Assembly (NCBI GenBank): GCA_014378485.1
Contig: JACMNO010000088.1
Span: 1-64,000, forward strand
DNA length: 64,000 bases
DNA from: Bacteroidia bacterium
Lineage (GTDB): Bacteria > Bacteroidota > Bacteroidia > B-17B0 > Aurantibacillaceae
Direction of reading: 5' to 3'
Part shown: piece by piece, positions 1 through 64,000 of the stretch
Layout of the letters: every line of letters begins with the position of its first letter
How positions within the stretch are numbered: the first letter of the stretch is position 1
Program-made: the position numbers and the translations under genes
Notes under the pieces: model-generated
Databases searched by the model: none
What the model saw: only the letters and a program-made list of their open reading frames with translations
What the model was told of the DNA's origin: nothing

Positions 1-341
1 GGCATAGGTCCATCTGTTGAAGCTACAACTAAAATTGCACCATCCAATTGCGCGGCACCCGTGATCATGTTTTTTACATAATCCGCGTGACCCGGACAAT
101 CTACGTGAGCGTAGTGACGAGTGGCAGTTGAATACTCAACATGAGATGTGTTGATTGTAATTCCACGTTCTTTTTCTTCTGGAGCATTATCAATAGAAGA
201 GAAATCTCTTACTTCTGATAATCCTTTTTCTGCTAATACAACTGTAATTGCAGCAGTTAATGTAGTTTTACCGTGATCTACGTGACCAATTGTACCAATG
301 TTTACGTGTGGTTTGGAACGGTCGAATTTTTCTTTAGCCAT
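1..341 (-). CDS. tuf: Elongation factor Tu, N-terminal part (cut by window edge)
   Basis: Translational GTPase that delivers aminoacyl-tRNA to the ribosome. The visible 113 residues read [19 protein letters not shown] from the ATG at 341-339, followed by the P-loop GHVDHGKT, the switch region with RGITIN, and the G3 motif DCPGHADY; these are textbook EF-Tu sequences. The rest of the gene lies off the left edge. It is the last gene of a minus-strand tRNA cluster, 101 bases after tRNA-Thr(GGT), an arrangement known for one of the tuf copies in many bacteria. Identity is certain; whether the genome has a second copy cannot be seen. Confidence 0.98.
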
Positions 342-442
342 TGTTATTTTTGTTTAATTGTTATTATTTATTATTATAGTTTAACTATCTCTTTTTGTTT
401 TTTGAATCTAACCGAAACCTTTGTTCCTTTCAATTTCACTTG

Positions 443-514
443 AGCTGTTGAGCGGGATTGAACCGCCGACCTCCTCCTTACCAAGGAGGTGCTCTACCAC
501 TGAGCTACAACAGC
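443..514 (-). tRNA. tRNA-Thr (anticodon GGT)
   Basis: Read on the minus strand the acceptor GCTGTTG (514-508) pairs with CAACAGC (450-444). The D-arm has GTAGCTCAGTGGTAGAGC, the anticodon stem CCTCC/GGAGG encloses the loop TTGGTAA (anticodon GGT), and the T-arm contains GGTTCAATC. The discriminator is U and CCA is not encoded. It is the fourth tRNA of the Thr-Tyr-Gly-Thr cluster before tuf. Confidence 0.95.
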
Positions 515-803
515 GTTTTAATAAATTTAAAACTCACCTTTGTTCGATGGACTTCAAAATTAAATTCTCGTTCGCCGTCTGGCGGAATGGGATTTTAATT
601 TTTTATCTCCTCAATGGTTGAGCTTTAAAAGCCATATTAATTTAGCTCTGCTGCTTGCTTATTTTAAAGAACTGTGTTTTTGTATACACGAAAAGTCCCT
701 CTATTTTAGGGACTTTCAAAAGCAATAGGACCGCATGCGCAAGTCTTTCCTGTCTTTTGTCCGTTTATACGGTTATTCTTCAACTTCACTTCTCCTTCTT
801 TAT

Positions 804-879
804 TGGAGCGAAAGACGGGTCTCGAACCCGCAACCTCCAGCTTGGAAGGCTGGAGCTCTACCAATTGAGCTACTTTCGC
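804..879 (-). tRNA. tRNA-Gly (anticodon TCC)
   Basis: Acceptor GCGAAAG (879-873) pairs with CTTTCGC (814-808), the discriminator is U, and CCA is encoded at 806-804, unlike its three neighbours. The anticodon loop CTTCCAA gives TCC, and the T-arm carries GGTTCGAGACC. Third tRNA of the cluster. It lies 290 bases before tRNA-Thr(GGT), a long spacer in which I see no gene. Confidence 0.95.
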
Positions 880-917
880 TTATACTCTTTAACAATGCGA
901 CAACCATTGTTACTCTG

Positions 918-998
918 TGGGGACAGGAGGATTCGAACCTCCGAAGTCGAAACAACAGATTTACAGTCTGTCCCATTTGGCCACTCTGGTATATCCCC
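918..998 (-). tRNA. tRNA-Tyr (anticodon GTA)
   Basis: A long (81-base) class II tRNA with the extra variable arm expected of bacterial tRNA-Tyr. Acceptor GGGGATA (998-992) pairs with TGTCCCC (925-919), allowing one G-U pair. The anticodon loop is CTGTAAA (GTA) and the T-arm has GGTTCGAATCC. CCA is not encoded. It sits 13 bases after tRNA-Thr(TGT). Confidence 0.95.
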
Positions 999-1011
999 GT
1001 AATTTAAGCAG

Positions 1012-1084
1012 AGCCGAAGAAGGGACTCGAACCCCCGACCTACTGATTACAAATCAGTGGCTCTACCAGCTGAGCTACTTCGGC
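1012..1084 (-). tRNA. tRNA-Thr (anticodon TGT)
   Basis: First tRNA of the tuf operon. Acceptor GCCGAAG (1084-1078) pairs with CTTCGGC (1019-1013). The D-arm GTAGCTCAGCTGGTAGAGC is canonical, and the anticodon stem ACTGA/TCAGT encloses TTTGTAA (TGT). The T-arm carries GGTTCGAGTCC. CCA is not encoded. Confidence 0.95.
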
Positions 1085-1126
1085 TTAATTTCTTGATTTT
1101 AAAGAACGTCCCGTTTTATTGGGGTT

Positions 1127-1157
1127 GCAAATTTAATAACAATTTCCGTTGTTACAA
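1127..1157 (-). promoter_or_regulatory. Probable primary-sigma promoter of the tRNA-tuf operon
   Basis: On the minus strand TTG (1157-1155) is followed after 19 bases by TAAATTTG (1135-1128). This fits the Bacteroidota primary sigma consensus (TTG near -33, TAnnTTTG near -7) exactly. It lies about 45 bases upstream of tRNA-Thr(TGT), the first gene of the cluster, where a strong promoter is expected. The remaining intergenic bases up to 1229 are A/T runs without a visible gene. Confidence 0.6.
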
Positions 1158-1229
1158 AAAAAAAAATAACTTTTTTTGCTTTTTCTTAAAAATAATTGTT
1201 TTCATGTAACACTAAGCCATCCGGCTCAG

Positions 1230-1640
1230 TTAGCTGTGGCTGTATAAATACAAGTGGTTTCCTTCACTATCGAGGATTTCAGCATAATATCCGACCTTCC
1301 CGTCAATTAAATTTGTGCCTATGATAACATCTCCGTTTTTGTTTTTTTGGCGCAATAAACTAGGTTCTTTTATCACTTTTCCTCCAAATTCCAGAACGCT
1401 TTCAACCGTATCGTTCATTATGTCGACATAAATAATGGGCTTAATGCCATTGGAGCCATCATGATTTTCGATTTGGATAAGAGAGCTTTTCATGCCAAAA
1501 ACCTCCTTATCAAACAATGCCATTTGAGTTCCAAACAAAACCGTGAGTTCTAATTTTGTATTTAAAACATTTTCGTAAAACTTCACTGCCCTGTTTAAAT
1601 CAGAAACAGGAATTTCAATCCAAAGTATAGGTGTTTTCAA
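1230..1640 (-). CDS. VOC-family (glyoxalase/bleomycin resistance-like) protein
   Basis: A 136-residue single-domain protein of the vicinal oxygen chelate fold. The N-terminus (PILWIEIPVSDLNRAVKFYENVL) is the typical first beta-alpha unit, and the C-terminal part ends in the usual strand GYYAEILDSEGNHLYLYS, whose Glu is the likely metal ligand. The middle contains IKPIIYVDIMND, the start of the second repeat. Such proteins act as small-molecule lyases, dioxygenases or binding proteins; the substrate cannot be read from sequence. It is followed after 59 bases (upstream, same strand) by a peroxiredoxin, so the two may be co-transcribed. Confidence 0.85.
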   Translation of the reverse strand: MKTPILWIEIPVSDLNRAVKFYENVLNTKLELTVLFGTQMALFDKEVFGMKSSLIQIENHDGSNGIKPIIYVDIMNDTVESVLEFGGKVIKEPSLLRQKNKNGDVIIGTNLIDGKVGYYAEILDSEGNHLYLYSHS

Positions 1641-1699
1641 AAGACTTAATTTTAGAATTTAAGAAAAGGAAGCAAACACTTCCTTTTCATATTCAGATT

Positions 1700-2329
1700 T
1701 TAGTGATTGGCTAAATAATTTGCTACTCCCTTGTGGTCGGCTTTCATACCTTCTTTACCTTTACTCCAGTTTGCCGGACAAACTTCCCCTTTTTCTTCAA
1801 AATACTGCAAAGCATCCACCATACGTAAAGCCTCATCAACATTTCGCCCTAAAGGCAAATCATTGATTAATTGGTGACGAACTATCCCGGTTTTATCAAT
1901 TAAAAACAAACCACGAAAAGCAATCATTTCGCCGGTTGCGATTAAATCTCCGTTCTCATTCACATCATAATCTCCTAATAAGGTATCAAAATTGATGGAA
2001 ATAATCTTGGTAGTATCAGCAACAATTGGGTAAGTTACTCCTTTAATTCCACCTTGTTTCTTATCTAGTTGCAACCATCCCCAATGACTTTGCTCTGTAT
2101 CGGTGCTGCAGCCGACAATGGCACACCCACGTTTTTCGAATTCTCCTAATTTTTCCTGAAAGGCATGCAATTCAGTGGGGCAAACAAAAGTAAAGTCTTT
2201 TGGATAAAAGAAAAATACGACATGTTTTCTTCCGATATATTGATCCAAAGAAAAATCATCTACAATTTCTTCTCCGTTTATTACTGCTGAAGCCTTGAAT
2301 GAAGGCGCTTTTTTTCCCACTAATGGCAT
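1700..2329 (-). CDS. Typical 2-Cys peroxiredoxin (AhpC/Prx1 type)
   Basis: Thiol peroxidase of 209 residues. The peroxidatic cysteine is C50 in FYPKDFTFVCPTEL, and the resolving cysteine is C184 in GEVCPANW near the C-terminus, as in typical 2-Cys peroxiredoxins that work as obligate dimers. The segment GLFLIDKTGIVRH is also characteristic. It presumably reduces hydrogen peroxide and organic peroxides in the cytoplasm. No AhpF reductase is adjacent. It is divergent from a second peroxiredoxin at 2511, with a shared 181-base upstream region. Confidence 0.93.
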   Translation of the reverse strand: MPLVGKKAPSFKASAVINGEEIVDDFSLDQYIGRKHVVFFFYPKDFTFVCPTELHAFQEKLGEFEKRGCAIVGCSTDTEQSHWGWLQLDKKQGGIKGVTYPIVADTTKIISINFDTLLGDYDVNENGDLIATGEMIAFRGLFLIDKTGIVRHQLINDLPLGRNVDEALRMVDALQYFEEKGEVCPANWSKGKEGMKADHKGVANYLANH

Positions 2330-2510
2330 ATAATTATATTTAAAGGTTGGTTAAAGTTTTCGGGTGCAAAATTACCATTTACTTTGGTTTATTTCACATA
2401 TGAACATCCTTAAACCCGAAAAGTTTGGAAAGTTAACATTGTTTAAATTTTAATGCATATTAAAACCGAAAATACCTTAATTTCAACCTTTCACAAATAA
2501 ACTTAAATTT

Positions 2511-2981
2511 ATGCCATTAGAATTAGGAAAACCAGCCCCAGATTTTACACTATTCAATACCGAAAAAAAAGAAATCTCTTTATCCGATTACAACGGAAAG
2601 AACTTACTGATCTTATTTTTTCCTTTAGCATTTACAGGTGTTTGTACTGCTGAACTATGCAATATTAGGGATAATTACAACATTTATACATCTTTAAATA
2701 CAGAAGTCATTGGAATTTCTATTGATTCTTTATTTAGCCTTGGAAAGTTTAAAGATGAACAAAATTATAACTTTGATTTACTGTCAGATTTCAATAAAAC
2801 AACGGCAGCAGCTTATGATTCGTTATACGAAACATTTGGCTTTGGAATGTTAGGCGTTACAAAGCGTTCGGCTTTTGTAATTGATAAACAAGGTGCAATA
2901 CAATATGCTGAGATCCTTGAAGACGCAGGTAAACAACCTAACTTTGATGCCATTAAAGAGACTTTGGAAAGATTGAATTAA
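2511..2981 (+). CDS. Peroxiredoxin, AhpE/BCP-like redoxin
   Basis: A 156-residue AhpC/TSA-family protein. The peroxidatic cysteine is C45 in FPLAFTGVCTAELC; a second cysteine, C50, lies five residues later, a spacing seen in atypical BCP-like peroxiredoxins that could form an intramolecular disulfide. The C-terminal resolving Cys of 2-Cys enzymes is missing. The central SRSAFVIDKQG-like segment (KRSAFVIDKQGAIQY) fits AhpE-type enzymes. Divergent from the 2-Cys peroxiredoxin at 1700-2329, suggesting that peroxide defence is concentrated here and possibly co-regulated. Confidence 0.9.
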   Translation: MPLELGKPAPDFTLFNTEKKEISLSDYNGKNLLILFFPLAFTGVCTAELCNIRDNYNIYTSLNTEVIGISIDSLFSLGKFKDEQNYNFDLLSDFNKTTAAAYDSLYETFGFGMLGVTKRSAFVIDKQGAIQYAEILEDAGKQPNFDAIKETLERLN

Positions 2982-3115
2982 AAAGTAAAATATTAAAAAC
3001 AGTGATAGTTATGACTAATTGATATTTAATGTTGTGTACATAATTTTTCATAGGTACCAAATTTAAGGATAATTAATCTAAAAAATTTGCGCCATTTAAA
3101 GTCCACTATTTAAAG

Positions 3116-3721
3116 ATGCTGAAATCCTATTTCGATAAAAATTTAATTGAAGCAGGCTGTGACGAGGCCGGTAGGGGCTGTTTGGCCGGGCCGGTTTATG
3201 CAGCAGCCGTAATTTTAACCAAAAAGTACAAGAATAAATGGTTGGATGATAGTAAAAAATTAAGCGATAAAGACCGGTATGAATTACGTCCTGAAATAGA
3301 AGCAAGTGCTGTAACATGGGCCGTTGGAGTTGTTGATAATGTTGAGATTGATCGAATCAATATTTTAAAGGCATCGTTCCTGGCCATGCACCGTGCGATT
3401 GATCAACTAAAACAATCTCCGGAATTATTGCTTATAGATGGTAACCGGTTTACACCCTACAAAAAAACACCTCATCAATGCATCATCAAAGGCGATGGTA
3501 AATACTTAAGCATTGCAGCCGCCAGTATTTTAGCTAAAACATACCGGGACGATTTTATGAAGGAAGCCGCTTTACAATACCCGCATTACGGCTGGGACCG
3601 TAATATGGGTTATCCCACAAAACTACATCGCGAAGCCATCAGAAATCATTCAACTACATCATTACACAGACTAACGTTTCAGTTATTGCCAAGACAGTTG
3701 GAGATCGAACTAAATGCTTAA
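3116..3721 (+). CDS. rnhB: Ribonuclease HII
   Basis: Removes ribonucleotides from DNA and RNA from RNA-DNA hybrids. The catalytic acidic residues are D16 and E17 in [10 protein letters not shown]108 in LLLIDGNR, and D145 in KTYRDD; the signature [12 protein letters not shown] follows the first pair. The length (201 residues) is normal for the family. First gene of a probable run with the methyltransferase 48 bases downstream. Nothing is unusual. Confidence 0.97.
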
Positions 3722-3769
3722 TTGCGATCCAACGCAAAGATGTTAAGAATTATTATTTAATTTTATGTA

Positions 3770-4411
3770 ATGGAATTTATTACCAAAGAGCTCAGCGATT
3801 ACTGCGAAAATCATTCTTCTCCGGAACCTGAAATACTGGCAGTACTCAACCGTGAAACACATTTGAAAGTTGTTTCACCTCGCATGCTCAGTGGGCATTT
3901 ACAGGGCCGATTTTTGAGTTTAATTTGTAAACTTCATCGGCCAAAATTTATTTTGGAAATTGGCACCTATACAGGTTATTCAGCTTTGTGTTTAGCGGAA
4001 GGTTTACACAAAGACGGAAAATTAATAAGCATTGATGTGAATGTAGAAACATCGGCTTTTGCAAAGTCATTTATTGAACAAACCGAATTTGCAACAAAAA
4101 TAGAATTGGTTATGGCAGATGCCAAAGAATACATCCCAACCATCAACGAACCAATAGATCTTGTATTTATTGATGCTGACAAAAAAAATTACCTCAACTA
4201 TTATCATTTGGTTATTGACAAATTGTCGAAAGGCGGATTGATCATAGCCGACAATGTGTTATGGAGCGGAAAGATAACCATGCCTGAAAGTGCGATGGAT
4301 AAAGAAACCCTGGCACTTCATCAATTCAATCAATTTGTGCAAAATGATGAGCGTGTAGAAAATATTTTATTGCCCATAAGAGATGGATTGATGATGGTGA
4401 GGAAAAAATAA
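3770..4411 (+). CDS. SAM-dependent O-methyltransferase (COMT-like, YrrM type)
   Basis: A 213-residue class I methyltransferase of the O-methyltransferase family 3 (caffeoyl-CoA OMT/YrrM-like). Motif I is LEIGTYTGYSALCLAEGL, followed by the acidic strand ISIDVN; DLVFIDADKKNYLNYY is the metal/SAM-binding segment, and GGLIIADNVLWSGKI is the hallmark of the family. The methyl acceptor is unknown. It follows rnhB on the same strand and is followed after 17 bases by a histidine kinase gene, which might be co-transcribed by chance of packing rather than function. Confidence 0.9.
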   Translation: MEFITKELSDYCENHSSPEPEILAVLNRETHLKVVSPRMLSGHLQGRFLSLICKLHRPKFILEIGTYTGYSALCLAEGLHKDGKLISIDVNVETSAFAKSFIEQTEFATKIELVMADAKEYIPTINEPIDLVFIDADKKNYLNYYHLVIDKLSKGGLIIADNVLWSGKITMPESAMDKETLALHQFNQFVQNDERVENILLPIRDGLMMVRKK

Positions 4412-4428
4412 TATTAGCTTTGTATTTA

Positions 4429-5718
4429 ATGAGAATTTTAACTTATTATACAAATATTATTAATGCCGGTGTTAGTGGAGATCAATCTCATTCCCTCTCT
4501 GATAAAATTCAAGCCCGAAACAAATTATCCTTGCTTTGCGTTATTTTTTCATTCATTTATTTTTTCTATTTTTTAATTCACGGGCAGTATATTCCATTCA
4601 CTGCTATAACAGTTGGTATTATATTTTTTATTACCTCTATTGTTTTAAACCATTTTCGGCAATTTACAATCTCAAGTTTATTAATACTGTTCAATACTAA
4701 TTACTGTGTGTTATTCTTTTCTATTTATCTGGGCTTTTATTCCGGAATTCATCTTTATTTGTTTACATCACCACTGATCGTACTTTCCTTATTTGATACT
4801 AAAAAGGCCTTATTGATAAGCTTATCAATGATAAGTTATATATTAAATTTTGCGGTTTTAATTTCGCTAGAGAAACTGGCTAAAATTGATTTCCATGTAT
4901 TAAATCACAATCAAAAAGATAATTTTTACTTAATTAATTTTATTTGTTGTAGTGTCATTTTAATAACCTTATCGCTTTATTTTTTATATAATAATAACAG
5001 GATTAATACCTTACTCATATTAAAAAACAAACAATTACTTTATCAGCAGGAACAGTTGAAGGAAGAAAATGAAATAAGAAAAATAGCCGAGGCTCAAGCA
5101 GTTTCCTCTTTAATTGAACGTGATATTTTATTATCAGAAACTCATCACAGGGTAAAAAATAACCTGGCTGTGGTAACCGCTTTATTAGAGTTGCAATCTT
5201 TTTACATTACAGATAAAGAAACCACCGGAATACTAAGGGAAAGTCAGAATCGAATAAAATCGATTGCCTTACTCCACGAAAAGCTGTACGAAAATAAATC
5301 TTTAAAAAACGTAAATGTTTCATTGTACGCCGCTGAACTGATCCACTTTATTAAGCAATCCTTATCCAACAGGGAAAAAGACATTAGCATTCATTCGCAA
5401 ATGGAACCCATAAATCTTTTAATGGCAAAGGCAATGCCGTTTGGCTTGCTACTAAATGAATTAATCACAAATTCTTATAAATATGCTTTTCTTGAAAAGG
5501 AAAAAGGAAATATCTGGCTTAATTTTAATAGGTTAAACGATAATTATATTTTAGAATATAAAGATGACGGACCGGGATTTGAATATAATGATGAAACAAA
5601 AAAAAACTCCCTTGGGCTGAATTTAATTGAATCATTTTGCATTCAATTAAATGGTAAATTTGAATACAAATACATTGGCGATTATTTGACGTTTGAACTC
5701 AATTTTCCTGTGGTATAA
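4429..5718 (+). CDS. Membrane sensor histidine kinase, HisKA_2 family
   Basis: About 429 residues from the ATG at 4429 (an upstream TTG at 4420 would add three). The N-terminal half holds roughly six hydrophobic segments (residues 35-190) with short loops and no recognisable ligand domain; a short coiled coil (200-235) links to the kinase. The phosphoacceptor box ETHHRVKNNLAVVTALLEL is of the HisKA_2 type, and the ATPase part contains LLNELITNSYKYAF (N box), DDGPGF (G1) and SLGLNLI (G2). It is followed 13 bases later by a response regulator gene, its probable partner. The signal sensed is unknown. Confidence 0.9.
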   Translation: MRILTYYTNIINAGVSGDQSHSLSDKIQARNKLSLLCVIFSFIYFFYFLIHGQYIPFTAITVGIIFFITSIVLNHFRQFTISSLLILFNTNYCVLFFSIYLGFYSGIHLYLFTSPLIVLSLFDTKKALLISLSMISYILNFAVLISLEKLAKIDFHVLNHNQKDNFYLINFICCSVILITLSLYFLYNNNRINTLLILKNKQLLYQQEQLKEENEIRKIAEAQAVSSLIERDILLSETHHRVKNNLAVVTALLELQSFYITDKETTGILRESQNRIKSIALLHEKLYENKSLKNVNVSLYAAELIHFIKQSLSNREKDISIHSQMEPINLLMAKAMPFGLLLNELITNSYKYAFLEKEKGNIWLNFNRLNDNYILEYKDDGPGFEYNDETKKNSLGLNLIESFCIQLNGKFEYKYIGDYLTFELNFPVV

Positions 5719-5731
5719 ATTTGGTAGTATA

Positions 5732-6094
5732 ATGGGTAAAAAAGTTTTGATAGTTGAAGATGATATGATTATATCAATGGTCAACAAAAGATATATCGAA
5801 TCTCTAGGCTTTAAGGTTGTTCAGTCTGTGAGAAACGGGCCGGACGCAATTGAAGCCGCCAAAAACCATTCTCCTGATGTTATTTTGATGGATATCAGGA
5901 TTGACGGGGAAATGGATGGTATAACAGCAATGGAGGAAATCCGGAAATTCTCTAATGCAGGAGTTATCTATTTAACAGGAAATTCAGAACCTGCCACTAA
6001 AGCAAGGGCTGAACAAACTAATATGCTGGCTTTTTATGCCAAACCTGTTTCATTAGACGATATAAAAGATGTTTTAGATAAATTGGGCTGCTAA
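5732..6094 (+). CDS. Single-domain response regulator (CheY-like receiver)
   Basis: A 120-residue receiver without an output domain. From the ATG at 5732 the acidic pair is E9-D10-D11, the phosphoacceptor is D54 in ILMDIRIDG, the switch Thr is T82 in YLTGN and the conserved Lys is K104 in FYAKPV. An earlier in-frame start at 5693 would overlap the kinase and add residues unlike any receiver, so the ATG at 5732 is preferred. Partner of the HisKA_2 kinase upstream; such pairs often feed into a phosphorelay or protein-protein control, which cannot be decided here. Confidence 0.93.
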   Translation: MGKKVLIVEDDMIISMVNKRYIESLGFKVVQSVRNGPDAIEAAKNHSPDVILMDIRIDGEMDGITAMEEIRKFSNAGVIYLTGNSEPATKARAEQTNMLAFYAKPVSLDDIKDVLDKLGC

Positions 6095-6195
6095 ATAAAT
6101 CTTGCAGATTATTTTATTAAAACTCATTAACAAAATCGTCCATTTTTTTACTATTTCTTTATCTTTAATGCCTAATTACAATATAGTAAAAAATT

Positions 6196-8421
6196 ATGGC
6201 AACTATAAAATACTCCGCACAACTGGCTTCTGTTGAAGACGCAAAAAATTTAGGTCTATTGACTGAAGAATATGATCGCATCAAAGAAATTTTAGGCCGC
6301 ACTCCTAATTTTACCGAGGTGTCTATTTTTTCTGTGATGTGGAGTGAGCACTGTTCTTATAAAAATTCAATTACCTGGTTAAAAACATTACCTAAGGATG
6401 GTCCGCACATGTTGGCAAAAGCCGGTGAAGAAAATGCAGGATTGGTTGATATTGGAGACGGCTTAGGATGTTGTTTTAAGATTGAATCCCATAACCATCC
6501 GAGTGCTTTAGAGCCTTACCAAGGTGCCGCAACAGGTGTTGGTGGCATTAATCGTGATATATTTACGATGGGTGCACGGCCAATTGCTCAGTTAAATTCT
6601 TTACGTTTTGGAGATATCAATTCTCCGAAAACACAATGGTTAGTAAAAGGTGTTGTTAAAGGTATAGGCGATTACGGCAATGCTTTTGGAATTCCAACTG
6701 TAGGAGGCGAAGTGTTTTTTGATGACTGTTATAATGTTAATCCTTTGGTTAATGCCATGAGTGTGGGTATTGTAAAAGAAGGAGAAACAGTAAGTGCCAC
6801 CTCTTATGGTGTTGGAAATCCTGTATTTATTGTTGGTTCGTCAACCGGTAAAGACGGAATTGCAGGAGCTGCTTTTGCAAGTAAAGACTTAACAGAAGAT
6901 TCAGCAAAAGATTTGCCATCCGTGCAGGTAGGAGATCCTTTTCAGGAAAAATTATTATTAGAAGCAACGTTAGAAGTGATTAAAACCGGTGCTGTAATTG
7001 GAATGCAGGATATGGGTGCAGCGGGCATCACCTGCTCTACTTCCGAAATGAGCGCTAAAGGCGAGCACGGCATGAACATTTGGTTACATAAAGTTCCAAC
7101 ACGACAGGCAGGCATGCATCCTTTTGAGATCTTATTATCAGAATCACAGGAACGTATGTTAGTGGTTGTTGAGAAAGGCAAAGAAGCTTTGGTGCAAGCA
7201 GTGTTTGATAAATGGGATTTAAATTGCGCTCAAATTGGTGAAGTTACTGCCGGCGACCGTTTAAAATATTACATGAATGAAGAACTGGTTGCTGATGTAC
7301 CTGCCGATGTTTTAGTGTTAGGCGGTGGAGCTCCAATATATACAAGAGAATATAAGGAACCTGCTTCTTATGCAGAATCTAAAAAATTCAATATCAATTC
7401 TGTTATCGAACCTAACGATCTGAAACCTGTGATGCAGTTTTTAGCAAAACTTCCTAATTTAGCGAGCAAGCGTTGGATCTATAATCAATACGACAGTATG
7501 GTTGGCGGAATTAATATGAGTACTAATAAACCGAGCGATGCAGCCATTGTTAATGTACGCGGCACCAAAAAAGCTCTGGCTATGACGGTTGATTGCAATG
7601 CCCGTTATGTGAATGCAGATCCTGAAGTAGGTTGCGCTATCGCGGTGAGTGAAGCTGCCCGTAACATCGTGTGTTCTGGTGGTGCACCGAGTGCCGTAAC
7701 TAATTGTTTAAATTTTGGTAATCCTTATAATCCTGAAGTATACTGGCAATTTGTTGGTTCTATTAAAGGTATGAGTGCTGCGTGTTTAAAATTCAAAACA
7801 CCGGTAACAGGCGGTAATGTGAGCTTCTACAACCAATCAAGTTATGAAGGGCCCGTGTTTCCAACTCCAACAATTGGTATGATTGGTATTTTAGAAGATA
7901 AATCTTTACAAACAACTTTGGATTTTAAAAATGAAGGTGATGCTATTTACTTAATCGGTGAAAGCAAAAACGATATTTCATCTTCTGAGTATTTATACAG
8001 TTTTCATAAAACAAAAAATACACCTGCTCCTTTCTTTAATTTGGAAACAGAATTCGCCATTCAAAATGCCGTAACTTCCATCATCAAAAATAAATTAATT
8101 GCTTCTGCTCATGATGTGAGCGATGGCGGTGTATTCATGAACTTACTGGAAAGTGCCATGGTAAATAATTTAGGATTTGAGATCACAACTGATTCTTCTG
8201 TTCGTAAAGATGCGTTCCTGTTTGGCGAAGCACAAAGCCGTGTCATTGTAACTTCAACTAAAGGCAATGAACTTGAAGCTGAGTTAAAAAAACAAAATGT
8301 AGCCTTCACTAAATTAGGTGCGGTAAAAGGAAACTCCATTGTGATAAATGGGATAAACTACGGAACCATTGCAGAATACAAGCATTCTTTCGATACCAGC
8401 ATTGAAGGATATATGAATTAG
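6196..8421 (+). CDS. purL: Phosphoribosylformylglycinamidine synthase II, small PurL
   Basis: Fourth step of purine biosynthesis: ATP-dependent amination of FGAR to FGAM using ammonia supplied by PurQ, with PurS as scaffold. The 741-residue length is that of the small, three-subunit PurL. Family motifs seen include SVMWSEHCSYK near residue 50, IESHNHPSALEPYQGAATGVGG, and DMGAAGITCSTSEM; the second AIRS-like half contains GGNVSFYNQS and AHDVSDGGVFM. purS and purQ are not in the window, so they must be elsewhere. Single gene with about 100 bases of leader, in which I found no purine riboswitch. Confidence 0.96.
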   Translation: MATIKYSAQLASVEDAKNLGLLTEEYDRIKEILGRTPNFTEVSIFSVMWSEHCSYKNSITWLKTLPKDGPHMLAKAGEENAGLVDIGDGLGCCFKIESHNHPSALEPYQGAATGVGGINRDIFTMGARPIAQLNSLRFGDINSPKTQWLVKGVVKGIGDYGNAFGIPTVGGEVFFDDCYNVNPLVNAMSVGIVKEGETVSATSYGVGNPVFIVGSSTGKDGIAGAAFASKDLTEDSAKDLPSVQVGDPFQEKLLLEATLEVIKTGAVIGMQDMGAAGITCSTSEMSAKGEHGMNIWLHKVPTRQAGMHPFEILLSESQERMLVVVEKGKEALVQAVFDKWDLNCAQIGEVTAGDRLKYYMNEELVADVPADVLVLGGGAPIYTREYKEPASYAESKKFNINSVIEPNDLKPVMQFLAKLPNLASKRWIYNQYDSMVGGINMSTNKPSDAAIVNVRGTKKALAMTVDCNARYVNADPEVGCAIAVSEAARNIVCSGGAPSAVTNCLNFGNPYNPEVYWQFVGSIKGMSAACLKFKTPVTGGNVSFYNQSSYEGPVFPTPTIGMIGILEDKSLQTTLDFKNEGDAIYLIGESKNDISSSEYLYSFHKTKNTPAPFFNLETEFAIQNAVTSIIKNKLIASAHDVSDGGVFMNLLESAMVNNLGFEITTDSSVRKDAFLFGEAQSRVIVTSTKGNELEAELKKQNVAFTKLGAVKGNSIVINGINYGTIAEYKHSFDTSIEGYMN

Positions 8422-8500
8422 GATATTTATAAATTAGAGCAGTTTGTTCGCTTTCTGGCGGAGTGTGAAAAAATTTGCTAAAATTATTATAAAATTATTT

Positions 8501-8590
8501 TGGGCGTTACCCGCAGAAAAACGGGTCGGGCTTTTCGCTTCAATCTTTTGCAAGAGCAGGCAAAAGGATTTGCGCTACAATCCCTAACGC
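8501..8590 (-). repeat. Multibranched dispersed element, copy 1
   Basis: Read on the minus strand it opens with GCGTTA (8590 side) and closes with TAACGC, which pair. Inside lie three hairpins: GGATT/AATCC, CTTTTGC/GCAAAAG and ACCCG/CGGGT. The same architecture recurs at 21769, 26092 and 34198. This copy lies antisense between purL and the hydrolase gene. Just upstream (8449-8468) a 20-base GTTCGC..TCTGGCGGA motif resembles one at 569-590 in the tRNA spacer. Confidence 0.75.
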
Positions 8591-8659
8591 AATATTTACA
8601 TTTCAAATTGCAAACTTTCTTCTAATTTAATAATACATTCGTTGTCTATAAATTATCTC

Positions 8660-9976
8660 ATGAAACTAATTTACTCATTCCTTATTCTTGCCTTTTTCAC
8701 TTTTCATTCCAGGGCTCAAACCAGTGAGGAGCTCGCTACTTCCTTTATAAAAAAATTGGAGCGCCAACAGTTCGACAGCTGCTACGCCATGTTTGACACC
8801 GTTATTGCAAACAAGATATCTGTTGATATGCTTTCTCAAATGTGGGCCAGTATTCCCCGCTACATGGGAGAATATAAATATTATACCTCTATCACCAAAG
8901 AATTAAAAGACTCCTTTGAACTTGTTTTTGTGAGGTGTGAATTTGAAAAAACAAAAATGGATCTGCAATTGGTTTTTGAAGATCCGCCAAAAAAGATTGT
9001 TGGAATGTTTTTTACACCACCTAAAAACAAGACAGCTTATGTGGCACCCGAATATGCGCAACAACACAAATATTATGAAACAAAAATTCCTGTAAAAACA
9101 GGCACGCTCACATTACCAGGCGCATTATGTGTTCCCAATAATGTAAAAAATCCACCTGTTGTTATATTGCTATCCGGCTCTGGGCCTAACGACAAAGATG
9201 AAAGCATTGGCCCTAACAAACCATTAAAAGATCTGGCTATTGGATTAGCGTCCAACGGAATTGCTACCTTCCGCTACGATAAACGAACACTTGCTTATGC
9301 AAAGGAGATTAGTCAGCAGATGGATAAATTTGATCTGAACAAGGAAGTAATAGAAGACGCAATCAGCGCAGCTGAGATGTTGAAAAAAAATCCTGATTTT
9401 AAAAATTCAAAAATTTATATAGTAGGGCACAGTCTTGGCGGCATGTGTGCACCATTAATCGCCAGTAAATCAAAATCTGTGAATGGCATTATTTTGTTAG
9501 CGGGAAATGCAAGGCCATTGGAAGATCTTTTACTGGAACAATACAATTATGTATTTGGATTAGATAGCCTTGACGCGAACGAAAAAAAGGAAATTGAAAA
9601 CCTGACACAACAAATTAAAATACTGAAAGATCCTAACCTTTTAAAAGCTGCTACCAAAGAACAATTGCCTTTAGGTTTGCCGTCTTTTTACTGGCAGTCG
9701 TTTAACAAATACAACCAGCTGCAGGTCGCAAAAAAAATAAAACAACCTATATTAGTTATTCAGGGAGAGCGGGATTACCAGGTGACGATGACCGACTTTA
9801 ATTTATGGAAACAAAACCTCAGCAATAATCCTAAAAATCAATTTATTTCTTACCCGGCGTTAAATCATATGCTGATGAAAGGGGAAGGCAAATCCATTCC
9901 TGCAGAATATGAAAAACAAGGAAATGTAGATGAGCAAATTGTTCTTGATATTGCAAAATGGATAAAGAGTCAGTAA
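8660..9976 (+). CDS. Secreted alpha/beta hydrolase with N-terminal DUF3887-like domain
   Basis: About 438 residues from the ATG at 8660; an upstream TTG at 8642 is possible but the ATG places a clean signal peptide (KLIYSFLILAFFTFHSRAQ) at the start. Residues about 25-130 resemble the DUF3887 domain that often precedes such hydrolases. The hydrolase part shows an oxyanion region LLSGSGPND, the nucleophile elbow VGHSLGG, an acidic segment QGERDYQV and a late His in YPALNHML, giving a plausible Ser-Asp-His triad. Probably periplasmic esterase or peptidase-like; the substrate is unknown. Confidence 0.82.
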   Translation: MKLIYSFLILAFFTFHSRAQTSEELATSFIKKLERQQFDSCYAMFDTVIANKISVDMLSQMWASIPRYMGEYKYYTSITKELKDSFELVFVRCEFEKTKMDLQLVFEDPPKKIVGMFFTPPKNKTAYVAPEYAQQHKYYETKIPVKTGTLTLPGALCVPNNVKNPPVVILLSGSGPNDKDESIGPNKPLKDLAIGLASNGIATFRYDKRTLAYAKEISQQMDKFDLNKEVIEDAISAAEMLKKNPDFKNSKIYIVGHSLGGMCAPLIASKSKSVNGIILLAGNARPLEDLLLEQYNYVFGLDSLDANEKKEIENLTQQIKILKDPNLLKAATKEQLPLGLPSFYWQSFNKYNQLQVAKKIKQPILVIQGERDYQVTMTDFNLWKQNLSNNPKNQFISYPALNHMLMKGEGKSIPAEYEKQGNVDEQIVLDIAKWIKSQ

Positions 9977-10142
9977 TTCTTTAAGTTCAGAATCCCTTAA
10001 AAATAAAGTAGCTATCTCAAAAGTCAATTTTTTGCTATCATTTTGATGTGCCAGCTCGCGGACAGTGTGACATTCCTGTACTTTTGCGGCGGCCTCATTT
10101 TCATGAGATTACACCGCGTTAAAAAAGAAATTTCAATCTCCT

Positions 10143-10172
10143 GTAACTTTTATTAAAAGTGTTGCGTCCTAT
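10143..10172 (+). promoter_or_regulatory. ECF-sigma-like promoter
   Basis: GTAAC (10143-10147) is followed after 17 bases by CGTCCTAT (10165-10172). This GTAAC/CGTC pair is the general form of ECF sigma promoters and of the elements that precede ECF sigma genes in Bacteroidota. It lies about 70 bases upstream of the DUF2807 gene. No ECF sigma gene is nearby, so control in trans is inferred. Confidence 0.45.
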
Positions 10173-10240
10173 GTATAAAATCTGCAGAAAGATTATTTAT
10201 ACTTTAAAAAACCATCTTACAATTAAATAACAAAACAAAT

Positions 10241-11668
10241 ATGAAAAATATACTAATATCCTCATTGCTTGTAATCAGTTCCATGACGATAAAAGCACAA
10301 TCCTCACAGGAAAGAGAAGCAAAACCTTTTAAAAAACTGGAAGTTTCCGGTGCTGCAACTGTGATCTATAGACAAAGTGATACTTTAAAATTAAAAGTTG
10401 TAGCGGATGAAAAAGAAATTAATAACATCTATACAACCTATGAAGATGAAACCCTGGTGATCAAAGCAAAAGGCAGTTTTACTCACAATTACAAGATCTA
10501 TGTAAGTGGCAATACACTGAACAAAATCACCTGCAGCGGTGCATCTAAAGTGAGTTCTTCCAATACCATTATTACCGATAGTTTGTCAATAGATGTATCA
10601 GGAGCCAGTGATGTGATCCTCAATATTAAAACAAAAACGGTTGATGTGACATTAAGCGGCGCATCTGTAGTAAACCTGGAAGGAAATACGGAAACATTTT
10701 ATGCGAGAGCAAGCGGTGCTTCTACCTTAAAAAGTTATAAACTTAACTCCAACATAACCAATATAACAGCCTCTGGTGCATCATCAGCAAAAGTATTTGC
10801 CAATGATAAGATCAACGCCAACGCAACGGGTTCCAGCACTATTAAATTTAAAGGTGAACCAAAAGAAGTGAGCGCCGAAGCATCGAGCTCTTCTTCAATT
10901 GCAAAAGTAGTGGGTGATGACATCGCTCAAAAATCAGGGAATAAAAAAGATACAACAACTATTAACTTCCGAAAAAAGCAATACGTCATTATTAATAAAG
11001 ATAAAGACTCTGAAACAAATGTTTCCAAAAATAATGAGGATGATTTTCACCACTGGGGGGGATTTGGAATGGGTGTGAATGGATGGCTTTCAAACGGAGG
11101 TTTTTCAATGCCAAAGGGACAGGAATATATGGCTTTAAATTATGGTAAATCATTAAACTTTCAATTAAACCTTGAAAAGGACATTCATCTCTATAAAAAT
11201 TATGTGAACCTGGTAACCGGGTTAGGGTTTGAATGGAGCCAGTATGAATTCAATAACAAAACCAGATTAAAAGCCGATTCAAGTTATACTTACGGTATCA
11301 TTGATTCAAGTAATACATATAACTATAAGAAAAACAGGTTTAAAACAACCTATGTGAACGTTCCTGTTTTGTTAGAGTTCAATACCAATAAAGATTCTAA
11401 AAAAGCATTTCATATTGCCATTGGTGCTATTGCCGGTTATAAATTGGGTTCCCGCACACGCCAGATTGTAGAATTAAATGGAAACAACATAAAATTTATT
11501 AAAAAAGACGATTATAATCTGAATCTGTTTCGCGTAAATGCGCATGCCAGCATTGGTTACCATAATTTTACTTTATATGCGGATTACGCATTAACTCCCT
11601 TGTTTGAAAGCGGAAAAGGTCCGGAATTATATCCTTTTACCATTGGTGTAAAATTAATTTCATTTTAA
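10241..11668 (+). CDS. DUF2807 (head GIN) protein with C-terminal outer-membrane beta-barrel
   Basis: A 475-residue exported protein. Signal peptide residues 1-20 (ending TIKAQ). Residues about 25-225 are a DUF2807 domain: repeated short strands with SGAS-type turns (FKKLEVSGAATVIY, CSGASKVSS, SGASDVIL, SGASVVNL, ASGASTL), a parallel beta structure. A low-complexity Lys/Asp/Asn linker with a HHWGGFG segment follows, then residues about 290-475 have alternating strands ending in a phenylalanine (VKLISF), typical of PorT-like outer-membrane beta-barrels. Function unknown; probably outer-membrane anchored. Preceded by an ECF-like promoter and followed by strong terminators. Confidence 0.82.
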   Translation: MKNILISSLLVISSMTIKAQSSQEREAKPFKKLEVSGAATVIYRQSDTLKLKVVADEKEINNIYTTYEDETLVIKAKGSFTHNYKIYVSGNTLNKITCSGASKVSSSNTIITDSLSIDVSGASDVILNIKTKTVDVTLSGASVVNLEGNTETFYARASGASTLKSYKLNSNITNITASGASSAKVFANDKINANATGSSTIKFKGEPKEVSAEASSSSSIAKVVGDDIAQKSGNKKDTTTINFRKKQYVIINKDKDSETNVSKNNEDDFHHWGGFGMGVNGWLSNGGFSMPKGQEYMALNYGKSLNFQLNLEKDIHLYKNYVNLVTGLGFEWSQYEFNNKTRLKADSSYTYGIIDSSNTYNYKKNRFKTTYVNVPVLLEFNTNKDSKKAFHIAIGAIAGYKLGSRTRQIVELNGNNIKFIKKDDYNLNLFRVNAHASIGYHNFTLYADYALTPLFESGKGPELYPFTIGVKLISF

Positions 11669-11715
11669 AAGACCAGAATTACGAGCGATTGATTTAAAAC
11701 CGTTTCAAACAAATT

Positions 11716-11748
11716 AAACCCTTCTGATTGATAGCAGAAGGGTTTTTT
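11716..11748 (+). terminator. Rho-independent terminator after the DUF2807 gene
   Basis: CCCTTCTG (11719-11726) pairs with CAGAAGGG (11735-11742) around an 8-base loop, extended by A/T pairs and followed by a run of six T. It lies 48 bases after the stop codon. First of three hairpins with T-tracts in this spacer. Confidence 0.85.
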
Positions 11749-11794
11749 AATGCCATTTATTAGTCGATTTACTACCACTTATCAATTCAAACCT

Positions 11795-11821
11795 ACCACT
11801 TATGAGTTGGTGGTTTTTTTT
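11795..11821 (+). terminator. Weaker hairpin with T-tract
   Basis: ACCAC (11795-11799) pairs with GTGGT (11810-11814), followed by eight T. The stem is short; an upstream near-direct repeat CTACCACTTAT at 11772 lies just before it. It may be a second terminator or part of a small transcript between the first and third hairpins. Confidence 0.4.
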
Positions 11822-11893
11822 GGGAATTATGGTTGTAATTTTACATCAACGTTCTTTATCATAGGTTTTGTTAAGTTTAAACCAATAAAATCA

Positions 11894-11936
11894 GGCTGCT
11901 GTGCTTTAAACGGGGATGGGCACAGCAGTCTTTTTT
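11894..11936 (+). terminator. Rho-independent terminator
   Basis: GGCTGCTGTGC (11894-11904) pairs with GCACAGCAGTC (11920-11930) over 11 positions with one G-T wobble, followed by six T. A strong second terminator 158 bases beyond the first on the same strand; no gene lies between, so either it backs up the first or it ends an unrecognised small RNA. Confidence 0.75.
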
Positions 11937-11972
11937 ATGCCTAAAATTTCCTATTCTCCCGCAGATCTCACT

Positions 11973-12020
11973 GATTAACACAGATTTTTTTTCTCTGTGT
12001 TCTCCGGGCCTTTGTGGTGA
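11973..12020 (+). repeat. CTCTGTG..GTGG dispersed motif
   Basis: The stretch after the third terminator (AACACAGATT, then CTCTGTGTTCTCC and CCTTTGTGGTGAAACC) belongs to a short dispersed motif seen again at 41604-41643 and, inverted, at 23411-23435. Motifs of this kind are common in intergenic DNA of many Bacteroidota. Downstream of asd on the opposite strand. Confidence 0.5.
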
Positions 12021-12024
12021 AACC

Positions 12025-13014
12025 TTAAACTAATTTATGTTCCACCAAATATTCAGCAATCTGAATAGCATTGGTAGCGGCTCCTTTGCGTAAATTATCA
12101 GACACAATCCACATATTTAAAGTTTTAGGTTGTGTTTCATCTCTTCGAATCCTTCCAACAAATACTTCATCCTTGTTATGAGCATTCATTGGCATCGGGT
12201 AAATTTGGTTGGCAATATCATCTTCCAAAACAATTCCTTTTGTGTTCTGCATAATATTAAAAATATCTTTTATTTCAAATTCATTTTCGAATTCAACATT
12301 CACGCTTTCACTATGTCCACCCATTACCGGAATTCGAACGGTAGTAGCCGTTAAACGAATCGAATCATCACTCATAATTTTTTTTGTTTCATTCACCATT
12401 TTCATTTCTTCCTTTGTATACCCATTATCTGTGAACACATCAATCTGTGGAATGACATTCAAATCAATCTTATATTTGTAGGCCATTTCGCCTTCTTTAC
12501 CGGCGCGCTCATTCATTAACTGGTCAACGGCTTTAACACCTGTGCCTGTCACCGATTGGTAAGTGGAAACAACAATGCGTTTAATTTTATATATTTTATG
12601 CAAAGGATTTAAAGCCACTACCAACTGAATGGTGGAACAATTTGGATTAGCAATTATTTTATCAGTTGCTTTTAATTCATGCGCATTGATTTCAGGAACC
12701 ACTAATTTTTTTCCAACATCCATACGCCAGGCACTCGAATTATCTATCACTGTGATACCTGCCTCCGCAAATTTTTGGGCCCACTCCAAAGAAGTGTTCC
12801 CTCCTGCCGAAAATAAAGCAATTTGAGGTTTCGCAGCAATGGCATCCTCCATTGAATACACTTTATATGCTTTTCCCTTAAACATAATTTCTTTTCCCAC
12901 TGATCTTTCAGAGGCTACCGGAATCAATTCTGTTAAAGGAAAATTTCTTTCTGCCAGCACTTCCAGCATTTTTGTACCTACTAAACCTGTTGCTCCTACG
13001 ACGGCAATTTTCAT
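12025..13014 (-). CDS. asd: Aspartate-semialdehyde dehydrogenase
   Basis: Converts aspartyl phosphate to aspartate semialdehyde in lysine, threonine, methionine and diaminopimelate synthesis. The 329-residue protein starts with the Rossmann motif AVVGATGLVG and has the catalytic cysteine C126 in NPNCSTIQ. RIPVMGGHSESVNVEF carries the conserved active-site His, and DNLRKGAATNAIQIAEYL is the usual C-terminal helix. Monocistronic, divergent from the large surface protein at 13117. Confidence 0.97.
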   Translation of the reverse strand: MKIAVVGATGLVGTKMLEVLAERNFPLTELIPVASERSVGKEIMFKGKAYKVYSMEDAIAAKPQIALFSAGGNTSLEWAQKFAEAGITVIDNSSAWRMDVGKKLVVPEINAHELKATDKIIANPNCSTIQLVVALNPLHKIYKIKRIVVSTYQSVTGTGVKAVDQLMNERAGKEGEMAYKYKIDLNVIPQIDVFTDNGYTKEEMKMVNETKKIMSDDSIRLTATTVRIPVMGGHSESVNVEFENEFEIKDIFNIMQNTKGIVLEDDIANQIYPMPMNAHNKDEVFVGRIRRDETQPKTLNMWIVSDNLRKGAATNAIQIAEYLVEHKLV

Positions 13015-13116
13015 ATGTAATTGTATTTAATAAATGAATTAGATAAGACCCTAAAGTTGTTAAATTATTCTTTATCAAAAAAATTTCTTATTTTAGTTTC
13101 TTATAAATTACTTATA

Positions 13117-16100
13117 ATGACTCGTTTTCATTTTATCACATTATCATTTTTAATTTATCATTTTTCCACTGCTCAAATCGGTGATAGTTTTACCGATGGA
13201 GATTATACGACTAGTCCAACATGGACCGTAAGTTCTGCAAGCGACTTTTCTGTAAATGCCGGGCAGTTAAAATCAGCTAACACAACCAGTAATTCCGCTT
13301 TCTATATCAGTACCACTAATACCCTGAGCTCCAACTGTACCTGGGAATTCTGGGTAAACCTGCAATTTGCCACTTCCGGCGCCAATTATGTTGATGCTTA
13401 CTTAATCTCTGATAATTCCAATTTATCATCTGCTTCCATTAATGGTTACTTTGTACGAATAGGAAACACTTCGGATGATATCTCCTTATATAAAAGTTCA
13501 GCTGGCACCCAAACAGTTTTAATAGATGGTGTCAATGCCAGTGTTGTAAGTACTTCTAATAATTTAATTAAGGTCAGGGTTACCCGAACCAGTGCCAACC
13601 TATTTACTTTAGAAAGAGATATGACCGGCATAGGTTCAAGTTATTTTACAGAAGGAACAGTTACTGATGCCAGCTTTACAAGTTCAACGGCTTTTGGTTT
13701 CATGATCAAACAATCAACAGCAAGTTTTTTCGGGAAACACCTATTTGATGACATTAACGTTGCCACCATTTTTGTTGATGTCACGCCGCCCTCCATTTTA
13801 AGCAACACCGTAGTTTCCAATACGCAATTAGATGTTTTATTTAATGAGTCCTTAGAAATCACTTCAGCGCAAACAGTGACTAATTACACCGTTAATAATG
13901 CTATAGGCAATCCTAACACTGTTACAAGAGATGCTTCCAATTTTGCATTAGTGCATTTATCGTTTACAACTCCTTTTACCAATGCGCTCACTAATACATT
14001 AACTGTTTCGGGGGTTCAAGATATTGCCTTAAATGCCATTACAACTGCAACAACTAGCTTTAACTATACTACAAGTATTACACCTACGTTCAAGGACATT
14101 GTTATTAAGGAGATTTTTGCTGATCCTAGTCCGGTAATTAATCTTACAGTCACTGAATTTGTAGAATTATACAACAGAAGCTCAACTGCCTTTAACTTGA
14201 ATGGTTTAAAATTCACAGACAATACTTCTACGGCAACACTTGGAAACTTTACACTAGCCCCAAACTCTTATGTAATCATTTGTCCTATTGCAGATACAGC
14301 CCAATTTACGGCACTGGGCTACATGAATAAACTGGGCGTTAGCTCTTTTCCATCCTTAAACAATGCCGGTGATAATCTTTATTTAAAAACTTTTACCGGT
14401 GTTTTTATCGACAGTGTGAATTACAGTGATACCTGGTATCAGGATGCTACCAAAAAATTGGGTGGCTGGACATTGGAACAAATTAATCCTAATTTGAATT
14501 CCGGATGTTTTCAATCCTCCAATTGGATTGCATCAAATGATGTGGATGGAGGAACACCCGGTTTCATAAATTCCGTTTATTCAATTGTTGCTGATGTTAC
14601 GCCACCGGTAATTAGCTCGGTGAGCGTTATAGATAATTCACATATATCTATTTGTTTTGGCGAAGCTATTTCTTCAGCGCAATTATCTAACGTTTCAAAT
14701 TATGCCATTACCGGTGGAATTGGTTCGCCTACATTAGCAACTGCAACATCCACGAATATGTGCGTCACAATAGCTTTATCCTCAACATTGGTAAATGCAA
14801 CTACATATACTGTTACCATATCCGGAATTACAGATTGCAACGGAAATGTTTTATCTCCAAATACAATTGCTTTTACTTATACAGCAGATGTTACTCCTCC
14901 GATTATTGTCAATCATACAGTGATTTCGAATACTCAATTGGATGTTTTATTCAATGAGCCGTTGGAAATTTCCTCTGCTCAAACACAAGCAAACTACATC
15001 GCAAATAATGGACTTGGAAATCCGAACAGCGCCATTAGAGATGCCTCCAATTTTGCTTTGGTTCATTTATCCTTTACCACCCCTTTTACAAATGCTTCCA
15101 TCAAAACTTTAACAGTTGCCGGTGTAAAGGATGTTGCTTTAAATGCTATCAGCTCCGTTACTATTAATTTCACTTACTTCGCTCCTGTTGTTCCGGTTTT
15201 TAAAAACATGGTAATCAATGAAATTTTTTCGGACCCTTCCCCGGTTATTAATTTAACGAACGCTGAATTTATAGAATTGTATAACCGAAGTTCTTCTACT
15301 TTTAATCTGAATGGGTTAAAAGTAGCAGACAGTTATACGGCTACCGGCGCTACTTTAGGAAATTACATTTTAACCCCAAACAGTTATGTGATCATTTGCC
15401 CAATAGCTGATACTGCTCAGTTTACAGCACTAGGTTATATGAATAAACTAGGGGTAAGTTCTTTTCCATCACTAAACAATACGGGAGATAACCTTTATTT
15501 AAAAACGGCAGGTGGTGTTTTTATTGACAGTGTGAATTACAGCGATACCTGGTATCAGGATGCTACTAAAAAATTAGGTGGGTGGACTTTAGAACAAATT
15601 AATCCGAATTTAAATTCAGGCTGTTCTCAATTTAGCAATTGGATCGCATCCAATGATGTAGACGGCGGAACACCAGGATTTATTAATTCTGTATATTCTA
15701 CATTACCGGATCTTACCGGGCCATCCATCAGTTCTGTAAACGTGATTGATAACACACATATCACCGTTTGCTTTAATGATCTTATTTCTTCAGCACAATT
15801 AACAGCTACTTCAAATTATACTATTAGCGGCGGCATAGGTACTCCGACCCTATCAGTTGCCAATCCTGGAAACATATGCGCCACACTTTCCATAAATACT
15901 GCATTAACGAACCAAAATATATACACGGTAACGGTTTCCGGAATTACAGATTGCAGCGGAAATTCCGTCTCTACTGCAACTATGACTTTTACGTATATCG
16001 TTTTTTCTGCCCCGGTATTTAGTGATGTTATTGTTAATGAGATTATGGTTGATGTAAATCCTATTCCTAACGGTTTACCGGCTGCTCAATATCTTGAACT

Positions 16101-18471
16101 CTATAATAAAACAAATAAATATTTTAATTTAAATGGATGGAAATTTAGCGATGGCTCCACAACATCTACGATTACGGCAAATTTTTCTCTAAATCCATAT
16201 TCGTATGTTATCTTAACAAAAAGTGCAGATACAGCCGGCTTTGTAGGTGTATATAATAAGATAGGAACCAGTTCATTCCCGACTTACAATATCAGTGGCG
16301 ATCCCGTATTTTTATATGATAATGCTAATAACGTGATTGACTCAATAAGATATAAAACCGCTTGGTATCAAAATGCAACTAAAGATGATGGCGGTTGGAG
16401 CCTTGAATTAATTAATCCTACTCTTAATGTTAATTGTATGGAAGCAACTAACTGGATAGCTTCTATAGACAATAATGGTGGAACTCCCGGTATTGTAAAT
16501 TCAGTTTATTCATTGACCCCGGATATAATTGCCCCTAAAATTAATTCAGTTTATGTGATTGACTCTTTGCATTTATCTGTTTGTTTTGATGATGCGATTG
16601 CGCCATCGCAGTTAAGTGTTATTTCAAATTATGTAATTAATGGCGCTAGTGGTTCGCCATCTTTAGCGTCTGTCTCGCCTGGAAATATGTGCGCTATTTT
16701 GTCTTTATCAAACAAACTGTTAAACGCTACAAGTTACACCATTACAATTTCAGGCATAAGTGATTGCAACGGCAATAGTTTATCACCCAACACAAAAGCA
16801 TTTTCTTTTTATAAAGCTAAGCCTTATGATGTTGTGATCAATGAGTTAATGCCCGACCCTGATCCGAGCATTGCACTGCCACTTGAGGAATACGTTGAGC
16901 TAAAGAACAGAACAAATTATAGTATAAATTTAAAAAACTGGAGTTTCTCTAGCCTAACCAGTTCAAAAAAATTACCGGATATTACTATTGCGCCGAACAG
17001 CTATGTTGTGCTGGTTGGGTCAGGCGCAGGTGCACAATTTTTAAATAATTTTGGAATTACGGTATATGAAGTTACAAGTTTCCCCTCTTTACTAAACGAT
17101 GGAACTACTATTACACTTCGTGACACCAATGATGTTGTTATTAGTTCTGTCTCCTATTCATCAAGCTGGTATAACGATGCCAACAAAAGTGCTGGAGGCT
17201 GGAGCCTAGAACAGATAGATGTCAACAACCCATGTGCGGGGCAAAACAACTGGCACGCGAGTACTCATCCTAACGGTGGCACACCTGCTTATCCGAATTC
17301 TGTAGTCGCATCTAATCCTGATGTATCTTCACCAACTGTAGAAAGAGTTGTTGTGATCACTACTGACACAATTGCCGTTTTATTTACGGAGCCTTTAGAC
17401 AGCACTGCACTATCAAATCCTTTGAATTACACATTTGATAATGGACTCGCTACTCCAACTTTTGTAAAAGCAATTGCACCAGATTTTAAAAAGGTGATCT
17501 TAAAATTATCTTCATCAATGCAAACAGGAATTATTTACAATGTTACTGTAATGAATGGCGTAACAGATTGCGTGGGCAATCCCTTGATTAATGGTTCAGC
17601 CGCATTTGCACTGCCGGAACCTGCAGCACCCAATGATGTTGTGATCAATGAAATTTTATTTGATCCAAATACCGGTGGGTATGATTTTGTAGAACTTTAT
17701 AACAAAAGCAACAAAACCATCAATTTAAAAGACTTACGAATTGGGTCGATGGATACTTTGACAGGTTCATTAACAGACACCAAAACAATTACAACTGAAG
17801 GATACTTATTATTCCCTCAAAGTTATTTAGTGATTAGTGAAAACGGTGCTGCCATTAAACAACAATACGGTACACCTAACCCGAAAGGATTTTTAGATAT
17901 TGCAGACCTGCCAAGTATGAATACAGACGATGATGTGGTAACTTTAAGTGATGCATCATTCACCGTAATCGATAATTTTAAATACACTTCTAAAATGCAA
18001 TTTCCTTTACTGGTCAATACTAAAGGTGTTTCATTGGAACGAATTGATTTTAACAGGCCAACAGATGATAAAACCAACTGGAACAGCGCCTCCGAAGGAG
18101 TTGGTTTTGCAACACCTGCTTACCGTAATTCACAATACTTACAGGCCGATGGCGGAAGTGGGGTCTCAATTCCAAATCCTTTATTTTCACCGGATAATGA
18201 TGGATACAATGATGTATTAAATATTAGTTTTAAACTTGATGAAGCAGGAAAAGCAGCTAATGTTTTTATATTTGACAGTAAAGGTAGGCAGGTAAGACAT
18301 TTGGTGCGTAACGAACAATTATCAACAGAAGGTGTGATCAGTTGGAATGGAATTAATGATGATAGCGAAAAAGCACCGATAGGAATTTATGTGGTGTATA
18401 TTGAATTATTTAATCTCAACGGAAAAATAAATAAGTACAAATTAAGTTGTACTCTGGCGGGTAAATTATAA
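13117..18471 (+). CDS. Giant surface protein with lamin-tail and Ig-like (SbsA/Big_5) repeats
   Basis: About 1784 residues from the ATG at 13117, which begins a signal peptide (MTRFHFITLSFLIYHFSTAQ); the open frame extends further up to a TTG but those residues look untranslated. After a lectin/LamG-like N-terminal part (about 20-215) come alternating Ig-like domains beginning DxTPPxIxS (six by eye: near 13800, 14610, 14910, 15730, 16540, 17330) and five lamin-tail domains (each starting near VINEI..DP and ending GGTPG..NSVY). The C-terminus (FSPDNDGYNDVLNISF..) is a FlgD-like/CHU_C-type module used for cell-surface export through type IX secretion. Probable adhesin or cell-wall/matrix protein. 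Two 370-residue units are near-identical. Confidence 0.88.
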   Translation: MTRFHFITLSFLIYHFSTAQIGDSFTDGDYTTSPTWTVSSASDFSVNAGQLKSANTTSNSAFYISTTNTLSSNCTWEFWVNLQFATSGANYVDAYLISDNSNLSSASINGYFVRIGNTSDDISLYKSSAGTQTVLIDGVNASVVSTSNNLIKVRVTRTSANLFTLERDMTGIGSSYFTEGTVTDASFTSSTAFGFMIKQSTASFFGKHLFDDINVATIFVDVTPPSILSNTVVSNTQLDVLFNESLEITSAQTVTNYTVNNAIGNPNTVTRDASNFALVHLSFTTPFTNALTNTLTVSGVQDIALNAITTATTSFNYTTSITPTFKDIVIKEIFADPSPVINLTVTEFVELYNRSSTAFNLNGLKFTDNTSTATLGNFTLAPNSYVIICPIADTAQFTALGYMNKLGVSSFPSLNNAGDNLYLKTFTGVFIDSVNYSDTWYQDATKKLGGWTLEQINPNLNSGCFQSSNWIASNDVDGGTPGFINSVYSIVADVTPPVISSVSVIDNSHISICFGEAISSAQLSNVSNYAITGGIGSPTLATATSTNMCVTIALSSTLVNATTYTVTISGITDCNGNVLSPNTIAFTYTADVTPPIIVNHTVISNTQLDVLFNEPLEISSAQTQANYIANNGLGNPNSAIRDASNFALVHLSFTTPFTNASIKTLTVAGVKDVALNAISSVTINFTYFAPVVPVFKNMVINEIFSDPSPVINLTNAEFIELYNRSSSTFNLNGLKVADSYTATGATLGNYILTPNSYVIICPIADTAQFTALGYMNKLGVSSFPSLNNTGDNLYLKTAGGVFIDSVNYSDTWYQDATKKLGGWTLEQINPNLNSGCSQFSNWIASNDVDGGTPGFINSVYSTLPDLTGPSISSVNVIDNTHITVCFNDLISSAQLTATSNYTISGGIGTPTLSVANPGNICATLSINTALTNQNIYTVTVSGITDCSGNSVSTATMTFTYIVFSAPVFSDVIVNEIMVDVNPIPNGLPAAQYLELYNKTNKYFNLNGWKFSDGSTTSTITANFSLNPYSYVILTKSADTAGFVGVYNKIGTSSFPTYNISGDPVFLYDNANNVIDSIRYKTAWYQNATKDDGGWSLELINPTLNVNCMEATNWIASIDNNGGTPGIVNSVYSLTPDIIAPKINSVYVIDSLHLSVCFDDAIAPSQLSVISNYVINGASGSPSLASVSPGNMCAILSLSNKLLNATSYTITISGISDCNGNSLSPNTKAFSFYKAKPYDVVINELMPDPDPSIALPLEEYVELKNRTNYSINLKNWSFSSLTSSKKLPDITIAPNSYVVLVGSGAGAQFLNNFGITVYEVTSFPSLLNDGTTITLRDTNDVVISSVSYSSSWYNDANKSAGGWSLEQIDVNNPCAGQNNWHASTHPNGGTPAYPNSVVASNPDVSSPTVERVVVITTDTIAVLFTEPLDSTALSNPLNYTFDNGLATPTFVKAIAPDFKKVILKLSSSMQTGIIYNVTVMNGVTDCVGNPLINGSAAFALPEPAAPNDVVINEILFDPNTGGYDFVELYNKSNKTINLKDLRIGSMDTLTGSLTDTKTITTEGYLLFPQSYLVISENGAAIKQQYGTPNPKGFLDIADLPSMNTDDDVVTLSDASFTVIDNFKYTSKMQFPLLVNTKGVSLERIDFNRPTDDKTNWNSASEGVGFATPAYRNSQYLQADGGSGVSIPNPLFSPDNDGYNDVLNISFKLDEAGKAANVFIFDSKGRQVRHLVRNEQLSTEGVISWNGINDDSEKAPIGIYVVYIELFNLNGKINKYKLSCTLAGKL

Positions 18472-18494
18472 ATAATAGTATAAAACTCCAGAAA

Positions 18495-20249
18495 ATGATT
18501 AAAATTAAAACACTTATCGCTGTCGCTTCGTTTTTAGTATGCAACCAGTTGGCTGCGCAAACAATCCCCGTTAACAGGATATATGACTGGAAACACTCAG
18601 GCTTGATAGAACCCTTGCCGGCATATACTACTACCTTAAATATGCAAACAGCCGGTGCAGACACTACAGGGGTAATTCCCAGTGATAATATTTACCTTTC
18701 AGTCATCAGCCAATGTACAGTTACAAACCAATCTTATACGATCTTTTTCCCAACTGGTATTTATACATTTACAAATACGATTAATTTAAAAGATAATGTT
18801 AAGCTGGAAGGCATGGGTGCTAATACGCATTTAATTTTTAAGACAGCCGCAACCTGTGTTAATTTACAGGGGACTATTAATGCGACTACTACCTATAGCA
18901 TTACCCAAACCGCCAATCGTTATGACCGATTTTTAAAATCAAGTGCCAATACTCCCTCTGTTGTTATAAACATTAATGATTTTATTGCCGTGAAACAACA
19001 TGCCGCCACTCTTGTGAATAATGACTGGGCCTACAATAGTGTGGGACAGTTTTTTAAAATAACTGCTGTTACTGGAGATACTTTAAAATTAAACCATGAA
19101 TTACGAAAAGACTATGCTTTAATTGATACGATTTCAATTTATAAAGTAAACCCTATTCAGAATGCCGGTTTAAAATGTATGCATATCACCAGAAGTAATT
19201 CAAGTGTGGATCAGATTGCAACGGTTCAAATGTCTTATGCTTATAATTGTTTTGCAGAAGGCATTGAAGTGGATAGTTGTTTCTTTTCACACATCACACT
19301 TGACCAATCATTTAACTGCGAGATATCTGGTTCTTATTTTCATGATGCCTATGATTATGGCGGAGGTGGACGAGGTTATGGCATTAATATACAAATGGGA
19401 TCCTGCGATAATAAAATAGAAAACAACATTTTTGATCATTTGCGTCATTCTGTGTTGTGTCAGGCAGGAGTTAATGGAAATGTAACAGACTATAATTATT
19501 CCATTAATGCTTATTGGACCTCTTTCCCAACAAATGCTGCAGGAGATCTGGTGCTGCATGGAAATTATGTATTCGCCAATTTATTTGAAGGCAATATCTG
19601 CCAGCAAATTGTTGTAGATAATTCACATGGGATCAATGGCCCCGATAATAATTTTTTCAGAAACCGGGCACAAAATTATGGTATCTATATGAATTCTGCA
19701 CAGCCGTCTAACGGGCAGGTTTATGTGGGTAATGAAATCACAAACATTTCCATAGGCCAGTATATAATGGCAGGTACAGGCCACTTTGAATATGGCAATA
19801 AAAAACAGGGCACGATTACGCCTGCCGGAACAACCAGTTTAACAGAAGTAAGCTACTGTTTTACAACACAACCCGGATTTTTAGCCGGCAACAACTGGCC
19901 TGTGATTGGCATTCCAAATACATACAATACAGGAACCATCCCGGCAGAGGTAAGAAACGGCAGTGGTTCAAAATTGTCCTGCAATGCTCTTACAACCAAT
20001 GTGACTGCCTATGTGGAAAGCAACACCTTTCAGATTTATCCAAATCCCGGGAATCAATTAATACATATTAAAACGGCTGCTACTAATTTTGATGGGATAG
20101 ATGTTGTCAATCTTTTGGGAGAGCTGGTGCTGCATTCAGCAGCAGTTGAAACCATTAATGTTTCAGCATTGCCAAATGGTGTGTACACTATTCTTATTAA
20201 ATCCGAGCAAAAACTAATGCATACAGAAAAGGTCTTCATTGTAAGATAA
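18495..20249 (+). CDS. Secreted right-handed beta-helix (pectate-lyase-like) protein with type IX sorting domain
   Basis: A 584-residue exported protein with signal peptide MIKIKTLIAVASFLVCNQLAAQ. Residues about 40-400 have the pectate-lyase superfamily pattern: an N-terminal GIYTFTNTINLKDNVKLEGMG cap, then repeated strands with Asn ladders (DKNIENNIFDHLRHSV-like). The last 75 residues (FQIYPNPGNQLIHI.. ending TEKVFIVR) are a type A C-terminal sorting domain of the type IX secretion system. A polysaccharide-binding or lytic role is likely but no catalytic residues can be assigned. It starts 23 bases after the giant surface protein and may share its transcript. Confidence 0.87.
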   Translation: MIKIKTLIAVASFLVCNQLAAQTIPVNRIYDWKHSGLIEPLPAYTTTLNMQTAGADTTGVIPSDNIYLSVISQCTVTNQSYTIFFPTGIYTFTNTINLKDNVKLEGMGANTHLIFKTAATCVNLQGTINATTTYSITQTANRYDRFLKSSANTPSVVININDFIAVKQHAATLVNNDWAYNSVGQFFKITAVTGDTLKLNHELRKDYALIDTISIYKVNPIQNAGLKCMHITRSNSSVDQIATVQMSYAYNCFAEGIEVDSCFFSHITLDQSFNCEISGSYFHDAYDYGGGGRGYGINIQMGSCDNKIENNIFDHLRHSVLCQAGVNGNVTDYNYSINAYWTSFPTNAAGDLVLHGNYVFANLFEGNICQQIVVDNSHGINGPDNNFFRNRAQNYGIYMNSAQPSNGQVYVGNEITNISIGQYIMAGTGHFEYGNKKQGTITPAGTTSLTEVSYCFTTQPGFLAGNNWPVIGIPNTYNTGTIPAEVRNGSGSKLSCNALTTNVTAYVESNTFQIYPNPGNQLIHIKTAATNFDGIDVVNLLGELVLHSAAVETINVSALPNGVYTILIKSEQKLMHTEKVFIVR

Positions 20250-20261
20250 ATTAATAGCGAT

Positions 20262-20945
20262 ATGTTGCAGGATTTCATTTCATTAATCTATCCGCGTAAT
20301 TGTGTAGCCTGCGGAAATTCATTGTTTAAACATGAAGACCAGGTTTGCAATTACTGCTACACCAATTTACCGAAAACAAATTTTCATCGTCAACAACGTA
20401 ACCCGGTGGATGCTTTATTTTATGGGCGAACGCCTCTTTTAATAGCCAGCAGCTTTTATCTGTTTCAAAAAAAAGGAAGCATTCAAAAAATACTGCATGC
20501 AATAAAATACAAAAGCAATAAAGACCTGGCTGTTTTAGTTGGCAAATGGTACGCCGAAGATCTCAAAACAGATCCCGTGATTAGCAAAGCAGACTATATT
20601 ATTCCGGTTCCTTTGCATTCTAAAAAGTTTAAGATGCGTGGATTTAACCAAAGTGAAGAATTTGCCAAAGGTTTATCGGAAGGATTGAAAACCTCACTAA
20701 ATACAAGTGTTTTACAACGAAAAGAATTTACTGAAACTCAAACTAAAAAAAGCAAATACGAGCGCTGGGAAAATGTAGAAGATGTATTTGAATTAATTTG
20801 TCCGGAAACTTTTAAAAATAAACAAGTTGTTTTGGTAGATGATGTGATTACCACCGGAGCCACGATTGAGGCATGTTGCCAATTGTTACAACAAATAGAA
20901 GGAATAAAAATAAGTGTGCTGAGTATTGCTTACGCAGATAAGTAA
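20262..20945 (+). CDS. comF: ComF family protein (phosphoribosyltransferase-like)
   Basis: A 227-residue ComFC/GntX-like protein. The N-terminal zinc finger has C14, C17, C29 and C32 (CVACGN..CNYC); the C-terminal PRTase fold carries the PRPP loop VVLVDDVITTGATIEAC. The segment IPVPLHSKKFKMRGFNQSEEFAKGL is diagnostic of the family. In naturally competent bacteria ComF helps bring DNA into the cytoplasm; here no other competence gene is adjacent. It starts 12 bases after the beta-helix gene. Confidence 0.93.
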   Translation: MLQDFISLIYPRNCVACGNSLFKHEDQVCNYCYTNLPKTNFHRQQRNPVDALFYGRTPLLIASSFYLFQKKGSIQKILHAIKYKSNKDLAVLVGKWYAEDLKTDPVISKADYIIPVPLHSKKFKMRGFNQSEEFAKGLSEGLKTSLNTSVLQRKEFTETQTKKSKYERWENVEDVFELICPETFKNKQVVLVDDVITTGATIEACCQLLQQIEGIKISVLSIAYADK

Positions 20946-21003
20946 TGATTAAAACACATAGGCCCATAGGTTTTTTGCCACTTCAACCAGTCACTTGGTG
21001 CTT

Positions 21004-21077
21004 GTCACTTCGAGCGGAGTCGAGAAGCAGCATCTCATGATACCCTGAATCTAACGCCAAGGCGTGACAGGGTGACA
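21004..21077. repeat. TCGAG-type palindromic repeat and nested hairpin
   Basis: CTTCGAG (21008-21014) and TCGAGAAG (20 bases on) form a short palindrome (GTCACTTCGAG motif, as in the repeats at 23899 and 31664). It is followed by a second structure in which ACCCTG (21042-21047) pairs with CAGGGT, with ACGCC/GGCGT nested inside. It fills the 137-base spacer between the convergent comF and nfu genes. No coding potential. Confidence 0.6.
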
Positions 21078-21082
21078 TAAAA

Positions 21083-21712
21083 CTACATCGCTTCACTCAC
21101 CACCTCTTTCACCGCATCAGGTAATAAACGTTTTAATAACGCTTCAATGCCTGCCTTTAATGTCATGGTGCTACTTGGGCAACCACTGCAAGCGCCACGC
21201 ATTTGCACAGTCACAACACCTTCTTTTAATTCTTTAAAAGTGATCATGCCTCCGTCTGATTCTACTGCCGGACGAATGTATTGATCCAATATCTCAATGA
21301 TTTTTGCTTCCACTTCATCTTTAGCAGCAACGTGCTGTGTATTGATAATTTTCTTTTCAGTAAAGGTATTGTCAACTGCTACTTCCTGCTGGGGTAAAGA
21401 AGTTACAATTAAATTGCCCTTGTTTAAATAGTCATTAATAAAAATGCGCAACTCAAGGCTAATATCATCCCATTCTACATTATCTGTTTTGGTAACGGTA
21501 ATATAATTGGTTGCAATAAAAACCGTTTTTACAAAAGGGAACTGAAATAATTGCTTGGCAATAGGTGCCGTTTGTGTTTCAGAAATATTTTTATATTCGG
21601 CTGTTGCGCCTTTTTCTTTGATCAGTACTTTATTGGCAACAAATTTCATTGAAGCCGGATTGGGAGTGGCTTCTATATATATGGTATAAGGTACTTCTAT
21701 GTCGTTTTCCAT
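21083..21712 (-). CDS. nfu: NifU-family Fe-S scaffold/carrier protein (Nfu)
   Basis: A 209-residue Fe-S cluster carrier. Residues 5-95 are an Nfu N-terminal domain (YIEATPNPASMKFVANKVL) and residues about 125-209 the NifU C-terminal domain with the cluster-binding CxxC at C175 and C178 (RGACSGCPSSTMTLKAGIEALL). It probably receives a 4Fe-4S cluster from the SUF machinery and passes it to client enzymes. Convergent with comF and divergent from asnS. Confidence 0.94.
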   Translation of the reverse strand: MENDIEVPYTIYIEATPNPASMKFVANKVLIKEKGATAEYKNISETQTAPIAKQLFQFPFVKTVFIATNYITVTKTDNVEWDDISLELRIFINDYLNKGNLIVTSLPQQEVAVDNTFTEKKIINTQHVAAKDEVEAKIIEILDQYIRPAVESDGGMITFKELKEGVVTVQMRGACSGCPSSTMTLKAGIEALLKRLLPDAVKEVVSEAM

Positions 21713-21768
21713 GATAATTAATTTAGCACAAAGATACTAAGGTTTTTACAATAAAAGGAGTGCTTTTT

Positions 21769-21867
21769 GCGTGAGGGATTGTTGTGAAAATCCTTTTTGT
21801 GCCTCCTTTACAAAAAGATTGCCGCAAAAAGCCCGACCCCGCTGCCTCTTTAACGGGGACACGCCCA
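21769..21867 (+). repeat. Multibranched dispersed element, copy 2
   Basis: Outer stem GCGTG (21769) / CACGC (21859-21863), hairpins GGATT/AATCC, CTTTTTGT/ACAAAAAG and CCCCG/CGGGG. Relative to copy 1 the outer stem, the second hairpin and the third hairpin have changed on both sides so that pairing is kept. Lies upstream of asnS in the same orientation. Confidence 0.78.
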
Positions 21868-21941
21868 AAATAAAAAAATGCTCATTTTAGTTAAGAAAAC
21901 AAAACTCTTTTAATTATCTTCACCTCCTCAAATTATAAGCT

Positions 21942-23393
21942 ATGACCACGCGCACAAAAATCAAGGAATTATTAAAAGGAACCCAAACCGAACAAACAGT
22001 TAATGTAAAAGGTTGGGTACGTACATTTCGTAATAATTCTTTTATTGCCATTAATGATGGTTCTAGTATTAATAATATTCAAGCCGTTGTTAATTTCGAA
22101 ACTACAAATCCTGAAACACTGAAACGCATTACACCCGGTGCCTGCGTGGGCGTGACCGGTAAACTGATTGCTTCGCAGGGTAAGGGACAAACTGTTGAGA
22201 TTGTTGTATCAGAAATCGAGATCTATGGTGATGCTGAATCTGATGTTACTAAACCAAATTCTTATCCTTTACAACCAAAAGCGCATTCTTTAGAATATTT
22301 AAGAGAGATTGCACATTTACGTTTTCGAACTAATACGTTTGGCGCCATATTCAGGGTGCGTCATACTTTAGCTTACGCTATTCATAAATTTTTTAATGAT
22401 AAAGGTTTTGTATATATGCACACGCCTATTATCACAAGCAGCGATGCAGAAGGAGCCGGAGAAATGTTTCGTGTATCGACGTTAGATCCTAAAAACCCGC
22501 CATTAAACGAAACAGGTGAAATAGATTACAAGCAGGATTTCTTTGGTAAGGCAACCAACTTAACGGTATCAGGACAATTAGAAGGCGAATTAGCTGCTAT
22601 GGCATTTAGTGATGTGTATACATTCGGACCAACATTCAGAGCAGAAAATTCGAACACTACGCGTCACTTAGCTGAGTTTTGGATGATTGAACCAGAAATG
22701 GCTTTTTACGATTTGAAAGATAACATGGCTTTGGCAGAAGAAATGCTGAAGTATGTGATCACTTATGCTTTGGATAAAAATAAAGAAGACATTGAATTTT
22801 TATCGCAGCGTTTGTTAGATGAAGAAAAAAACAAACCACAAACAGAACGCAGTGAATTAAATTTATTAGAAAAATTAAATTTCTGTTTAGGGAATGAGTT
22901 TGCAAAAATCACCTACACAGAAGCGATCGACATCTTGCGTGAATCGAATCATAACAAGAAAAAGAAATTCCAATACATTATTGATGGCTGGGGAGCTGAT
23001 CTTCAAAGTGAGCACGAACGTTATCTTGTAGAAAAACATTTCAAGAAACCGGTGATCTTAACTGATTATCCGAAAGACATCAAATCGTTTTACATGCGTA
23101 TGAATGAAGATGGAAAAACAGTAGCCGCGATGGATATTTTATTTCCGGGTATTGGCGAAATTATTGGTGGTTCTCAGCGTGAAGAGCGTTTGGATAAACT
23201 TGTAAGCCGTATGAACGATATGCATATTCCCGTTGATGAAATGAGCTGGTATTTGGATACGCGCCGTTTTGGTGCTTGTCCGCATGCTGGTTTTGGTTTA
23301 GGTTTTGAACGTTTGGTATTATTTGTAACGGGTATGACTAATATTCGTGATGTGATTGCATTTCCTAGAACTCCGAACAACTGTGAGTTTTAA
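21942..23393 (+). CDS. asnS: Asparagine--tRNA ligase
   Basis: Class II aminoacyl-tRNA synthetase of 483 residues charging tRNA-Asn. An N-terminal OB-fold anticodon domain ([20 protein letters not shown]) precedes the catalytic domain with motif 1 around [21 protein letters not shown], motif 2 around [21 protein letters not shown] and motif 3 [16 protein letters not shown]. The AsnRS-specific insertion with [12 protein letters not shown] is present. Preceded by a dispersed repeat; I saw no T-box. Confidence 0.97.
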
Positions 23394-23456
23394 TGGGCTT
23401 AAGGTTTTAGACTTCACCACGGAGGCACAGAGTTAGAGAAAATTAATGAGAAGTCA

Positions 23457-23571
23457 TTAAGGTGCCAATTTGGCACCTTAAAACATAAACCATTTTCCTA
23501 ATGTCACGAAAATGGTTTTTAAAATAATATTTCTTGCGAAAATTGGAGGTCACAATTTGTGACCTCCAATT
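23457..23571. repeat. Cluster of three perfect hairpins
   Basis: Three perfect stems follow each other: 11 bp around ATT (TTAAGGTGCCA, 23457-23481), 11 bp around a 10-base loop (AAACCATTTTC, 23487-23518), and 14 bp around ATT (AATTGGAGGTCACA, 23541-23571). The third lies inside the reading frame of the ORF6N relic. None is followed by a T-tract, so they are not terminators. A related CTCTGTG-type motif (inverted) lies at 23411-23435. Confidence 0.7.
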
Positions 23572-23891
23572 CTGATAAATTGGGATTGCGTTATGCTCCT
23601 TTTGCATTTACAGAACAAGGTGTGGCAATGCTATCTTCCATTCTGAAAAGTAAAAAGGCAATATCAATAAATATTCAGATCATCAGAATTTTCACCCGGA
23701 TGAGACAAATATTAATGGATAATACTGAGATACGTTTGGCCATAGAAAAATTAGAAAAGAAAACAGATAATAATTCAAAAAACATTGAAGTTGTTTTTCA
23801 GTATATCGATGAACTAACGGATAAAAAAGAATCACGCCAAGACGTGATTAAACCCCGGAAACAAATAGGGTATAAATTACCAAAAAAATAA
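23523..23891 (+). pseudogene. ORF6N-domain protein, N-terminally truncated relic
   Basis: The open frame after a stop at 23520 encodes an ENWRSQFVTSNSDKLGLRY segment followed by APFAFTEQGVAMLSSILKS, the second half of the ORF6N DNA-binding domain, then a coiled-coil tail (ILMDNTEIRLAIEKLEKK, NNSKNIEVVFQYIDEL) and a basic end (KPRKQIGYKLPKK). Intact family members start about 60 residues earlier with a winged-helix part; here that part is gone and there is no good start (a GTG at 23559 is possible). Such genes occur on phages and mobile elements and as solitary genes. Read as decayed, though a short product is not excluded. Confidence 0.65.
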
Positions 23892-23898
23892 AATCTTC

Positions 23899-23945
23899 GT
23901 CACTTCGAGTACATTTGCCTGTTCTTGCAAATGTTTATCGAGAAG
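23899..23945 (-). repeat. TCGAG hairpin repeat, solo copy
   Basis: On the minus strand CTTCTCGAT flank, then CATTTGC/GCAAATG stem with an 8-base loop, then TACTCGAAGTGAC. Same layout as the repeats around the GIY-YIG gene at 31.8 kb but with different, still complementary, stem bases. Confidence 0.65.
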
Positions 23946-23995
23946 TGTTCTCGACTATGCTCGAATTAACAGAATTTACTGACATTAGGAAAATG

Positions 23996-24161
23996 TTAGT
24001 CTTGCTTCTTAGACTTCGTGTAACCTTTTTTAGCTATAGCAGCTTTTTTTCGCAGCTTTCTGTGGTAACTGCTCCTGGATCTTTTTTACAGCTTTGGTTA
24101 GCTTCAAAATAGCGTGCGCCAAATCGGATACTTCTGCTTTAGTGGCGTAACCGTAAACCAA
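23996..24161 (-). pseudogene. Small Lys-rich protein gene with an A7-tract frameshift
   Basis: On the minus strand a frame beginning near TTG 24161 reads YGYATKAEVSDLAHAILKL then TKAVKKIQEQLPQKAAKK, and stops early after SCYS. If one A of the seven-A run at about 24046-24052 is removed, the frame continues AAIAKKGYTKSKKQD and stops at 23996. The helix-then-Lys/Ala-rich tail looks like a real small basic protein, perhaps nucleic-acid binding. The start is uncertain. It is either a decayed gene, a sequencing error in the homopolymer, or a slippery site. Confidence 0.3.
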
Positions 24162-24229
24162 ATCACAATGTATCCCAAAAAAGCTTGTTCCCTGCTTATA
24201 TTGGTTACCTTTAAAAAAAACGTAAAAAC

Positions 24230-24607
24230 ATGTCAGAAAAAAGCAAAAAACAATTTGGTGTATGGATGGACACACATCATGCAACCATTACAGGAAGAGA
24301 ACATATTGATAAGGGAGAATTTGTGATCCTGGGACACGTGAAAAATCCGGGTGCCGATAATAATTCGAATGAAAGTGCTTCCAATCATCAGGAGATTACC
24401 TTAACGCATAAATTCTTTAAAGAGATTGCCAGCAAAATGCCCAATATCGATGAAGTACATGTTACAGGAACAGGCCAGATACAGGAAGAGTTTATGAAAT
24501 TTCTTGCTGATACAGCACAATATAAAAATGCCCATTCAAGCGATAGCACATCCAATAAAATGAGTGATGAGCAGTTGATTACATTTATGACAAGCCATTT
24601 TAATTAA
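24230..24607 (+). CDS. Small eRF1/host-attachment-like (baeRF-type) protein
   Basis: A 125-residue protein. FGVWMDTHHATITG at the start resembles the VWIDHxxA strand of bacterial proteins related to archaeo-eukaryotic release factor domains, and the rest follows the same plan: THKFFKEIASKMPNIDEVHVTGTGQIQEEF (compare the FYxxVA..ILIxGPGxxKxEL pattern) and SDEQLITFMTSHF at the end. It is a single-domain version; a role at the ribosome is inferred from distant similarity only. Own gene with a strong terminator 18 bases downstream. Confidence 0.6.
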   Translation: MSEKSKKQFGVWMDTHHATITGREHIDKGEFVILGHVKNPGADNNSNESASNHQEITLTHKFFKEIASKMPNIDEVHVTGTGQIQEEFMKFLADTAQYKNAHSSDSTSNKMSDEQLITFMTSHFN

Positions 24608-24624
24608 GAGGGTACAATCCCAAT

Positions 24625-24659
24625 AAAAAAACCCGGTACTTTAAGTTCCGGGTTTTTTT
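24625..24659 (+). terminator. Rho-independent terminator
   Basis: AAAAAACCCGG (from 24625) pairs with CCGGGTTTTTT; an inner ACT/AGT pairing around TTA lengthens the stem. It ends with seven T, 18 bases after the stop of the 125-residue gene. The A-rich 5' side could also serve the opposite strand. Confidence 0.88.
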
Positions 24660-24759
24660 GTGATAAACAATTATGGTTCACTAGAGCCTATAAATTTGAT
24701 TTACTGCATTGAAATTTAAAATAAAAGATAAAAATTTACGTATCGTTTTTAGCAAATTT

Positions 24760-24837
24760 AGCATTCGTTGGTAGAGGTGCGGCTGCTTTTGGCGAAAGAG
24801 AGCGAATTACGATTTTTTCGGTGGCACTGCGAATGCT
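24760..24837. other. Structured intergenic segment with 8-bp closing stem
   Basis: AGCATTCG (24760-24767) and CGAATGCT (24830-24837) form a perfect 8-bp closing stem around 62 bases that are much more G-rich than the surroundings. About 50 bases on, TTTCTTTTTG and CAAAAAGAAA form a second hairpin (about 24888-24913). Lies in the 340-base spacer between two convergent genes. No open frame or known RNA family was recognised. Confidence 0.4.
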
Positions 24838-24947
24838 TTTTGTGGGAGAAAAGAATTGGAATTGGTCTTTCGCCTTGAATTTTTGTTTCTTTTTGTTCAA
24901 GCAAAAAGAAAATGAAAAGTAAAATTGTCTTTATAAGTGAGCCTCAA

Positions 24948-25574
24948 TTAACTATTGATCACCCACTTCAGCTCATTCATGATCATGGCGGTGGCGCCCC
25001 ATAAAATTTTATCCTGCACATCAAAATAAGGTGTGTGCAGCTTTAAGCCGGGCATGGGTTCTATGGTGGTTTGCTTCACCGTTTCAGCATCAATGAAGTT
25101 CGTGAAAGGCCATTCAATCAATTGCTTAACTTCGCGGGTATGGATATTAAAATTGGGGCGTGCCGATAAATAAGCGATAAAAGGCTGCACCATAAATTTA
25201 CTTACCGGAATATAAACCGGTGTCAGTTTACCTATAATTTCCGGTGTTTTGTCAGAACCTGTTTCTTCAAAAAATTCACGCATTGCTGTCGCTTGCAAGT
25301 CGGCATCCGTTGGATCAGCTTTTCCTCCAGGTAGCGCTATTTGTCCGCTATGGTAGCCATCATAGGTCACACGTTCAATGAGCAACAAGATTGTTTCTCC
25401 ATGTTCATTTGGATATAATAAAATCAATACGGCGCTGGGACGGTAATTTTTAGACTCAGGTGATTGAGCTAAAATTTTTTCACGGTTTATATGCGCCATT
25501 TCAAACTGCGCTTTTTCACCAGGAAGTGGTTGTTGAAGTTTTATTTTTAAATTAGATATAAATTCCTCAAACAT
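24948..25574 (-). CDS. Nudix hydrolase, CoA pyrophosphatase type
   Basis: A 208-residue Nudix protein. SGQIALPGGKADPTD (residues 76-90) is the UPF0035 motif that precedes the Nudix box in CoA-specific enzymes, and the box continues to REFFEETG with the metal-binding E103 and E104; the usual first Glu is replaced by Asp 90, as in this subfamily. It likely cleaves CoA or related nucleotide diphosphates to 4'-phosphopantetheine and 3',5'-ADP. Divergent from the SRPBCC gene with 44 bases between. Confidence 0.9.
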   Translation of the reverse strand: MFEEFISNLKIKLQQPLPGEKAQFEMAHINREKILAQSPESKNYRPSAVLILLYPNEHGETILLLIERVTYDGYHSGQIALPGGKADPTDADLQATAMREFFEETGSDKTPEIIGKLTPVYIPVSKFMVQPFIAYLSARPNFNIHTREVKQLIEWPFTNFIDAETVKQTTIEPMPGLKLHTPYFDVQDKILWGATAMIMNELKWVINS

Positions 25575-25618
25575 TACACACAGTTAATTGTTTTACTAAT
25601 CTAACAAATATATAGCTT

Positions 25619-26083
25619 ATGAAATTCTATTCCATTAAAAGCGTTCAACAATTGCCAATTTCATTAGGAGAGGCGTGGGACTTTTTTTCGTCACCTAACA
25701 ACTTAGCCAAAATTACACCAGCAGATATGGGATTTGTAATTACATCAGACAAAAAAGATGGAGAAAAGATGTATCCCGGGCAAATTATTACTTATATCAT
25801 TAAACCCTTATTAGGAATTCCTATTAAATGGATGACCGAAATAACTCATGTAAAGGAAGGTGATTATTTTATTGACGAACAACGCTTTGGTCCTTATAAA
25901 TTATGGCATCACAAACATTCATTTAAAAAAACAAGTACTGGAGTTGAAATGCATGACGAAGTAAATTACGTGTTGCCTTTTGGCTTTTTAGGAACAGTAG
26001 CTCACCTATTATTTATTAGAAAACGAATAGAATATATTTTTGAGTATAGAACTAAATTTGTTGACAATTTTTTTGGAAATTAA
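25619..26083 (+). CDS. SRPBCC-family ligand-binding protein
   Basis: A 154-residue START/Bet v1-like protein. The opening (FYSIKSVQQLPISLGEAWDFFSSPNNLAKITPADMGFVI) and the central IPIKWMTEITHVKEGDYFIDEQRFGPYKLWHHKHSF are typical of the cell-division-inhibitor/SRPBCC proteins found in many bacteria. Likely binds a hydrophobic small molecule; no catalytic residues are evident. It is followed by a dispersed repeat and then ribBA. Confidence 0.85.
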   Translation: MKFYSIKSVQQLPISLGEAWDFFSSPNNLAKITPADMGFVITSDKKDGEKMYPGQIITYIIKPLLGIPIKWMTEITHVKEGDYFIDEQRFGPYKLWHHKHSFKKTSTGVEMHDEVNYVLPFGFLGTVAHLLFIRKRIEYIFEYRTKFVDNFFGN

Positions 26084-26091
26084 TTATACAT

Positions 26092-26200
26092 GCGTGAAGG
26101 ATTGAAATGAAAATCCTTTTTGCCTGACTCCAGCTAATCACGCCGCAGCGTGAGCAATGGAAAGCCTGATCCTGCCGTTTCTTTTGCAGGGGCACGCCCA
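26092..26200 (+). repeat. Multibranched dispersed element, copy 3
   Basis: Outer stem GCGTG / CACGC, hairpin GGATT/AATCC and last hairpin CCTGC/GCAGG agree with the other copies by compensatory change. The middle hairpin is replaced by a longer insert with its own stem CACGC/GCGTG (about 26139-26152). Lies 66 bases upstream of ribBA. The known FMN riboswitch sequence is not seen. Confidence 0.75.
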
Positions 26201-26265
26201 AATTTATTAAATATCAGTGTAAAATATAATCCGTAAATTTGTGGCGCAAAAACATCCCATAAGCC

Positions 26266-27471
26266 ATGGAAACAATCAAATTAAATACCATAGAAGAAGC
26301 CATTGATGATATTAAAGCGGGCAAAGTGATTATTGTTGTGGATGATGAGGACAGGGAGAACGAGGGAGATTTTTTAACCGCTGCCAATAATGTTACTCCT
26401 GAGATCATTAATTTTATGGCAACTCATGGTCGTGGTTTAATTTGCGCTGCAGTAACGCAGGAAAAAGCTAGAGAACTGAAACTTGAGTTAATGGTTTCAT
26501 CCAATACTGCTCTTCATGAAACTGCTTTTACAGTGTCTATTGATTTGTTAGGGTACGGGTGTACTACGGGAATCTCTGCATCTGACCGTTCAAAAACGAT
26601 ACAGGCCTTAATTGACCCTAAAATAATAGCTTCTGATTTTGGAAGACCCGGACATATATTTCCTTTAATTGCCAAAACAGGTGGCGTACTTCGTCGAACT
26701 GGACATACAGAAGCAACCATTGATTTTGCGCGGTTAGCCGGATTTGAACCTTGCGGTGCTTTGGTAGAAATTATGAATGAGGATGGCACGATGGCGCGCT
26801 TACCTGATTTAATGAAAGTGGCCAAGCAATTTAATTTGAAAATTGTGACCATTAAAGATTTAATTTCTTACCGTTTAAGCAAAGAAAGTATTGTAACCCG
26901 TCAGGTGGAAGTGGATATGCCAACCCAGTGGGGAAATTTTAAATTAACAGCTTACAAAGTTGATACCAATGGTGAAGAGCACATGGCATTAACAAAAGGT
27001 GAATGGACAAAAGATGAAGCTGTATTAGTTCGTGTGCATTCATCCTGCGTTACCGGAGATATCTTCGGATCATGTCGTTGTGACTGCGGACCACAATTAC
27101 ATAAAGCCATGGAACTTATTGAAAAAGAAGGCAAAGGTGTAATTGTATATATGAACCAGGAAGGTCGTGGCATTGGTTTATTAAATAAATTAAAAGCTTA
27201 CAAATTACAGGAGCAAGGGCGCGATACCGTTGAAGCTAACTTAGAACTTGGTTTTAAAATGGATGAACGTGATTACGGTGTTGGTGCACAAATTATTCGT
27301 GATTTAGGGATCAGTAAAATGAAATTGATTTCCAATAACCCGGTGAAACGTGTTGGTTTAATTGGTTACGGACTGGAAGTAGTTGAAAATATTCCAATCA
27401 TTATTCCATCGAACCCACACAACGAAAAATACATGCAAACCAAGAAAGATAAAATGGGCCATAGTTTTTAA
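26266..27471 (+). CDS. ribBA: Bifunctional DHBP synthase / GTP cyclohydrolase II
   Basis: Both entry reactions of riboflavin synthesis in one protein of 401 residues. The DHBP synthase half (1-200) contains [11 protein letters not shown] (26-36), HGRGLIC and the [13 protein letters not shown] segment. The cyclohydrolase half (205-401) has the zinc ligands C261, C272 and C274 in [17 protein letters not shown] and the [12 protein letters not shown] motif. Start of a probable operon with two membrane proteins and truB (gaps of 24, 13 and 14 bases). Confidence 0.96.
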
Positions 27472-27495
27472 ATTTAAATTCTAAAAATTAAAAAT

Positions 27496-28911
27496 TTGAG
27501 CGGCAATCATTTGAAATATTCTTTTCAGCAAAAGTTCATTTTATTTGCAGCTCTTTTTTTCGTCAGCGTTTTTTATTTCATTTCCTCCTGTTACATTAAC
27601 ACATCAAATGATGGCAGTCACTTTGCATTAGTGAGTGCTTTAGTTAATAATCATTCTGTTGTTATTAATGATTACATAGAGTATACCGGCAAAGTAGATT
27701 ACGCGGTCAAAGACGGTGTTTTTTACTCAGACCGTTTGCCCGGGAACGCTTTTTTAATGATACCATTTTTTGCTTTTGGAAATTTACTGGATTTCACTCA
27801 TTTAAGCACAGTCAGCAGCCATGCGCCTATTCAGGAAGTCACCGTAATTCTTTTACCAAATTTATGTGGTGTACTTGGTGTATTATTTGTTTTTCTGATC
27901 TGTCAACATTTTAGCGCGTCTTTTAAAAAATCTGTGATTGTCTCTTTACTTTATGGCTTATGTACATTAAACCTGCAGGAATCTACCCATGTTTTTTCTC
28001 ATGCCCCATCAATGTATTTAGTGTTAGCCGCATTCTATTATCTACTAAAAACTCCAAATATTTATGATAAACGATTTTTATTATTTGTTCTTTTACTATC
28101 ATACAGTTTGATTGTAGAGTTGCAAAATTCTCTGTTGTTTTTGCCTGCCTTGATTTATATTCTACAAACGAGAAAAATTGATTTTAAATTGAAATCAGAA
28201 AACGTAAAAGTGATTTTTTTTTCTTGCCTCATAATTTTTACAACACTTGGTGTTTTAATTTCTTACAATTACATCGCCTTTGGTGAAATAATATTAAAAT
28301 CAAATAAATTTAATCCTGAATTTCCGGAAGAAAAAGAATTTCTAACTTCCTTATCAGGGGATTTTATTGACGGAATAGATCGTTTGTTTACCAATTTTAA
28401 AACGCCTGATCTTTGGTTTGATCTTAAATCAGGAGTAAAAAACAATATTCCAGGCTTATTTATTACTTCTCCAATACTACTTATTTCATTACTTGGCTTT
28501 ATTCCATTTTATAAAAAATTCTCTAAAGAAGCCGCTTTGTTTTTATTGATTGTAATCATCAATGTGTTGATTGCAGGATTTCACAAAACAGTTCTTGTAA
28601 GACATATCTTTACCATTACTCCTTTTTTAACGCTTCCGGTACTTTTTGCAATTTGTTATATTCAATCTAAAAAAAACAAATTGCTATCTGCGGCATTTTT
28701 TTTCATTTGTCTTTGCCTCTCATGCTATAGTTCATTCCGTGTCTTTTATGTTACGCATACCTATTGGGGAAGGGATCTTTCAACTATTTTTCCATTTATG
28801 AAGGAGTTAAAAATTTACCTGTTATATTTAATATTTATAAGCGCTATATTTTTTTCTGCGTACTGCCTGAAAATATTTTTGAATAAAATACATCTGAACA
28901 AAAATTTGTAG
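27496..28911 (+). CDS. Polytopic membrane protein, glycosyltransferase-C-like
   Basis: A 471-residue protein with about 11-12 hydrophobic segments; start TTG at 27496. After the first membrane span comes SNDGSHFALVSALVNNHSVVINDYIEYTGKVDYAV and SDRLPGNAFLMIPF, a periplasmic loop with acidic residues like that of GT-C (dolichyl-phosphate-mannose mannosyltransferase type) enzymes. It also ends in a C-terminal membrane bundle without soluble domain. The donor and acceptor cannot be told. It lies in tandem with another GT-C protein, both inside the ribBA-truB run. Confidence 0.65.
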   Translation: MSGNHLKYSFQQKFILFAALFFVSVFYFISSCYINTSNDGSHFALVSALVNNHSVVINDYIEYTGKVDYAVKDGVFYSDRLPGNAFLMIPFFAFGNLLDFTHLSTVSSHAPIQEVTVILLPNLCGVLGVLFVFLICQHFSASFKKSVIVSLLYGLCTLNLQESTHVFSHAPSMYLVLAAFYYLLKTPNIYDKRFLLFVLLLSYSLIVELQNSLLFLPALIYILQTRKIDFKLKSENVKVIFFSCLIIFTTLGVLISYNYIAFGEIILKSNKFNPEFPEEKEFLTSLSGDFIDGIDRLFTNFKTPDLWFDLKSGVKNNIPGLFITSPILLISLLGFIPFYKKFSKEAALFLLIVIINVLIAGFHKTVLVRHIFTITPFLTLPVLFAICYIQSKKNKLLSAAFFFICLCLSCYSSFRVFYVTHTYWGRDLSTIFPFMKELKIYLLYLIFISAIFFSAYCLKIFLNKIHLNKNL

Positions 28912-28924
28912 TCCTGCAAAAAAC

Positions 28925-30859
28925 ATGAGTATGCGAACATTCAAAATAGATAGAAACAGTTATCCTATATTATTTTTATTGGTTTTGGCTGCCGCCTTAA
29001 GAGTTTACCATCTCTTTGATTTAGAATATACCTATGATGAATTAAGCGCCCTGAGCAGAACGGGATACGGTTCTTTTAATGAGCTAATTGAAAAAGGAGT
29101 AAAACCGGATTTTCACCCTGCTCTTATTCAGGCTTTTTTATATTACTACTGTATGTTGTTTGGTACAGCTGAATGGGTGGTGAAACTTCCTTTTATTATA
29201 GCGGGTATTTACTCTATTTATTTAGTGTACAAAATCGGAAAAAAATGGTTCAACGAAACCACCGGACTTTTAACAGCTACCATTTTCACCTGCACTCAAT
29301 ACTTTATTTTTTATAGTGTAACGGCAAGGCCTTATATCAGTGGTTTACTTTTTTGCTTATTGACTTTAAATTATCTCCTGAATATTTTATTTGATGATTC
29401 GGTTTCTAAGAAACAATTTGTGCTTTTTGCACTCTTCGCTGCACTATCTGCTTTAAATCATCATTTTAGCCTTATGTTTGCCGGCTTGTGCGGAATTACC
29501 GGTTTATTTTTCCTGAATAAGAATATTGCAAAAGGCTATCTACTTTCATGTACAGCGGCAGTTTTGATTTACATTCCTCATCTTCCCATTTTATTTTATC
29601 AATTACAAATAGGCGGCATTGGAGTCGGTAGCGGAGGCTGGTTAAATCCTCCCGAAAATGACTTCATTCTTCAATTCTTATTCTATTTGTTTCATTATTC
29701 ATATTTGTTTGCTTCTATTTTTTTAATGATAGTGGGAATAGCTTTCTTTATTACAAAACAAGAGTCAAGTCTTAAACAAAACAAAATAAGGATTATCCTG
29801 TTTTCACTTTTTACGGTGTCGTTTTTAATTGGTTTTTTCTATTCGCAAAAAATAAATCCTGTAATTCAATACTCCACCCTGATTTTCTCCACGCCATGTT
29901 TGTTATTGTTTATTTCCTCATTTTCCGGAGAATTGAAGTTAAAATTTAAATGGGCGGGTATGATATTGCTTGTTATTATTGGCATCAGTACACTTATTTT
30001 TAAAAGAAAATATTATGATCTGGTTTATCGTCAATCTTTCGATACTTACATTCAAACTGCTAAAAAGATTGTAGACGAGAAGGGTACTTCAGATGTGTTC
30101 TGTCTGTTTAAGGGTGAACAATGGTTCCTCGATTATTACAAAAACAAATATAATAGTGCCGCTCGTTATAAAGTTATTGAAAATGAAGCATTGAGTTTTT
30201 TTGATTATAACTCAATTTATGATACATTATCTTGTAACTATTTGTTATTGGGAGACTTTAATGCGGCGCAGGTTCTACAGGCTTCCGTTTACTATCCTTA
30301 TGTTTACAAAAAAATAAGTGGCTTTGGTTATGAACTGTATGTGTTGACTAAAGTACCAACCAATGAAACACTTCAAACAGAAAAACAAAATATCGTCTCT
30401 ACAGATTTCAAAAATATTCCTGAAGGATTTAATTTAAATAAGGACCTGATCATTTCTGAGGAATCTAAAACATGTTATCGCATTGATAGTTTAAATGAGT
30501 ATCCTCTTTCTTATAAAATAAAAAATACAGGACTGCATGTGAAAGAAGGGCAAACGATAGTGGCGGAAATACAATACCTATCCAAAAAACCTGTAAAAGG
30601 ATTGTTATGCGGCAGTACAGAGGCGCTAAAACAAAACGTTCACTTTACCTCAACGGATTTGGATGCATTTTACCATTCAGGACAAGCAGTACAAATCGCG
30701 TATGTTTCCATATATGTAGATGCAAAATTCAATCGTCCTGATAATGAACTCACCATCTTTTTATGGAACAATAAAAAAGAACAATTTAAAATCGTGAACT
30801 TTTCTGTCTGCACCTGGAATAATAATCCTTACCGCTTTGGGCTGTTATCTGAATTTTAA
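28925..30859 (+). CDS. GT39/ArnT-like membrane glycosyltransferase
   Basis: A 644-residue protein with about 10-11 membrane spans in residues 10-350 and a soluble C-terminal domain (about 370-644). The first loop (DLEYTYDELSALSRTGYGSFNELIEKGVKPDFHPAL) has the conserved acidic pair expected of GT-C enzymes that use a polyprenyl-phosphate sugar, followed by WVVKLPFIIAGIYSIYLVYKIGKKWF typical of PMT_2/ArnT proteins. It probably decorates a lipid or protein with a sugar on the periplasmic side. Preceded by another GT-C protein. Confidence 0.78.
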   Translation: MSMRTFKIDRNSYPILFLLVLAAALRVYHLFDLEYTYDELSALSRTGYGSFNELIEKGVKPDFHPALIQAFLYYYCMLFGTAEWVVKLPFIIAGIYSIYLVYKIGKKWFNETTGLLTATIFTCTQYFIFYSVTARPYISGLLFCLLTLNYLLNILFDDSVSKKQFVLFALFAALSALNHHFSLMFAGLCGITGLFFLNKNIAKGYLLSCTAAVLIYIPHLPILFYQLQIGGIGVGSGGWLNPPENDFILQFLFYLFHYSYLFASIFLMIVGIAFFITKQESSLKQNKIRIILFSLFTVSFLIGFFYSQKINPVIQYSTLIFSTPCLLLFISSFSGELKLKFKWAGMILLVIIGISTLIFKRKYYDLVYRQSFDTYIQTAKKIVDEKGTSDVFCLFKGEQWFLDYYKNKYNSAARYKVIENEALSFFDYNSIYDTLSCNYLLLGDFNAAQVLQASVYYPYVYKKISGFGYELYVLTKVPTNETLQTEKQNIVSTDFKNIPEGFNLNKDLIISEESKTCYRIDSLNEYPLSYKIKNTGLHVKEGQTIVAEIQYLSKKPVKGLLCGSTEALKQNVHFTSTDLDAFYHSGQAVQIAYVSIYVDAKFNRPDNELTIFLWNNKKEQFKIVNFSVCTWNNNPYRFGLLSEF

Positions 30860-30873
30860 ATTACCTTTGACTT

Positions 30874-31578
30874 ATGATACGTGATTACCGCAGCGGCGAA
30901 CTTTTATTAATCAACAAACCATATACCTGGTCATCTTTTCAGGCTGTCAATAAGCTCAAACATGCCCTTAAAAAACATCCTTCATTATTATTGGATGGCA
31001 AACTCGTTCATTTAAAAATTGGCCACGCTGGCACATTGGATCCTTTAGCGACAGGCTTATTGATTATTTGTACCGGAAAAAAAACAAAGGAAATTTCTCA
31101 ATTCCAAGATTTGCCAAAAGAATACACCGGAACATTTTTTATCGGGGCAACTACACCCTGCTATGATAAAGAGAAAGAAGTAAATGAAACCTTTACAACG
31201 GATCATATTACCGAAGAATTGGTTTATGAAACCGCTGAATCTTTTATCGGAAAACAGGAACAAATTCCTCCTATGTTCAGCGCTGTGAAAGTGGATGGCA
31301 AACGTTTATACAAATTGGCGCGTATAGGGGAAGAAATTGAATTGAAAGCACGCCCTATTGAAATATTGGAATTTGAAATAACGTCGTGCAAACTGCCTCT
31401 GGTTGAATTTAGGATTTCATGCACAAAAGGAACGTATATTAGAAGTATTGCCCGTGATTTTGGTTTAGCTTTAAACAGCGGCGCTTATTTAGATACTTTA
31501 TGCAGAACTAAAATCGGGCACTTTTCTATTGAAGATGCAAAAACGCCGGAAGAATTTATAAAAGACAACTCTTACTAA
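30874..31578 (+). CDS. truB: tRNA pseudouridine(55) synthase
   Basis: Makes the universal pseudouridine 55 in tRNA T-loops. In the 234-residue protein the catalytic aspartate is D56 in GHAGTLDPLATGLLIICTGK, preceded by the family start LLINKPYTWSSFQAVNKLK. KTYIRSIARDFG-like sequence (GTYIRSIARDFGLAL) is the second motif. The C-terminal PUA domain is short or absent. Last gene of the ribBA run; the 220 bases after it are filled with TCGAG repeats. Confidence 0.96.
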   Translation: MIRDYRSGELLLINKPYTWSSFQAVNKLKHALKKHPSLLLDGKLVHLKIGHAGTLDPLATGLLIICTGKKTKEISQFQDLPKEYTGTFFIGATTPCYDKEKEVNETFTTDHITEELVYETAESFIGKQEQIPPMFSAVKVDGKRLYKLARIGEEIELKARPIEILEFEITSCKLPLVEFRISCTKGTYIRSIARDFGLALNSGAYLDTLCRTKIGHFSIEDAKTPEEFIKDNSY

Positions 31579-31587
31579 AATCAAAAA

Positions 31588-31711
31588 GTTCTCTATACTC
31601 ACGCCAGACGTGATTGTAAAGGGCAGGCAAAAATCACTCGAACAGACATCAAGTATATTGCTTGTCACATCGAGTAGAAAATCCTGCCTCTTTGGATTTT
31701 CGTATCGAGAT
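31588..31711. repeat. Inverted pair of TCGAG hairpin repeats
   Basis: One copy in plus orientation (31588-31647, GTTCTC..GCAAAAATCACTCGAACAGAC, with an inserted CACG/CGTG hairpin) is followed by a copy in minus orientation (31664-31711) whose stem is GAAAATCC/GGATTTTC instead of GATTTTTGC/GCAAAAATC. The two face each other with 16 bases between. Downstream of truB. Confidence 0.7.
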
Positions 31712-31740
31712 GCTATTAAAAAACACATTGATTTAAAGGA

Positions 31741-31790
31741 GTTCTCGATACAATTTTTGAAAAGAAGACGCAAAAATCACTCGAACTGAC
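31741..31790 (+). repeat. TCGAG repeat, left flank of GIY-YIG gene
   Basis: 50 bases from GTTCTCGATAC to CACTCGAACTGAC, 8 bases from the stop codon of the GIY-YIG gene. By eye about 42 of 50 positions match the right flank at 32110, in the same orientation; all differences sit in or near the hairpin loop. Confidence 0.75.
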
Positions 31791-31798
31791 CTCTTACA

Positions 31799-32095
31799 TT
31801 ACTTTTTAAATTTTTTCTTTGATAGGACTTTTAACAACTCAAAATCACCATTTATAAGGGCTTGCTTTTTTGCTTTGCTCCACTTCTTTATTTTAGTTTC
31901 CAATTCGAAAGCTAAATTAAAATCTGAAAACATTTCGTGAAAAACTAATTCAACTGGACGTCTCGTAAAAGTATATGATTCTTTATTAATTCCCTGATTG
32001 TGTTCTATCAGCCTTCTATCCAAATTATTAGTAACTCCTCTGTAATATGAGCCATCGCTGCATTTTAGAATATATAAGTAAATTACTTTATACAC
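31799..32095 (-). CDS. GIY-YIG nuclease family protein (small, YhbQ-like)
   Basis: About 98 residues if started at GTG 32095 (MYKVIYLYILKC); the frame stays open to a TTG at 32161, but those 22 extra residues would be encoded by the flanking repeat. Domain: YLYILKCSDGSYYRGVTNNLDRRLIEHNQG, where YLY and YRG stand for GIY and YIG and the Arg of NNLDRR is conserved, then RRPVELVFHE and an ELETKIKKWSKAKK segment with the likely metal-binding Glu. Such minimal nucleases are common, often multi-copy, in Bacteroidota. The gene is bracketed by 50-bp direct repeats. Confidence 0.85.
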   Translation of the reverse strand: MYKVIYLYILKCSDGSYYRGVTNNLDRRLIEHNQGINKESYTFTRRPVELVFHEMFSDFNLAFELETKIKKWSKAKKQALINGDFELLKVLSKKKFKK

Positions 32096-32109
32096 AAATT
32101 TTTTATATG

Positions 32110-32159
32110 GTTCTCGATACGATTTTTGCAGGAGACAGGCAAAAATCACTCGAACTGAC
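32110..32159 (+). repeat. TCGAG repeat, right flank of GIY-YIG gene
   Basis: 50 bases of the same form as 31741-31790. GATTTTTGC (32120-32128) pairs with GCAAAAATC (about 32139-32147), and the flanks carry CTCGATAC and CACTCGAA. It separates the GIY-YIG gene from dut by a few bases, and the upstream open frame of the nuclease runs through it. Confidence 0.75.
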
Positions 32160-32167
32160 AATACGTT

Positions 32168-32602
32168 TTACTTAGTCCCGGTATGCCCAAAACCACCCGC
32201 ACCTCTTTCGGTTTCATCCAAAGCAGAAGTTTGTTCCCAGGAAATCTGTTCGTGCTTAGCAATAACCATCTGCGCCACGCGCTCACCATCGTTAATGAGA
32301 AACGCTGTATTGGATAAATTAACCAATAATACTTTTATTTCTCCGCGATAATCTGCATCAATAGTTCCGGGAGAATTTAAAACAGTAATGCCGTTTTTGA
32401 AAGCAAGGCCGCTCCGCGGACGAATCTGAGCTTCATAGCCTTTCTGCAATTCAATAAACAAACCTGTTGGAACTAAGGTTCTTTCCAATGGTTTTAATTC
32501 AATAGGTGAATCAATATTTGCCCTAAGGTCAAGGCCTGCGGAAAACTCTGTAGCGTATTGTGGTAATTCATGTTTTGATTGTTTAACAACTCTTATCTTC
32601 AT
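32168..32602 (-). CDS. dut: dUTP diphosphatase
   Basis: Trimeric dUTPase of 144 residues that hydrolyses dUTP to dUMP. All five family motifs are visible: AGLDLRA (1), RPRSGLAFK (2), [11 protein letters not shown] with the catalytic Asp (3), RVAQMVIAK (4) and the C-terminal flexible [11 protein letters not shown] (5). It overlaps the end of the flippase gene by four bases (ATGA), so the two are translationally coupled. Confidence 0.97.
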
Positions 32603-34083
32603 GATTCTAAATGTTTCAGTTTTTTTAAATTATCGAATTCTAATTTATAAAAAATAAAAACGAACAACGCAAATAAGATATTATTCAATACTAACTTTAC
32701 AACTGCGTTCTCCATTTCTGAATACAGTAACGAAATAAAATAAAGCCCTAAAGCCAGCACAATAAAGACAAATATGCTGCGCAAATTATAGTTAACAGGA
32801 TAATATTTTTGGCCGAGAATATAAGATGCTATCATCATAAAACCATAAGAAGCTAAAGTTGCCCAGGCACAAGCCATAAAACCATATTTAGGAATTCCAA
32901 GAAAATTAATTATCAAAGTAATAACCGCGCCAAGAATAGTAATGATGGCGCCGAATTTTGTTTGTCCGGTTAGTTTAAACCAAATAGATAAATTCCAATA
33001 TACTCCCACACATAAATTGGCGAGCAGTAAAATAGGAACAACTCCTAACCCACTTCTGAATTTTTCACTGACCGCAAATTTTAACCAGGGCAAATTCATC
33101 ATGGTTCCTAAAAACAGGAATAAACAAAAGATCACATAATACTTCATGACCACGGCATTCAACTTTTTAGAATCTGCATGTTTTGCATGAGTGAAAAAGA
33201 AAGGCTCAGCGGCATATTTAAACGCTGTTGTGAAAATGGTCATCAGCATTGCAATACGGTAACAGGCGCCATAGATTCCCAGTTCGCTTTTTGCAATTCC
33301 TTCAGGCAGTAAATATTTTAGAATAAACCGATCGAAAGTTTCGTTAATCATTCCTGCAAAACCCAATATTAATAATGGCCATGCGTAAGACAACATTTGT
33401 TTCCAAAGCTCCTTATCAAATACATATTGCACATTTATAAATTCTTTTGTCAAAAATAATAAACTCACCATGTTAGCCAGAAGTCCTGCTAAAAACATAT
33501 AGCCCACTCCAACTTCCGGATTATAAAATTTTGCAAAAACAGAAGCGGGGTCATTAATGTATGCAGGTTTACAAATGTTGAAATAGAAAATACAAATCAA
33601 AATAAAAACAGTCACATTTAGTAATTTTAAAGCGCCGAATTTCTTCGCCTGGTTGTTCAATCTTAGTCTCGCAAACGGTATAGCCATCATGGCATCGGTA
33701 GCAACTATTAAAACACACCAGATGATAAAATTAACATGATTGGGTTCTTTAATAAATTCCGCTATAGAACCTGAAAACCCTATAAATAAAAGAGATAAAA
33801 TGATACTACTTCCAAAAATAGAAATCAGAGCAGTTGAATACACCTTTTCTTTATCATCTGTTTTATTTGAAAAATTAAAATAGGCCGTTTCCAAACCGTA
33901 GGTAAACAAAATATTAAGGAAACTAATGTAAGCGTAAAACTCCGTGTTAGCTGATAACTCGGAAGGTTGCTCGAATATATAAGTTAATATGAAAGAATAT
34001 AAAAAAGTGATGACCCGTGGCAATACACTTCCCAGGCCGTAGACGGCAGTTTGTGAGGCAAGACTTTTAAGAGGGTTAGACAC
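32599..34083 (-). CDS. Polysaccharide flippase (Wzx/MurJ-MATE superfamily)
   Basis: A 494-residue protein with about 14 hydrophobic segments. The N-terminus ([30 protein letters not shown]) is the usual start of the oligosaccharide flippase family and of Wzx-like transporters, and the internal [29 protein letters not shown] is the second-half repeat. Probably moves undecaprenyl-linked oligosaccharides for a surface polysaccharide; no such gene cluster is adjacent. Coupled with dut by overlap. Confidence 0.85.
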
Positions 34084-34197
34084 TTCTGTTTTGATTAAAG
34101 AAATAAAATTAGGGCTTTATTGGAGAATGCAGCAGGTAGATTTTTGAAGATATTAACCTTTGTTAGTTATTAGTAAGATGTGTTTTTGTAAAGGTAC

Positions 34198-34289
34198 GCG
34201 TTAAGGATTGCAGCAAAAATCCTTTTGCCTGCTCTTCGCAAAAGATTGGTGCGAAAAGCCTGACCCGCTTTTTCTGCGGGTAACGCCCA
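34198..34289 (+). repeat. Multibranched dispersed element, copy 4
   Basis: Outer stem GCGTTA/TAACGC, hairpins GGATT/AATCC, CTTTTGC/GCAAAAG (around CTGCTCTTC) and ACCCGC/GCGGGT. Closest to copy 1. Orientation is opposite to the surrounding minus-strand genes, between rfaE2 and the flippase. Confidence 0.78.
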
Positions 34290-34294
34290 AATAA

Positions 34295-34786
34295 TTATCC
34301 TTTCATTTTTTCAATCAACTTTGTAGTTGAGAAACCATCCACCAATTGAATAGTCATAACCTTCCCACCTTTGGCGGTCACTACGTCATATCCTACAATA
34401 TCTTCTGCTTTGTAATCATTTCCTTTCACCAACACATCCGGCTGAACAATAGATATGAGATCCAAAGGTGTGTCTTCATCAAATAAAATAACAGCGTCTA
34501 CACATTCCAGCGCGGCCAATATCGTTGCCCTTGTATTTTCTGAATTGATAGGTCGTTCCGGTGATTTTCCCAATCCCTTAACTGAAGCATCCGTATTTAA
34601 ACCAATAATTAATTTATCTCCAAGATCTTTGGCGTGACACAAATATTCTACATGTCCGCGGTGTAAAATATCAAAACATCCATTAGTGAAAACGACTTTT
34701 TGATTTCGCTTTTTCCATTCCGGCAAAAGGTCTTTAAGTCTATCTTTTGTAATTAATTTTTCAGATAGTTTTTTATGATACAACAT
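34295..34786 (-). CDS. rfaE2: Heptose-1-phosphate adenylyltransferase (HldE C-terminal type)
   Basis: A 163-residue nucleotidyltransferase of the cytidylyltransferase superfamily. The nucleotide-binding HxGH is H42-R-G-H45 in FTNGCFDILHRGHVEYL, and ERPINSENTRATILAAL plus DGFSTTKLIEK (the STT motif) complete the signature. It activates D-glycero-beta-D-manno-heptose 1-phosphate with ATP for LPS core or S-layer heptose; here it is a stand-alone enzyme, not fused to the kinase. Overlaps the previous gene's end by 14 bases. Confidence 0.93.
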   Translation of the reverse strand: MLYHKKLSEKLITKDRLKDLLPEWKKRNQKVVFTNGCFDILHRGHVEYLCHAKDLGDKLIIGLNTDASVKGLGKSPERPINSENTRATILAALECVDAVILFDEDTPLDLISIVQPDVLVKGNDYKAEDIVGYDVVTAKGGKVMTIQLVDGFSTTKLIEKMKG

Positions 34787-35789
34787 GTTTTGATTTTGCT
34801 TTGTTAAGAATGGGAAGAAGAATAAGACTCAATAATCCCAATGAAACTACCAGTATGAACTGGGAAGTCCAGGCCATCCATGGGAACGAGAAAGCAGAGA
34901 TCTGTTCTACACCATAATAAAGTAACAGAGCTGTGATAATAGCAGGATAAGCGCCTAATCCGCCTGGAGAAAATACAACACCAAATGTTCCAAATAACAA
35001 CAGTACCAGGCACTCTGACTGCCCTAAATTTGATGTTCCCTGGAAAGCAAAAAAACAAACATACAAGCTGTAAAAATAGGAGGCCCAAATAGCTAAACTC
35101 AAAATAATAAACTGAAATTTTTTATCAATATCCTTTACTGAACTTAAACCTTTACCGAATCCCTTGATTACATTTCCTAATTTTCCTTTCAATAAACCTC
35201 CTAATTTTTTGCGGATGAGGATTAAACCTATAGCGAACAAAACAAGCGCGCTCAATAAAATGATAAAGTTAAGTGGATGCTCGGAAATACCTTTGAACTT
35301 AAGCATCATGGGATTATAAATGTAAGTAGCCGTAAGTTCTTTTAATTGTGAGAACTGGGCAAATAAGGTCATAAAGAAAATAATGATCAGGATCAGAAGG
35401 TCAACAATACGCTCAGTAATTACAGTACCAAGTGCAATTTCGAACGGCACACCGTTATACTTTGTGATTAAAGTACAACGTGAGATTTCACCCATGCGCG
35501 GAAGACCATAATTAGCAAAATAACCAACAAGTACGGCTCCAAGAGCATTACCCGGCTTTACAGTATACCCTGCAGGTTTCAATAAATAATTCCAGCGAAA
35601 AGCTCTTAATAAATGAGCCAAAAAAGCAAACAAAATAGAGACGCCTACCCAAAAGTAATCTGCTGTTTTAAATGAATCAAGAATCTTTTCTTTTTCTGTC
35701 CACACAGATCTGAAAGACAGCCAAACCAATAAAACACCAATGCCAAACAATACGATAAACTGAATGATAGATTTGGTGCTTTTATTCAT
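34773..35789 (-). CDS. Lysylphosphatidylglycerol-synthase-type membrane protein (UPF0104)
   Basis: A 338-residue protein with about eight hydrophobic segments. LLRAFRWNYLLKPAGYTVKPGNALGAVLVGYFANYGLPRMGEISR and FGVVFSPGGLGAYPAIITALLLYYGV are the two signatures of the LPG_synthase_TM/flippase-like family. Without the soluble aminoacyl-transferase domain it is likely a lipid transporter of unknown cargo. Middle gene of a minus-strand run panD - this gene - rfaE2 (4-base gap, 14-base overlap). Confidence 0.85.
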   Translation of the reverse strand: MNKSTKSIIQFIVLFGIGVLLVWLSFRSVWTEKEKILDSFKTADYFWVGVSILFAFLAHLLRAFRWNYLLKPAGYTVKPGNALGAVLVGYFANYGLPRMGEISRCTLITKYNGVPFEIALGTVITERIVDLLILIIIFFMTLFAQFSQLKELTATYIYNPMMLKFKGISEHPLNFIILLSALVLFAIGLILIRKKLGGLLKGKLGNVIKGFGKGLSSVKDIDKKFQFIILSLAIWASYFYSLYVCFFAFQGTSNLGQSECLVLLLFGTFGVVFSPGGLGAYPAIITALLLYYGVEQISAFSFPWMAWTSQFILVVSLGLLSLILLPILNKAKSKHVVS

Positions 35790-35793
35790 CTTT

Positions 35794-36144
35794 TTACTTT
35801 AAACGATTTGTTTTGGTTTCAGGAAAAACAACCCAGGGCTTAAAAGCTTTTGCTTCCTCAAAATCCATTGAGGCATAGGAAATAATAATAACCACATCGC
35901 CTAAACTAACGTGTTTGGCAGCAGGGCCGTTTAAACAAATAACGCCTGACCCACGGTCACCTTTAATTACATAAGTCACTAGGCGTTGTCCGTTGTTTTT
36001 ATTTAAAACATGCACTTGTTCATTTTCAATAAGATTGGCTGCATCCATAAGATCTTCATCTATGGAAATACTTCCTATATAATCCAATTCGGCTTGTGTA
36101 ACAGTTACACAATGTAATTTGGATTTCATCACTTGAATTTGCAT
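35794..36144 (-). CDS. panD: Aspartate 1-decarboxylase
   Basis: Makes beta-alanine for pantothenate. The proenzyme self-cleaves between G24 and S25 ([15 protein letters not shown]) to form the pyruvoyl group; numbering agrees with the E. coli enzyme when the ATG at 36144 is used ([11 protein letters not shown]). A longer frame up to 36219 adds residues without family counterpart. [22 protein letters not shown] is the other signature. First gene of the panD - LPG-type protein - rfaE2 run. Confidence 0.96.
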
Positions 36145-36307
36145 CATGCCGCAAATGTAAGGATTTAACCATAAACCACATAAATAAAAAGTGTAAAAAC
36201 AAGTTAATAAACCCACCAATCATTAACCTAAACCGCTTATATATCTGCGCTTCGCTTTTTTTGCAAATCAGTAAATTAATTGCACATTTACTATCAAACT
36301 TTTATTT

Positions 36308-39004
36308 ATGAACTTCAAACATTTACTTTTTACAGTTGCTTTTTTCGCGTCAATTGCTGCTTGTTCATCTTCTAAGAAAACATCAACGAATTCCAACACT
36401 TCAAAAACTTTTGCTGAACCGGCGATCGACCTGGATACTATCAGAGTTCTTGCAGAAGATCCTCCTAAAAAGAAAGTTTATCAGGCAACTCCAACCAAAA
36501 GTAGTGACATTATTCACACTAAATTATGGGTGAGTTTTGACTGGCAGAAATCTCAGTTAATAGGTAAGGCAGAGTTAAAAGTAAAACCTTACTTCTACCC
36601 AACTAATATGCTTTATTTGAATGCACGTGGGATGGATATTAAATCGGTGAAATTAGCGGAACTGCTTACCAAAGAATTGCCCGCAAAAAAAGGCGGAAAA
36701 TCTGTTGTTACAGAAGATGCATTTACTGATAAACCAGTAACCTTTAAATATGAGAACGATTCGATAAAAATTAATTTAGGGAAAGAATATACCGCTAAAG
36801 AAACTTACATCGTAACGATCGAATACACTTCTAAACCAAACGAATTAAAAGAAGGAGGAAGCGGAGCCATTTCGAGCGACAAAGGATTATATTTTATTAA
36901 TCCAACAGGAACTGATCCTGATAAAATGCCGCAGATATGGACACAAGGTGAAACTCAATCCAATTCCGCATGGTTTCCAACCATTGATAACCCAACAGAA
37001 AAAATGACCAATGAAATCTACATGACCGTAGACGATAAATACATCACGCTTTCGAACGGCTTATTAAAAGATGCAAAAAAAAATACAGATGGGACCCGCA
37101 CCGATCATTGGGTTATGGATCTTCCTCATGCACCCTACCTGGTAATGATGGGTGTTGGTGAATTTAAAAAAGTTACGGATGAGCCATGGAATGGCAAAGA
37201 AATTTCTTATTATGTTGAAAAAGAATATGAGCCTCACGCTAAAGCAATTTTTGGAAAAACCAAAAAGATGGTAGAATTTTATTCAACGAAATTAGGGGTT
37301 CCTTATCCCTGGCAAAAGTATGCGCAAATTGTTGCGCGTGATTATGTGAGTGGTGCTATGGAAAACACTTCAGCAACTCTTCATGGAGATTTTGTTTGTT
37401 ATCAAACTACCAGGGAAATTATTGATGGCGCAAAAGGCGAAAGTACAATCGCGCACGAATTATTTCATCAATGGTTTGGTGACCTCGCAAGCTGCGAAAG
37501 CTGGAGTAACCTGACTTTAAACGAATCGTTCGCAACTTATGGCGAGTACTTGTGGGAAGAGTTCGAATACGGAAGAGATGCGGCGGACGACCATTCTGCC
37601 GGATCTCGATTTGGTTATTTTGCTCAGGCTAATCAAAAACAAGTTGACCTTGTACGTTTTGATTATGCAGAGCGTGAAGATATGTTTGATGCTTTTAGCT
37701 ATAACAAGGGCGGACAAATTATACACATGCTGAGAAAATATGTAGGTGACGATGCTTTCTTTGCTTCTTTGAAATTGTATCTTGAAAAAAATAAATTTAA
37801 AACGGCCGAGGTCCATGACCTTCGTTTAGCATTTGAAGAAACAACCGGAGAAGATTTGAACTGGTTCTTTAACCAATGGTATTATGCAAAAGGGCATCCC
37901 GAATTAGATATTAAGAAAACTTTTGATGAATCAACAAAAAAATTAAAGGTAGAAATTACACAAACGCAGGATTTTAAAGTAGCACCCTTATATAGGCTTC
38001 CAATCTATATTGATATTTATGCGGGAGGAAAAAAAGAACGTAAACTTATCTGGATCGATGATATAAAAAATTCATATACGTTTGATGTTAATTCCAATCC
38101 TGAATTGGTTAACATTGATGCTGAAAGGCAATTGCTGGCAAAAATGACTTATGAAAAAAGTAAGGAAGAATATATTTTTCAATATAAAAACGCACCACTT
38201 TGGGGCGACAGGGATGAAGCATTGGATTATTTCCGCGACCACATGAATGATAAAGCGATTTTTGATATTGTAAAATCCATTGCCCAAAATGATCCATGGA
38301 GAAAACTTAGGTCGGATGCTATTACAATATTAAGTGATGTAGCAAAAGATAAAGAAGCAGAGCTTAAACCGTTATTTATTTCCATCTCCGAAAAAGATGT
38401 TAATACTAAAGTACGTGCTGCAGCTATTAAAGCACTAGCTTCCAATTATAAGGGAGATGATTTAAATGCCTTATACGAGAAAGCATTAAATGAACAATCC
38501 TACGCTATTGTTTCTGAAGGTTTTGATGCTATTGCGAAATCAAATCCAGAACTGGCAATGAAAAAAGCTGCGGCTTTAGAAAATGAAATGTCTAAAGAGA
38601 TCATTTATTCAATTGCCGATTTGTATGCTAAAAACGGTACTGATGATAATCATTCCTATTTCAAAAAAGTAAAGAAGCAATTTAATGGTTTTGAATTAAT
38701 GGCTTATGGTAACATATATGGGAAATTCCTGAAACGCTGCACAAAGCCGGAGACTGCCATTGACGGTGCAAAAGAATTGGCAAAAATTGGTGCCAGCGAC
38801 AGTAAATATGTTAAGTATGCGGCACAAAAAGTGATGAAAGATAATTTATTAAATGTATGGCAGGATAAAGAAGATAAGCTGAATGCAAAAATCGAAAAAG
38901 CGAAAAAGGAAAATCAGGATGTTACAGCAATGAATCTGGAATTAAAAACTGTATCAGAAACTAAAAAACAAATTTTAGATCTGTATAATTCTATAAAGAA
39001 GTAA
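36308..39004 (+). CDS. M1 family aminopeptidase, lipoprotein
   Basis: An 898-residue zinc aminopeptidase with a lipoprotein signal (SIAAC, Cys 19), so probably anchored to the periplasmic or outer membrane. The exopeptidase motif GAMEN is followed by HELFHQW and, 18 residues later, the third zinc ligand in LNESF, the M1 signature. After the catalytic part there are about 250 residues of HEAT-like helices (ADAITILSDVAKDKEAEL..). It likely trims peptides outside the cytoplasm. Directly before a GIY-YIG element, 12 bases after the stop. Confidence 0.94.
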   Translation: MNFKHLLFTVAFFASIAACSSSKKTSTNSNTSKTFAEPAIDLDTIRVLAEDPPKKKVYQATPTKSSDIIHTKLWVSFDWQKSQLIGKAELKVKPYFYPTNMLYLNARGMDIKSVKLAELLTKELPAKKGGKSVVTEDAFTDKPVTFKYENDSIKINLGKEYTAKETYIVTIEYTSKPNELKEGGSGAISSDKGLYFINPTGTDPDKMPQIWTQGETQSNSAWFPTIDNPTEKMTNEIYMTVDDKYITLSNGLLKDAKKNTDGTRTDHWVMDLPHAPYLVMMGVGEFKKVTDEPWNGKEISYYVEKEYEPHAKAIFGKTKKMVEFYSTKLGVPYPWQKYAQIVARDYVSGAMENTSATLHGDFVCYQTTREIIDGAKGESTIAHELFHQWFGDLASCESWSNLTLNESFATYGEYLWEEFEYGRDAADDHSAGSRFGYFAQANQKQVDLVRFDYAEREDMFDAFSYNKGGQIIHMLRKYVGDDAFFASLKLYLEKNKFKTAEVHDLRLAFEETTGEDLNWFFNQWYYAKGHPELDIKKTFDESTKKLKVEITQTQDFKVAPLYRLPIYIDIYAGGKKERKLIWIDDIKNSYTFDVNSNPELVNIDAERQLLAKMTYEKSKEEYIFQYKNAPLWGDRDEALDYFRDHMNDKAIFDIVKSIAQNDPWRKLRSDAITILSDVAKDKEAELKPLFISISEKDVNTKVRAAAIKALASNYKGDDLNALYEKALNEQSYAIVSEGFDAIAKSNPELAMKKAAALENEMSKEIIYSIADLYAKNGTDDNHSYFKKVKKQFNGFELMAYGNIYGKFLKRCTKPETAIDGAKELAKIGASDSKYVKYAAQKVMKDNLLNVWQDKEDKLNAKIEKAKKENQDVTAMNLELKTVSETKKQILDLYNSIKK

Positions 39005-39015
39005 TGTGAATATTT

Positions 39016-39395
39016 GTCATGCTGAACTTGATTCAGCATCTCAATTAATAATTAATGAAACTAACAAACGCCTTTATATATATTATGTCTAATAAAAATT
39101 TAACGACATTTTATATAGGAGTAACAAATGATTTAGAAAGAAGAGTAAAAGAACACAAACTAGGTGTAGGATGCGAATTTACTAGTAAATATAAATTGAC
39201 GCATTTGGTCTATTATGAAATAATTAATGATATTAAAACAGCAATCGCGCGTGAAAAGCAATTAAAAAACTGGAGACGTCAATGGAAATTGGATCTGATA
39301 AAAGAATTAAATTCAGAAATGGTAGATTTAGCAATTGATTGGAACTAAAATAACAACCTACTAAGTTAGGGATGCTGAATCAAGTTCAGCATGAC
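39016..39395 (+). mobile_element. GIY-YIG element bounded by perfect 25-bp inverted repeats
   Basis: The left end (39016-39040, starting GTCATGCTGAACTTG) is the exact reverse complement of the right end (39371-39395). Each end is itself a hairpin: ATGCTGAA / TTCAGCAT around CTTGA. Between them lies only one gene, the GIY-YIG nuclease at 39055-39348. No target-site duplication is obvious. A 380-bp unit with terminal inverted repeats and a nuclease gene suggests a minimal mobile element; the right end may also help end transcription of the preceding gene. Confidence 0.6.
39055..39348 (+). CDS. GIY-YIG nuclease family protein (small, YhbQ-like)
   Basis: 97 residues. FIYIMSNKNLTTFYIGVTNDLERRVKEHKLG contains the IYI and YIG strands and the conserved Arg of ERR; YKLTHLVYYEIINDIKTAIAREKQLKNW carries the probable metal-binding Glu (REKQ). 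The GIY-YIG fold cuts DNA with one metal ion. The gene lies inside perfect inverted repeats and differs strongly from the other GIY-YIG gene at 31.8 kb, so the two did not arise by recent copying within this window. Confidence 0.88.
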   Translation: MKLTNAFIYIMSNKNLTTFYIGVTNDLERRVKEHKLGVGCEFTSKYKLTHLVYYEIINDIKTAIAREKQLKNWRRQWKLDLIKELNSEMVDLAIDWN

Positions 39396-39417
39396 CAAAA
39401 AAACAAAATAAAACAAA

Positions 39418-41559
39418 ATGAAACAACTATTATTAATTACCAGCTTAGCAATTAGTTCTATTTCCATTGCACAGGAAAAACTCCTAACCATCCAGGATGC
39501 TGTTTTAAAAGGAAGAACCACCCTGGCTCCAAAGCGTTTACAGGCGTTAGATTTTATCAAAGGATATAACCGATTTACTTATATTGACAATAACGTTATC
39601 AAAAGCGGTGATAATTTAACAGGTAAAACAATAGACTTATTGTCAATGAAAGATCTTAATGTTGCTCTAAAAGGCGCTAATAAAGATACTTTGGCAGCCG
39701 TAACAGGTATTACCTGGAAAAATTCAGTCCAGTTTTATTTCTCAAACAAAAAAGGTGAATTAATCTATGACATCGAGAAAAAAACAATTTTAGAATCGGA
39801 TAAAAAAACAGAGGAGTCTGGCTTAGAAGCTTATGATAAAGAAGCAACAACCGAAGCTTATACTTACTGTAAAGATTATAATCTATTTGTTGTAAAGGAT
39901 GGTAAGGAAACACAAGTAACAAACGATGGTTCTTATGACATTGTGTATACCGGAAAAAATGTACACCAAAATGAGTTTGGAATAAATGGTGGAACGTTCT
40001 GGAGCCCGAAGGGAAATTACCTCGCTTTCTACCGCATGGATCAATCACCGGTAACAGACTACCCAATCATTGACTGGACATCCCGTCCTGCAAAAAACAA
40101 AAATATAAAATACCCAATGGCCGGCAATAACAGTCATTATGTTGTTCTTGGTATTTATGACTTAAAAAACAACAAAACAATTTATGTAAAAACAGAAGGC
40201 GACAAAGAACAATACTTAACCAATGTAGCATGGAGCCCCGATGAAAAACGTATTTACATTGCTGTGTTGAGCCGTAATCAAAACGATATGAAATTAAACG
40301 AATACGATGCTGCCACCGGAAATTTTATTCATACCTTATTTGAAGAACACGATGATAAATATACAGAACCTTTGCATCCAATGTTATTTGTAAAAAACAA
40401 CCCAAGCCAGTTCATCTGGCAAAGCCGTAAAGATGGCTTTAATCACTTTTATTTATACAATATTAGCGGAAGTTTAATTAAACAACTAACCAAAGGTAAC
40501 TGGGAAGTAAAAGCAGAAAATGGTTTTGATGAAAAAGGCGAACGTTTATTTTTCCATGCAAATGATCAAAGCCCGGTGAATCAGGATTTTTACAGCGTAA
40601 ATTTAAAAAGTAAGGAAGTAAAACGATTAACTTCAGGAAATGGTTTTCACACCTGCATACTAGATGAAAAGGGTAATTACACAATTGATAATTTCTCTAA
40701 TTTAACTACACCAAGGGAATATAATATCATCAACACGACGACAAAAAAAGCAGTAAACTTTTATAAAGCAGATAACCCAATCAAAGATTTCAAAACAGGA
40801 AGCTGGAGCTTATTTCCTATCAAAAATAACGAAGGAACGGATCTGTTTTGCCGCTTATTTAAACCAGTAAATTTTGATTCCACGAAAAAATACCCGGTGT
40901 TGGTATATTTATATAATGGACCTCATTCTCAATTAGTGACTAACACCTGGATGGCAGGAGGAGAGATATGGTATCAATACATGGCTGAAAAAGGCTTTAT
41001 TGTATTTACGTTAGACGGTCGCGGAACATCCAACAGAGGAAAAGCATTTGAACAAGCAACTCACAGGCAGTTAGGAACCAAAGAAATGGAGGATCAATTA
41101 AAAGGCGTTGACTATTTGAAATCGTTGCCTTACGTGGATGGCAATAGAATTGGCGTGCATGGCTGGAGCTTTGGTGGTTTTATGACTACTACATTAATGA
41201 CGCGATCTCCTGGGACATTTAAAGTGGGCGCGGCTGGTGGCCCTGTAATTGACTGGACTTTTTATGAGATTATGTACACAGAGCGTTACATGGATTCTCC
41301 ACAGGATAATAAAGAAGGTTATGAAAAAAATAACCTATTAAACTATACAGATAAATTAAAAGGAAAATTATTAATGATTCATGGTGCCCAGGACCCAGTA
41401 GTTGTTTTGCAGCATAGTATCTTATACCAAAGAAATGCAGTTGAAAAAGGTATTCAATTGGATTACTATCTATATCCGGGACATGAGCATAATGTACTTG
41501 GAAAAGACAGGGCGCACTTAATGGAAAAAATCACAAATTACTTTATTGATAATTTGTAA
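39418..41559 (+). CDS. S9 family dipeptidyl peptidase IV-like enzyme
   Basis: A 713-residue exported serine peptidase (signal KQLLLITSLAISSISIAQ). Residues about 30-460 form a beta-propeller with DPP IV-type strands; the C-terminal alpha/beta hydrolase has S584 in GWSFGGF, D659 in GAQDPVV, and H689 in PGHEHNV as likely triad. It probably releases Xaa-Pro dipeptides in the periplasm. Preceded by the GIY-YIG element and followed, 90 bases on, by pepT; three peptidase genes are grouped here. Confidence 0.93.
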   Translation: MKQLLLITSLAISSISIAQEKLLTIQDAVLKGRTTLAPKRLQALDFIKGYNRFTYIDNNVIKSGDNLTGKTIDLLSMKDLNVALKGANKDTLAAVTGITWKNSVQFYFSNKKGELIYDIEKKTILESDKKTEESGLEAYDKEATTEAYTYCKDYNLFVVKDGKETQVTNDGSYDIVYTGKNVHQNEFGINGGTFWSPKGNYLAFYRMDQSPVTDYPIIDWTSRPAKNKNIKYPMAGNNSHYVVLGIYDLKNNKTIYVKTEGDKEQYLTNVAWSPDEKRIYIAVLSRNQNDMKLNEYDAATGNFIHTLFEEHDDKYTEPLHPMLFVKNNPSQFIWQSRKDGFNHFYLYNISGSLIKQLTKGNWEVKAENGFDEKGERLFFHANDQSPVNQDFYSVNLKSKEVKRLTSGNGFHTCILDEKGNYTIDNFSNLTTPREYNIINTTTKKAVNFYKADNPIKDFKTGSWSLFPIKNNEGTDLFCRLFKPVNFDSTKKYPVLVYLYNGPHSQLVTNTWMAGGEIWYQYMAEKGFIVFTLDGRGTSNRGKAFEQATHRQLGTKEMEDQLKGVDYLKSLPYVDGNRIGVHGWSFGGFMTTTLMTRSPGTFKVGAAGGPVIDWTFYEIMYTERYMDSPQDNKEGYEKNNLLNYTDKLKGKLLMIHGAQDPVVVLQHSILYQRNAVEKGIQLDYYLYPGHEHNVLGKDRAHLMEKITNYFIDNL

Positions 41560-41603
41560 TTGCAACCACTTCGATACAAAGAACTAGAGAAAAATTAATC
41601 ATT

Positions 41604-41643
41604 CAAACAACCTCCGTGGCCTTTGCGCCTCTGTGGTATAAAA
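41604..41643 (+). repeat. CTCTGTG..GTGG dispersed motif, second copy
   Basis: CCTCCGTGGCC and GCCTCTGTGGTATAAAA resemble the motif at 11973-12020. It forms most of the 91-base spacer between the S9 peptidase and pepT. A third, inverted, partial copy lies at 23411-23435. Confidence 0.45.
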
Positions 41644-41650
41644 TAAAAAT

Positions 41651-42901
41651 ATGGACTTTATAAACTACAAACACACCGTTACTGAGCGTTTTATCCGTTA
41701 CGCAAAAATTGATACACAATCAGATCCTGATTCTACAACGATTCCAAGTACCATGAAACAAAAGAACCTTGGTAAATTGTTGGTTGAAGAATTAACCACT
41801 ATGGGTATCACCGACGCGGAGATGGATCAGCATGGTTATGTGTATGCAACTATTCATTCCAATACAACCAAGCAGGTTCCCGTTATTTGTTTCTGTTCTC
41901 ACATGGATACATCACCGGATTGTAGCGGCGAAAATGTGAATCCAATCATACATGAAAAATACGACGGAAAAGATATAATTTTATCAAACGACACTTCTCA
42001 GATCATTAAATTTGCTGAACATCCTGATTTAGCTGCCCAAATTGGAAATGATATTGTAACAACCGATGGTACAACTTTACTAGGCGCTGACAATAAATCA
42101 GGATTAGCTGAAATTATGGATGCCGCCAATTATTTAATGCATCACCCCGAAGTGAAGCATGGCGATATTCGAATCTTATTTACACCGGACGAAGAAATAG
42201 GGCGAGGCGCAGATCATGTTGATATTAAAAAATTAGGCGCTCAATATGGATACACCATGGATGGCGAATCTTTGGGACATATAGAGAATGAAACTTTCAG
42301 TGCAGACGGAGTTTCTATTATGGTTAAAGGAGTTCCAACTCACCCCGGTTTTGCAAAAGACAAAATGGAACACTCCATTAAAATTGCGGCAGAAATTATC
42401 AATCGCATCCCAAAAGATAAAACCCCTGAAAACACAGAAAAGAAACAACCCTTTATCCACCCGGTAGCTATTAATGGTGGGTTAGAACAAGTAGAAATTA
42501 AATTTATTATTCGCGCCTTTGATACGGCTACTCTCAAATCGTTAGAAACTGAACTGGAAGAAATTACTAAATCAGTTTTATCAAACTATAAAAAATCGAG
42601 TTACTCATTTAAAGTAACTGAACAATACCGAAACATGAAGGATGTTTTGGATACCTGTTATTTTGTAGTGGAAAATGCACTAGAAGCTATTAAGCGTACT
42701 GGAGTAAAGCCAGTGTTGTCTAGCATTCGCGGGGGAACGGATGGCTCTCGTTTATCATTCATGGGTTTACCATGTCCTAATATTTATGCAGGCGAGCATG
42801 CTTTCCATAGTAAACTGGAATGGGTCAGTGTTCAGGATATGGAAAAAGCAACACAAACCATTGTGCATTTAGCAGCAATCTGGGAAGAGAACGCAAAATA
42901 A
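41651..42901 (+). CDS. pepT: Peptidase T (tripeptide aminopeptidase)
   Basis: M20-family metallopeptidase of 416 residues that removes the N-terminal residue of tripeptides in the cytoplasm. Signatures: CSHMDTSPDCSG (first zinc ligand), TLLGADNKSGLAEIMDA (bridging Asp), FTPDEEIGRGADHVD (Glu pair), VKGVPTHPGFAK (dimerisation domain) and RGGTDGSRLSFMGLPCPN. Length is normal. Confidence 0.95.
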   Translation: MDFINYKHTVTERFIRYAKIDTQSDPDSTTIPSTMKQKNLGKLLVEELTTMGITDAEMDQHGYVYATIHSNTTKQVPVICFCSHMDTSPDCSGENVNPIIHEKYDGKDIILSNDTSQIIKFAEHPDLAAQIGNDIVTTDGTTLLGADNKSGLAEIMDAANYLMHHPEVKHGDIRILFTPDEEIGRGADHVDIKKLGAQYGYTMDGESLGHIENETFSADGVSIMVKGVPTHPGFAKDKMEHSIKIAAEIINRIPKDKTPENTEKKQPFIHPVAINGGLEQVEIKFIIRAFDTATLKSLETELEEITKSVLSNYKKSSYSFKVTEQYRNMKDVLDTCYFVVENALEAIKRTGVKPVLSSIRGGTDGSRLSFMGLPCPNIYAGEHAFHSKLEWVSVQDMEKATQTIVHLAAIWEENAK

Positions 42902-42909
42902 GATTAATC

Positions 42910-43962
42910 TTACCCTCTTTCTTTTTTAATAGGCGTGAAAGCTAAAGGATTAGTATTGATTTCCTCATGCAACATTCTTCTCTTATAAATATCTATAGCA
43001 GCATATAATGCTTCCCTGAAAGAAGATTCATCTGCGATTTGCTTTCCTGCAATATCATAAGCGGTGCCATGGTCAGGAGAGGTACGAACAAAGTTTAATC
43101 CGGCCGTAAAATTAACACCACTTCCAAACGCAAGCGCTTTAAAAGGAATCAATCCCTGATCGTGATACATAGCTAGTACACCATCAAATTTAGATTGCGT
43201 GTTATTTCCAAAAAAACCATCTGCCGAATAAGGGCCGTAAACCATCATGGTTTCTTTTGCTTTATTGATTGCGGGAATAATTACATTCTGTTCTTCTTCG
43301 CCAATAGCACCGTTCTCGCCTGCGTGTGGATTTAAACCCAATACCGCAATTTTTGGTTTACGAATCCCGAAATCTTTCACCAACGAAGTATGCAGTTGTG
43401 TGATTTTAGAAATAATATTTTCTGAGGTAATATGTTGTGCCACATCTTTAATCGGAACGTGTCCTGTTACAACTGCCACACGTAAATCACCTGAACACAA
43501 AAGCATTAATGGTTTGCCTTCTAATTTTTCTCCAAGGTATTCTGTATGCCCAGGGTAATTAAACCCTGCCTCCTGCATATTATGTTTGTTGATCGGAGCA
43601 GTTACTAATACATCAATTTTTTTGTCATGAAGCGCTTGTGTTGCTGCTTCCAAAGACAAGCGAGCGTATTTCCCAGCCATTGCAGTGGCCTTGCCCATTT
43701 CAATCGTAACTTCTTCTTCGTAACAAATAAATACATTTGGTTTTTTTGTATGCACCTGATTAAAATCTCTTAAAGGATTAAAATTAAAGTCTTCAAGGTT
43801 CAGCATTTTCCTAAAATAAGATACTGTTTTTTGAGAACTAAACAAAACGGGCACACAAATCTCCAACATTGCAGGATCTGATAAGGTTTTCAAAATAATT
43901 TCGAGGCCTACTCCATTTAAATCCCCCTGAGATATTCCAACAACAACTTTATTTTCTATCAT
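42910..43962 (-). CDS. pdxA: 4-hydroxythreonine-4-phosphate dehydrogenase
   Basis: NAD-dependent step of the DXP-dependent pyridoxal-phosphate pathway. Start at ATG 43962 (MIENKVVVGISQGDLNGVGLEI); an upstream TTG at 43983 would overlap the preceding gene. The family signatures NYPGHTEYLGEKL, VTAPINKHNM, LGLNPHAGENG and MYHDQGLIPFKAL with the metal-binding His residues are present. 350 residues is normal. Last gene of a minus-strand run with a leucyl aminopeptidase and an exported protein. Confidence 0.95.
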   Translation of the reverse strand: MIENKVVVGISQGDLNGVGLEIILKTLSDPAMLEICVPVLFSSQKTVSYFRKMLNLEDFNFNPLRDFNQVHTKKPNVFICYEEEVTIEMGKATAMAGKYARLSLEAATQALHDKKIDVLVTAPINKHNMQEAGFNYPGHTEYLGEKLEGKPLMLLCSGDLRVAVVTGHVPIKDVAQHITSENIISKITQLHTSLVKDFGIRKPKIAVLGLNPHAGENGAIGEEEQNVIIPAINKAKETMMVYGPYSADGFFGNNTQSKFDGVLAMYHDQGLIPFKALAFGSGVNFTAGLNFVRTSPDHGTAYDIAGKQIADESSFREALYAAIDIYKRRMLHEEINTNPLAFTPIKKERG

Positions 43963-43967
43963 ATTAT

Positions 43968-45074
43968 TTAATTTATAATCCAACCTGCTATTGACAGTAA
44001 ATTGTCAATGTAAATATTTTCCCATTTGGCTTTAAACACGCTATAAACTGAAAGTTCTCTCCTGTAAACAGATTCACCAAGTTTGATATGGGTGATGATG
44101 GCCGCATGGTTTTGTGATACCTTAAAGTTATGTAATTCAAAATTCTTTTTTCCAATTTCAATCCCCTTGTAATAAATTGCTCTCCCAATTGGTTTCGCTT
44201 CAATACTCACCGAATAATTTTCATCGAATTCTTTGTAATAGGCCGCTAACATGGTTTCCTTTGCAGAATTGATCAGGAAATATTTATCTTTAAATGAAAA
44301 TTCCACAAGTCCATTGCTTACCTTATTAAAACTAAAAGTAGTTGGTACTTTTGCCACAGAATTGAAGCCTCCGATGATCTTTTGTGTTTTTAATCCAAGA
44401 TCATATTTAATAATGCTTCCTTCTAAATCTGTGATTTTTATGTAAGGGAACATAAACGAATTATTGTTGATCCAATAAACCGGAACTTCCGTTTTCTTCT
44501 CTAATGAAGAAATGCCCCCATGGCCAGCATCCTCCATGATCACAACTTTTGACTTACCTTTTGGAGAATAAATTAATTTATAAGGCGAAGTTTTCTGATC
44601 AACCTCAACATCTTGCCCAATAACCGGTTTAAATTCCGGGTCATTGATATTTGAATATTTACGTTTCGTTAAGTCATAAAGCGAATAATAAGAGCCCGAA
44701 AAAACATCATTAATAAAATAAATGATGCTGTCGTTGCTGCACCGAACAACTTTTGCGGGGGCATCATGCAGAATCTCTTTGGTTTGCAGATCAAGTATAC
44801 AACCCCTAGAAGAAATCAGGTAACGGTTTTGATACAAGGTATTTTCTCCTTGGTCAAATCTCAGATAATCTGTCCCGTTTTTTGTCCCATCAATTTTCAA
44901 GACAGTGTCCCTGCCTTCATATACGTGGTTAACGAAATTATATTTAAATACTAGTTGTTTTAGGTTCTCTTTGCTTAAAGGGTCATAACATACCGCCACC
45001 AATGATTCACTCATTTTTACCTGGGCGCTGCTCCAAAAGGAACAAAACACCATGATATGTAGCAGTATTTTCAA
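43968..45074 (-). CDS. Exported protein of unknown function, possible beta-propeller
   Basis: About 368 residues if started at TTG 45074, which gives a good signal peptide (KILLHIMVFCSFWSSAQ); an ATG at 45053 is an alternative. The body alternates strands with D/G-rich turns (KYNFVNHVYEGRDTVLKI, IKYDLGLKTQKIIGGF), suggesting a WD40/beta-propeller-like protein, but no family was recognised. It ends six bases before the pdxA ATG and begins where the M17 aminopeptidase gene stops. Confidence 0.6.
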   Translation of the reverse strand: MKILLHIMVFCSFWSSAQVKMSESLVAVCYDPLSKENLKQLVFKYNFVNHVYEGRDTVLKIDGTKNGTDYLRFDQGENTLYQNRYLISSRGCILDLQTKEILHDAPAKVVRCSNDSIIYFINDVFSGSYYSLYDLTKRKYSNINDPEFKPVIGQDVEVDQKTSPYKLIYSPKGKSKVVIMEDAGHGGISSLEKKTEVPVYWINNNSFMFPYIKITDLEGSIIKYDLGLKTQKIIGGFNSVAKVPTTFSFNKVSNGLVEFSFKDKYFLINSAKETMLAAYYKEFDENYSVSIEAKPIGRAIYYKGIEIGKKNFELHNFKVSQNHAAIITHIKLGESVYRRELSVYSVFKAKWENIYIDNLLSIAGWIIN

Positions 45075-45075
45075 T

Positions 45076-46509
45076 TTATAGATTAGAGAAAAAATCAAAT
45101 AAAAGTCTTACACCGTAACCAGTGCCACCTTTTCCACGATAACTATCTTTTGCGCCTATAAATGCAGGGCCGGCAATATCAAAATGCATATAAGGGTAAT
45201 CGGTATATTTTACTAAAAATTTCCCTGCAGTTATAGCACCGCCATAAGGCCCACCAAGATTTTTCTGATCAGCAATGTCTGATTTGATCAATTCATCATA
45301 TTCATCCCAGAATGGAAATTCAGCCAAACGTTCATGCATTCGCAATCCACTAACCGTTAGTTTCATTTTTTGTTCATCAGTCGCTGTGCCCATACTTACA
45401 ATTCCGTATTGTCCTATAGCCGCCATTGCTGCCCCTGTCAAGGTTGATAATTCAATGGCCATTTCAGGTTTATAACGTTTTGCGTAATGAAGTGCGTCTG
45501 CTAAAATCATGCGGCCTTCTGCATCTGAGTTCAACATTTCCACTGTACTTCCATCCATCATAGTTATAATGTCTCCGGGTGCAAAGGCATTAAAGCCGGG
45601 ACGATTATCAGTTGCAGGAACCAAAGCAATCACGTGTACATTCAATTTTGCTTTAGCAATAGCGTACATTGTACAACCCACTGCCGCACCTCCTGCCATA
45701 TCACATTTCATAAGGTCCATGCTGTTTGGTGTAGGTTTCAAGCTTAAACCACCAGTATCATAAACCACTCCTTTACCAACCAAAACATATGGTCTTTTAT
45801 TTTTTGGATTTTTTGGTTTGTATTCCATCACTGTAAAAGTTGGCGGATCTACGCTTCCTTGGTTTACAGCTAGTAAGCCTCCCATTTTCAATTGTTTGAT
45901 CTTTGCCTTATTAAATACTTCCACTTTAAATCCTGCACTCTTTCCCATTGTTTTAAACGCGTCAGCAAGGTCAGTTGCATTTAAAGTATTTACCGGTTCG
46001 TTTACAAGGTCACGGGCTTTCAAAGTAGCATCTACTGCAATAGACAAATTATCAATATGCTGTACCGTTGCTTTATCATCCACAACATTTATACTTGCAA
46101 GTGTATTTGCTTTTTTCTTAGCGGTTGGTTTATGTTTAATGAACTGGTAATTTGCCAGTGCCATTCCCTCTGCCAAGGCTAATGAAAAATCAGGGTTTGA
46201 TAATTCATTCACAATCGAAACCGCTGTTAGTTTTTCAGAATTCAGATGATCAGTGATGGTGGCACCATTTTTACGAATACTTTCTAAAACAGTATAATGA
46301 TTTTTTTTGTCATCTACCAATACCACACAAATAAAACGAGATAAGGTATTGATGCAAATGAATTTTTTTTCATTGACTTTGATGTCACGGGAAATATAAT
46401 CTGCCTGCTCTTTGGTTAAAGCATACTCTGATTTATTTTTAAATGCAGAGCAAAGAATTGCCAAGCTTTGTTTACTATCAGTCTGCTTTTTTTTGGATAT
46501 AACTGTCAT
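45076..46509 (-). CDS. Leucyl aminopeptidase (M17)
   Basis: Cytosol aminopeptidase of about 477 residues from ATG 46509 (MTVISKKK); a longer frame begins at 46554. Catalytic-domain signatures: VGKGVVYDTGGLSLKP with the active-site Lys nearby, MKCDMAGGAAVG, and NSDAEGRMILADAL, the M17 metal-binding motif. It releases N-terminal residues from small peptides with two metal ions. First gene of a minus-strand run with an exported protein and pdxA. Confidence 0.94.
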   Translation of the reverse strand: MTVISKKKQTDSKQSLAILCSAFKNKSEYALTKEQADYISRDIKVNEKKFICINTLSRFICVVLVDDKKNHYTVLESIRKNGATITDHLNSEKLTAVSIVNELSNPDFSLALAEGMALANYQFIKHKPTAKKKANTLASINVVDDKATVQHIDNLSIAVDATLKARDLVNEPVNTLNATDLADAFKTMGKSAGFKVEVFNKAKIKQLKMGGLLAVNQGSVDPPTFTVMEYKPKNPKNKRPYVLVGKGVVYDTGGLSLKPTPNSMDLMKCDMAGGAAVGCTMYAIAKAKLNVHVIALVPATDNRPGFNAFAPGDIITMMDGSTVEMLNSDAEGRMILADALHYAKRYKPEMAIELSTLTGAAMAAIGQYGIVSMGTATDEQKMKLTVSGLRMHERLAEFPFWDEYDELIKSDIADQKNLGGPYGGAITAGKFLVKYTDYPYMHFDIAGPAFIGAKDSYRGKGGTGYGVRLLFDFFSNL

Positions 46510-46630
46510 ATATGCGAATTTACCTAAAATAAACGCGATTTTAAGAGTCAGCAAAGGTGGTTTTTAACCATCTGTAGCTGATAACATCATTTAAACTGCA
46601 CAACCAACAGTTTTAAAAATTTTTTAAAAG

Positions 46631-47941
46631 TTAAATTCCCAGTTTTTTTGCATGATTAGAAGACTTTGCCGGGTTCCATGCGTCTTTATAAGAACGCTTG
46701 AAAAAGAACTCTTGCACATAAGCTACAGAACGCACTAACCTTAAATAAAACCCAAAATACACTACCATAAGAGGTAAATAAGGAATAAAATAAATAATAG
46801 ATGAATTTTTTCTCGTTCTGAATAATGAAAATACAAGGAACTTTAAAAAATTATTTACGGTATACAGCAAAATATTAAATGGAAATACAAATGCCAGCAA
46901 AGAGCTGTAATTAACTACCATATCAACAAGGTAAATCCACCATTTGATATTCAGCAATAAATTATAAGTAATATTTTCAGCACTCGACACAAAATTTGAA
47001 AAACGGAAAGTGGCATTCGGATAAAATACATCGCGGTGTTTTCTAACCCTAAAACGAATGATAGACTTGTCCCAACGGAGCCTTTGCTTAACTAATTTTC
47101 TGAAAGTGTCCGGTACACTTGTTTGGCAGACAGCCTCAGGCTCAAACACGATTAAATATCCTAGCTTTCGTAACTTTACCGTAATATCACCATCTAACCC
47201 TGGCCCAATATCCCAACCCCCAACTCGGTCAAGTGCTTCACGTTTAAATGCACCAAAAGCTCCTGAAACCAACCGATAAATACCAAGATAACTTGAAGTT
47301 ATTCGTCCAACTGAAATAGTATCAGAATACTCAATGGCCTGCAAAGTGGCACATAAACTATCTTTAAAATTTCGAACCAATATATTTCCACCAACTGCAC
47401 CAATGGCATCATCTAAATAAAAAGGAATAATGATTTTTTCAATGGCGTCATTATCATAACTGCAATCCGCATCCAAATGGACAATAATTTTTCCTTTGGA
47501 AAACCGGTAGCCTAAATTAGCTGCTGATGCCTTGCCGCCCCGAACATCATTTCTTAAAAATAAATCAATAAAACCGTTTTTCTGAAGGCTCTTACAAATA
47601 CGTTCTGTATCATCATCGGAACCATCATCAATTACTATAAATTCAAAATTGGTATAACTTTGCTCTTTTAATGAGTTGGCTAATTTAAAAATGTGCAACC
47701 CTTCATTTTTTCCGGGAACAATTACAGAAACTAACGGCCTCTCAATAAATAACCGTCTTCTGGCATTACTATAACGTTCTTTACGCTGCGGTTCACGCAA
47801 TTTCCAGATGATTAGCACTGTTAATTCGAAAATAAAGAAACGGGCAAACTCAAAAAAAACGAAAAACCAGAATATTCTTAATAACTTGGACGGACCAACA
47901 GCTGAGATATAACTAAAAAATCCGTCAACTGCCTCTATCAT
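46631..47941 (-). CDS. Processive GT2 glycosyltransferase (polysaccharide synthase)
   Basis: A 436-residue membrane synthase of the PgaC/cellulose-synthase class. One hydrophobic segment (20-46) precedes the GT-A domain with D105-D106 (VIDDGSDDD), D157 and D159 (HLDADC), an acidic LDGD motif near 250 and Q286-R-L-R-W290, the Q(R)xxRW motif of processive enzymes. Three to four more segments (about 315-420) would form the pore. No PilZ domain is present. Last gene of the four-gene operon that starts at 52591; it overlaps the gene before it by four bases (ATGA). Confidence 0.87.
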   Translation of the reverse strand: MIEAVDGFFSYISAVGPSKLLRIFWFFVFFEFARFFIFELTVLIIWKLREPQRKERYSNARRRLFIERPLVSVIVPGKNEGLHIFKLANSLKEQSYTNFEFIVIDDGSDDDTERICKSLQKNGFIDLFLRNDVRGGKASAANLGYRFSKGKIIVHLDADCSYDNDAIEKIIIPFYLDDAIGAVGGNILVRNFKDSLCATLQAIEYSDTISVGRITSSYLGIYRLVSGAFGAFKREALDRVGGWDIGPGLDGDITVKLRKLGYLIVFEPEAVCQTSVPDTFRKLVKQRLRWDKSIIRFRVRKHRDVFYPNATFRFSNFVSSAENITYNLLLNIKWWIYLVDMVVNYSSLLAFVFPFNILLYTVNNFLKFLVFSLFRTRKNSSIIYFIPYLPLMVVYFGFYLRLVRSVAYVQEFFFKRSYKDAWNPAKSSNHAKKLGI

Positions 47942-49380
47942 GTTTTTTCAACCAACTCTTTGATAATAGATTGTATTTGCTTATCAAAAGATTGGCTTTT
48001 GCTCAGCAAAGCAACCTGGGAAACAACTAAAATTTCAAATTTTTCAAAGTTATCCCTCACTAATTCCTCTATCATATCTGTGATTTTTAGTACCATGAGG
48101 CTTGCGTTTTCAAAGGCCACGTCGTTTATACAAATGCTTATGATGGAAGGATTATTAATGCAAATAAAATCGGCTGGTGTAATGTTATCACGAATGATCG
48201 TTACAAACTCGGTCAACAACGATTTTTCTTTAGACTTACTAACGATTTTATATAAATCAAAAATATTTTCGAAATAAAAAACTACAAGGTTTGAACTAAG
48301 TGTCACGTTGGCTTTAGTTCTTTCCTGCTCGTAATGCATCATAGTGGAGAAAGTTTTAAAGTCAAGTGTTCCTACAATCTCATGATTTAGTTCATAATCT
48401 GACGTGTAAATGCCCCCAACCGCCGAGTTTCGACCTTTTTTGGTCAGTTTATACAAATTGATGTCTTTTGAAATCAGGAATTGCACATCGGTATCCGTTT
48501 TACATTGAATGCATTTTGCTTTTACTAAATAATCCTGAAAAACATCATTGCAATTTTGGCAGTGGTTAATAATTGAAGGCTTGTCATAATCAACACCAAT
48601 GTGACGGAGATTTTTGGAACATTTTGGACAAGTTAAAACAGTATCAATGTTGTTTTTAAAATCACTAATTGCTCCGATATAACCGCAGGGAAAATGATGG
48701 ACAAGATCTTCTGACCGCATGTTTGCTGAATCACAATTGGGGCATATTTCCCTAAAAGACAGATGACCACCTTTGCAATTACTGCACAAATAAACTCTGT
48801 CCTGAAAATCGGGCCATATCAAATGTTCTTTTTCGGCCCATTCTAAAATTTCAATAACTTTTGCTTCTTCAAATGCCTCAAAATTGACGGAAATTAAAGG
48901 ATAACAATAACCTATAGTAGAATTGATATCCGTGATTGGTTTTAATGTATTAATTTCGCGCGTAAACATAAAGTTCAACGCTTTTTTAAAAACCTGAATC
49001 TCAAAAGATGAAGAAGGCGAACTTTCAAGCCGGGTAATCTTCATGTAAATCTGATTGATATCATTGATTGTTTCAGGTATCTGATCAAAAGACATGATGA
49101 TACCATCCGCTAATTCTTTTATATATGGATCATCGGTCACTTTATTATTAATTAAAAAAAGTGGCTTCAGATAAAATTCCATATTTGAATGACTGCGGAA
49201 TTTTTTTATAATTATTCGTGTAAATTCTACGTCTCTGGCATCGATAATGATGGCATCGTATTTTTCAAGATCATCAATCTTTAATGAACTAAACGATTCA
49301 AAATAAAAGAATGTTTTACCAAAGCATGTTAAAATATTATCATGAAACTCAACTTTATTATTCGCTAACGTTTTATCCAT
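47938..49380 (-). CDS. Multi-zinc-ribbon regulator with TackOD1-like domain
   Basis: A 480-residue soluble protein. Residues 10-110 look like a degenerate receiver (DAIIIDARD strand, LFLINNK). The middle (195-295) has Cys pairs at 199/202, 213/216, 251/254, 274/277 and 290/293 plus an HHFPCGY segment (C232); this pattern recalls the TackOD1 predicted output domain. Residues about 335-480 have alternating strands and helices of nucleotide-cyclase (GGDEF-like) type but no GGDEF motif. Lies between the adaptor and synthase of an export operon, so it may control synthesis. No family assignment is certain. Confidence 0.65.
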   Translation of the reverse strand: MDKTLANNKVEFHDNILTCFGKTFFYFESFSSLKIDDLEKYDAIIIDARDVEFTRIIIKKFRSHSNMEFYLKPLFLINNKVTDDPYIKELADGIIMSFDQIPETINDINQIYMKITRLESSPSSSFEIQVFKKALNFMFTREINTLKPITDINSTIGYCYPLISVNFEAFEEAKVIEILEWAEKEHLIWPDFQDRVYLCSNCKGGHLSFREICPNCDSANMRSEDLVHHFPCGYIGAISDFKNNIDTVLTCPKCSKNLRHIGVDYDKPSIINHCQNCNDVFQDYLVKAKCIQCKTDTDVQFLISKDINLYKLTKKGRNSAVGGIYTSDYELNHEIVGTLDFKTFSTMMHYEQERTKANVTLSSNLVVFYFENIFDLYKIVSKSKEKSLLTEFVTIIRDNITPADFICINNPSIISICINDVAFENASLMVLKITDMIEELVRDNFEKFEILVVSQVALLSKSQSFDKQIQSIIKELVEKT

Positions 49381-49383
49381 AGC

Positions 49384-50502
49384 CTAATTAAATTTTAATT
49401 TTGATATATCCACACTCATTTTGTAAAAGGCATGCCATTTCTTAATTTCAAGAGAATCGGCAGGGTATATATCAGCTGCAATACTTCTGGTTGTTGGCTC
49501 ATATTTTTTTTGGAACTCTTCAGGCAATGTATAAGTGGCAATATAAAAACGCTTCAGAATACCAATACTGGTGGTTCCATCCGGGAATTTAATTTCAAAT
49601 TCATCACCTACATTAAAATACTTCAAGTCTTCTTGCTCAAAATAGGCTTTTATAAATGCAGGATGGGCTTGATGGATAGACATAATTTCCTCACTCTTTA
49701 AAGCCGTTTCATAATTATGAATAAAAATCCGCGTAGAAACGCCACTGATCGGAGATTTAAAATATTTGGGCTCTGATAACAACTCCTCGCTAAATGCCAG
49801 CTTACTCATTTCAGATACACCTTTTGAAGAGCCATTTTTTAATCGGATGTTAGACGCGCTGTATTTATTTTTATTGGTTGTCGGTCCCAATGTGTTGATC
49901 AATCCGTTTAATTCACTATTTTCCTTTTGCAGTTTTTGATTTTCAGTATTTAATCGAAAGATCTCATTCTGTACAAACTCCAACCTGCTTTTTGGCATTA
50001 CATCCAGAATCACTTCGTTGCTTAACCGCTTGATTTCCGTTTTATAATTAGCAACAAGATTTCCGTTTTCAGAAACATCAATGTTATTTAAAACGATTTT
50101 CTTTTTCAAAGCAAACAATTCTTTCACCCACCATTCATCTTTTCCCGCAGCCGTCAAAGAACCTATACCCAGCGATGATTGTCCGTTGATATCATCATCC
50201 CTGTCAAGTGCATAAGAAAATAAGGTGTCGTTTTTTTGAATGCTATCACCTTCGTTCACATAAAATTCGATCACACGGGCATCGTCCGTTAAGCGAATGT
50301 GTGTGTTTTCGATAATGACATGACCAAAGGCGTGAACATACACAAATTTGAAAAAGAAATAATAAAACATGAAAAGGATAAAAGTCAACAGCAAGCCTAT
50401 ATAAAGAATCCTGTCCCAGTTGCGCTGTTTTTTCTTTTTTACTTTTTGCTCATTAACAACGCGTATCAATGATTTGTTTCTCTGGAAGTTTATGCTTTTC
50501 AT
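49384..50502 (-). CDS. HlyD-type membrane fusion (adaptor) protein
   Basis: 372 residues: a basic cytoplasmic tail, one membrane span (31-55), then a periplasmic part with a barrel-sandwich strand (NTHIRLTDDARVIEFYVNEGDSIQKNDTLF), a helical hairpin with Leu/Asn/Glu heptads (about 150-215) and a second lipoyl half (FKSPISGVSTRIFIHNYE..), followed by a beta-barrel (VGDEFEIKFPDGTTSIGIL). This is the architecture of adaptor proteins that join an inner-membrane machine to a TolC-like channel. One base after the TolC-like gene; presumably they form one export complex. Confidence 0.8.
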   Translation of the reverse strand: MKSINFQRNKSLIRVVNEQKVKKKKQRNWDRILYIGLLLTFILFMFYYFFFKFVYVHAFGHVIIENTHIRLTDDARVIEFYVNEGDSIQKNDTLFSYALDRDDDINGQSSLGIGSLTAAGKDEWWVKELFALKKKIVLNNIDVSENGNLVANYKTEIKRLSNEVILDVMPKSRLEFVQNEIFRLNTENQKLQKENSELNGLINTLGPTTNKNKYSASNIRLKNGSSKGVSEMSKLAFSEELLSEPKYFKSPISGVSTRIFIHNYETALKSEEIMSIHQAHPAFIKAYFEQEDLKYFNVGDEFEIKFPDGTTSIGILKRFYIATYTLPEEFQKKYEPTTRSIAADIYPADSLEIKKWHAFYKMSVDISKLKFN

Positions 50503-50503
50503 T

Positions 50504-52591
50504 TTACTTGTTACCTTCCTTCAAGTTAATACTTTGATTGTCAAATTTGATCAAGTCATCCAAATCATGGTATGCTGATTTATCAAAACCGGATTTTTTT
50601 AAAGCTTCATTCATGCTATTCCTGTTCTCAAAGTCTTTGGTTCTTAATGCTAAAACGCATTTACTTTTTAGTATTGCTTTTTCCTCTAACGTTTTCCTGG
50701 AAATAAAATCAGGGTCAACATTTTCGTAGGCCATTAAGTAAACATAATTACAAAGCGTATTTAATACTGTTAAAACATCTTCGGGATAATTTAACGGGAT
50801 AGAAACGGATAATTCTAGCTTATTTTTATCCGTAAACTCTTTAGCCTGCTTTAAAACCTGAATATATTTTTTGAAATACTGTTCTTTGTTTTCTTTAAAG
50901 TCGGTAAAAGTATGTGGTTCAATATCCAAATGAATACCTTTAATGTATAACAGGTTCATGTTCATTTTTAAAGTATCTAAAAAACCAGTAATACCTGTCT
51001 GCAGCAGCTTATTGCTCCCAATCATTAAGTGAACCGGCGTGTTGTGATTCTTTGAAATAAAATCAGAGATTTGCATTACATAGGCTTTGCCAGGATTATA
51101 AGAGATCAATAAAGGATTGAACTCATTCACTTTACAATATTCATTGATAACGGTCTGTGAATTGTTTTTGAATGCATCGCTCCAAATATAAACAGCCTTA
51201 AATGGCGGATTACTGGAAGCAATATTAAGATTCGATAAATTCAAAGGGCTTGTGTATTCAGATATTTGAACCTTAGGCATTCCTGTTTTCAAGTCCAGAA
51301 TAATTTTATAGAGATCCTGTTTTAAATCAATTAATTCAATAGCGTTACTCCAATAATCGTCCAATATAAATAAAGCAGTATTGGGATTAAACTCCATGTC
51401 ATCAAGCTGTTGCTTAACTCGCTCGGTTCTTAGTAATTCTTCAAATACCAATCGCTTATGATACAGGTTTTTAAATTGCTTTAATTTGTATTGATACTCA
51501 TAATATTTGTTTAAGATCGATGCTTCAAAATCAACAGAATCAATTTCTTCTTTTGTAGTTGTTAGTTGTTGCTGAAGCAGGTAAAAAGCCTTTTTATCTT
51601 TTTGATTAAATGCTAATGGCATGGATAAATTCATTCCCACAGAAATGTAAGATCTATTTGGTTGGGACGAATTATACACGTCGTAATAATTATAACGGGT
51701 GTATGCCTTTAAACTCACATCCTTCAAATAAGAGGATTGGTATTTTGCAAGCCGTGAGGCATCAGTTGCAGTTGAATCAAACGTGGAAATGTTTGCTTTT
51801 TGCAAAAGTTGATGAATATTAATATCAAGAATCGGTAACTCAAAATCAAAGGTCTTTCCATTTGCTCTGGCCTGATTATAATTCTGATAAATATTATACT
51901 GAGCATTGATATCTGTGGTGTTTTGAATCGCTTTTAAATAATTATCTTTTGTGATGTGCTTAATGTCCCACAACTTTTCAATCACCGGAATTTGTTTGTT
52001 GTTCAGATTTTTTCGGGCATTTAAAATTTCAATTTTTTTAATATTAAAGTAAACAATTATCTGTGTTGTCTGAGCATTCTGAAAAGCGTTCAGTTTTTCT
52101 GTCTGTTGCTTTTTTTCTAATGTTTCATAATTCAGTTTCAGTATTTTGTTTCTCACCCTACTTTCGTAAAATCCATTGCTTAAAATATCCCAATCGAAGC
52201 CGGCAATCGCACGTCTTTTAAAAACAACAAATTCTTCGGGGTCAACAATCGGGTTATTAAAATTTTCCTGGTAATTAACAGTTGCATGCAACCCGACCTC
52301 TTTTTTATTTATCGTTTGCTGCAATTGATTTAACCTCAGCTGCATTTTGGTACGGTTATCAACCAAAGACTTTTTGTCGATTTTAAAAGGCTCCGATTTT
52401 AAAGTGGCCGTTGAATCAATGATGCAGGAGGAAAAAGTTTGTGTATTAAACTCATTCCATGTATCTGTGAGGCTTTTGATATACGATGAAACAATTTCAT
52501 CCTTGTTCTGTCCCAACATAATATTCTCATGATAGATAAACAAGACTGTTAGAAAAGCTAATATGTTACATTTTTTACAGAAAAAAGCCAT
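50504..52591 (-). CDS. TolC-like outer-membrane protein fused to a barrel-type glycosidase-like domain
   Basis: A 695-residue protein starting with a signal-like segment (KCNILAFLTVLFIYHENIMLG). Residues about 40-440 are long amphipathic helices with strands (AGFDWDILSNGFYESRVRNK, YISVGMNLSMPLAFNQKDKK), the TolC/OEP pattern. From about 461 to 690 a different domain follows: FKAVYIWSDAF, HLMIGSNKLL, KGIHLDIEPHTF (554-560), LELSVSIPLN and NYVYLMAYENVD, the strand ends of a (beta/alpha)8 barrel with an acidic DIEPH motif resembling glycoside hydrolases. First gene of a four-gene operon with an adaptor and a GT2 synthase. The fusion suggests trimming of the polysaccharide during export. Confidence 0.7.
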   Translation of the reverse strand: MAFFCKKCNILAFLTVLFIYHENIMLGQNKDEIVSSYIKSLTDTWNEFNTQTFSSCIIDSTATLKSEPFKIDKKSLVDNRTKMQLRLNQLQQTINKKEVGLHATVNYQENFNNPIVDPEEFVVFKRRAIAGFDWDILSNGFYESRVRNKILKLNYETLEKKQQTEKLNAFQNAQTTQIIVYFNIKKIEILNARKNLNNKQIPVIEKLWDIKHITKDNYLKAIQNTTDINAQYNIYQNYNQARANGKTFDFELPILDINIHQLLQKANISTFDSTATDASRLAKYQSSYLKDVSLKAYTRYNYYDVYNSSQPNRSYISVGMNLSMPLAFNQKDKKAFYLLQQQLTTTKEEIDSVDFEASILNKYYEYQYKLKQFKNLYHKRLVFEELLRTERVKQQLDDMEFNPNTALFILDDYWSNAIELIDLKQDLYKIILDLKTGMPKVQISEYTSPLNLSNLNIASSNPPFKAVYIWSDAFKNNSQTVINEYCKVNEFNPLLISYNPGKAYVMQISDFISKNHNTPVHLMIGSNKLLQTGITGFLDTLKMNMNLLYIKGIHLDIEPHTFTDFKENKEQYFKKYIQVLKQAKEFTDKNKLELSVSIPLNYPEDVLTVLNTLCNYVYLMAYENVDPDFISRKTLEEKAILKSKCVLALRTKDFENRNSMNEALKKSGFDKSAYHDLDDLIKFDNQSINLKEGNK

Positions 52592-52740
52592 TTGAATTAA
52601 AGATTGTTAAAGTTAATCTTTATTTACACATAAGGAATTCTTAATACTTCGCGCTATTTTTATGACATTCAGCATGTTAAGAGAAATTAGTATCGTTTTA
52701 GTTTTCTACATGTCAATTTAAACTGAAAGATCCTATAAGC

Positions 52741-52776
52741 AAAGAAGCCATCCACTAATGAGCGGATGGCTTCTTT
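52741..52776 (-). terminator. Perfect 13-bp inverted repeat after recQ
   Basis: AAAGAAGCCATCC (52741-52753) is the exact reverse complement of GGATGGCTTCTTT (52764-52776), with a 10-base loop. Read on the minus strand it lies 19 bases after the recQ stop and ends in a short T-rich stretch. Probably the recQ terminator, separating it from the export operon promoter. Confidence 0.7.
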
Positions 52777-52794
52777 GCAAACAAACTTAAAAAA

Positions 52795-55002
52795 CTAATT
52801 TGCAAACTCGCTAATGAACTTAATTCGCATCAATCGTACTTCTTCTTCGCTGTACTCATCTTCACCCAATTCTTTTAAAATAGAGGTGATGTCGTCTGTT
52901 TCAGATTCTCGCAGACATTCATAAATATCATCTTTCTTATCTTCATCCACTACCTGGTCGATGTAATAGTTAATATTTACTTTTGTTCCCGAAGTTACGA
53001 TTGTTTCAATTTCTGTTAACAGATCGTTCATCTTCAGGTTTTTATTTTTAGCCATATCTTCTAAACTCACTTTACGGTCAATGTTTTGAATGATAAATAC
53101 TTTTAATCCTGATTTATTTACTACCGATTTAATGACCATGTCGCTCGGACGCTCAATGTCATTTTCTTCTACGTGTTTTTTAATTACTTCTAAAAATGCT
53201 TTACCATATTTAGCCGCTTTTCCCGCTCCAACACCCGTAATTTTCGCCATTTCTTCCATGGTGATCGGATAGTTGATGGACATTTCCTCTAAAGATGGTT
53301 CCTGGAAAATAATATACGGTGGTAAATTATTTTGCTTGGCTACCTTTTTAGTCAGATCTTTCAGCATCGCATATAATACCTCATCGGTGCTATGTGAGCC
53401 TTTCCCACCAACAATATCATCATCGCTATCACTTTCGGCATTACTAAAATCGTTATCGCGTGTGAACTTAATACTGAACGGACTTTTTAAGAAATCTTTT
53501 CCCTTATCGGTGATTTTTACTAACCCGTAATTTTCAATATCCTTTGAGAAGAAACCATTTACAAGGGCTTGGCGCATCACGGCATTCCAGAATTTATCGT
53601 CTTTATCAGATTCCACTCCTTCGCCCCAAGTTTTGAGTTCGTTGTGTTTGTAGGATTTTCCGGTAGCCGTTAAGTTTCCGATCAGCAAATTAATGATGTC
53701 TTTAACCTTGTGCTTCTCTTTGCTTTCTTTCACAGCTTTGATAGCCAGTGTTAAATCATCCTGTGCTTCAAACTTTTGTTTCGGATGGCGGCAATTGTCG
53801 CACATCTCGTTACATTTCGCATCATCAAATTCTTCTCCAAAATAATGCAGAATGAATTTACGGCGACACGAAGAAGTTTCTGCAAACGAAGCCGTTTCAG
53901 ACAACATTTGCTTTCCTATTTCCTGCTCATTTACCGGTTTATCCTTCATGAACTTTTCCAGTTTCATGATATCATCATAGCTGTAAAAAGTCAGGCAATT
54001 TCCTTCTCCTCCGTCACGGCCGGCACGTCCTGTTTCCTGGTAGTATCCTTCTAATGATTTAGGAATATCGTGGTGAATAACAAAACGTACATCCGGTTTA
54101 TCAATTCCCATCCCAAAAGCAATGGTTGCTACAATCACGTCAATATCTTCCATCAAAAAGCCATCCTGCGTTTTAGCGCGCTCTTTGGCGTCTAATCCCG
54201 CATGGTATGGAGCTGCTTTTACACCATTAACGATAAGGGCCTGAGCTACTTCTTCTACTTTTTTACGGCTAAGGCAGTAAATAATACCCGATTTACCTGC
54301 ATTTTGCCGTGCATACTTAATGATCTCTTTGATCACATTTTGCTTGGCGCGAACTTCATAATATAAATTATCGCGGTTAAAAGAGGATTTGAATAAGCTG
54401 GCTTCCAGCATTCCCAAATTCTTTTGAATATCCTGTTGAACTTTAGGAGTAGCAGTAGCTGTTAAAGCCATTACAGGTACAGAGCCTAATTTATCAATGA
54501 TTGGACGCAGACGACGGTACTCCGGACGGAAATCATGACCCCATTCTGAAATACAATGCGCTTCGTCGATAGCAAAGAAAGAAATTTTAAATTCTGAGAA
54601 GAATTCAATGTTATCTTCTTTATTTAAAGTTTCAGGAGCAACATATAATAATTTGGTTTTTCCGGAAAGGACATCTTTCTTAACTGTGGCAATTTCAGAT
54701 TTATTTAACGAGGAATTTAAAAAGTGGGCAATGCCTGTTTCGTTACTGAAACCACGAATAGCATCCACCTGATTTTTCATTAAAGCAATAAGAGGCGAAA
54801 CAATGATTGCAGTTCCTTCGCTCATGATAGCCGGTAATTGGTAACAAAGCGACTTACCACCGCCTGTTGGCATGATAACAAATGTATCCTGTTTGTTTAA
54901 TATGTTATTGATAATAGCTTCTTGGGTACCTTTAAATCCGCCAAAGCCAAAAAAAGCCTTTAAAGGATCTACTAAATTATGGGTTTCAACTTCTGCAACC
55001 AT
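52795..55002 (-). CDS. recQ: ATP-dependent DNA helicase RecQ
   Basis: A 735-residue superfamily 2 helicase. Motif I is MPTGGGKSLCYQLPA, motif II is IDEAHCISEWGHDFRPEYRRL, and motif VI is QETGRAGRDGG. The zinc-binding region has Cys residues in SCRRKFILHYFGEEFDDAKCNEMCDNCRHP, followed by an RQC winged helix, an HRDC domain (ITGVGAGKAAKYGKAFLEVIKKH) and an extra helical C-terminus, making it longer than E. coli RecQ. Recombination repair and replication-fork processing. Confidence 0.96.
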   Translation of the reverse strand: MVAEVETHNLVDPLKAFFGFGGFKGTQEAIINNILNKQDTFVIMPTGGGKSLCYQLPAIMSEGTAIIVSPLIALMKNQVDAIRGFSNETGIAHFLNSSLNKSEIATVKKDVLSGKTKLLYVAPETLNKEDNIEFFSEFKISFFAIDEAHCISEWGHDFRPEYRRLRPIIDKLGSVPVMALTATATPKVQQDIQKNLGMLEASLFKSSFNRDNLYYEVRAKQNVIKEIIKYARQNAGKSGIIYCLSRKKVEEVAQALIVNGVKAAPYHAGLDAKERAKTQDGFLMEDIDVIVATIAFGMGIDKPDVRFVIHHDIPKSLEGYYQETGRAGRDGGEGNCLTFYSYDDIMKLEKFMKDKPVNEQEIGKQMLSETASFAETSSCRRKFILHYFGEEFDDAKCNEMCDNCRHPKQKFEAQDDLTLAIKAVKESKEKHKVKDIINLLIGNLTATGKSYKHNELKTWGEGVESDKDDKFWNAVMRQALVNGFFSKDIENYGLVKITDKGKDFLKSPFSIKFTRDNDFSNAESDSDDDIVGGKGSHSTDEVLYAMLKDLTKKVAKQNNLPPYIIFQEPSLEEMSINYPITMEEMAKITGVGAGKAAKYGKAFLEVIKKHVEENDIERPSDMVIKSVVNKSGLKVFIIQNIDRKVSLEDMAKNKNLKMNDLLTEIETIVTSGTKVNINYYIDQVVDEDKKDDIYECLRESETDDITSILKELGEDEYSEEEVRLMRIKFISEFAN

Positions 55003-55177
55003 GTGTTTATTGATTAAAATGTATGTTTTAGTGAGTGAACGTAATGATCATTTCTATATAAAGATATAATTAAATTTTTGAATAAAACAAAACAATTTGA
55101 CAGTTAAATAGCATTTTCAGACTAATTAACTTTTTAAAACGATGAATCGATGAAAAGGGCTAGAATGAAAACGTTAT

Positions 55178-55910
55178 TTACTTAAGTGCAGAAAACTCAT
55201 ATAATAAAGGATTGTTGTTAATGGCAAAAACAGGGGCAAGTTTCAGTGTTGTATGAGCTTGTAAAATAATAATTTGAAAAACACATATTCTATTCCCCAT
55301 TTTGATCTTTTCGATCATGAGGTGTTTTTTGAATTTGTGCACCATGTCGGCCATTTGCTGTTCATATTCCTCCAAATCTTTCATGTCAAGGTCGGAAGCT
55401 TCTGCCAACAGGTTTAATTTTGTAAGGTTTGCTTTCATTGCTTCCAGTCCATGTATAGTTGGTTCAAGGCTTTGATCGGAGTCATTCAGGCTTGCTATTT
55501 TTTCTTCGGTGTCTTTGATAAATTTTTCCACGTAAGGAATTATATCTAAGGGATTATTGGGCGTGTTCCAAACAAAAGCAATGTTGCAGCGTCGGCATTT
55601 ATATTTGTTGCTTTTCCAGCCCTGCGGACTTGTTTCAAAACAAATGGCTTTCAGCATTTCATTGCTGTTGCATTTGGGGCATTTAGCATTGTCTTTAATC
55701 ATTCCTTCCAATGGTTCCCGCTCAGCAATGATGGTATCCCTGTTCTTTGCGTGCAGAAAAAGTTGTTCCTGTAAGTTTGTCGCAGGTTTCCAGCATCTGG
55801 CGATAATCCTCTTCCAGCTTATTTTCAGTGATAAGCACCAGTGCGCGTTTTTTGAAATACTGAACCAGCTTTACCAATTCACGTTCTTCGGGTTTCAAGT
55901 TCTGCTCCAT
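55178..55910 (-). pseudogene. Zinc-ribbon, coiled-coil protein gene with a one-base frameshift
   Basis: Two frames join into one protein. The 5' part (from ATG 55910) reads MEQNLKPEERELVKLVQYF and DYRQMLETCDK; in the next frame the sequence continues LQEQLFLHAKNRDTIIAERE, then MIKDNAKCPKCNSNEMLKA and SNKYKCRRCNIAFVWNTP to the stop at 55178. The switch is at an A-run (TTT on the plus strand, 55776-55778); one extra A would give CDKNLQEQ and restore about 244 residues. Two CxxC pairs form a zinc ribbon, and acidic helices follow. Function unknown. Either a sequencing/assembly error or a recent null mutation. Confidence 0.7.
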
Positions 55911-56072
55911 GAGGAATTAATCTTTTTTCAAAGATTAATGTTTAGGGGAATTTTGCAAAAGAGAGGCAAAGTAAACAGTAGACGTACAATATTGAACAAC
56001 AGTGTATAAACATTGTGGCTTTTTTATTATTTACTCATTATAAAAGCCACTAAACTTTCAAATCTACTATCA

Positions 56073-57107
56073 ATGAAAACACTATTACGTGGCGGTCTAA
56101 TCTTAACCTTAATTTCGGGAGTTCTTTCCTGCACGATACAAAAACGGATTTATATGACGGGGTACTACATCGACTGGATAAATTTTGCTAGTACAACGCC
56201 CACTCCGCAAAAGTTTAAAGTAGTTGGCTATTCTTTAAATGCCTACAACTCTCTGTCTCGCAAACTCTCGCAGGAAACAATTATTGATGTCAATAACCCT
56301 GGCGAAATATATTGTGATGAAGGAACAATTGTAAAATTTCCTGATAATGCTTTTGTATATGAAGATGGAAGAAATATCAAATGCTCACAAGTTGCCGTTT
56401 ACATTACCGAATTTTACACGATGTCGGATATATTAGAGGCTGGCTTAACCACCTCAAGTAACAACCGCACCTTAGCTTCTGCTGGTATGGTTTATATTGA
56501 AGCCCGATGTCATGGTGAAAAACTGAAGCTAAAACCTAACAAACAAGTCATCGTGAAAATGCCAACTTCATATCCTGACAAAACAATGAAAGCTTTTTCC
56601 GGCAAATTAAAAAATGGAATAATCGATTGGAAAGTAAATGGCAGCATAGCTATTGAAAATGTGGAAAGTTTTCCAGACAGTGGTTTATCTGATAGTCCCG
56701 AAAGATTTATTGAATATGAAGGAGAAAGCGGTAGAGAATATCCGGAAGCTTATATCATGAGATTAAGCACATTGGGTTGGATAAATTGTGACCGTTTTTA
56801 TGATACAAAAAAATCAACTAATCTCATCGTAAAAGCAGACTCTATTGAGAAAACATTTGTTGCCATGATTTTTAAAGGAATGAAATCTGTTCTGCCGGGA
56901 TATGAATACGCCAATCACTCGGTTGAGTTTAAAAGTATTCCGACAGGGCAGGAAGTTAGTGTATTGGCCTATCGTGTCAATGAAAAAACGAAATTAGTAA
57001 TGGTAGGGCATCAGGACATGGTTATAGGCGATACATCTTTGATAGAGCTAACAATGGAAACCATGACCCAAAATGCTTTTAAAACTCTATTGGCTGGTTA
57101 TAATTAA
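56073..57107 (+). CDS. Lipoprotein of unknown function
   Basis: About 344 residues from the ATG at 56073, where a lipoprotein signal begins (MKTLLRGGLILTLISGVLSC, Cys 20); the open frame extends up to 56013 without a good start. The body is rich in strands, e.g. GTIVKFPDNAFVYEDGRNIKCSQVAV and LKLKPNKQVIVKMPTS, similar to ZU5/internalin-like surface domains of Bacteroidota, but no family was certain. Its 3' end overlaps the small membrane-protein gene on the other strand by four bases. Confidence 0.6.
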   Translation: MKTLLRGGLILTLISGVLSCTIQKRIYMTGYYIDWINFASTTPTPQKFKVVGYSLNAYNSLSRKLSQETIIDVNNPGEIYCDEGTIVKFPDNAFVYEDGRNIKCSQVAVYITEFYTMSDILEAGLTTSSNNRTLASAGMVYIEARCHGEKLKLKPNKQVIVKMPTSYPDKTMKAFSGKLKNGIIDWKVNGSIAIENVESFPDSGLSDSPERFIEYEGESGREYPEAYIMRLSTLGWINCDRFYDTKKSTNLIVKADSIEKTFVAMIFKGMKSVLPGYEYANHSVEFKSIPTGQEVSVLAYRVNEKTKLVMVGHQDMVIGDTSLIELTMETMTQNAFKTLLAGYN

Positions 57108-57451
57108 AGATTCCTATCCATCTTCCTATAATGGATCATAAAGAAAATAATAAACAACACCGAGTAAAAGATGCTAAAGAAAAAACGGAAGCCATAGAGA
57201 TCCAAATACATAAAGGTGATGAGCCTGATACAAAACATGATGATGAATAATTGAACGCCCCATTGTTTCATGTGCCAGATGCCAATCAAGGAAACAAACT
57301 GAAGAGTAATGATGATGCCCAGGATCATGGGAATAAAATCGCCCATACGTTTAATGGAAGGCATAAACAGCATTGGAAAAGCCAACAACACCAACACAAT
57401 GGCAATAACCGTGATTACAGAAATGGTTTTTGGTCGTTGTAATACTGCCAT
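57104..57451 (-). CDS. Small membrane protein of unknown function
   Basis: 115 residues with four hydrophobic segments (residues about 8-30, 38-58, 66-86, 90-106) and very short basic/acidic ends. No conserved motif was recognised. The reading frame is convergent with the lipoprotein gene and lies 51 bases downstream of the ABC permease gene on the same strand, so it may be its operon partner. Confidence 0.55.
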   Translation of the reverse strand: MAVLQRPKTISVITVIAIVLVLLAFPMLFMPSIKRMGDFIPMILGIIITLQFVSLIGIWHMKQWGVQLFIIMFCIRLITFMYLDLYGFRFFFSIFYSVLFIIFFMIHYRKMDRNL

Positions 57452-57502
57452 ATTAATTTGTTGTCTTCAACAGGCTCGGGCACCTGTGTTTTTTTATTGT
57501 TT

Positions 57503-58747
57503 TTAATTTGTTCTGATTGCCTCTACCGGATCTAACTGAGACGCGCCATAAGCAGGGATAAACCCACTAATGATACCAATCAATACAGAAATGGTTAATC
57601 CTAAAATAATGTTGGAACGTGTTAAGGTAATCTCCATATCAATGACACCATCTGCAGCAAAGGTGAGAACATAAATGAGTAAGAGTCCTATGATGCCTCC
57701 GATCAATGATAAAAATACGGCTTCGAATAAAAACTGCGCCAGAATAAAATAATTTTTTGCCCCTAACGATTTTTGAATTCCAATTAGGTTAGTCCTTTCC
57801 CGCACCGACACAAACATGATGTTAGCAATACCAAAGCCACCTACCAAAATAGAAAATCCACCAATGATAGCACCTGCAATTCCCACAATATCAAACAGGG
57901 TGTCAAAATTCTTACTTAATAAATTAGTTTCATTCAGTGCAAAATCATCATCCGCTAAAGGCTTTAATCCGCGAATGAATCGCATGATTCCGGTGAGCTC
58001 GTCTTTTAACTGATCGTTAGTAACGCCCGGTTTTGCTTTTGCAGCAATAAAAGGATCGCTGTTTTCGGATTTCACATCCATAAATAAACGGGCAAAATTA
58101 TATGGCACTACCGCCTGGTTATCCATACTGTTGCCAAGCATGCTTTCTCCTTCTTTTTTAAAAAGACCAATGACCTTGCAGGTTCTGCCTGCTACTTTGA
58201 TGGTTTTTCCAATTGGGTATTCATTATTCGGAAACAAGCCATCGACCAAGGTGTAACCCAACAAAACCACGTTGTATCCACCTTCTGCCTCATCCTCTCG
58301 AAAGTAACGGCCTTCAACAATATCAAAAGCTTTTACTTTTCCATATCCGTAAGACCAGCCCGAAACCAAACCGTTTTCAATGGTATTATTGTTATGCTTT
58401 AAAACTTTCCTTGCACCAATCCTGAACCCAACAGCTTCAATGCTTTTTGCTTTTCGTTCCACTTCTGCCAGTTCACTGTATTCAGGAACCGGGCGGTTCA
58501 TGTATTTCCACCAAGGATAATCGGGACCAAAGGTCCATGGCCATTTCATCACAAATACCACGTTATCACCGAGGCTTTGAACACTTCCACGAATGTTGCG
58601 TTCCAAACTATCAACAATGGTAAACACGGTAATGATGGCGAAAATGCCAATGGTAATACCTAGCAAACTGAGAAAGGTTCTGAGTTTATTGGCAATTAAA
58701 GCGCCCCAGGCAAATACAATACTTTCTTTTAAGAGGGTGAAAACCAT
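57503..58747 (-). CDS. ABC transporter permease, MacB/FtsX family
   Basis: A 414-residue permease. The N-terminus has the first membrane span (about 20-45, RTFLSLLGITIGIFAIITVFTIV), then a periplasmic MacB_PCD domain, then three membrane spans: GGFGIANIMFVSVRERTNLIGIQKSLGAK, AVFLSLIGGIIGLLLIYVL and LTISVLIGIISGFIPAYGASQLDPVEAIR, all family hallmarks. Involved in export or in mechanotransmission rather than import. No ATPase gene is adjacent, so it must be elsewhere. Confidence 0.9.
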   Translation of the reverse strand: MVFTLLKESIVFAWGALIANKLRTFLSLLGITIGIFAIITVFTIVDSLERNIRGSVQSLGDNVVFVMKWPWTFGPDYPWWKYMNRPVPEYSELAEVERKAKSIEAVGFRIGARKVLKHNNNTIENGLVSGWSYGYGKVKAFDIVEGRYFREDEAEGGYNVVLLGYTLVDGLFPNNEYPIGKTIKVAGRTCKVIGLFKKEGESMLGNSMDNQAVVPYNFARLFMDVKSENSDPFIAAKAKPGVTNDQLKDELTGIMRFIRGLKPLADDDFALNETNLLSKNFDTLFDIVGIAGAIIGGFSILVGGFGIANIMFVSVRERTNLIGIQKSLGAKNYFILAQFLFEAVFLSLIGGIIGLLLIYVLTFAADGVIDMEITLTRSNIILGLTISVLIGIISGFIPAYGASQLDPVEAIRTN

Positions 58748-58875
58748 ACGGTAAATATAATTTATAATCCAATGCCTTAATCTTTTTTTGTTTTAGCGGT
58801 TTAGTATTAAGATAAGGGGGATTTGATAAATCTAAATACAGAGCCTTCAAATTTTAATTATATTTATAAAATACA

Positions 58876-59844
58876 ATGGTAGAATTAAATCAGATATATA
58901 AAGATCGACACATTGATGAAGATCAATTCATTCGAATCAAAGGCATTGAAGAAAATAAATTATTTTCCATTCACTGGGAACTGAGAACCATCCTTTATCT
59001 GGGGATTTTATTATTATCATCCGGCATTGGTATTTTAGTTTATTTAAATATTGATACAATTGGTCATCAGGCCGTATTAGGCGCCATTGCAGCGGGCTTT
59101 ACAGGTTGTTTTTATTTTGCCAATAAACATAAACTGCTCTACCGGAACGAAAAGATTACACATACTTCACCTTTCTTTGACTATGTTGTTTTACTGGGCT
59201 TCCTGCTTTTCGCTTTATTTATAGGATATTTTCAATATCAATACAGTCCTTTTGGTAAGCATTACGGCATTCTTGTGTTTATTCCCACTTTATTAGCCTT
59301 TTACCTGGCTTATCGCTTTGATCATAAAGGCGTTTTATCGATTGCCATTACAGGGCTTGCTGGAACTTTTGGATTAAGCGTATCTCCAAGGCAACTAATA
59401 GACAATAATGATTTCTCAAATCTCTCCGTTATTTTTACAGCCTTGACTTTAGGAATAGCATTGAGCGTATGGGCATTGTATTCAGATAAAAAAGAAATAA
59501 AAAAACATTTCAGTTTTACTTATAATAATTTTGCTATTAATATTTTAAGTATTGCTGCGCTTGCTGCTTTATTTGATCAGGATTTGAAATTGATCAGTTT
59601 ACTTGCATTAGCCGCTATATGTGTTTATTTTATTAAATATGCGTTGATACAAAAATCTTACCTGTTCTTGCTACTTGCTGTTTTATATGGATATATCGGA
59701 TTAACATATTGTATCTTTTATTTATTATCACAAATTGATAATATAAGTGAAGGCACTGCTCTTTTAGGAATGTTATATGTGATAGGATCTGCAATAGGTG
59801 TCATTTTTTTATTTTTAAATCTTAAAAAGATCGTCAAACAATAA
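58876..59844 (+). CDS. DUF2157 membrane protein
   Basis: A 322-residue protein: a soluble N-terminal segment (1-30), then about nine to ten hydrophobic segments. The pattern LRTILYLGILLLSSGIGILVYLNID near the first span is typical of DUF2157 proteins. Function unknown. Four bases before a second membrane protein of a related class, as often seen in this family's gene pairs. Confidence 0.75.
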   Translation: MVELNQIYKDRHIDEDQFIRIKGIEENKLFSIHWELRTILYLGILLLSSGIGILVYLNIDTIGHQAVLGAIAAGFTGCFYFANKHKLLYRNEKITHTSPFFDYVVLLGFLLFALFIGYFQYQYSPFGKHYGILVFIPTLLAFYLAYRFDHKGVLSIAITGLAGTFGLSVSPRQLIDNNDFSNLSVIFTALTLGIALSVWALYSDKKEIKKHFSFTYNNFAINILSIAALAALFDQDLKLISLLALAAICVYFIKYALIQKSYLFLLLAVLYGYIGLTYCIFYLLSQIDNISEGTALLGMLYVIGSAIGVIFLFLNLKKIVKQ

Positions 59845-59848
59845 TAAT

Positions 59849-61039
59849 ATGAAGGCTTATAATTCAGTTACTCTTTTTAATACTTCTATTAAACGAAAAG
59901 CAGAAAACTGGTTTGCTCAGAAATTAATCTCAGCAGAGCAGCGCGAAGCTATTTTAAATAGCTACAGTACCTATTTATACACACCAAACATTTTTGTGAA
60001 GATTGGATTATTTCTTTTTACTTGTTTTATTATTCTGGCAGCCTCGAGTATTTATTTCCTGATGTTTGCTTCCGGTTTTAATAGTAGTGGAAATGGTTTT
60101 TATATTTTTACTTCTTTGTTTTTTTCGTGTGCTTGTTTTGCCGTTTTGGAGTTATTGATAAAATCTAAACATGTTTATAATGCGGGCAGTGATGAAGCTT
60201 TGTTATATGTGGGGCTTTTATCTTTATTTATTTGTCTCTTCACCATTATAGGTGCTTCCGGCGAAGACAATGCTTTATTACTCGCCTGTTTGGCAATGCC
60301 TTTTATTGCTTTTGCTGTTATTAGATATGCTGACAGGCTTATCACATTAGCATTATGTTTTTGTGTTTACACTATTTTGTTTTTGTTTGTTTTAAAATTT
60401 GGTGATGTTGCAAAAATGGTCATGCCATTTGTACTCATGTTCTTTTCAGCGATGGTATATTTTCAAGCTAAAAAAATTAAAAGCAAAACAAATTTATATT
60501 ACTGGCGTTCCTGTATTGGCGTGATTGAGTATGTTACCTTACTTGTTTTTTATGCTTCATGTAACTATTATGTAATCAGGGAATCAAGCGTGGCTTTTTT
60601 CAATCTTCAATTGGCAACTGGACAAGATATTCCGTTGGCGTTTTTATTTTATATTCTTACCGCATCCATTCCAATCATATATATTTATTCTGGATTGAAA
60701 CAAAAAGACAAAACTTTGCTTTGGTCCGGACTTATTTTATTAGCCGCATCCGCCATTACTTTTAAATATTATTTTAGTTTGGGTCACCCCGAAATATCTT
60801 TGACCATTGCAGGTATCTTACTGATAATGGTGGCCTATTTCGCTATCAACTATCTTAAAATTCCAAAACATGGTATTACATATGAAGAAGAAAAGGATGC
60901 CAATAGTTTTTTAAGAAGCAATGCCGAAGCATTAATCATTTTAGAAGGCATGAGGCAGGAATCACCAACCACCTCGCAGGATGATTTTGAATTTGGTGGT
61001 GGGAAATCCGGGGGAGCGGGTTCAGGCGGATCCTATTAA
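59849..61039 (+). CDS. DUF4401-like membrane protein with Gly-rich tail
   Basis: A 396-residue polytopic protein with about 12 hydrophobic segments. The opening (WFAQKLISAEQREAILNSYSTYLYTPNIFVKIGLFLFTCF) is like DUF4401/DUF2157 proteins. The C-terminal soluble tail has a helix (FLRSNAEALIILEGMRQ) and ends GGGKSGGAGSGGSY, a glycine-rich tail of the kind seen in DUF2207-type membrane proteins. Function unknown. Partner of the DUF2157 gene (4-base gap). Confidence 0.65.
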   Translation: MKAYNSVTLFNTSIKRKAENWFAQKLISAEQREAILNSYSTYLYTPNIFVKIGLFLFTCFIILAASSIYFLMFASGFNSSGNGFYIFTSLFFSCACFAVLELLIKSKHVYNAGSDEALLYVGLLSLFICLFTIIGASGEDNALLLACLAMPFIAFAVIRYADRLITLALCFCVYTILFLFVLKFGDVAKMVMPFVLMFFSAMVYFQAKKIKSKTNLYYWRSCIGVIEYVTLLVFYASCNYYVIRESSVAFFNLQLATGQDIPLAFLFYILTASIPIIYIYSGLKQKDKTLLWSGLILLAASAITFKYYFSLGHPEISLTIAGILLIMVAYFAINYLKIPKHGITYEEEKDANSFLRSNAEALIILEGMRQESPTTSQDDFEFGGGKSGGAGSGGSY

Positions 61040-61151
61040 CTTTAGCAAAATGTTATCAAAAGTCGGCAAGCAAATTTTAATATATATTAATAAAGTTGTA
61101 TGGTTATAATTGAGCTTTTAAGCTTAAATTTGATTTGTTAATTTTGAAGAG

Positions 61152-61748
61152 GTGAGGCTTTTATTTTGTTTGATATCAGTGGTTTTTGGAGTTGGATTAT
61201 CATCCTGCAGAAATACCCATGCATACGAAAAGTACACCAAAGAACTGGATAGCCTGAAAGTTGTGTTGCAGCAATCCGTTTCTCATTTTAAAGCTGTGGA
61301 TAGTTCGGCATGTATGAAGGCTTATTCAAAACAATATACCTACTCGCTTTTTATCAATTCTCATTTAAAAGATACGGTAACCAAAACGGTTGCAGAAAAT
61401 TTACAAGCTTTTCAATCAGTGGGAAAAGGCATGAACGAATACCTGGCTTTACGATCCGGCTGGCTGAATGAAGCGGATTTATCAGTTGAACAATTACAAA
61501 CATTATCACACGACTTAAAAACAGGAAGCATTGATGAGGAAGAAGCCATTGAATTTATTAATGAAGAAAAAAAAGAATCTGAAAAGATCATTGAAGAATT
61601 AAACGTGAACACTGAAATTATCCGGAAACATTTAGAAGTATTTAATCAAGCTTTACCTGTGTGCGAAGATTTAGTAAAAAAATTAAACAGTGGTGTTTTG
61701 CCTGAATTAATTTATCCAGAAATCACCCATCAAAATTCTACTAATTAA
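61152..61748 (+). CDS. Lipoprotein of unknown function
   Basis: A 198-residue protein starting at GTG 61152, with a lipoprotein signal ending LSSC (Cys 19). The rest is mostly helical with an acidic stretch (GSIDEEEAIEFINEEKKESEKIIEEL) that could form a coiled coil. No family recognised. A TAAATTTG at 61125-61132 could be the -7 box of a promoter. The stop is one base before the start of the TPR protein gene, so the two are likely an operon. Confidence 0.6.
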   Translation: MRLLFCLISVVFGVGLSSCRNTHAYEKYTKELDSLKVVLQQSVSHFKAVDSSACMKAYSKQYTYSLFINSHLKDTVTKTVAENLQAFQSVGKGMNEYLALRSGWLNEADLSVEQLQTLSHDLKTGSIDEEEAIEFINEEKKESEKIIEELNVNTEIIRKHLEVFNQALPVCEDLVKKLNSGVLPELIYPEITHQNSTN

Positions 61749-61749
61749 T

Positions 61750-63570
61750 TTGAAACGATTTTTAATATGCACCCTTTTTTTAGCATCGTTTATTTCGGTA
61801 AGCGCTCAAAAAACCACTGATGATAAACTGGCTATGCAGTATTACGAGCAGAAACAATTTGATAAAGCCATCGTGTATTTTGAAAAGCTTTATGACAAAC
61901 TGCCCGATGCTTACTTCATATATTATTTCAGGTGTTTAATAGAGACCAAAGATTATAAGACAGCGGAGAAGATCACCAAACGACATATCAAGCACAGTGA
62001 TTCCAACGCGCATTTATATGTCAAACTTGGTATAGTTTACAAATTGATGGGTAATCCCGATAAGGAAAAAGATCAATATGAAAAAGCGGTTAAGGAAGTG
62101 ATTCCCGAACAAAGCACCATCTTTGCTTTGGCACATGCTTTTGAAGAAGTGGAATTGTATGATTACGCCATTGACGTATATAAAAAAGGGCGCAAGAAAA
62201 CTCCTGAAACTTATCCATATTATTATGAAATTGCAGATCTCTATAAAAAGAAGGGTGACTTAAAAGCCATGGTGAATGAGTACCTCGACGCCATCGAATT
62301 TCGGGAAAGCGAATTATATACGGCTCAAAGCAATTTGCAACAATCTTTGGGTTATGATGATAAAAACGGTGGCCTTAATAATCCGATCTTAAAAGAAGAA
62401 TTACAAAAGCGCATCCAACAAAAATCAGATAAAACAGTTTTATCTGAATTCCTGATTTTTTTATTGAATCAGCAAAAAGATTTTAACGGCTCTTTTGTTC
62501 AGTCCAAAGCATTGGATAAACGCCAGAAAGGTGATGGTTCCCGTTTAATGGAACTGGCTAAACTTTGCATAAGCAATGAAAATTATGTGGTGGCAGAGAG
62601 GTGTTATCAGTATGTGATCAGCAAAGGAAAAGACAATCCGTACTACGACATCGCAAACATCGAAAAACTAAATGCCGGTTATTTGCAGCTCACCGGTCAG
62701 GTCAATCCGAACCTTATAGAAATTGAAACCCTTCATACAAACATGGAAGCTGCTATTAAAGAGTATGGAATTAGTAATTTAACTTTTCCTCTCATCAAAA
62801 AATCAGCTTTACTAAATGCCTACTATCTGAATAAACCTGCAGAAGCCATTCAATCATTGGAAGATGTGATGTCACAATATACGTTTGATAAAAACATGCT
62901 GGCAGAAATTAAATTGGATCTTGGTGATATGAATTTACTGATCGGAAATATTTGGGATGCATCTTTGCTTTATTCGCAAGTAGAAAAAGATTTTAAATAT
63001 GAAACCGTAGGGCAGGGTGCAAAATTCAGAAATGCCAAATTGAGTTATTACGCGTCGGATTTTAAATGGGCCAAAGCGCAATGTGATATTTTAAAAGGTG
63101 CCACCACCAAAACCATTGCTAATGATGCACTGGATCTATCTCTGGTGATTACGGATGCCATTGGTGTTGATACGAATGCTGTTCCTTTAAGCATGTTTGC
63201 TTCCGCAGAACTTTTGATCCTTCAGCATCAATATGATAAAGCCATTGCACGCTTGGATAGTATCAATTCTATTTTCAGCGAGCATACGTTGGGTGATGAT
63301 ATTTATTATAAAAAAGCGGAGATATTTAAGCAAACAAACCGTTATGCGGATGCCGCAAAAATGTACGAAAACATTTTAGAGTTTTTCCCTACCGAATTAT
63401 ATGGCGACGATGCTTTATTCAAGCAGGCAGAATTATATGAGCGTTACCTGAACGACAAGGAAAAAGCAAAACAATTATACCAGGACATGCTGGTAAAATA
63501 TCCCGGAAGTATTTATGTGGTAGATGCCCGGAAACGTTACAGGGATTTAAGAGGGGATATTGTAAATTGA
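61750..63570 (+). CDS. Exported TPR-repeat protein
   Basis: A 606-residue protein starting at TTG 61750 with a signal peptide (KRFLICTLFLASFISVSAQ). TPR units span most of the length: near the start LAMQYYEQKQFDKAIVYFEKL, in the middle CISNENYVVAERCYQYVI, and at the end TNRYADAAKMYENILEFFPT. TPR arrays mediate protein-protein contacts; in Bacteroidota such proteins occur in the periplasm and in gliding or envelope complexes, but no specific role can be given. Coupled to the lipoprotein upstream. Confidence 0.8.
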   Translation: MKRFLICTLFLASFISVSAQKTTDDKLAMQYYEQKQFDKAIVYFEKLYDKLPDAYFIYYFRCLIETKDYKTAEKITKRHIKHSDSNAHLYVKLGIVYKLMGNPDKEKDQYEKAVKEVIPEQSTIFALAHAFEEVELYDYAIDVYKKGRKKTPETYPYYYEIADLYKKKGDLKAMVNEYLDAIEFRESELYTAQSNLQQSLGYDDKNGGLNNPILKEELQKRIQQKSDKTVLSEFLIFLLNQQKDFNGSFVQSKALDKRQKGDGSRLMELAKLCISNENYVVAERCYQYVISKGKDNPYYDIANIEKLNAGYLQLTGQVNPNLIEIETLHTNMEAAIKEYGISNLTFPLIKKSALLNAYYLNKPAEAIQSLEDVMSQYTFDKNMLAEIKLDLGDMNLLIGNIWDASLLYSQVEKDFKYETVGQGAKFRNAKLSYYASDFKWAKAQCDILKGATTKTIANDALDLSLVITDAIGVDTNAVPLSMFASAELLILQHQYDKAIARLDSINSIFSEHTLGDDIYYKKAEIFKQTNRYADAAKMYENILEFFPTELYGDDALFKQAELYERYLNDKEKAKQLYQDMLVKYPGSIYVVDARKRYRDLRGDIVN

Positions 63571-63587
63571 TTTTTTTTAATGCTAAT

Positions 63588-63700
63588 GTCTGTTCGAGTG
63601 ATTTTTTGCCTGCTTCTTGCAAAAAATAGTATCGAGAACAGCTAAATAAACTTCTAGATACGAATTTGCACGATACACAAATTCTACTCGAAGGGACAGA
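63588..63700. repeat. Inverted pair of TCGAG hairpin repeats
   Basis: A copy in minus orientation (63588-63639, stem ATTTTTTGC/GCAAAAAAT) is followed after 15 bases by one in plus orientation (63655-63700, stem GAATTTG/CAAATTC). The outer ends GTCTGTTCGAG and CTCGAAGGGACAG face each other as imperfect inverted repeats, as in a MITE. No ORF inside. Upstream of the DUF4286 gene. Confidence 0.68.
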
Positions 63701-63716
63701 ATTATAAAACAAAATT

Positions 63717-64000
63717 ATGTATATATACAGCGTTACAGTAAGCATTGATAAACTGGTTGCCGATGAGTGGCATCAATGGATGAAAACAATTCATATACCG
63801 ATGGTGATGGAAACAGGGTACTTTACAGAATACAAAATGTGTAAAGTATTAAATGTAGATGATGAAGGAGCCACCTACTCTACCCAATATTCTTTTAATG
63901 ACATGAAAGATATTGAATCGTATATGGCTCTGGAAGCCCCACGTTTACAAACTGATATGAAAGCATTATATGATGGAAAATATGTTGCTTTCAGAACATT
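63717..64000 (+). CDS. DUF4286 family protein (cut by window edge)
   Basis: The first 94 residues are visible from ATG 63717. YIYSVTVSIDKLVADEWHQWM and HIPMVMETGYFTEYKMCKVL, then YSTQYSFNDMKDIESYM, match the compact ferredoxin-like DUF4286 family of Bacteroidota. Function unknown. Full members have about 100 residues, so little is missing. Confidence 0.9.
   Translation, partial: MYIYSVTVSIDKLVADEWHQWMKTIHIPMVMETGYFTEYKMCKVLNVDDEGATYSTQYSFNDMKDIESYMALEAPRLQTDMKALYDGKYVAFRT

Follow-up and report, generated by a model that had tools for sequence, protein, structure and literature searches.

Bacterial genomes commonly contain short palindromic repeats and, to our knowledge, how these are maintained outside RAYT systems is mostly unexplained. 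A 64-kb stretch of one Bacteroidia genome (the window; genome G000, 3.53 Mb in 117 contigs, 89% complete) poses this question in a concrete form: a gene for a small GIY-YIG nuclease lies between two hairpin repeats. Does the nuclease belong with these repeats, and could it be the enzyme that moves or maintains them, as a sequence-only reading of the window had proposed by analogy with REPIN/RAYT systems? The features that bear on the question are as follows (coordinates, strand, description).

21004..21025, +, short A-type REP, TCGAGCGGAGTCGAGA form
23899..23947, +, solitary A-type REP, not beside any GIY-YIG gene
31588..31647, -, degenerate A-type REP, with 60% identity to 31741-31790 over 31598-31647
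31664..31711, +, A-type REP in inverted orientation, forming a REPIN-like inverted doublet with 31741-31790
31741..31790, -, A-type REP directly downstream of the P0001 gene, direct repeat of 32110-32159 (42/50), fold weak (z -0.5)
31799..32095, -, small stand-alone GIY-YIG nuclease gene (protein P0001), 98 aa, GTG start
32110..32159, -, A-type REP hairpin directly upstream of the P0001 gene, in gene sense GTCAGTTCGAG..stem..TATCGAGAAC, fold z -3.6
39016..39040, +, C-type REP upstream of the clade C gene, GTCATGCTGAACTTGATTCAGCATC
39055..39348, +, second GIY-YIG gene, 97 aa, PF01541 61.6 bits, assigned to clade C by tree and sequence
39371..39395, -, C-type REP downstream of the clade C gene, inverted copy
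63588..63639, +, solitary A-type REP

The two copies that bracket the first gene had been described as 50-bp direct repeats, and they are 84% identical (42/50), beginning 8 bases past the stop codon and 14 before the GTG start. The mismatches had been placed entirely in or near the hairpin loop; seven of the eight lie inside the loop or at its edge, but one, at repeat position 12, is in the stem. The two outer copies had both been called inverted. This holds for 31664-31711, which is inverted to the gene-flanking copies, whereas 31588-31647 has the same orientation as them, and the word is true of the outer copies relative to each other. In the sense of the P0001 gene the layout is REP> gene> REP> <REP, with the degenerate copy unmatched by our search pattern. 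DNA folding compared with dinucleotide shuffles was strong for the upstream hairpin (z -3.6 for 32110-32159), for 31588-31711 (z -3.8) and for 31664-31715 (z -2.9), and weak for both 31741-31790 and 31598-31650 (z -0.5). The regular expression for A-type repeats matched six times in the 64-kb window vs twice in 400 kb of other stretches, and none of 3000 random positions had such a repeat on both sides within 600 bp (22 had one on at least one side). A-type repeats are rare in G000, with 2 strict hits and 8 BLAST places besides the window query. A 110-aa ORF (23559-23891), with a weak flank repeat score of 16.5, lies directly before the solitary REP at 23899. The second GIY-YIG gene, at 39055-39348, had been overlooked; it is bracketed by a different, inverted hairpin, so that two genes 7 kb apart carry different repeat types (A at 31799-32095, C at 39055-39348).

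P0001 matches the GIY-YIG family PF01541 (E 2.4e-17, 63.4 bits, cut-off 22.6), which is its sole Pfam match at E 0.001, with no Y1 transposase domain; a search of NCBIfam returned no family at E 0.001. Four residues are invariant in an alignment of 63 of the 90 sampled GIY-YIG proteins: Y18, R28 and E66, corresponding to the Tyr, Arg and Glu that we take to be the catalytic residues of the domain, and K77 (63/63 each). H32 is kept in 62 of the 63 and Y8 in all 55 filled rows. An AlphaFold model made without an alignment reached a mean pLDDT of 60 and was set aside. No intron was seen at the window gene. A phage-borne or plasmid-borne family was considered and rejected: P0001 matches 22 of 50,697 phage records, in none of which a single place covers 80% of the protein, and 8 of 72,556 plasmid records, three with an 80%-covering place, all at less than 60% identity. 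The ratio dN/dS was 0.04-0.14 in the 7 of 12 homologue pairs with measurable dS, most of them near saturation; one pair had a dS of 0.25 and a ratio of 0.14, and dS was saturated in the other five. Codon comparison thus shows purifying selection on the homologues compared.

Relatives of P0001 are widespread, with 126 matches in 46 of 60 related genomes. After removal of the 32 weakest matches and of four that are tandem or have very long frames, ninety were taken with their flanks, and 89 were scorable. For each gene, 250 bp upstream were locally aligned with 250 bp downstream in both orientations, and a score of at least 15, a threshold chosen after the controls were seen, was counted as positive. 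A repeat common to both flanks was found at 63 of the 89 genes vs 6 of 343 other genes, the latter being mechanical ORFs of at least 90 codons from the window and from twenty 20-kb stretches of related genomes (hand-chosen, on contigs of 15 genomes). Among controls matched for gap size (both intergenic gaps at least 100 bp), 2 of 50 were positive. The same result was obtained for 68 of 80 named loci from Flavobacteriia, other Bacteroidota and two Cloacimonadota; these are the best 80 of 114 and overlap the first set (L111 and L112 appear to be the G001 and G003 loci). Sampling across the phylum gave a match in 120 of 198 genomes, and of the 28 loci newly returned from those 120 genomes, 21 were positive. 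Far flanks of the same loci were negative (0/70 named, 0/26 phylum), and in the first set they scored at most 12.5 (77 loci, direct orientation only). Randomly paired flanks of different genomes had 99th percentiles of 15.9 (direct) and 17.3 (inverted) and maxima of 26.5 and 33, the high scores being, as we take it, same-clade flanks with common repeats. The expectation that such repeats would cluster at GIY-YIG relatives was thus borne out: other family members do carry them, and the REPIN/RAYT-like arrangement recurs at many genes. As to whether the repeats are equally dense elsewhere, they are sparse in the sampled stretches (the 2 A-type matches in 400 kb), although some genomes have more than 100 copies.

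Positive genes comprise 52 of 72 in the clades with a REP type and 11 of 17 others, several of the latter with tRNA-tail repeats. Fourteen of 31 clade A genes score below 15, including those for identical proteins of G005 and G019; at two of the 14, an A-type REP is present on one side. No A-type REP was present within 600 bp at 6 of the 80 named loci. Other-clade GIY-YIG genes lie directly downstream of a same-strand tRNA gene (Met, Ala or Leu) at 8 of 14 scanned loci (L101, L102, L104, L105, L106, L070, L071 and L096, in G019, G012, G017, G003, G008, G026, G032 and G050). At several of these, judged by eye, the direct repeat resembles the tRNA 3' end plus terminator hairpin, as if entry was at tRNA tails. 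GIY-YIG genes may also be tandem or near-tandem, two to three per contig stretch (G006:C68 at L077, G037:C5 at L089, G210:C18 and G109:C31).

The GIY-YIG genes form clades in a tree, and the main clades each have their own repeat type.

A-type repeat: GTCAnnTCGAG..hairpin..TCGAGA
B-type repeat: GGTGGCTGAG..TCGAAGCCACC
C-type repeat: GTCAnnCTGAACTnGnTTCAGnnTC
D-type repeat: GTCATTGCGA..GAAGCAATC

With clades assigned by hand from the tree and 83 of the 90 rows used (rows 42, 44, 59, 60, 62, 67 and 81 left out), a flank repeat was common to 259 of 645 same-clade pairs from different genomes and to 7 of 13 from one genome, and to 125 of 2684 different-clade pairs from different genomes and 4 of 61 from one genome. 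When clade labels were permuted within genomes, sharing had a mean of 17.7% and a maximum of 25.7%, vs 40.2% observed. Same-clade sharing between genomes was highest in D (0.96), followed by C (0.65), A (0.30), H (0.10) and F (0, from three rows); cross-clade sharing was seen between D and E (0.21 of pairs) and among some of the small clades G, H and I (0.10-0.50). In a table of clade against repeat type (70 rows), an own-type repeat was present at 17 of 31 A, 7 of 11 B, 9 of 11 C and 10 of 10 D loci, with 7 off-type entries over clades A-E. In G000 itself two genes go with the A-type repeat, and C-type and D-type genes likewise lie beside repeats of their own; two further small GIY-YIG genes were left out. 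It is therefore well supported, from these alignments, that repeat type follows the protein clade and not the genome, and the claim that the nuclease belongs with the repeats stands on the same ground. This clade specificity strongly suggests that each nuclease would recognise its own REP. That the nuclease moves the repeats, which had also been proposed, we infer with more reserve.

What would be recognised may be a hairpin. Among 351 distinct A-type repeats read from the loci collected, the two variable outer positions match their pairing partners in 669 of 702 cells, whereas shuffles averaged 440 and never exceeded 472. Since 283 of the 351 have one of two pair types, the number of independent changes behind this covariation is smaller than the count suggests. 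Interiors of A-type repeats fold better than 95% of mononucleotide shuffles in 80 of 120 tested. TG follows TCGAG in 244 of the 351, and GTA precedes TCGAGA in 267, TCGAG and TCGAGA having been part of the search pattern. The counterpart of 31664-31711 at a gene-less site in G003 has as its sole difference a paired stem change (CC/GG to TT/AA). Taken together, comparison of the copies shows that the repeats keep covarying stems around a conserved core.

The repeats also have a preferred orientation. The nearest REPs point towards the gene (>gene<, GTCA outside) in 39 of 61 two-sided named loci, the commonest layout, and the direct layout at the window gene is a less common arrangement. In the two-sided loci of the first set, >gene< was found in 7 of 8 C, 4 of 5 D, 7 of 14 A and 1 of 4 B loci. 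Gene-less inverted doublets, among those listed, mostly have this same orientation. G029 has 135 strict A-type copies, many listed as +/- pairs 11-15 nt apart, with 0 matches to a reversed-pattern control. Among the close C-type doublets listed, all 35 have unlike arms by eye (the shuffle minimum of homotypic doublets was 4), and 28 of the 35 combine a GTCATG arm with a GTCACC arm; gene-bracketing C pairs have alike arms in 2 of the 4 listed. The unlike arms of doublets may serve to avoid a long perfect palindrome.

Gene and repeat were also compared genome by genome. C repeats were present in 8 of 8 genomes assigned a core clade C gene (9-138 copies) vs 14 of 52 others (Fisher p 1.2e-4), and D repeats in 10 of 10 genomes assigned a clade D gene (2-34 copies) vs 20 of 50 others (Fisher p 4e-4), p values that ignore kinship, by which this co-occurrence is confounded. 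In these counts only the 90 genes were clade-assigned, and clade C rows G056 and G037, with repeats of other sequence, were left out. Within the genus the association for C was weak in the Fisher test (p 0.08) but moderate by rank (p 0.015), and that for D had a p of 0.005 (rank). Two genomes have many repeats and no intact small gene. In G021 the D-type repeat occurs 54 times, and the PF01541 search returned a single frame of 608 aa, about the size of UvrC, and no small GIY-YIG gene; the gene may be lost or unassembled, or there may be another keeper. G015 carries 29 copies of the C-type repeat, and of small GIY-YIG frames it has just one broken fragment of 37 aa. Therefore REPs can outlive, or do without, the nuclease.

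Two sites bear on the history of the unit, and the search for empty sites that had been proposed was successful in one case. G032 has REP-gene-REP (about 613 bp) where G026 has 29 bp, with flanks 98% identical on both sides. At this one site the left junction sequence has diverged and no target-site duplication was seen by eye; as the pair has no outgroup, gain and loss are not told apart. The other is the site of the window gene, between truB and dut, which is also gene-less in relatives. The gene dut adjoins truB in 8 of 20 same-genus genomes, and in the seven of these other than G000 a gene with a CxxCxxCC motif lies in between. That gene is missing at this place in G000 (window 31579-32167, compared with L208, L210, L211, L214, L217, L218 and L219). 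Inspection of the interval by eye found an A-type doublet next to dut in G003, an A-type pair in G012, placed similarly to the degenerate 31588-31647 copy of the window, and a D-type pair in G017; no REP was seen in G004, G006, G007 or G016. The window gene therefore occupies an interval in which some relatives carry REPs but not the gene.

Several explanations could account for these associations. That they reflect chance, or a general clutter of intergenic repeats, is next to negligible. Clutter does exist, since 2 of 50 gap-matched control genes pass, but this compares with 63 of 89 and 68 of 80 GIY-YIG loci, and random positions were never bracketed (0/3000). The repeats may instead be moved by Y1 transposases of the RAYT family, with the GIY-YIG gene a passenger. 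Genes of the Y1_Tnp family are indeed present in 41 of 60 genomes, with four in G000. However, in a survey of the best locus only in each of 30 genomes (29 with a usable frame, 26 scored), A-D type repeats were found within 250 bp at 0 of 29 Y1 loci, 10 of the 26 scored loci carry other repeats of their own, and repeat type tracks the GIY-YIG clade, all of which makes a Y1 mover highly improbable. Some of the Y1 loci examined have their own repeats and none has one of types A-D, and thus these genomes seem to run two REP systems side by side. The Y1 genes flanked by their own repeats (L234, L235, L240, L242, L243, L245, L246, L248, L249 and L253) include some with plain palindromes, e.g., GGGCTTTAGCCCGT.

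A third possibility is that the gene is cargo, captured by homologous recombination between REPs that an unknown agent has spread, with no specific recognition. The direct REPs around the window gene and the presence of REPs without the gene at that site in relatives would fit, but different-clade genes of one genome rarely share a flank repeat (4/61 pairs), which capture does not predict, and we consider cargo quite improbable. A housekeeping role deserves more weight. The Ssn protein of Neisseria, in 2025 work, is said to be a small single-strand-specific GIY-YIG protein with hundreds of dispersed cognate NTS repeats; it reportedly has many homologues with their own sequences, and at these NTS sites the nuclease reportedly controls recombination or transformation. 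By analogy, the nuclease may recognise REPs as single-strand sites and control recombination or transformation, while the REPs spread otherwise and the gene stays near them for regulation or by linkage. Clade-specific pairing, purifying selection and the persistence of REPs without the gene all fit such a role, whereas the presence/absence block, the bias towards the >gene< layout and the occurrence of several differing paralogues in one genome look selfish. We regard this explanation as unlikely, if well worth considering.

The reading that we prefer, to which we would give a probability of roughly 0.6, is a REPIN/RAYT-like system with a GIY-YIG nuclease in place of the Y1 transposase, in which the nuclease would recognise its own REP hairpin and gene plus repeats would form a minimal selfish unit. 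The dozens of repeats in genomes without an intact gene (G021 and G015) speak against it, as do the clade A genes whose flanks score below 15. While DNA is replicated, repaired or taken up, a REP may fold into a single-strand hairpin, which its nuclease may bind and at which it may cut; that the nuclease cuts and moves the repeats is what we infer from the arrangements described above. REP breaks could then be repaired from another REP-bearing copy, such that doublets or the gene would be copied between REP sites in a homing-like manner, and REP-gene-REP would so be the autonomous unit and REP doublets its miniature gene-less form. At the window, the gene and one REP may have joined an older REP cluster between truB and dut, which would have produced the direct repeats. 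A wider proposal, which we hold only tentatively and at somewhat below even odds, is that minimal mobile elements with a hairpin-specific GIY-YIG nuclease as their sole protein form a class of their own, with REP-giy-REP units as its autonomous members and REP doublets as non-autonomous derivatives, and that several Bacteroidota palindromes (GTCA..TCGAG, GTCATGCTGAAC.., GTCATTGCGAG..) are populations which such nucleases maintain and which evolved alongside REPIN/RAYT within the same genomes. Sequence alone is enough to match a repeat type with a nuclease clade, and so the question of which enzyme keeps a repeat is directly testable; one 98-aa enzyme and one hairpin would form the test system, with other-clade pairs of the same genome as controls. 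Our results suggest a second, transposase-free way for bacteria to keep and spread REP-type repeats, which, if true, would be a second enzymatic solution to REPIN maintenance, alongside Y1 transposases in one genome.

How does this system compare with those already known? Full-text literature searches returned nothing that links GIY-YIG to REP sequences in Bacteroidetes, to repetitive extragenic palindromes or to mobile inverted repeats in Bacteroidetes, and GIY-YIG combined with REPIN gave papers on restriction enzymes. The solved relatives of P0001 by sequence are the UPF0213 GIY-YIG structures 1ywl and 1zg2 (E 1.9e-11 and 1.2e-10), both entries named hypothetical proteins. In the sections of Bertels and Rainey (2011, PMC3116915) on which we draw, REPIN/RAYT systems have palindromic repeats near an enzyme gene, intergenic dispersed inverted doublets, and, in some genomes, several different enzymes that are each paired with a separate class of REP. 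Against that description, the present system is alike in that REPs flank the enzyme gene (63/89, 68/80 and 21/28), dispersed inverted doublets occur (A-type in G029, C-type in several genomes) and one genome may hold several distinct enzymes, each with its own repeat class. It is unlike in that the enzyme is a GIY-YIG nuclease, not a Y1 transposase, its repeats have other sequences, the gene and two inverted REPs around it often form a single unit, and the examined Y1 genes of the same genomes are without these repeats (0/29).

Two other kinds of element share part of the architecture. IS200/IS605 elements also have a gene between hairpin ends, but the unit described here has no TnpA Y1 transposase and its ends are mostly inverted to each other. 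GIY-YIG homing endonucleases of the I-TevI type are nuclease genes within a unit that spreads by cleavage and repair, as the present unit possibly could; unlike them, the presumed target is a dispersed repeat and not one allele. With Ssn/NTS, as reportedly described, the system has in common a small stand-alone GIY-YIG protein and cognate dispersed repeats near its gene. It differs from that description in its occurrence in Bacteroidota, in having several parallel clades per genome and long variable hairpins, and in its REPIN-like doublets and one presence/absence unit. Should the Ssn work prove to cover these homologues, the REPIN-like architecture, the presence/absence unit and the unlike arms would be what is new here.
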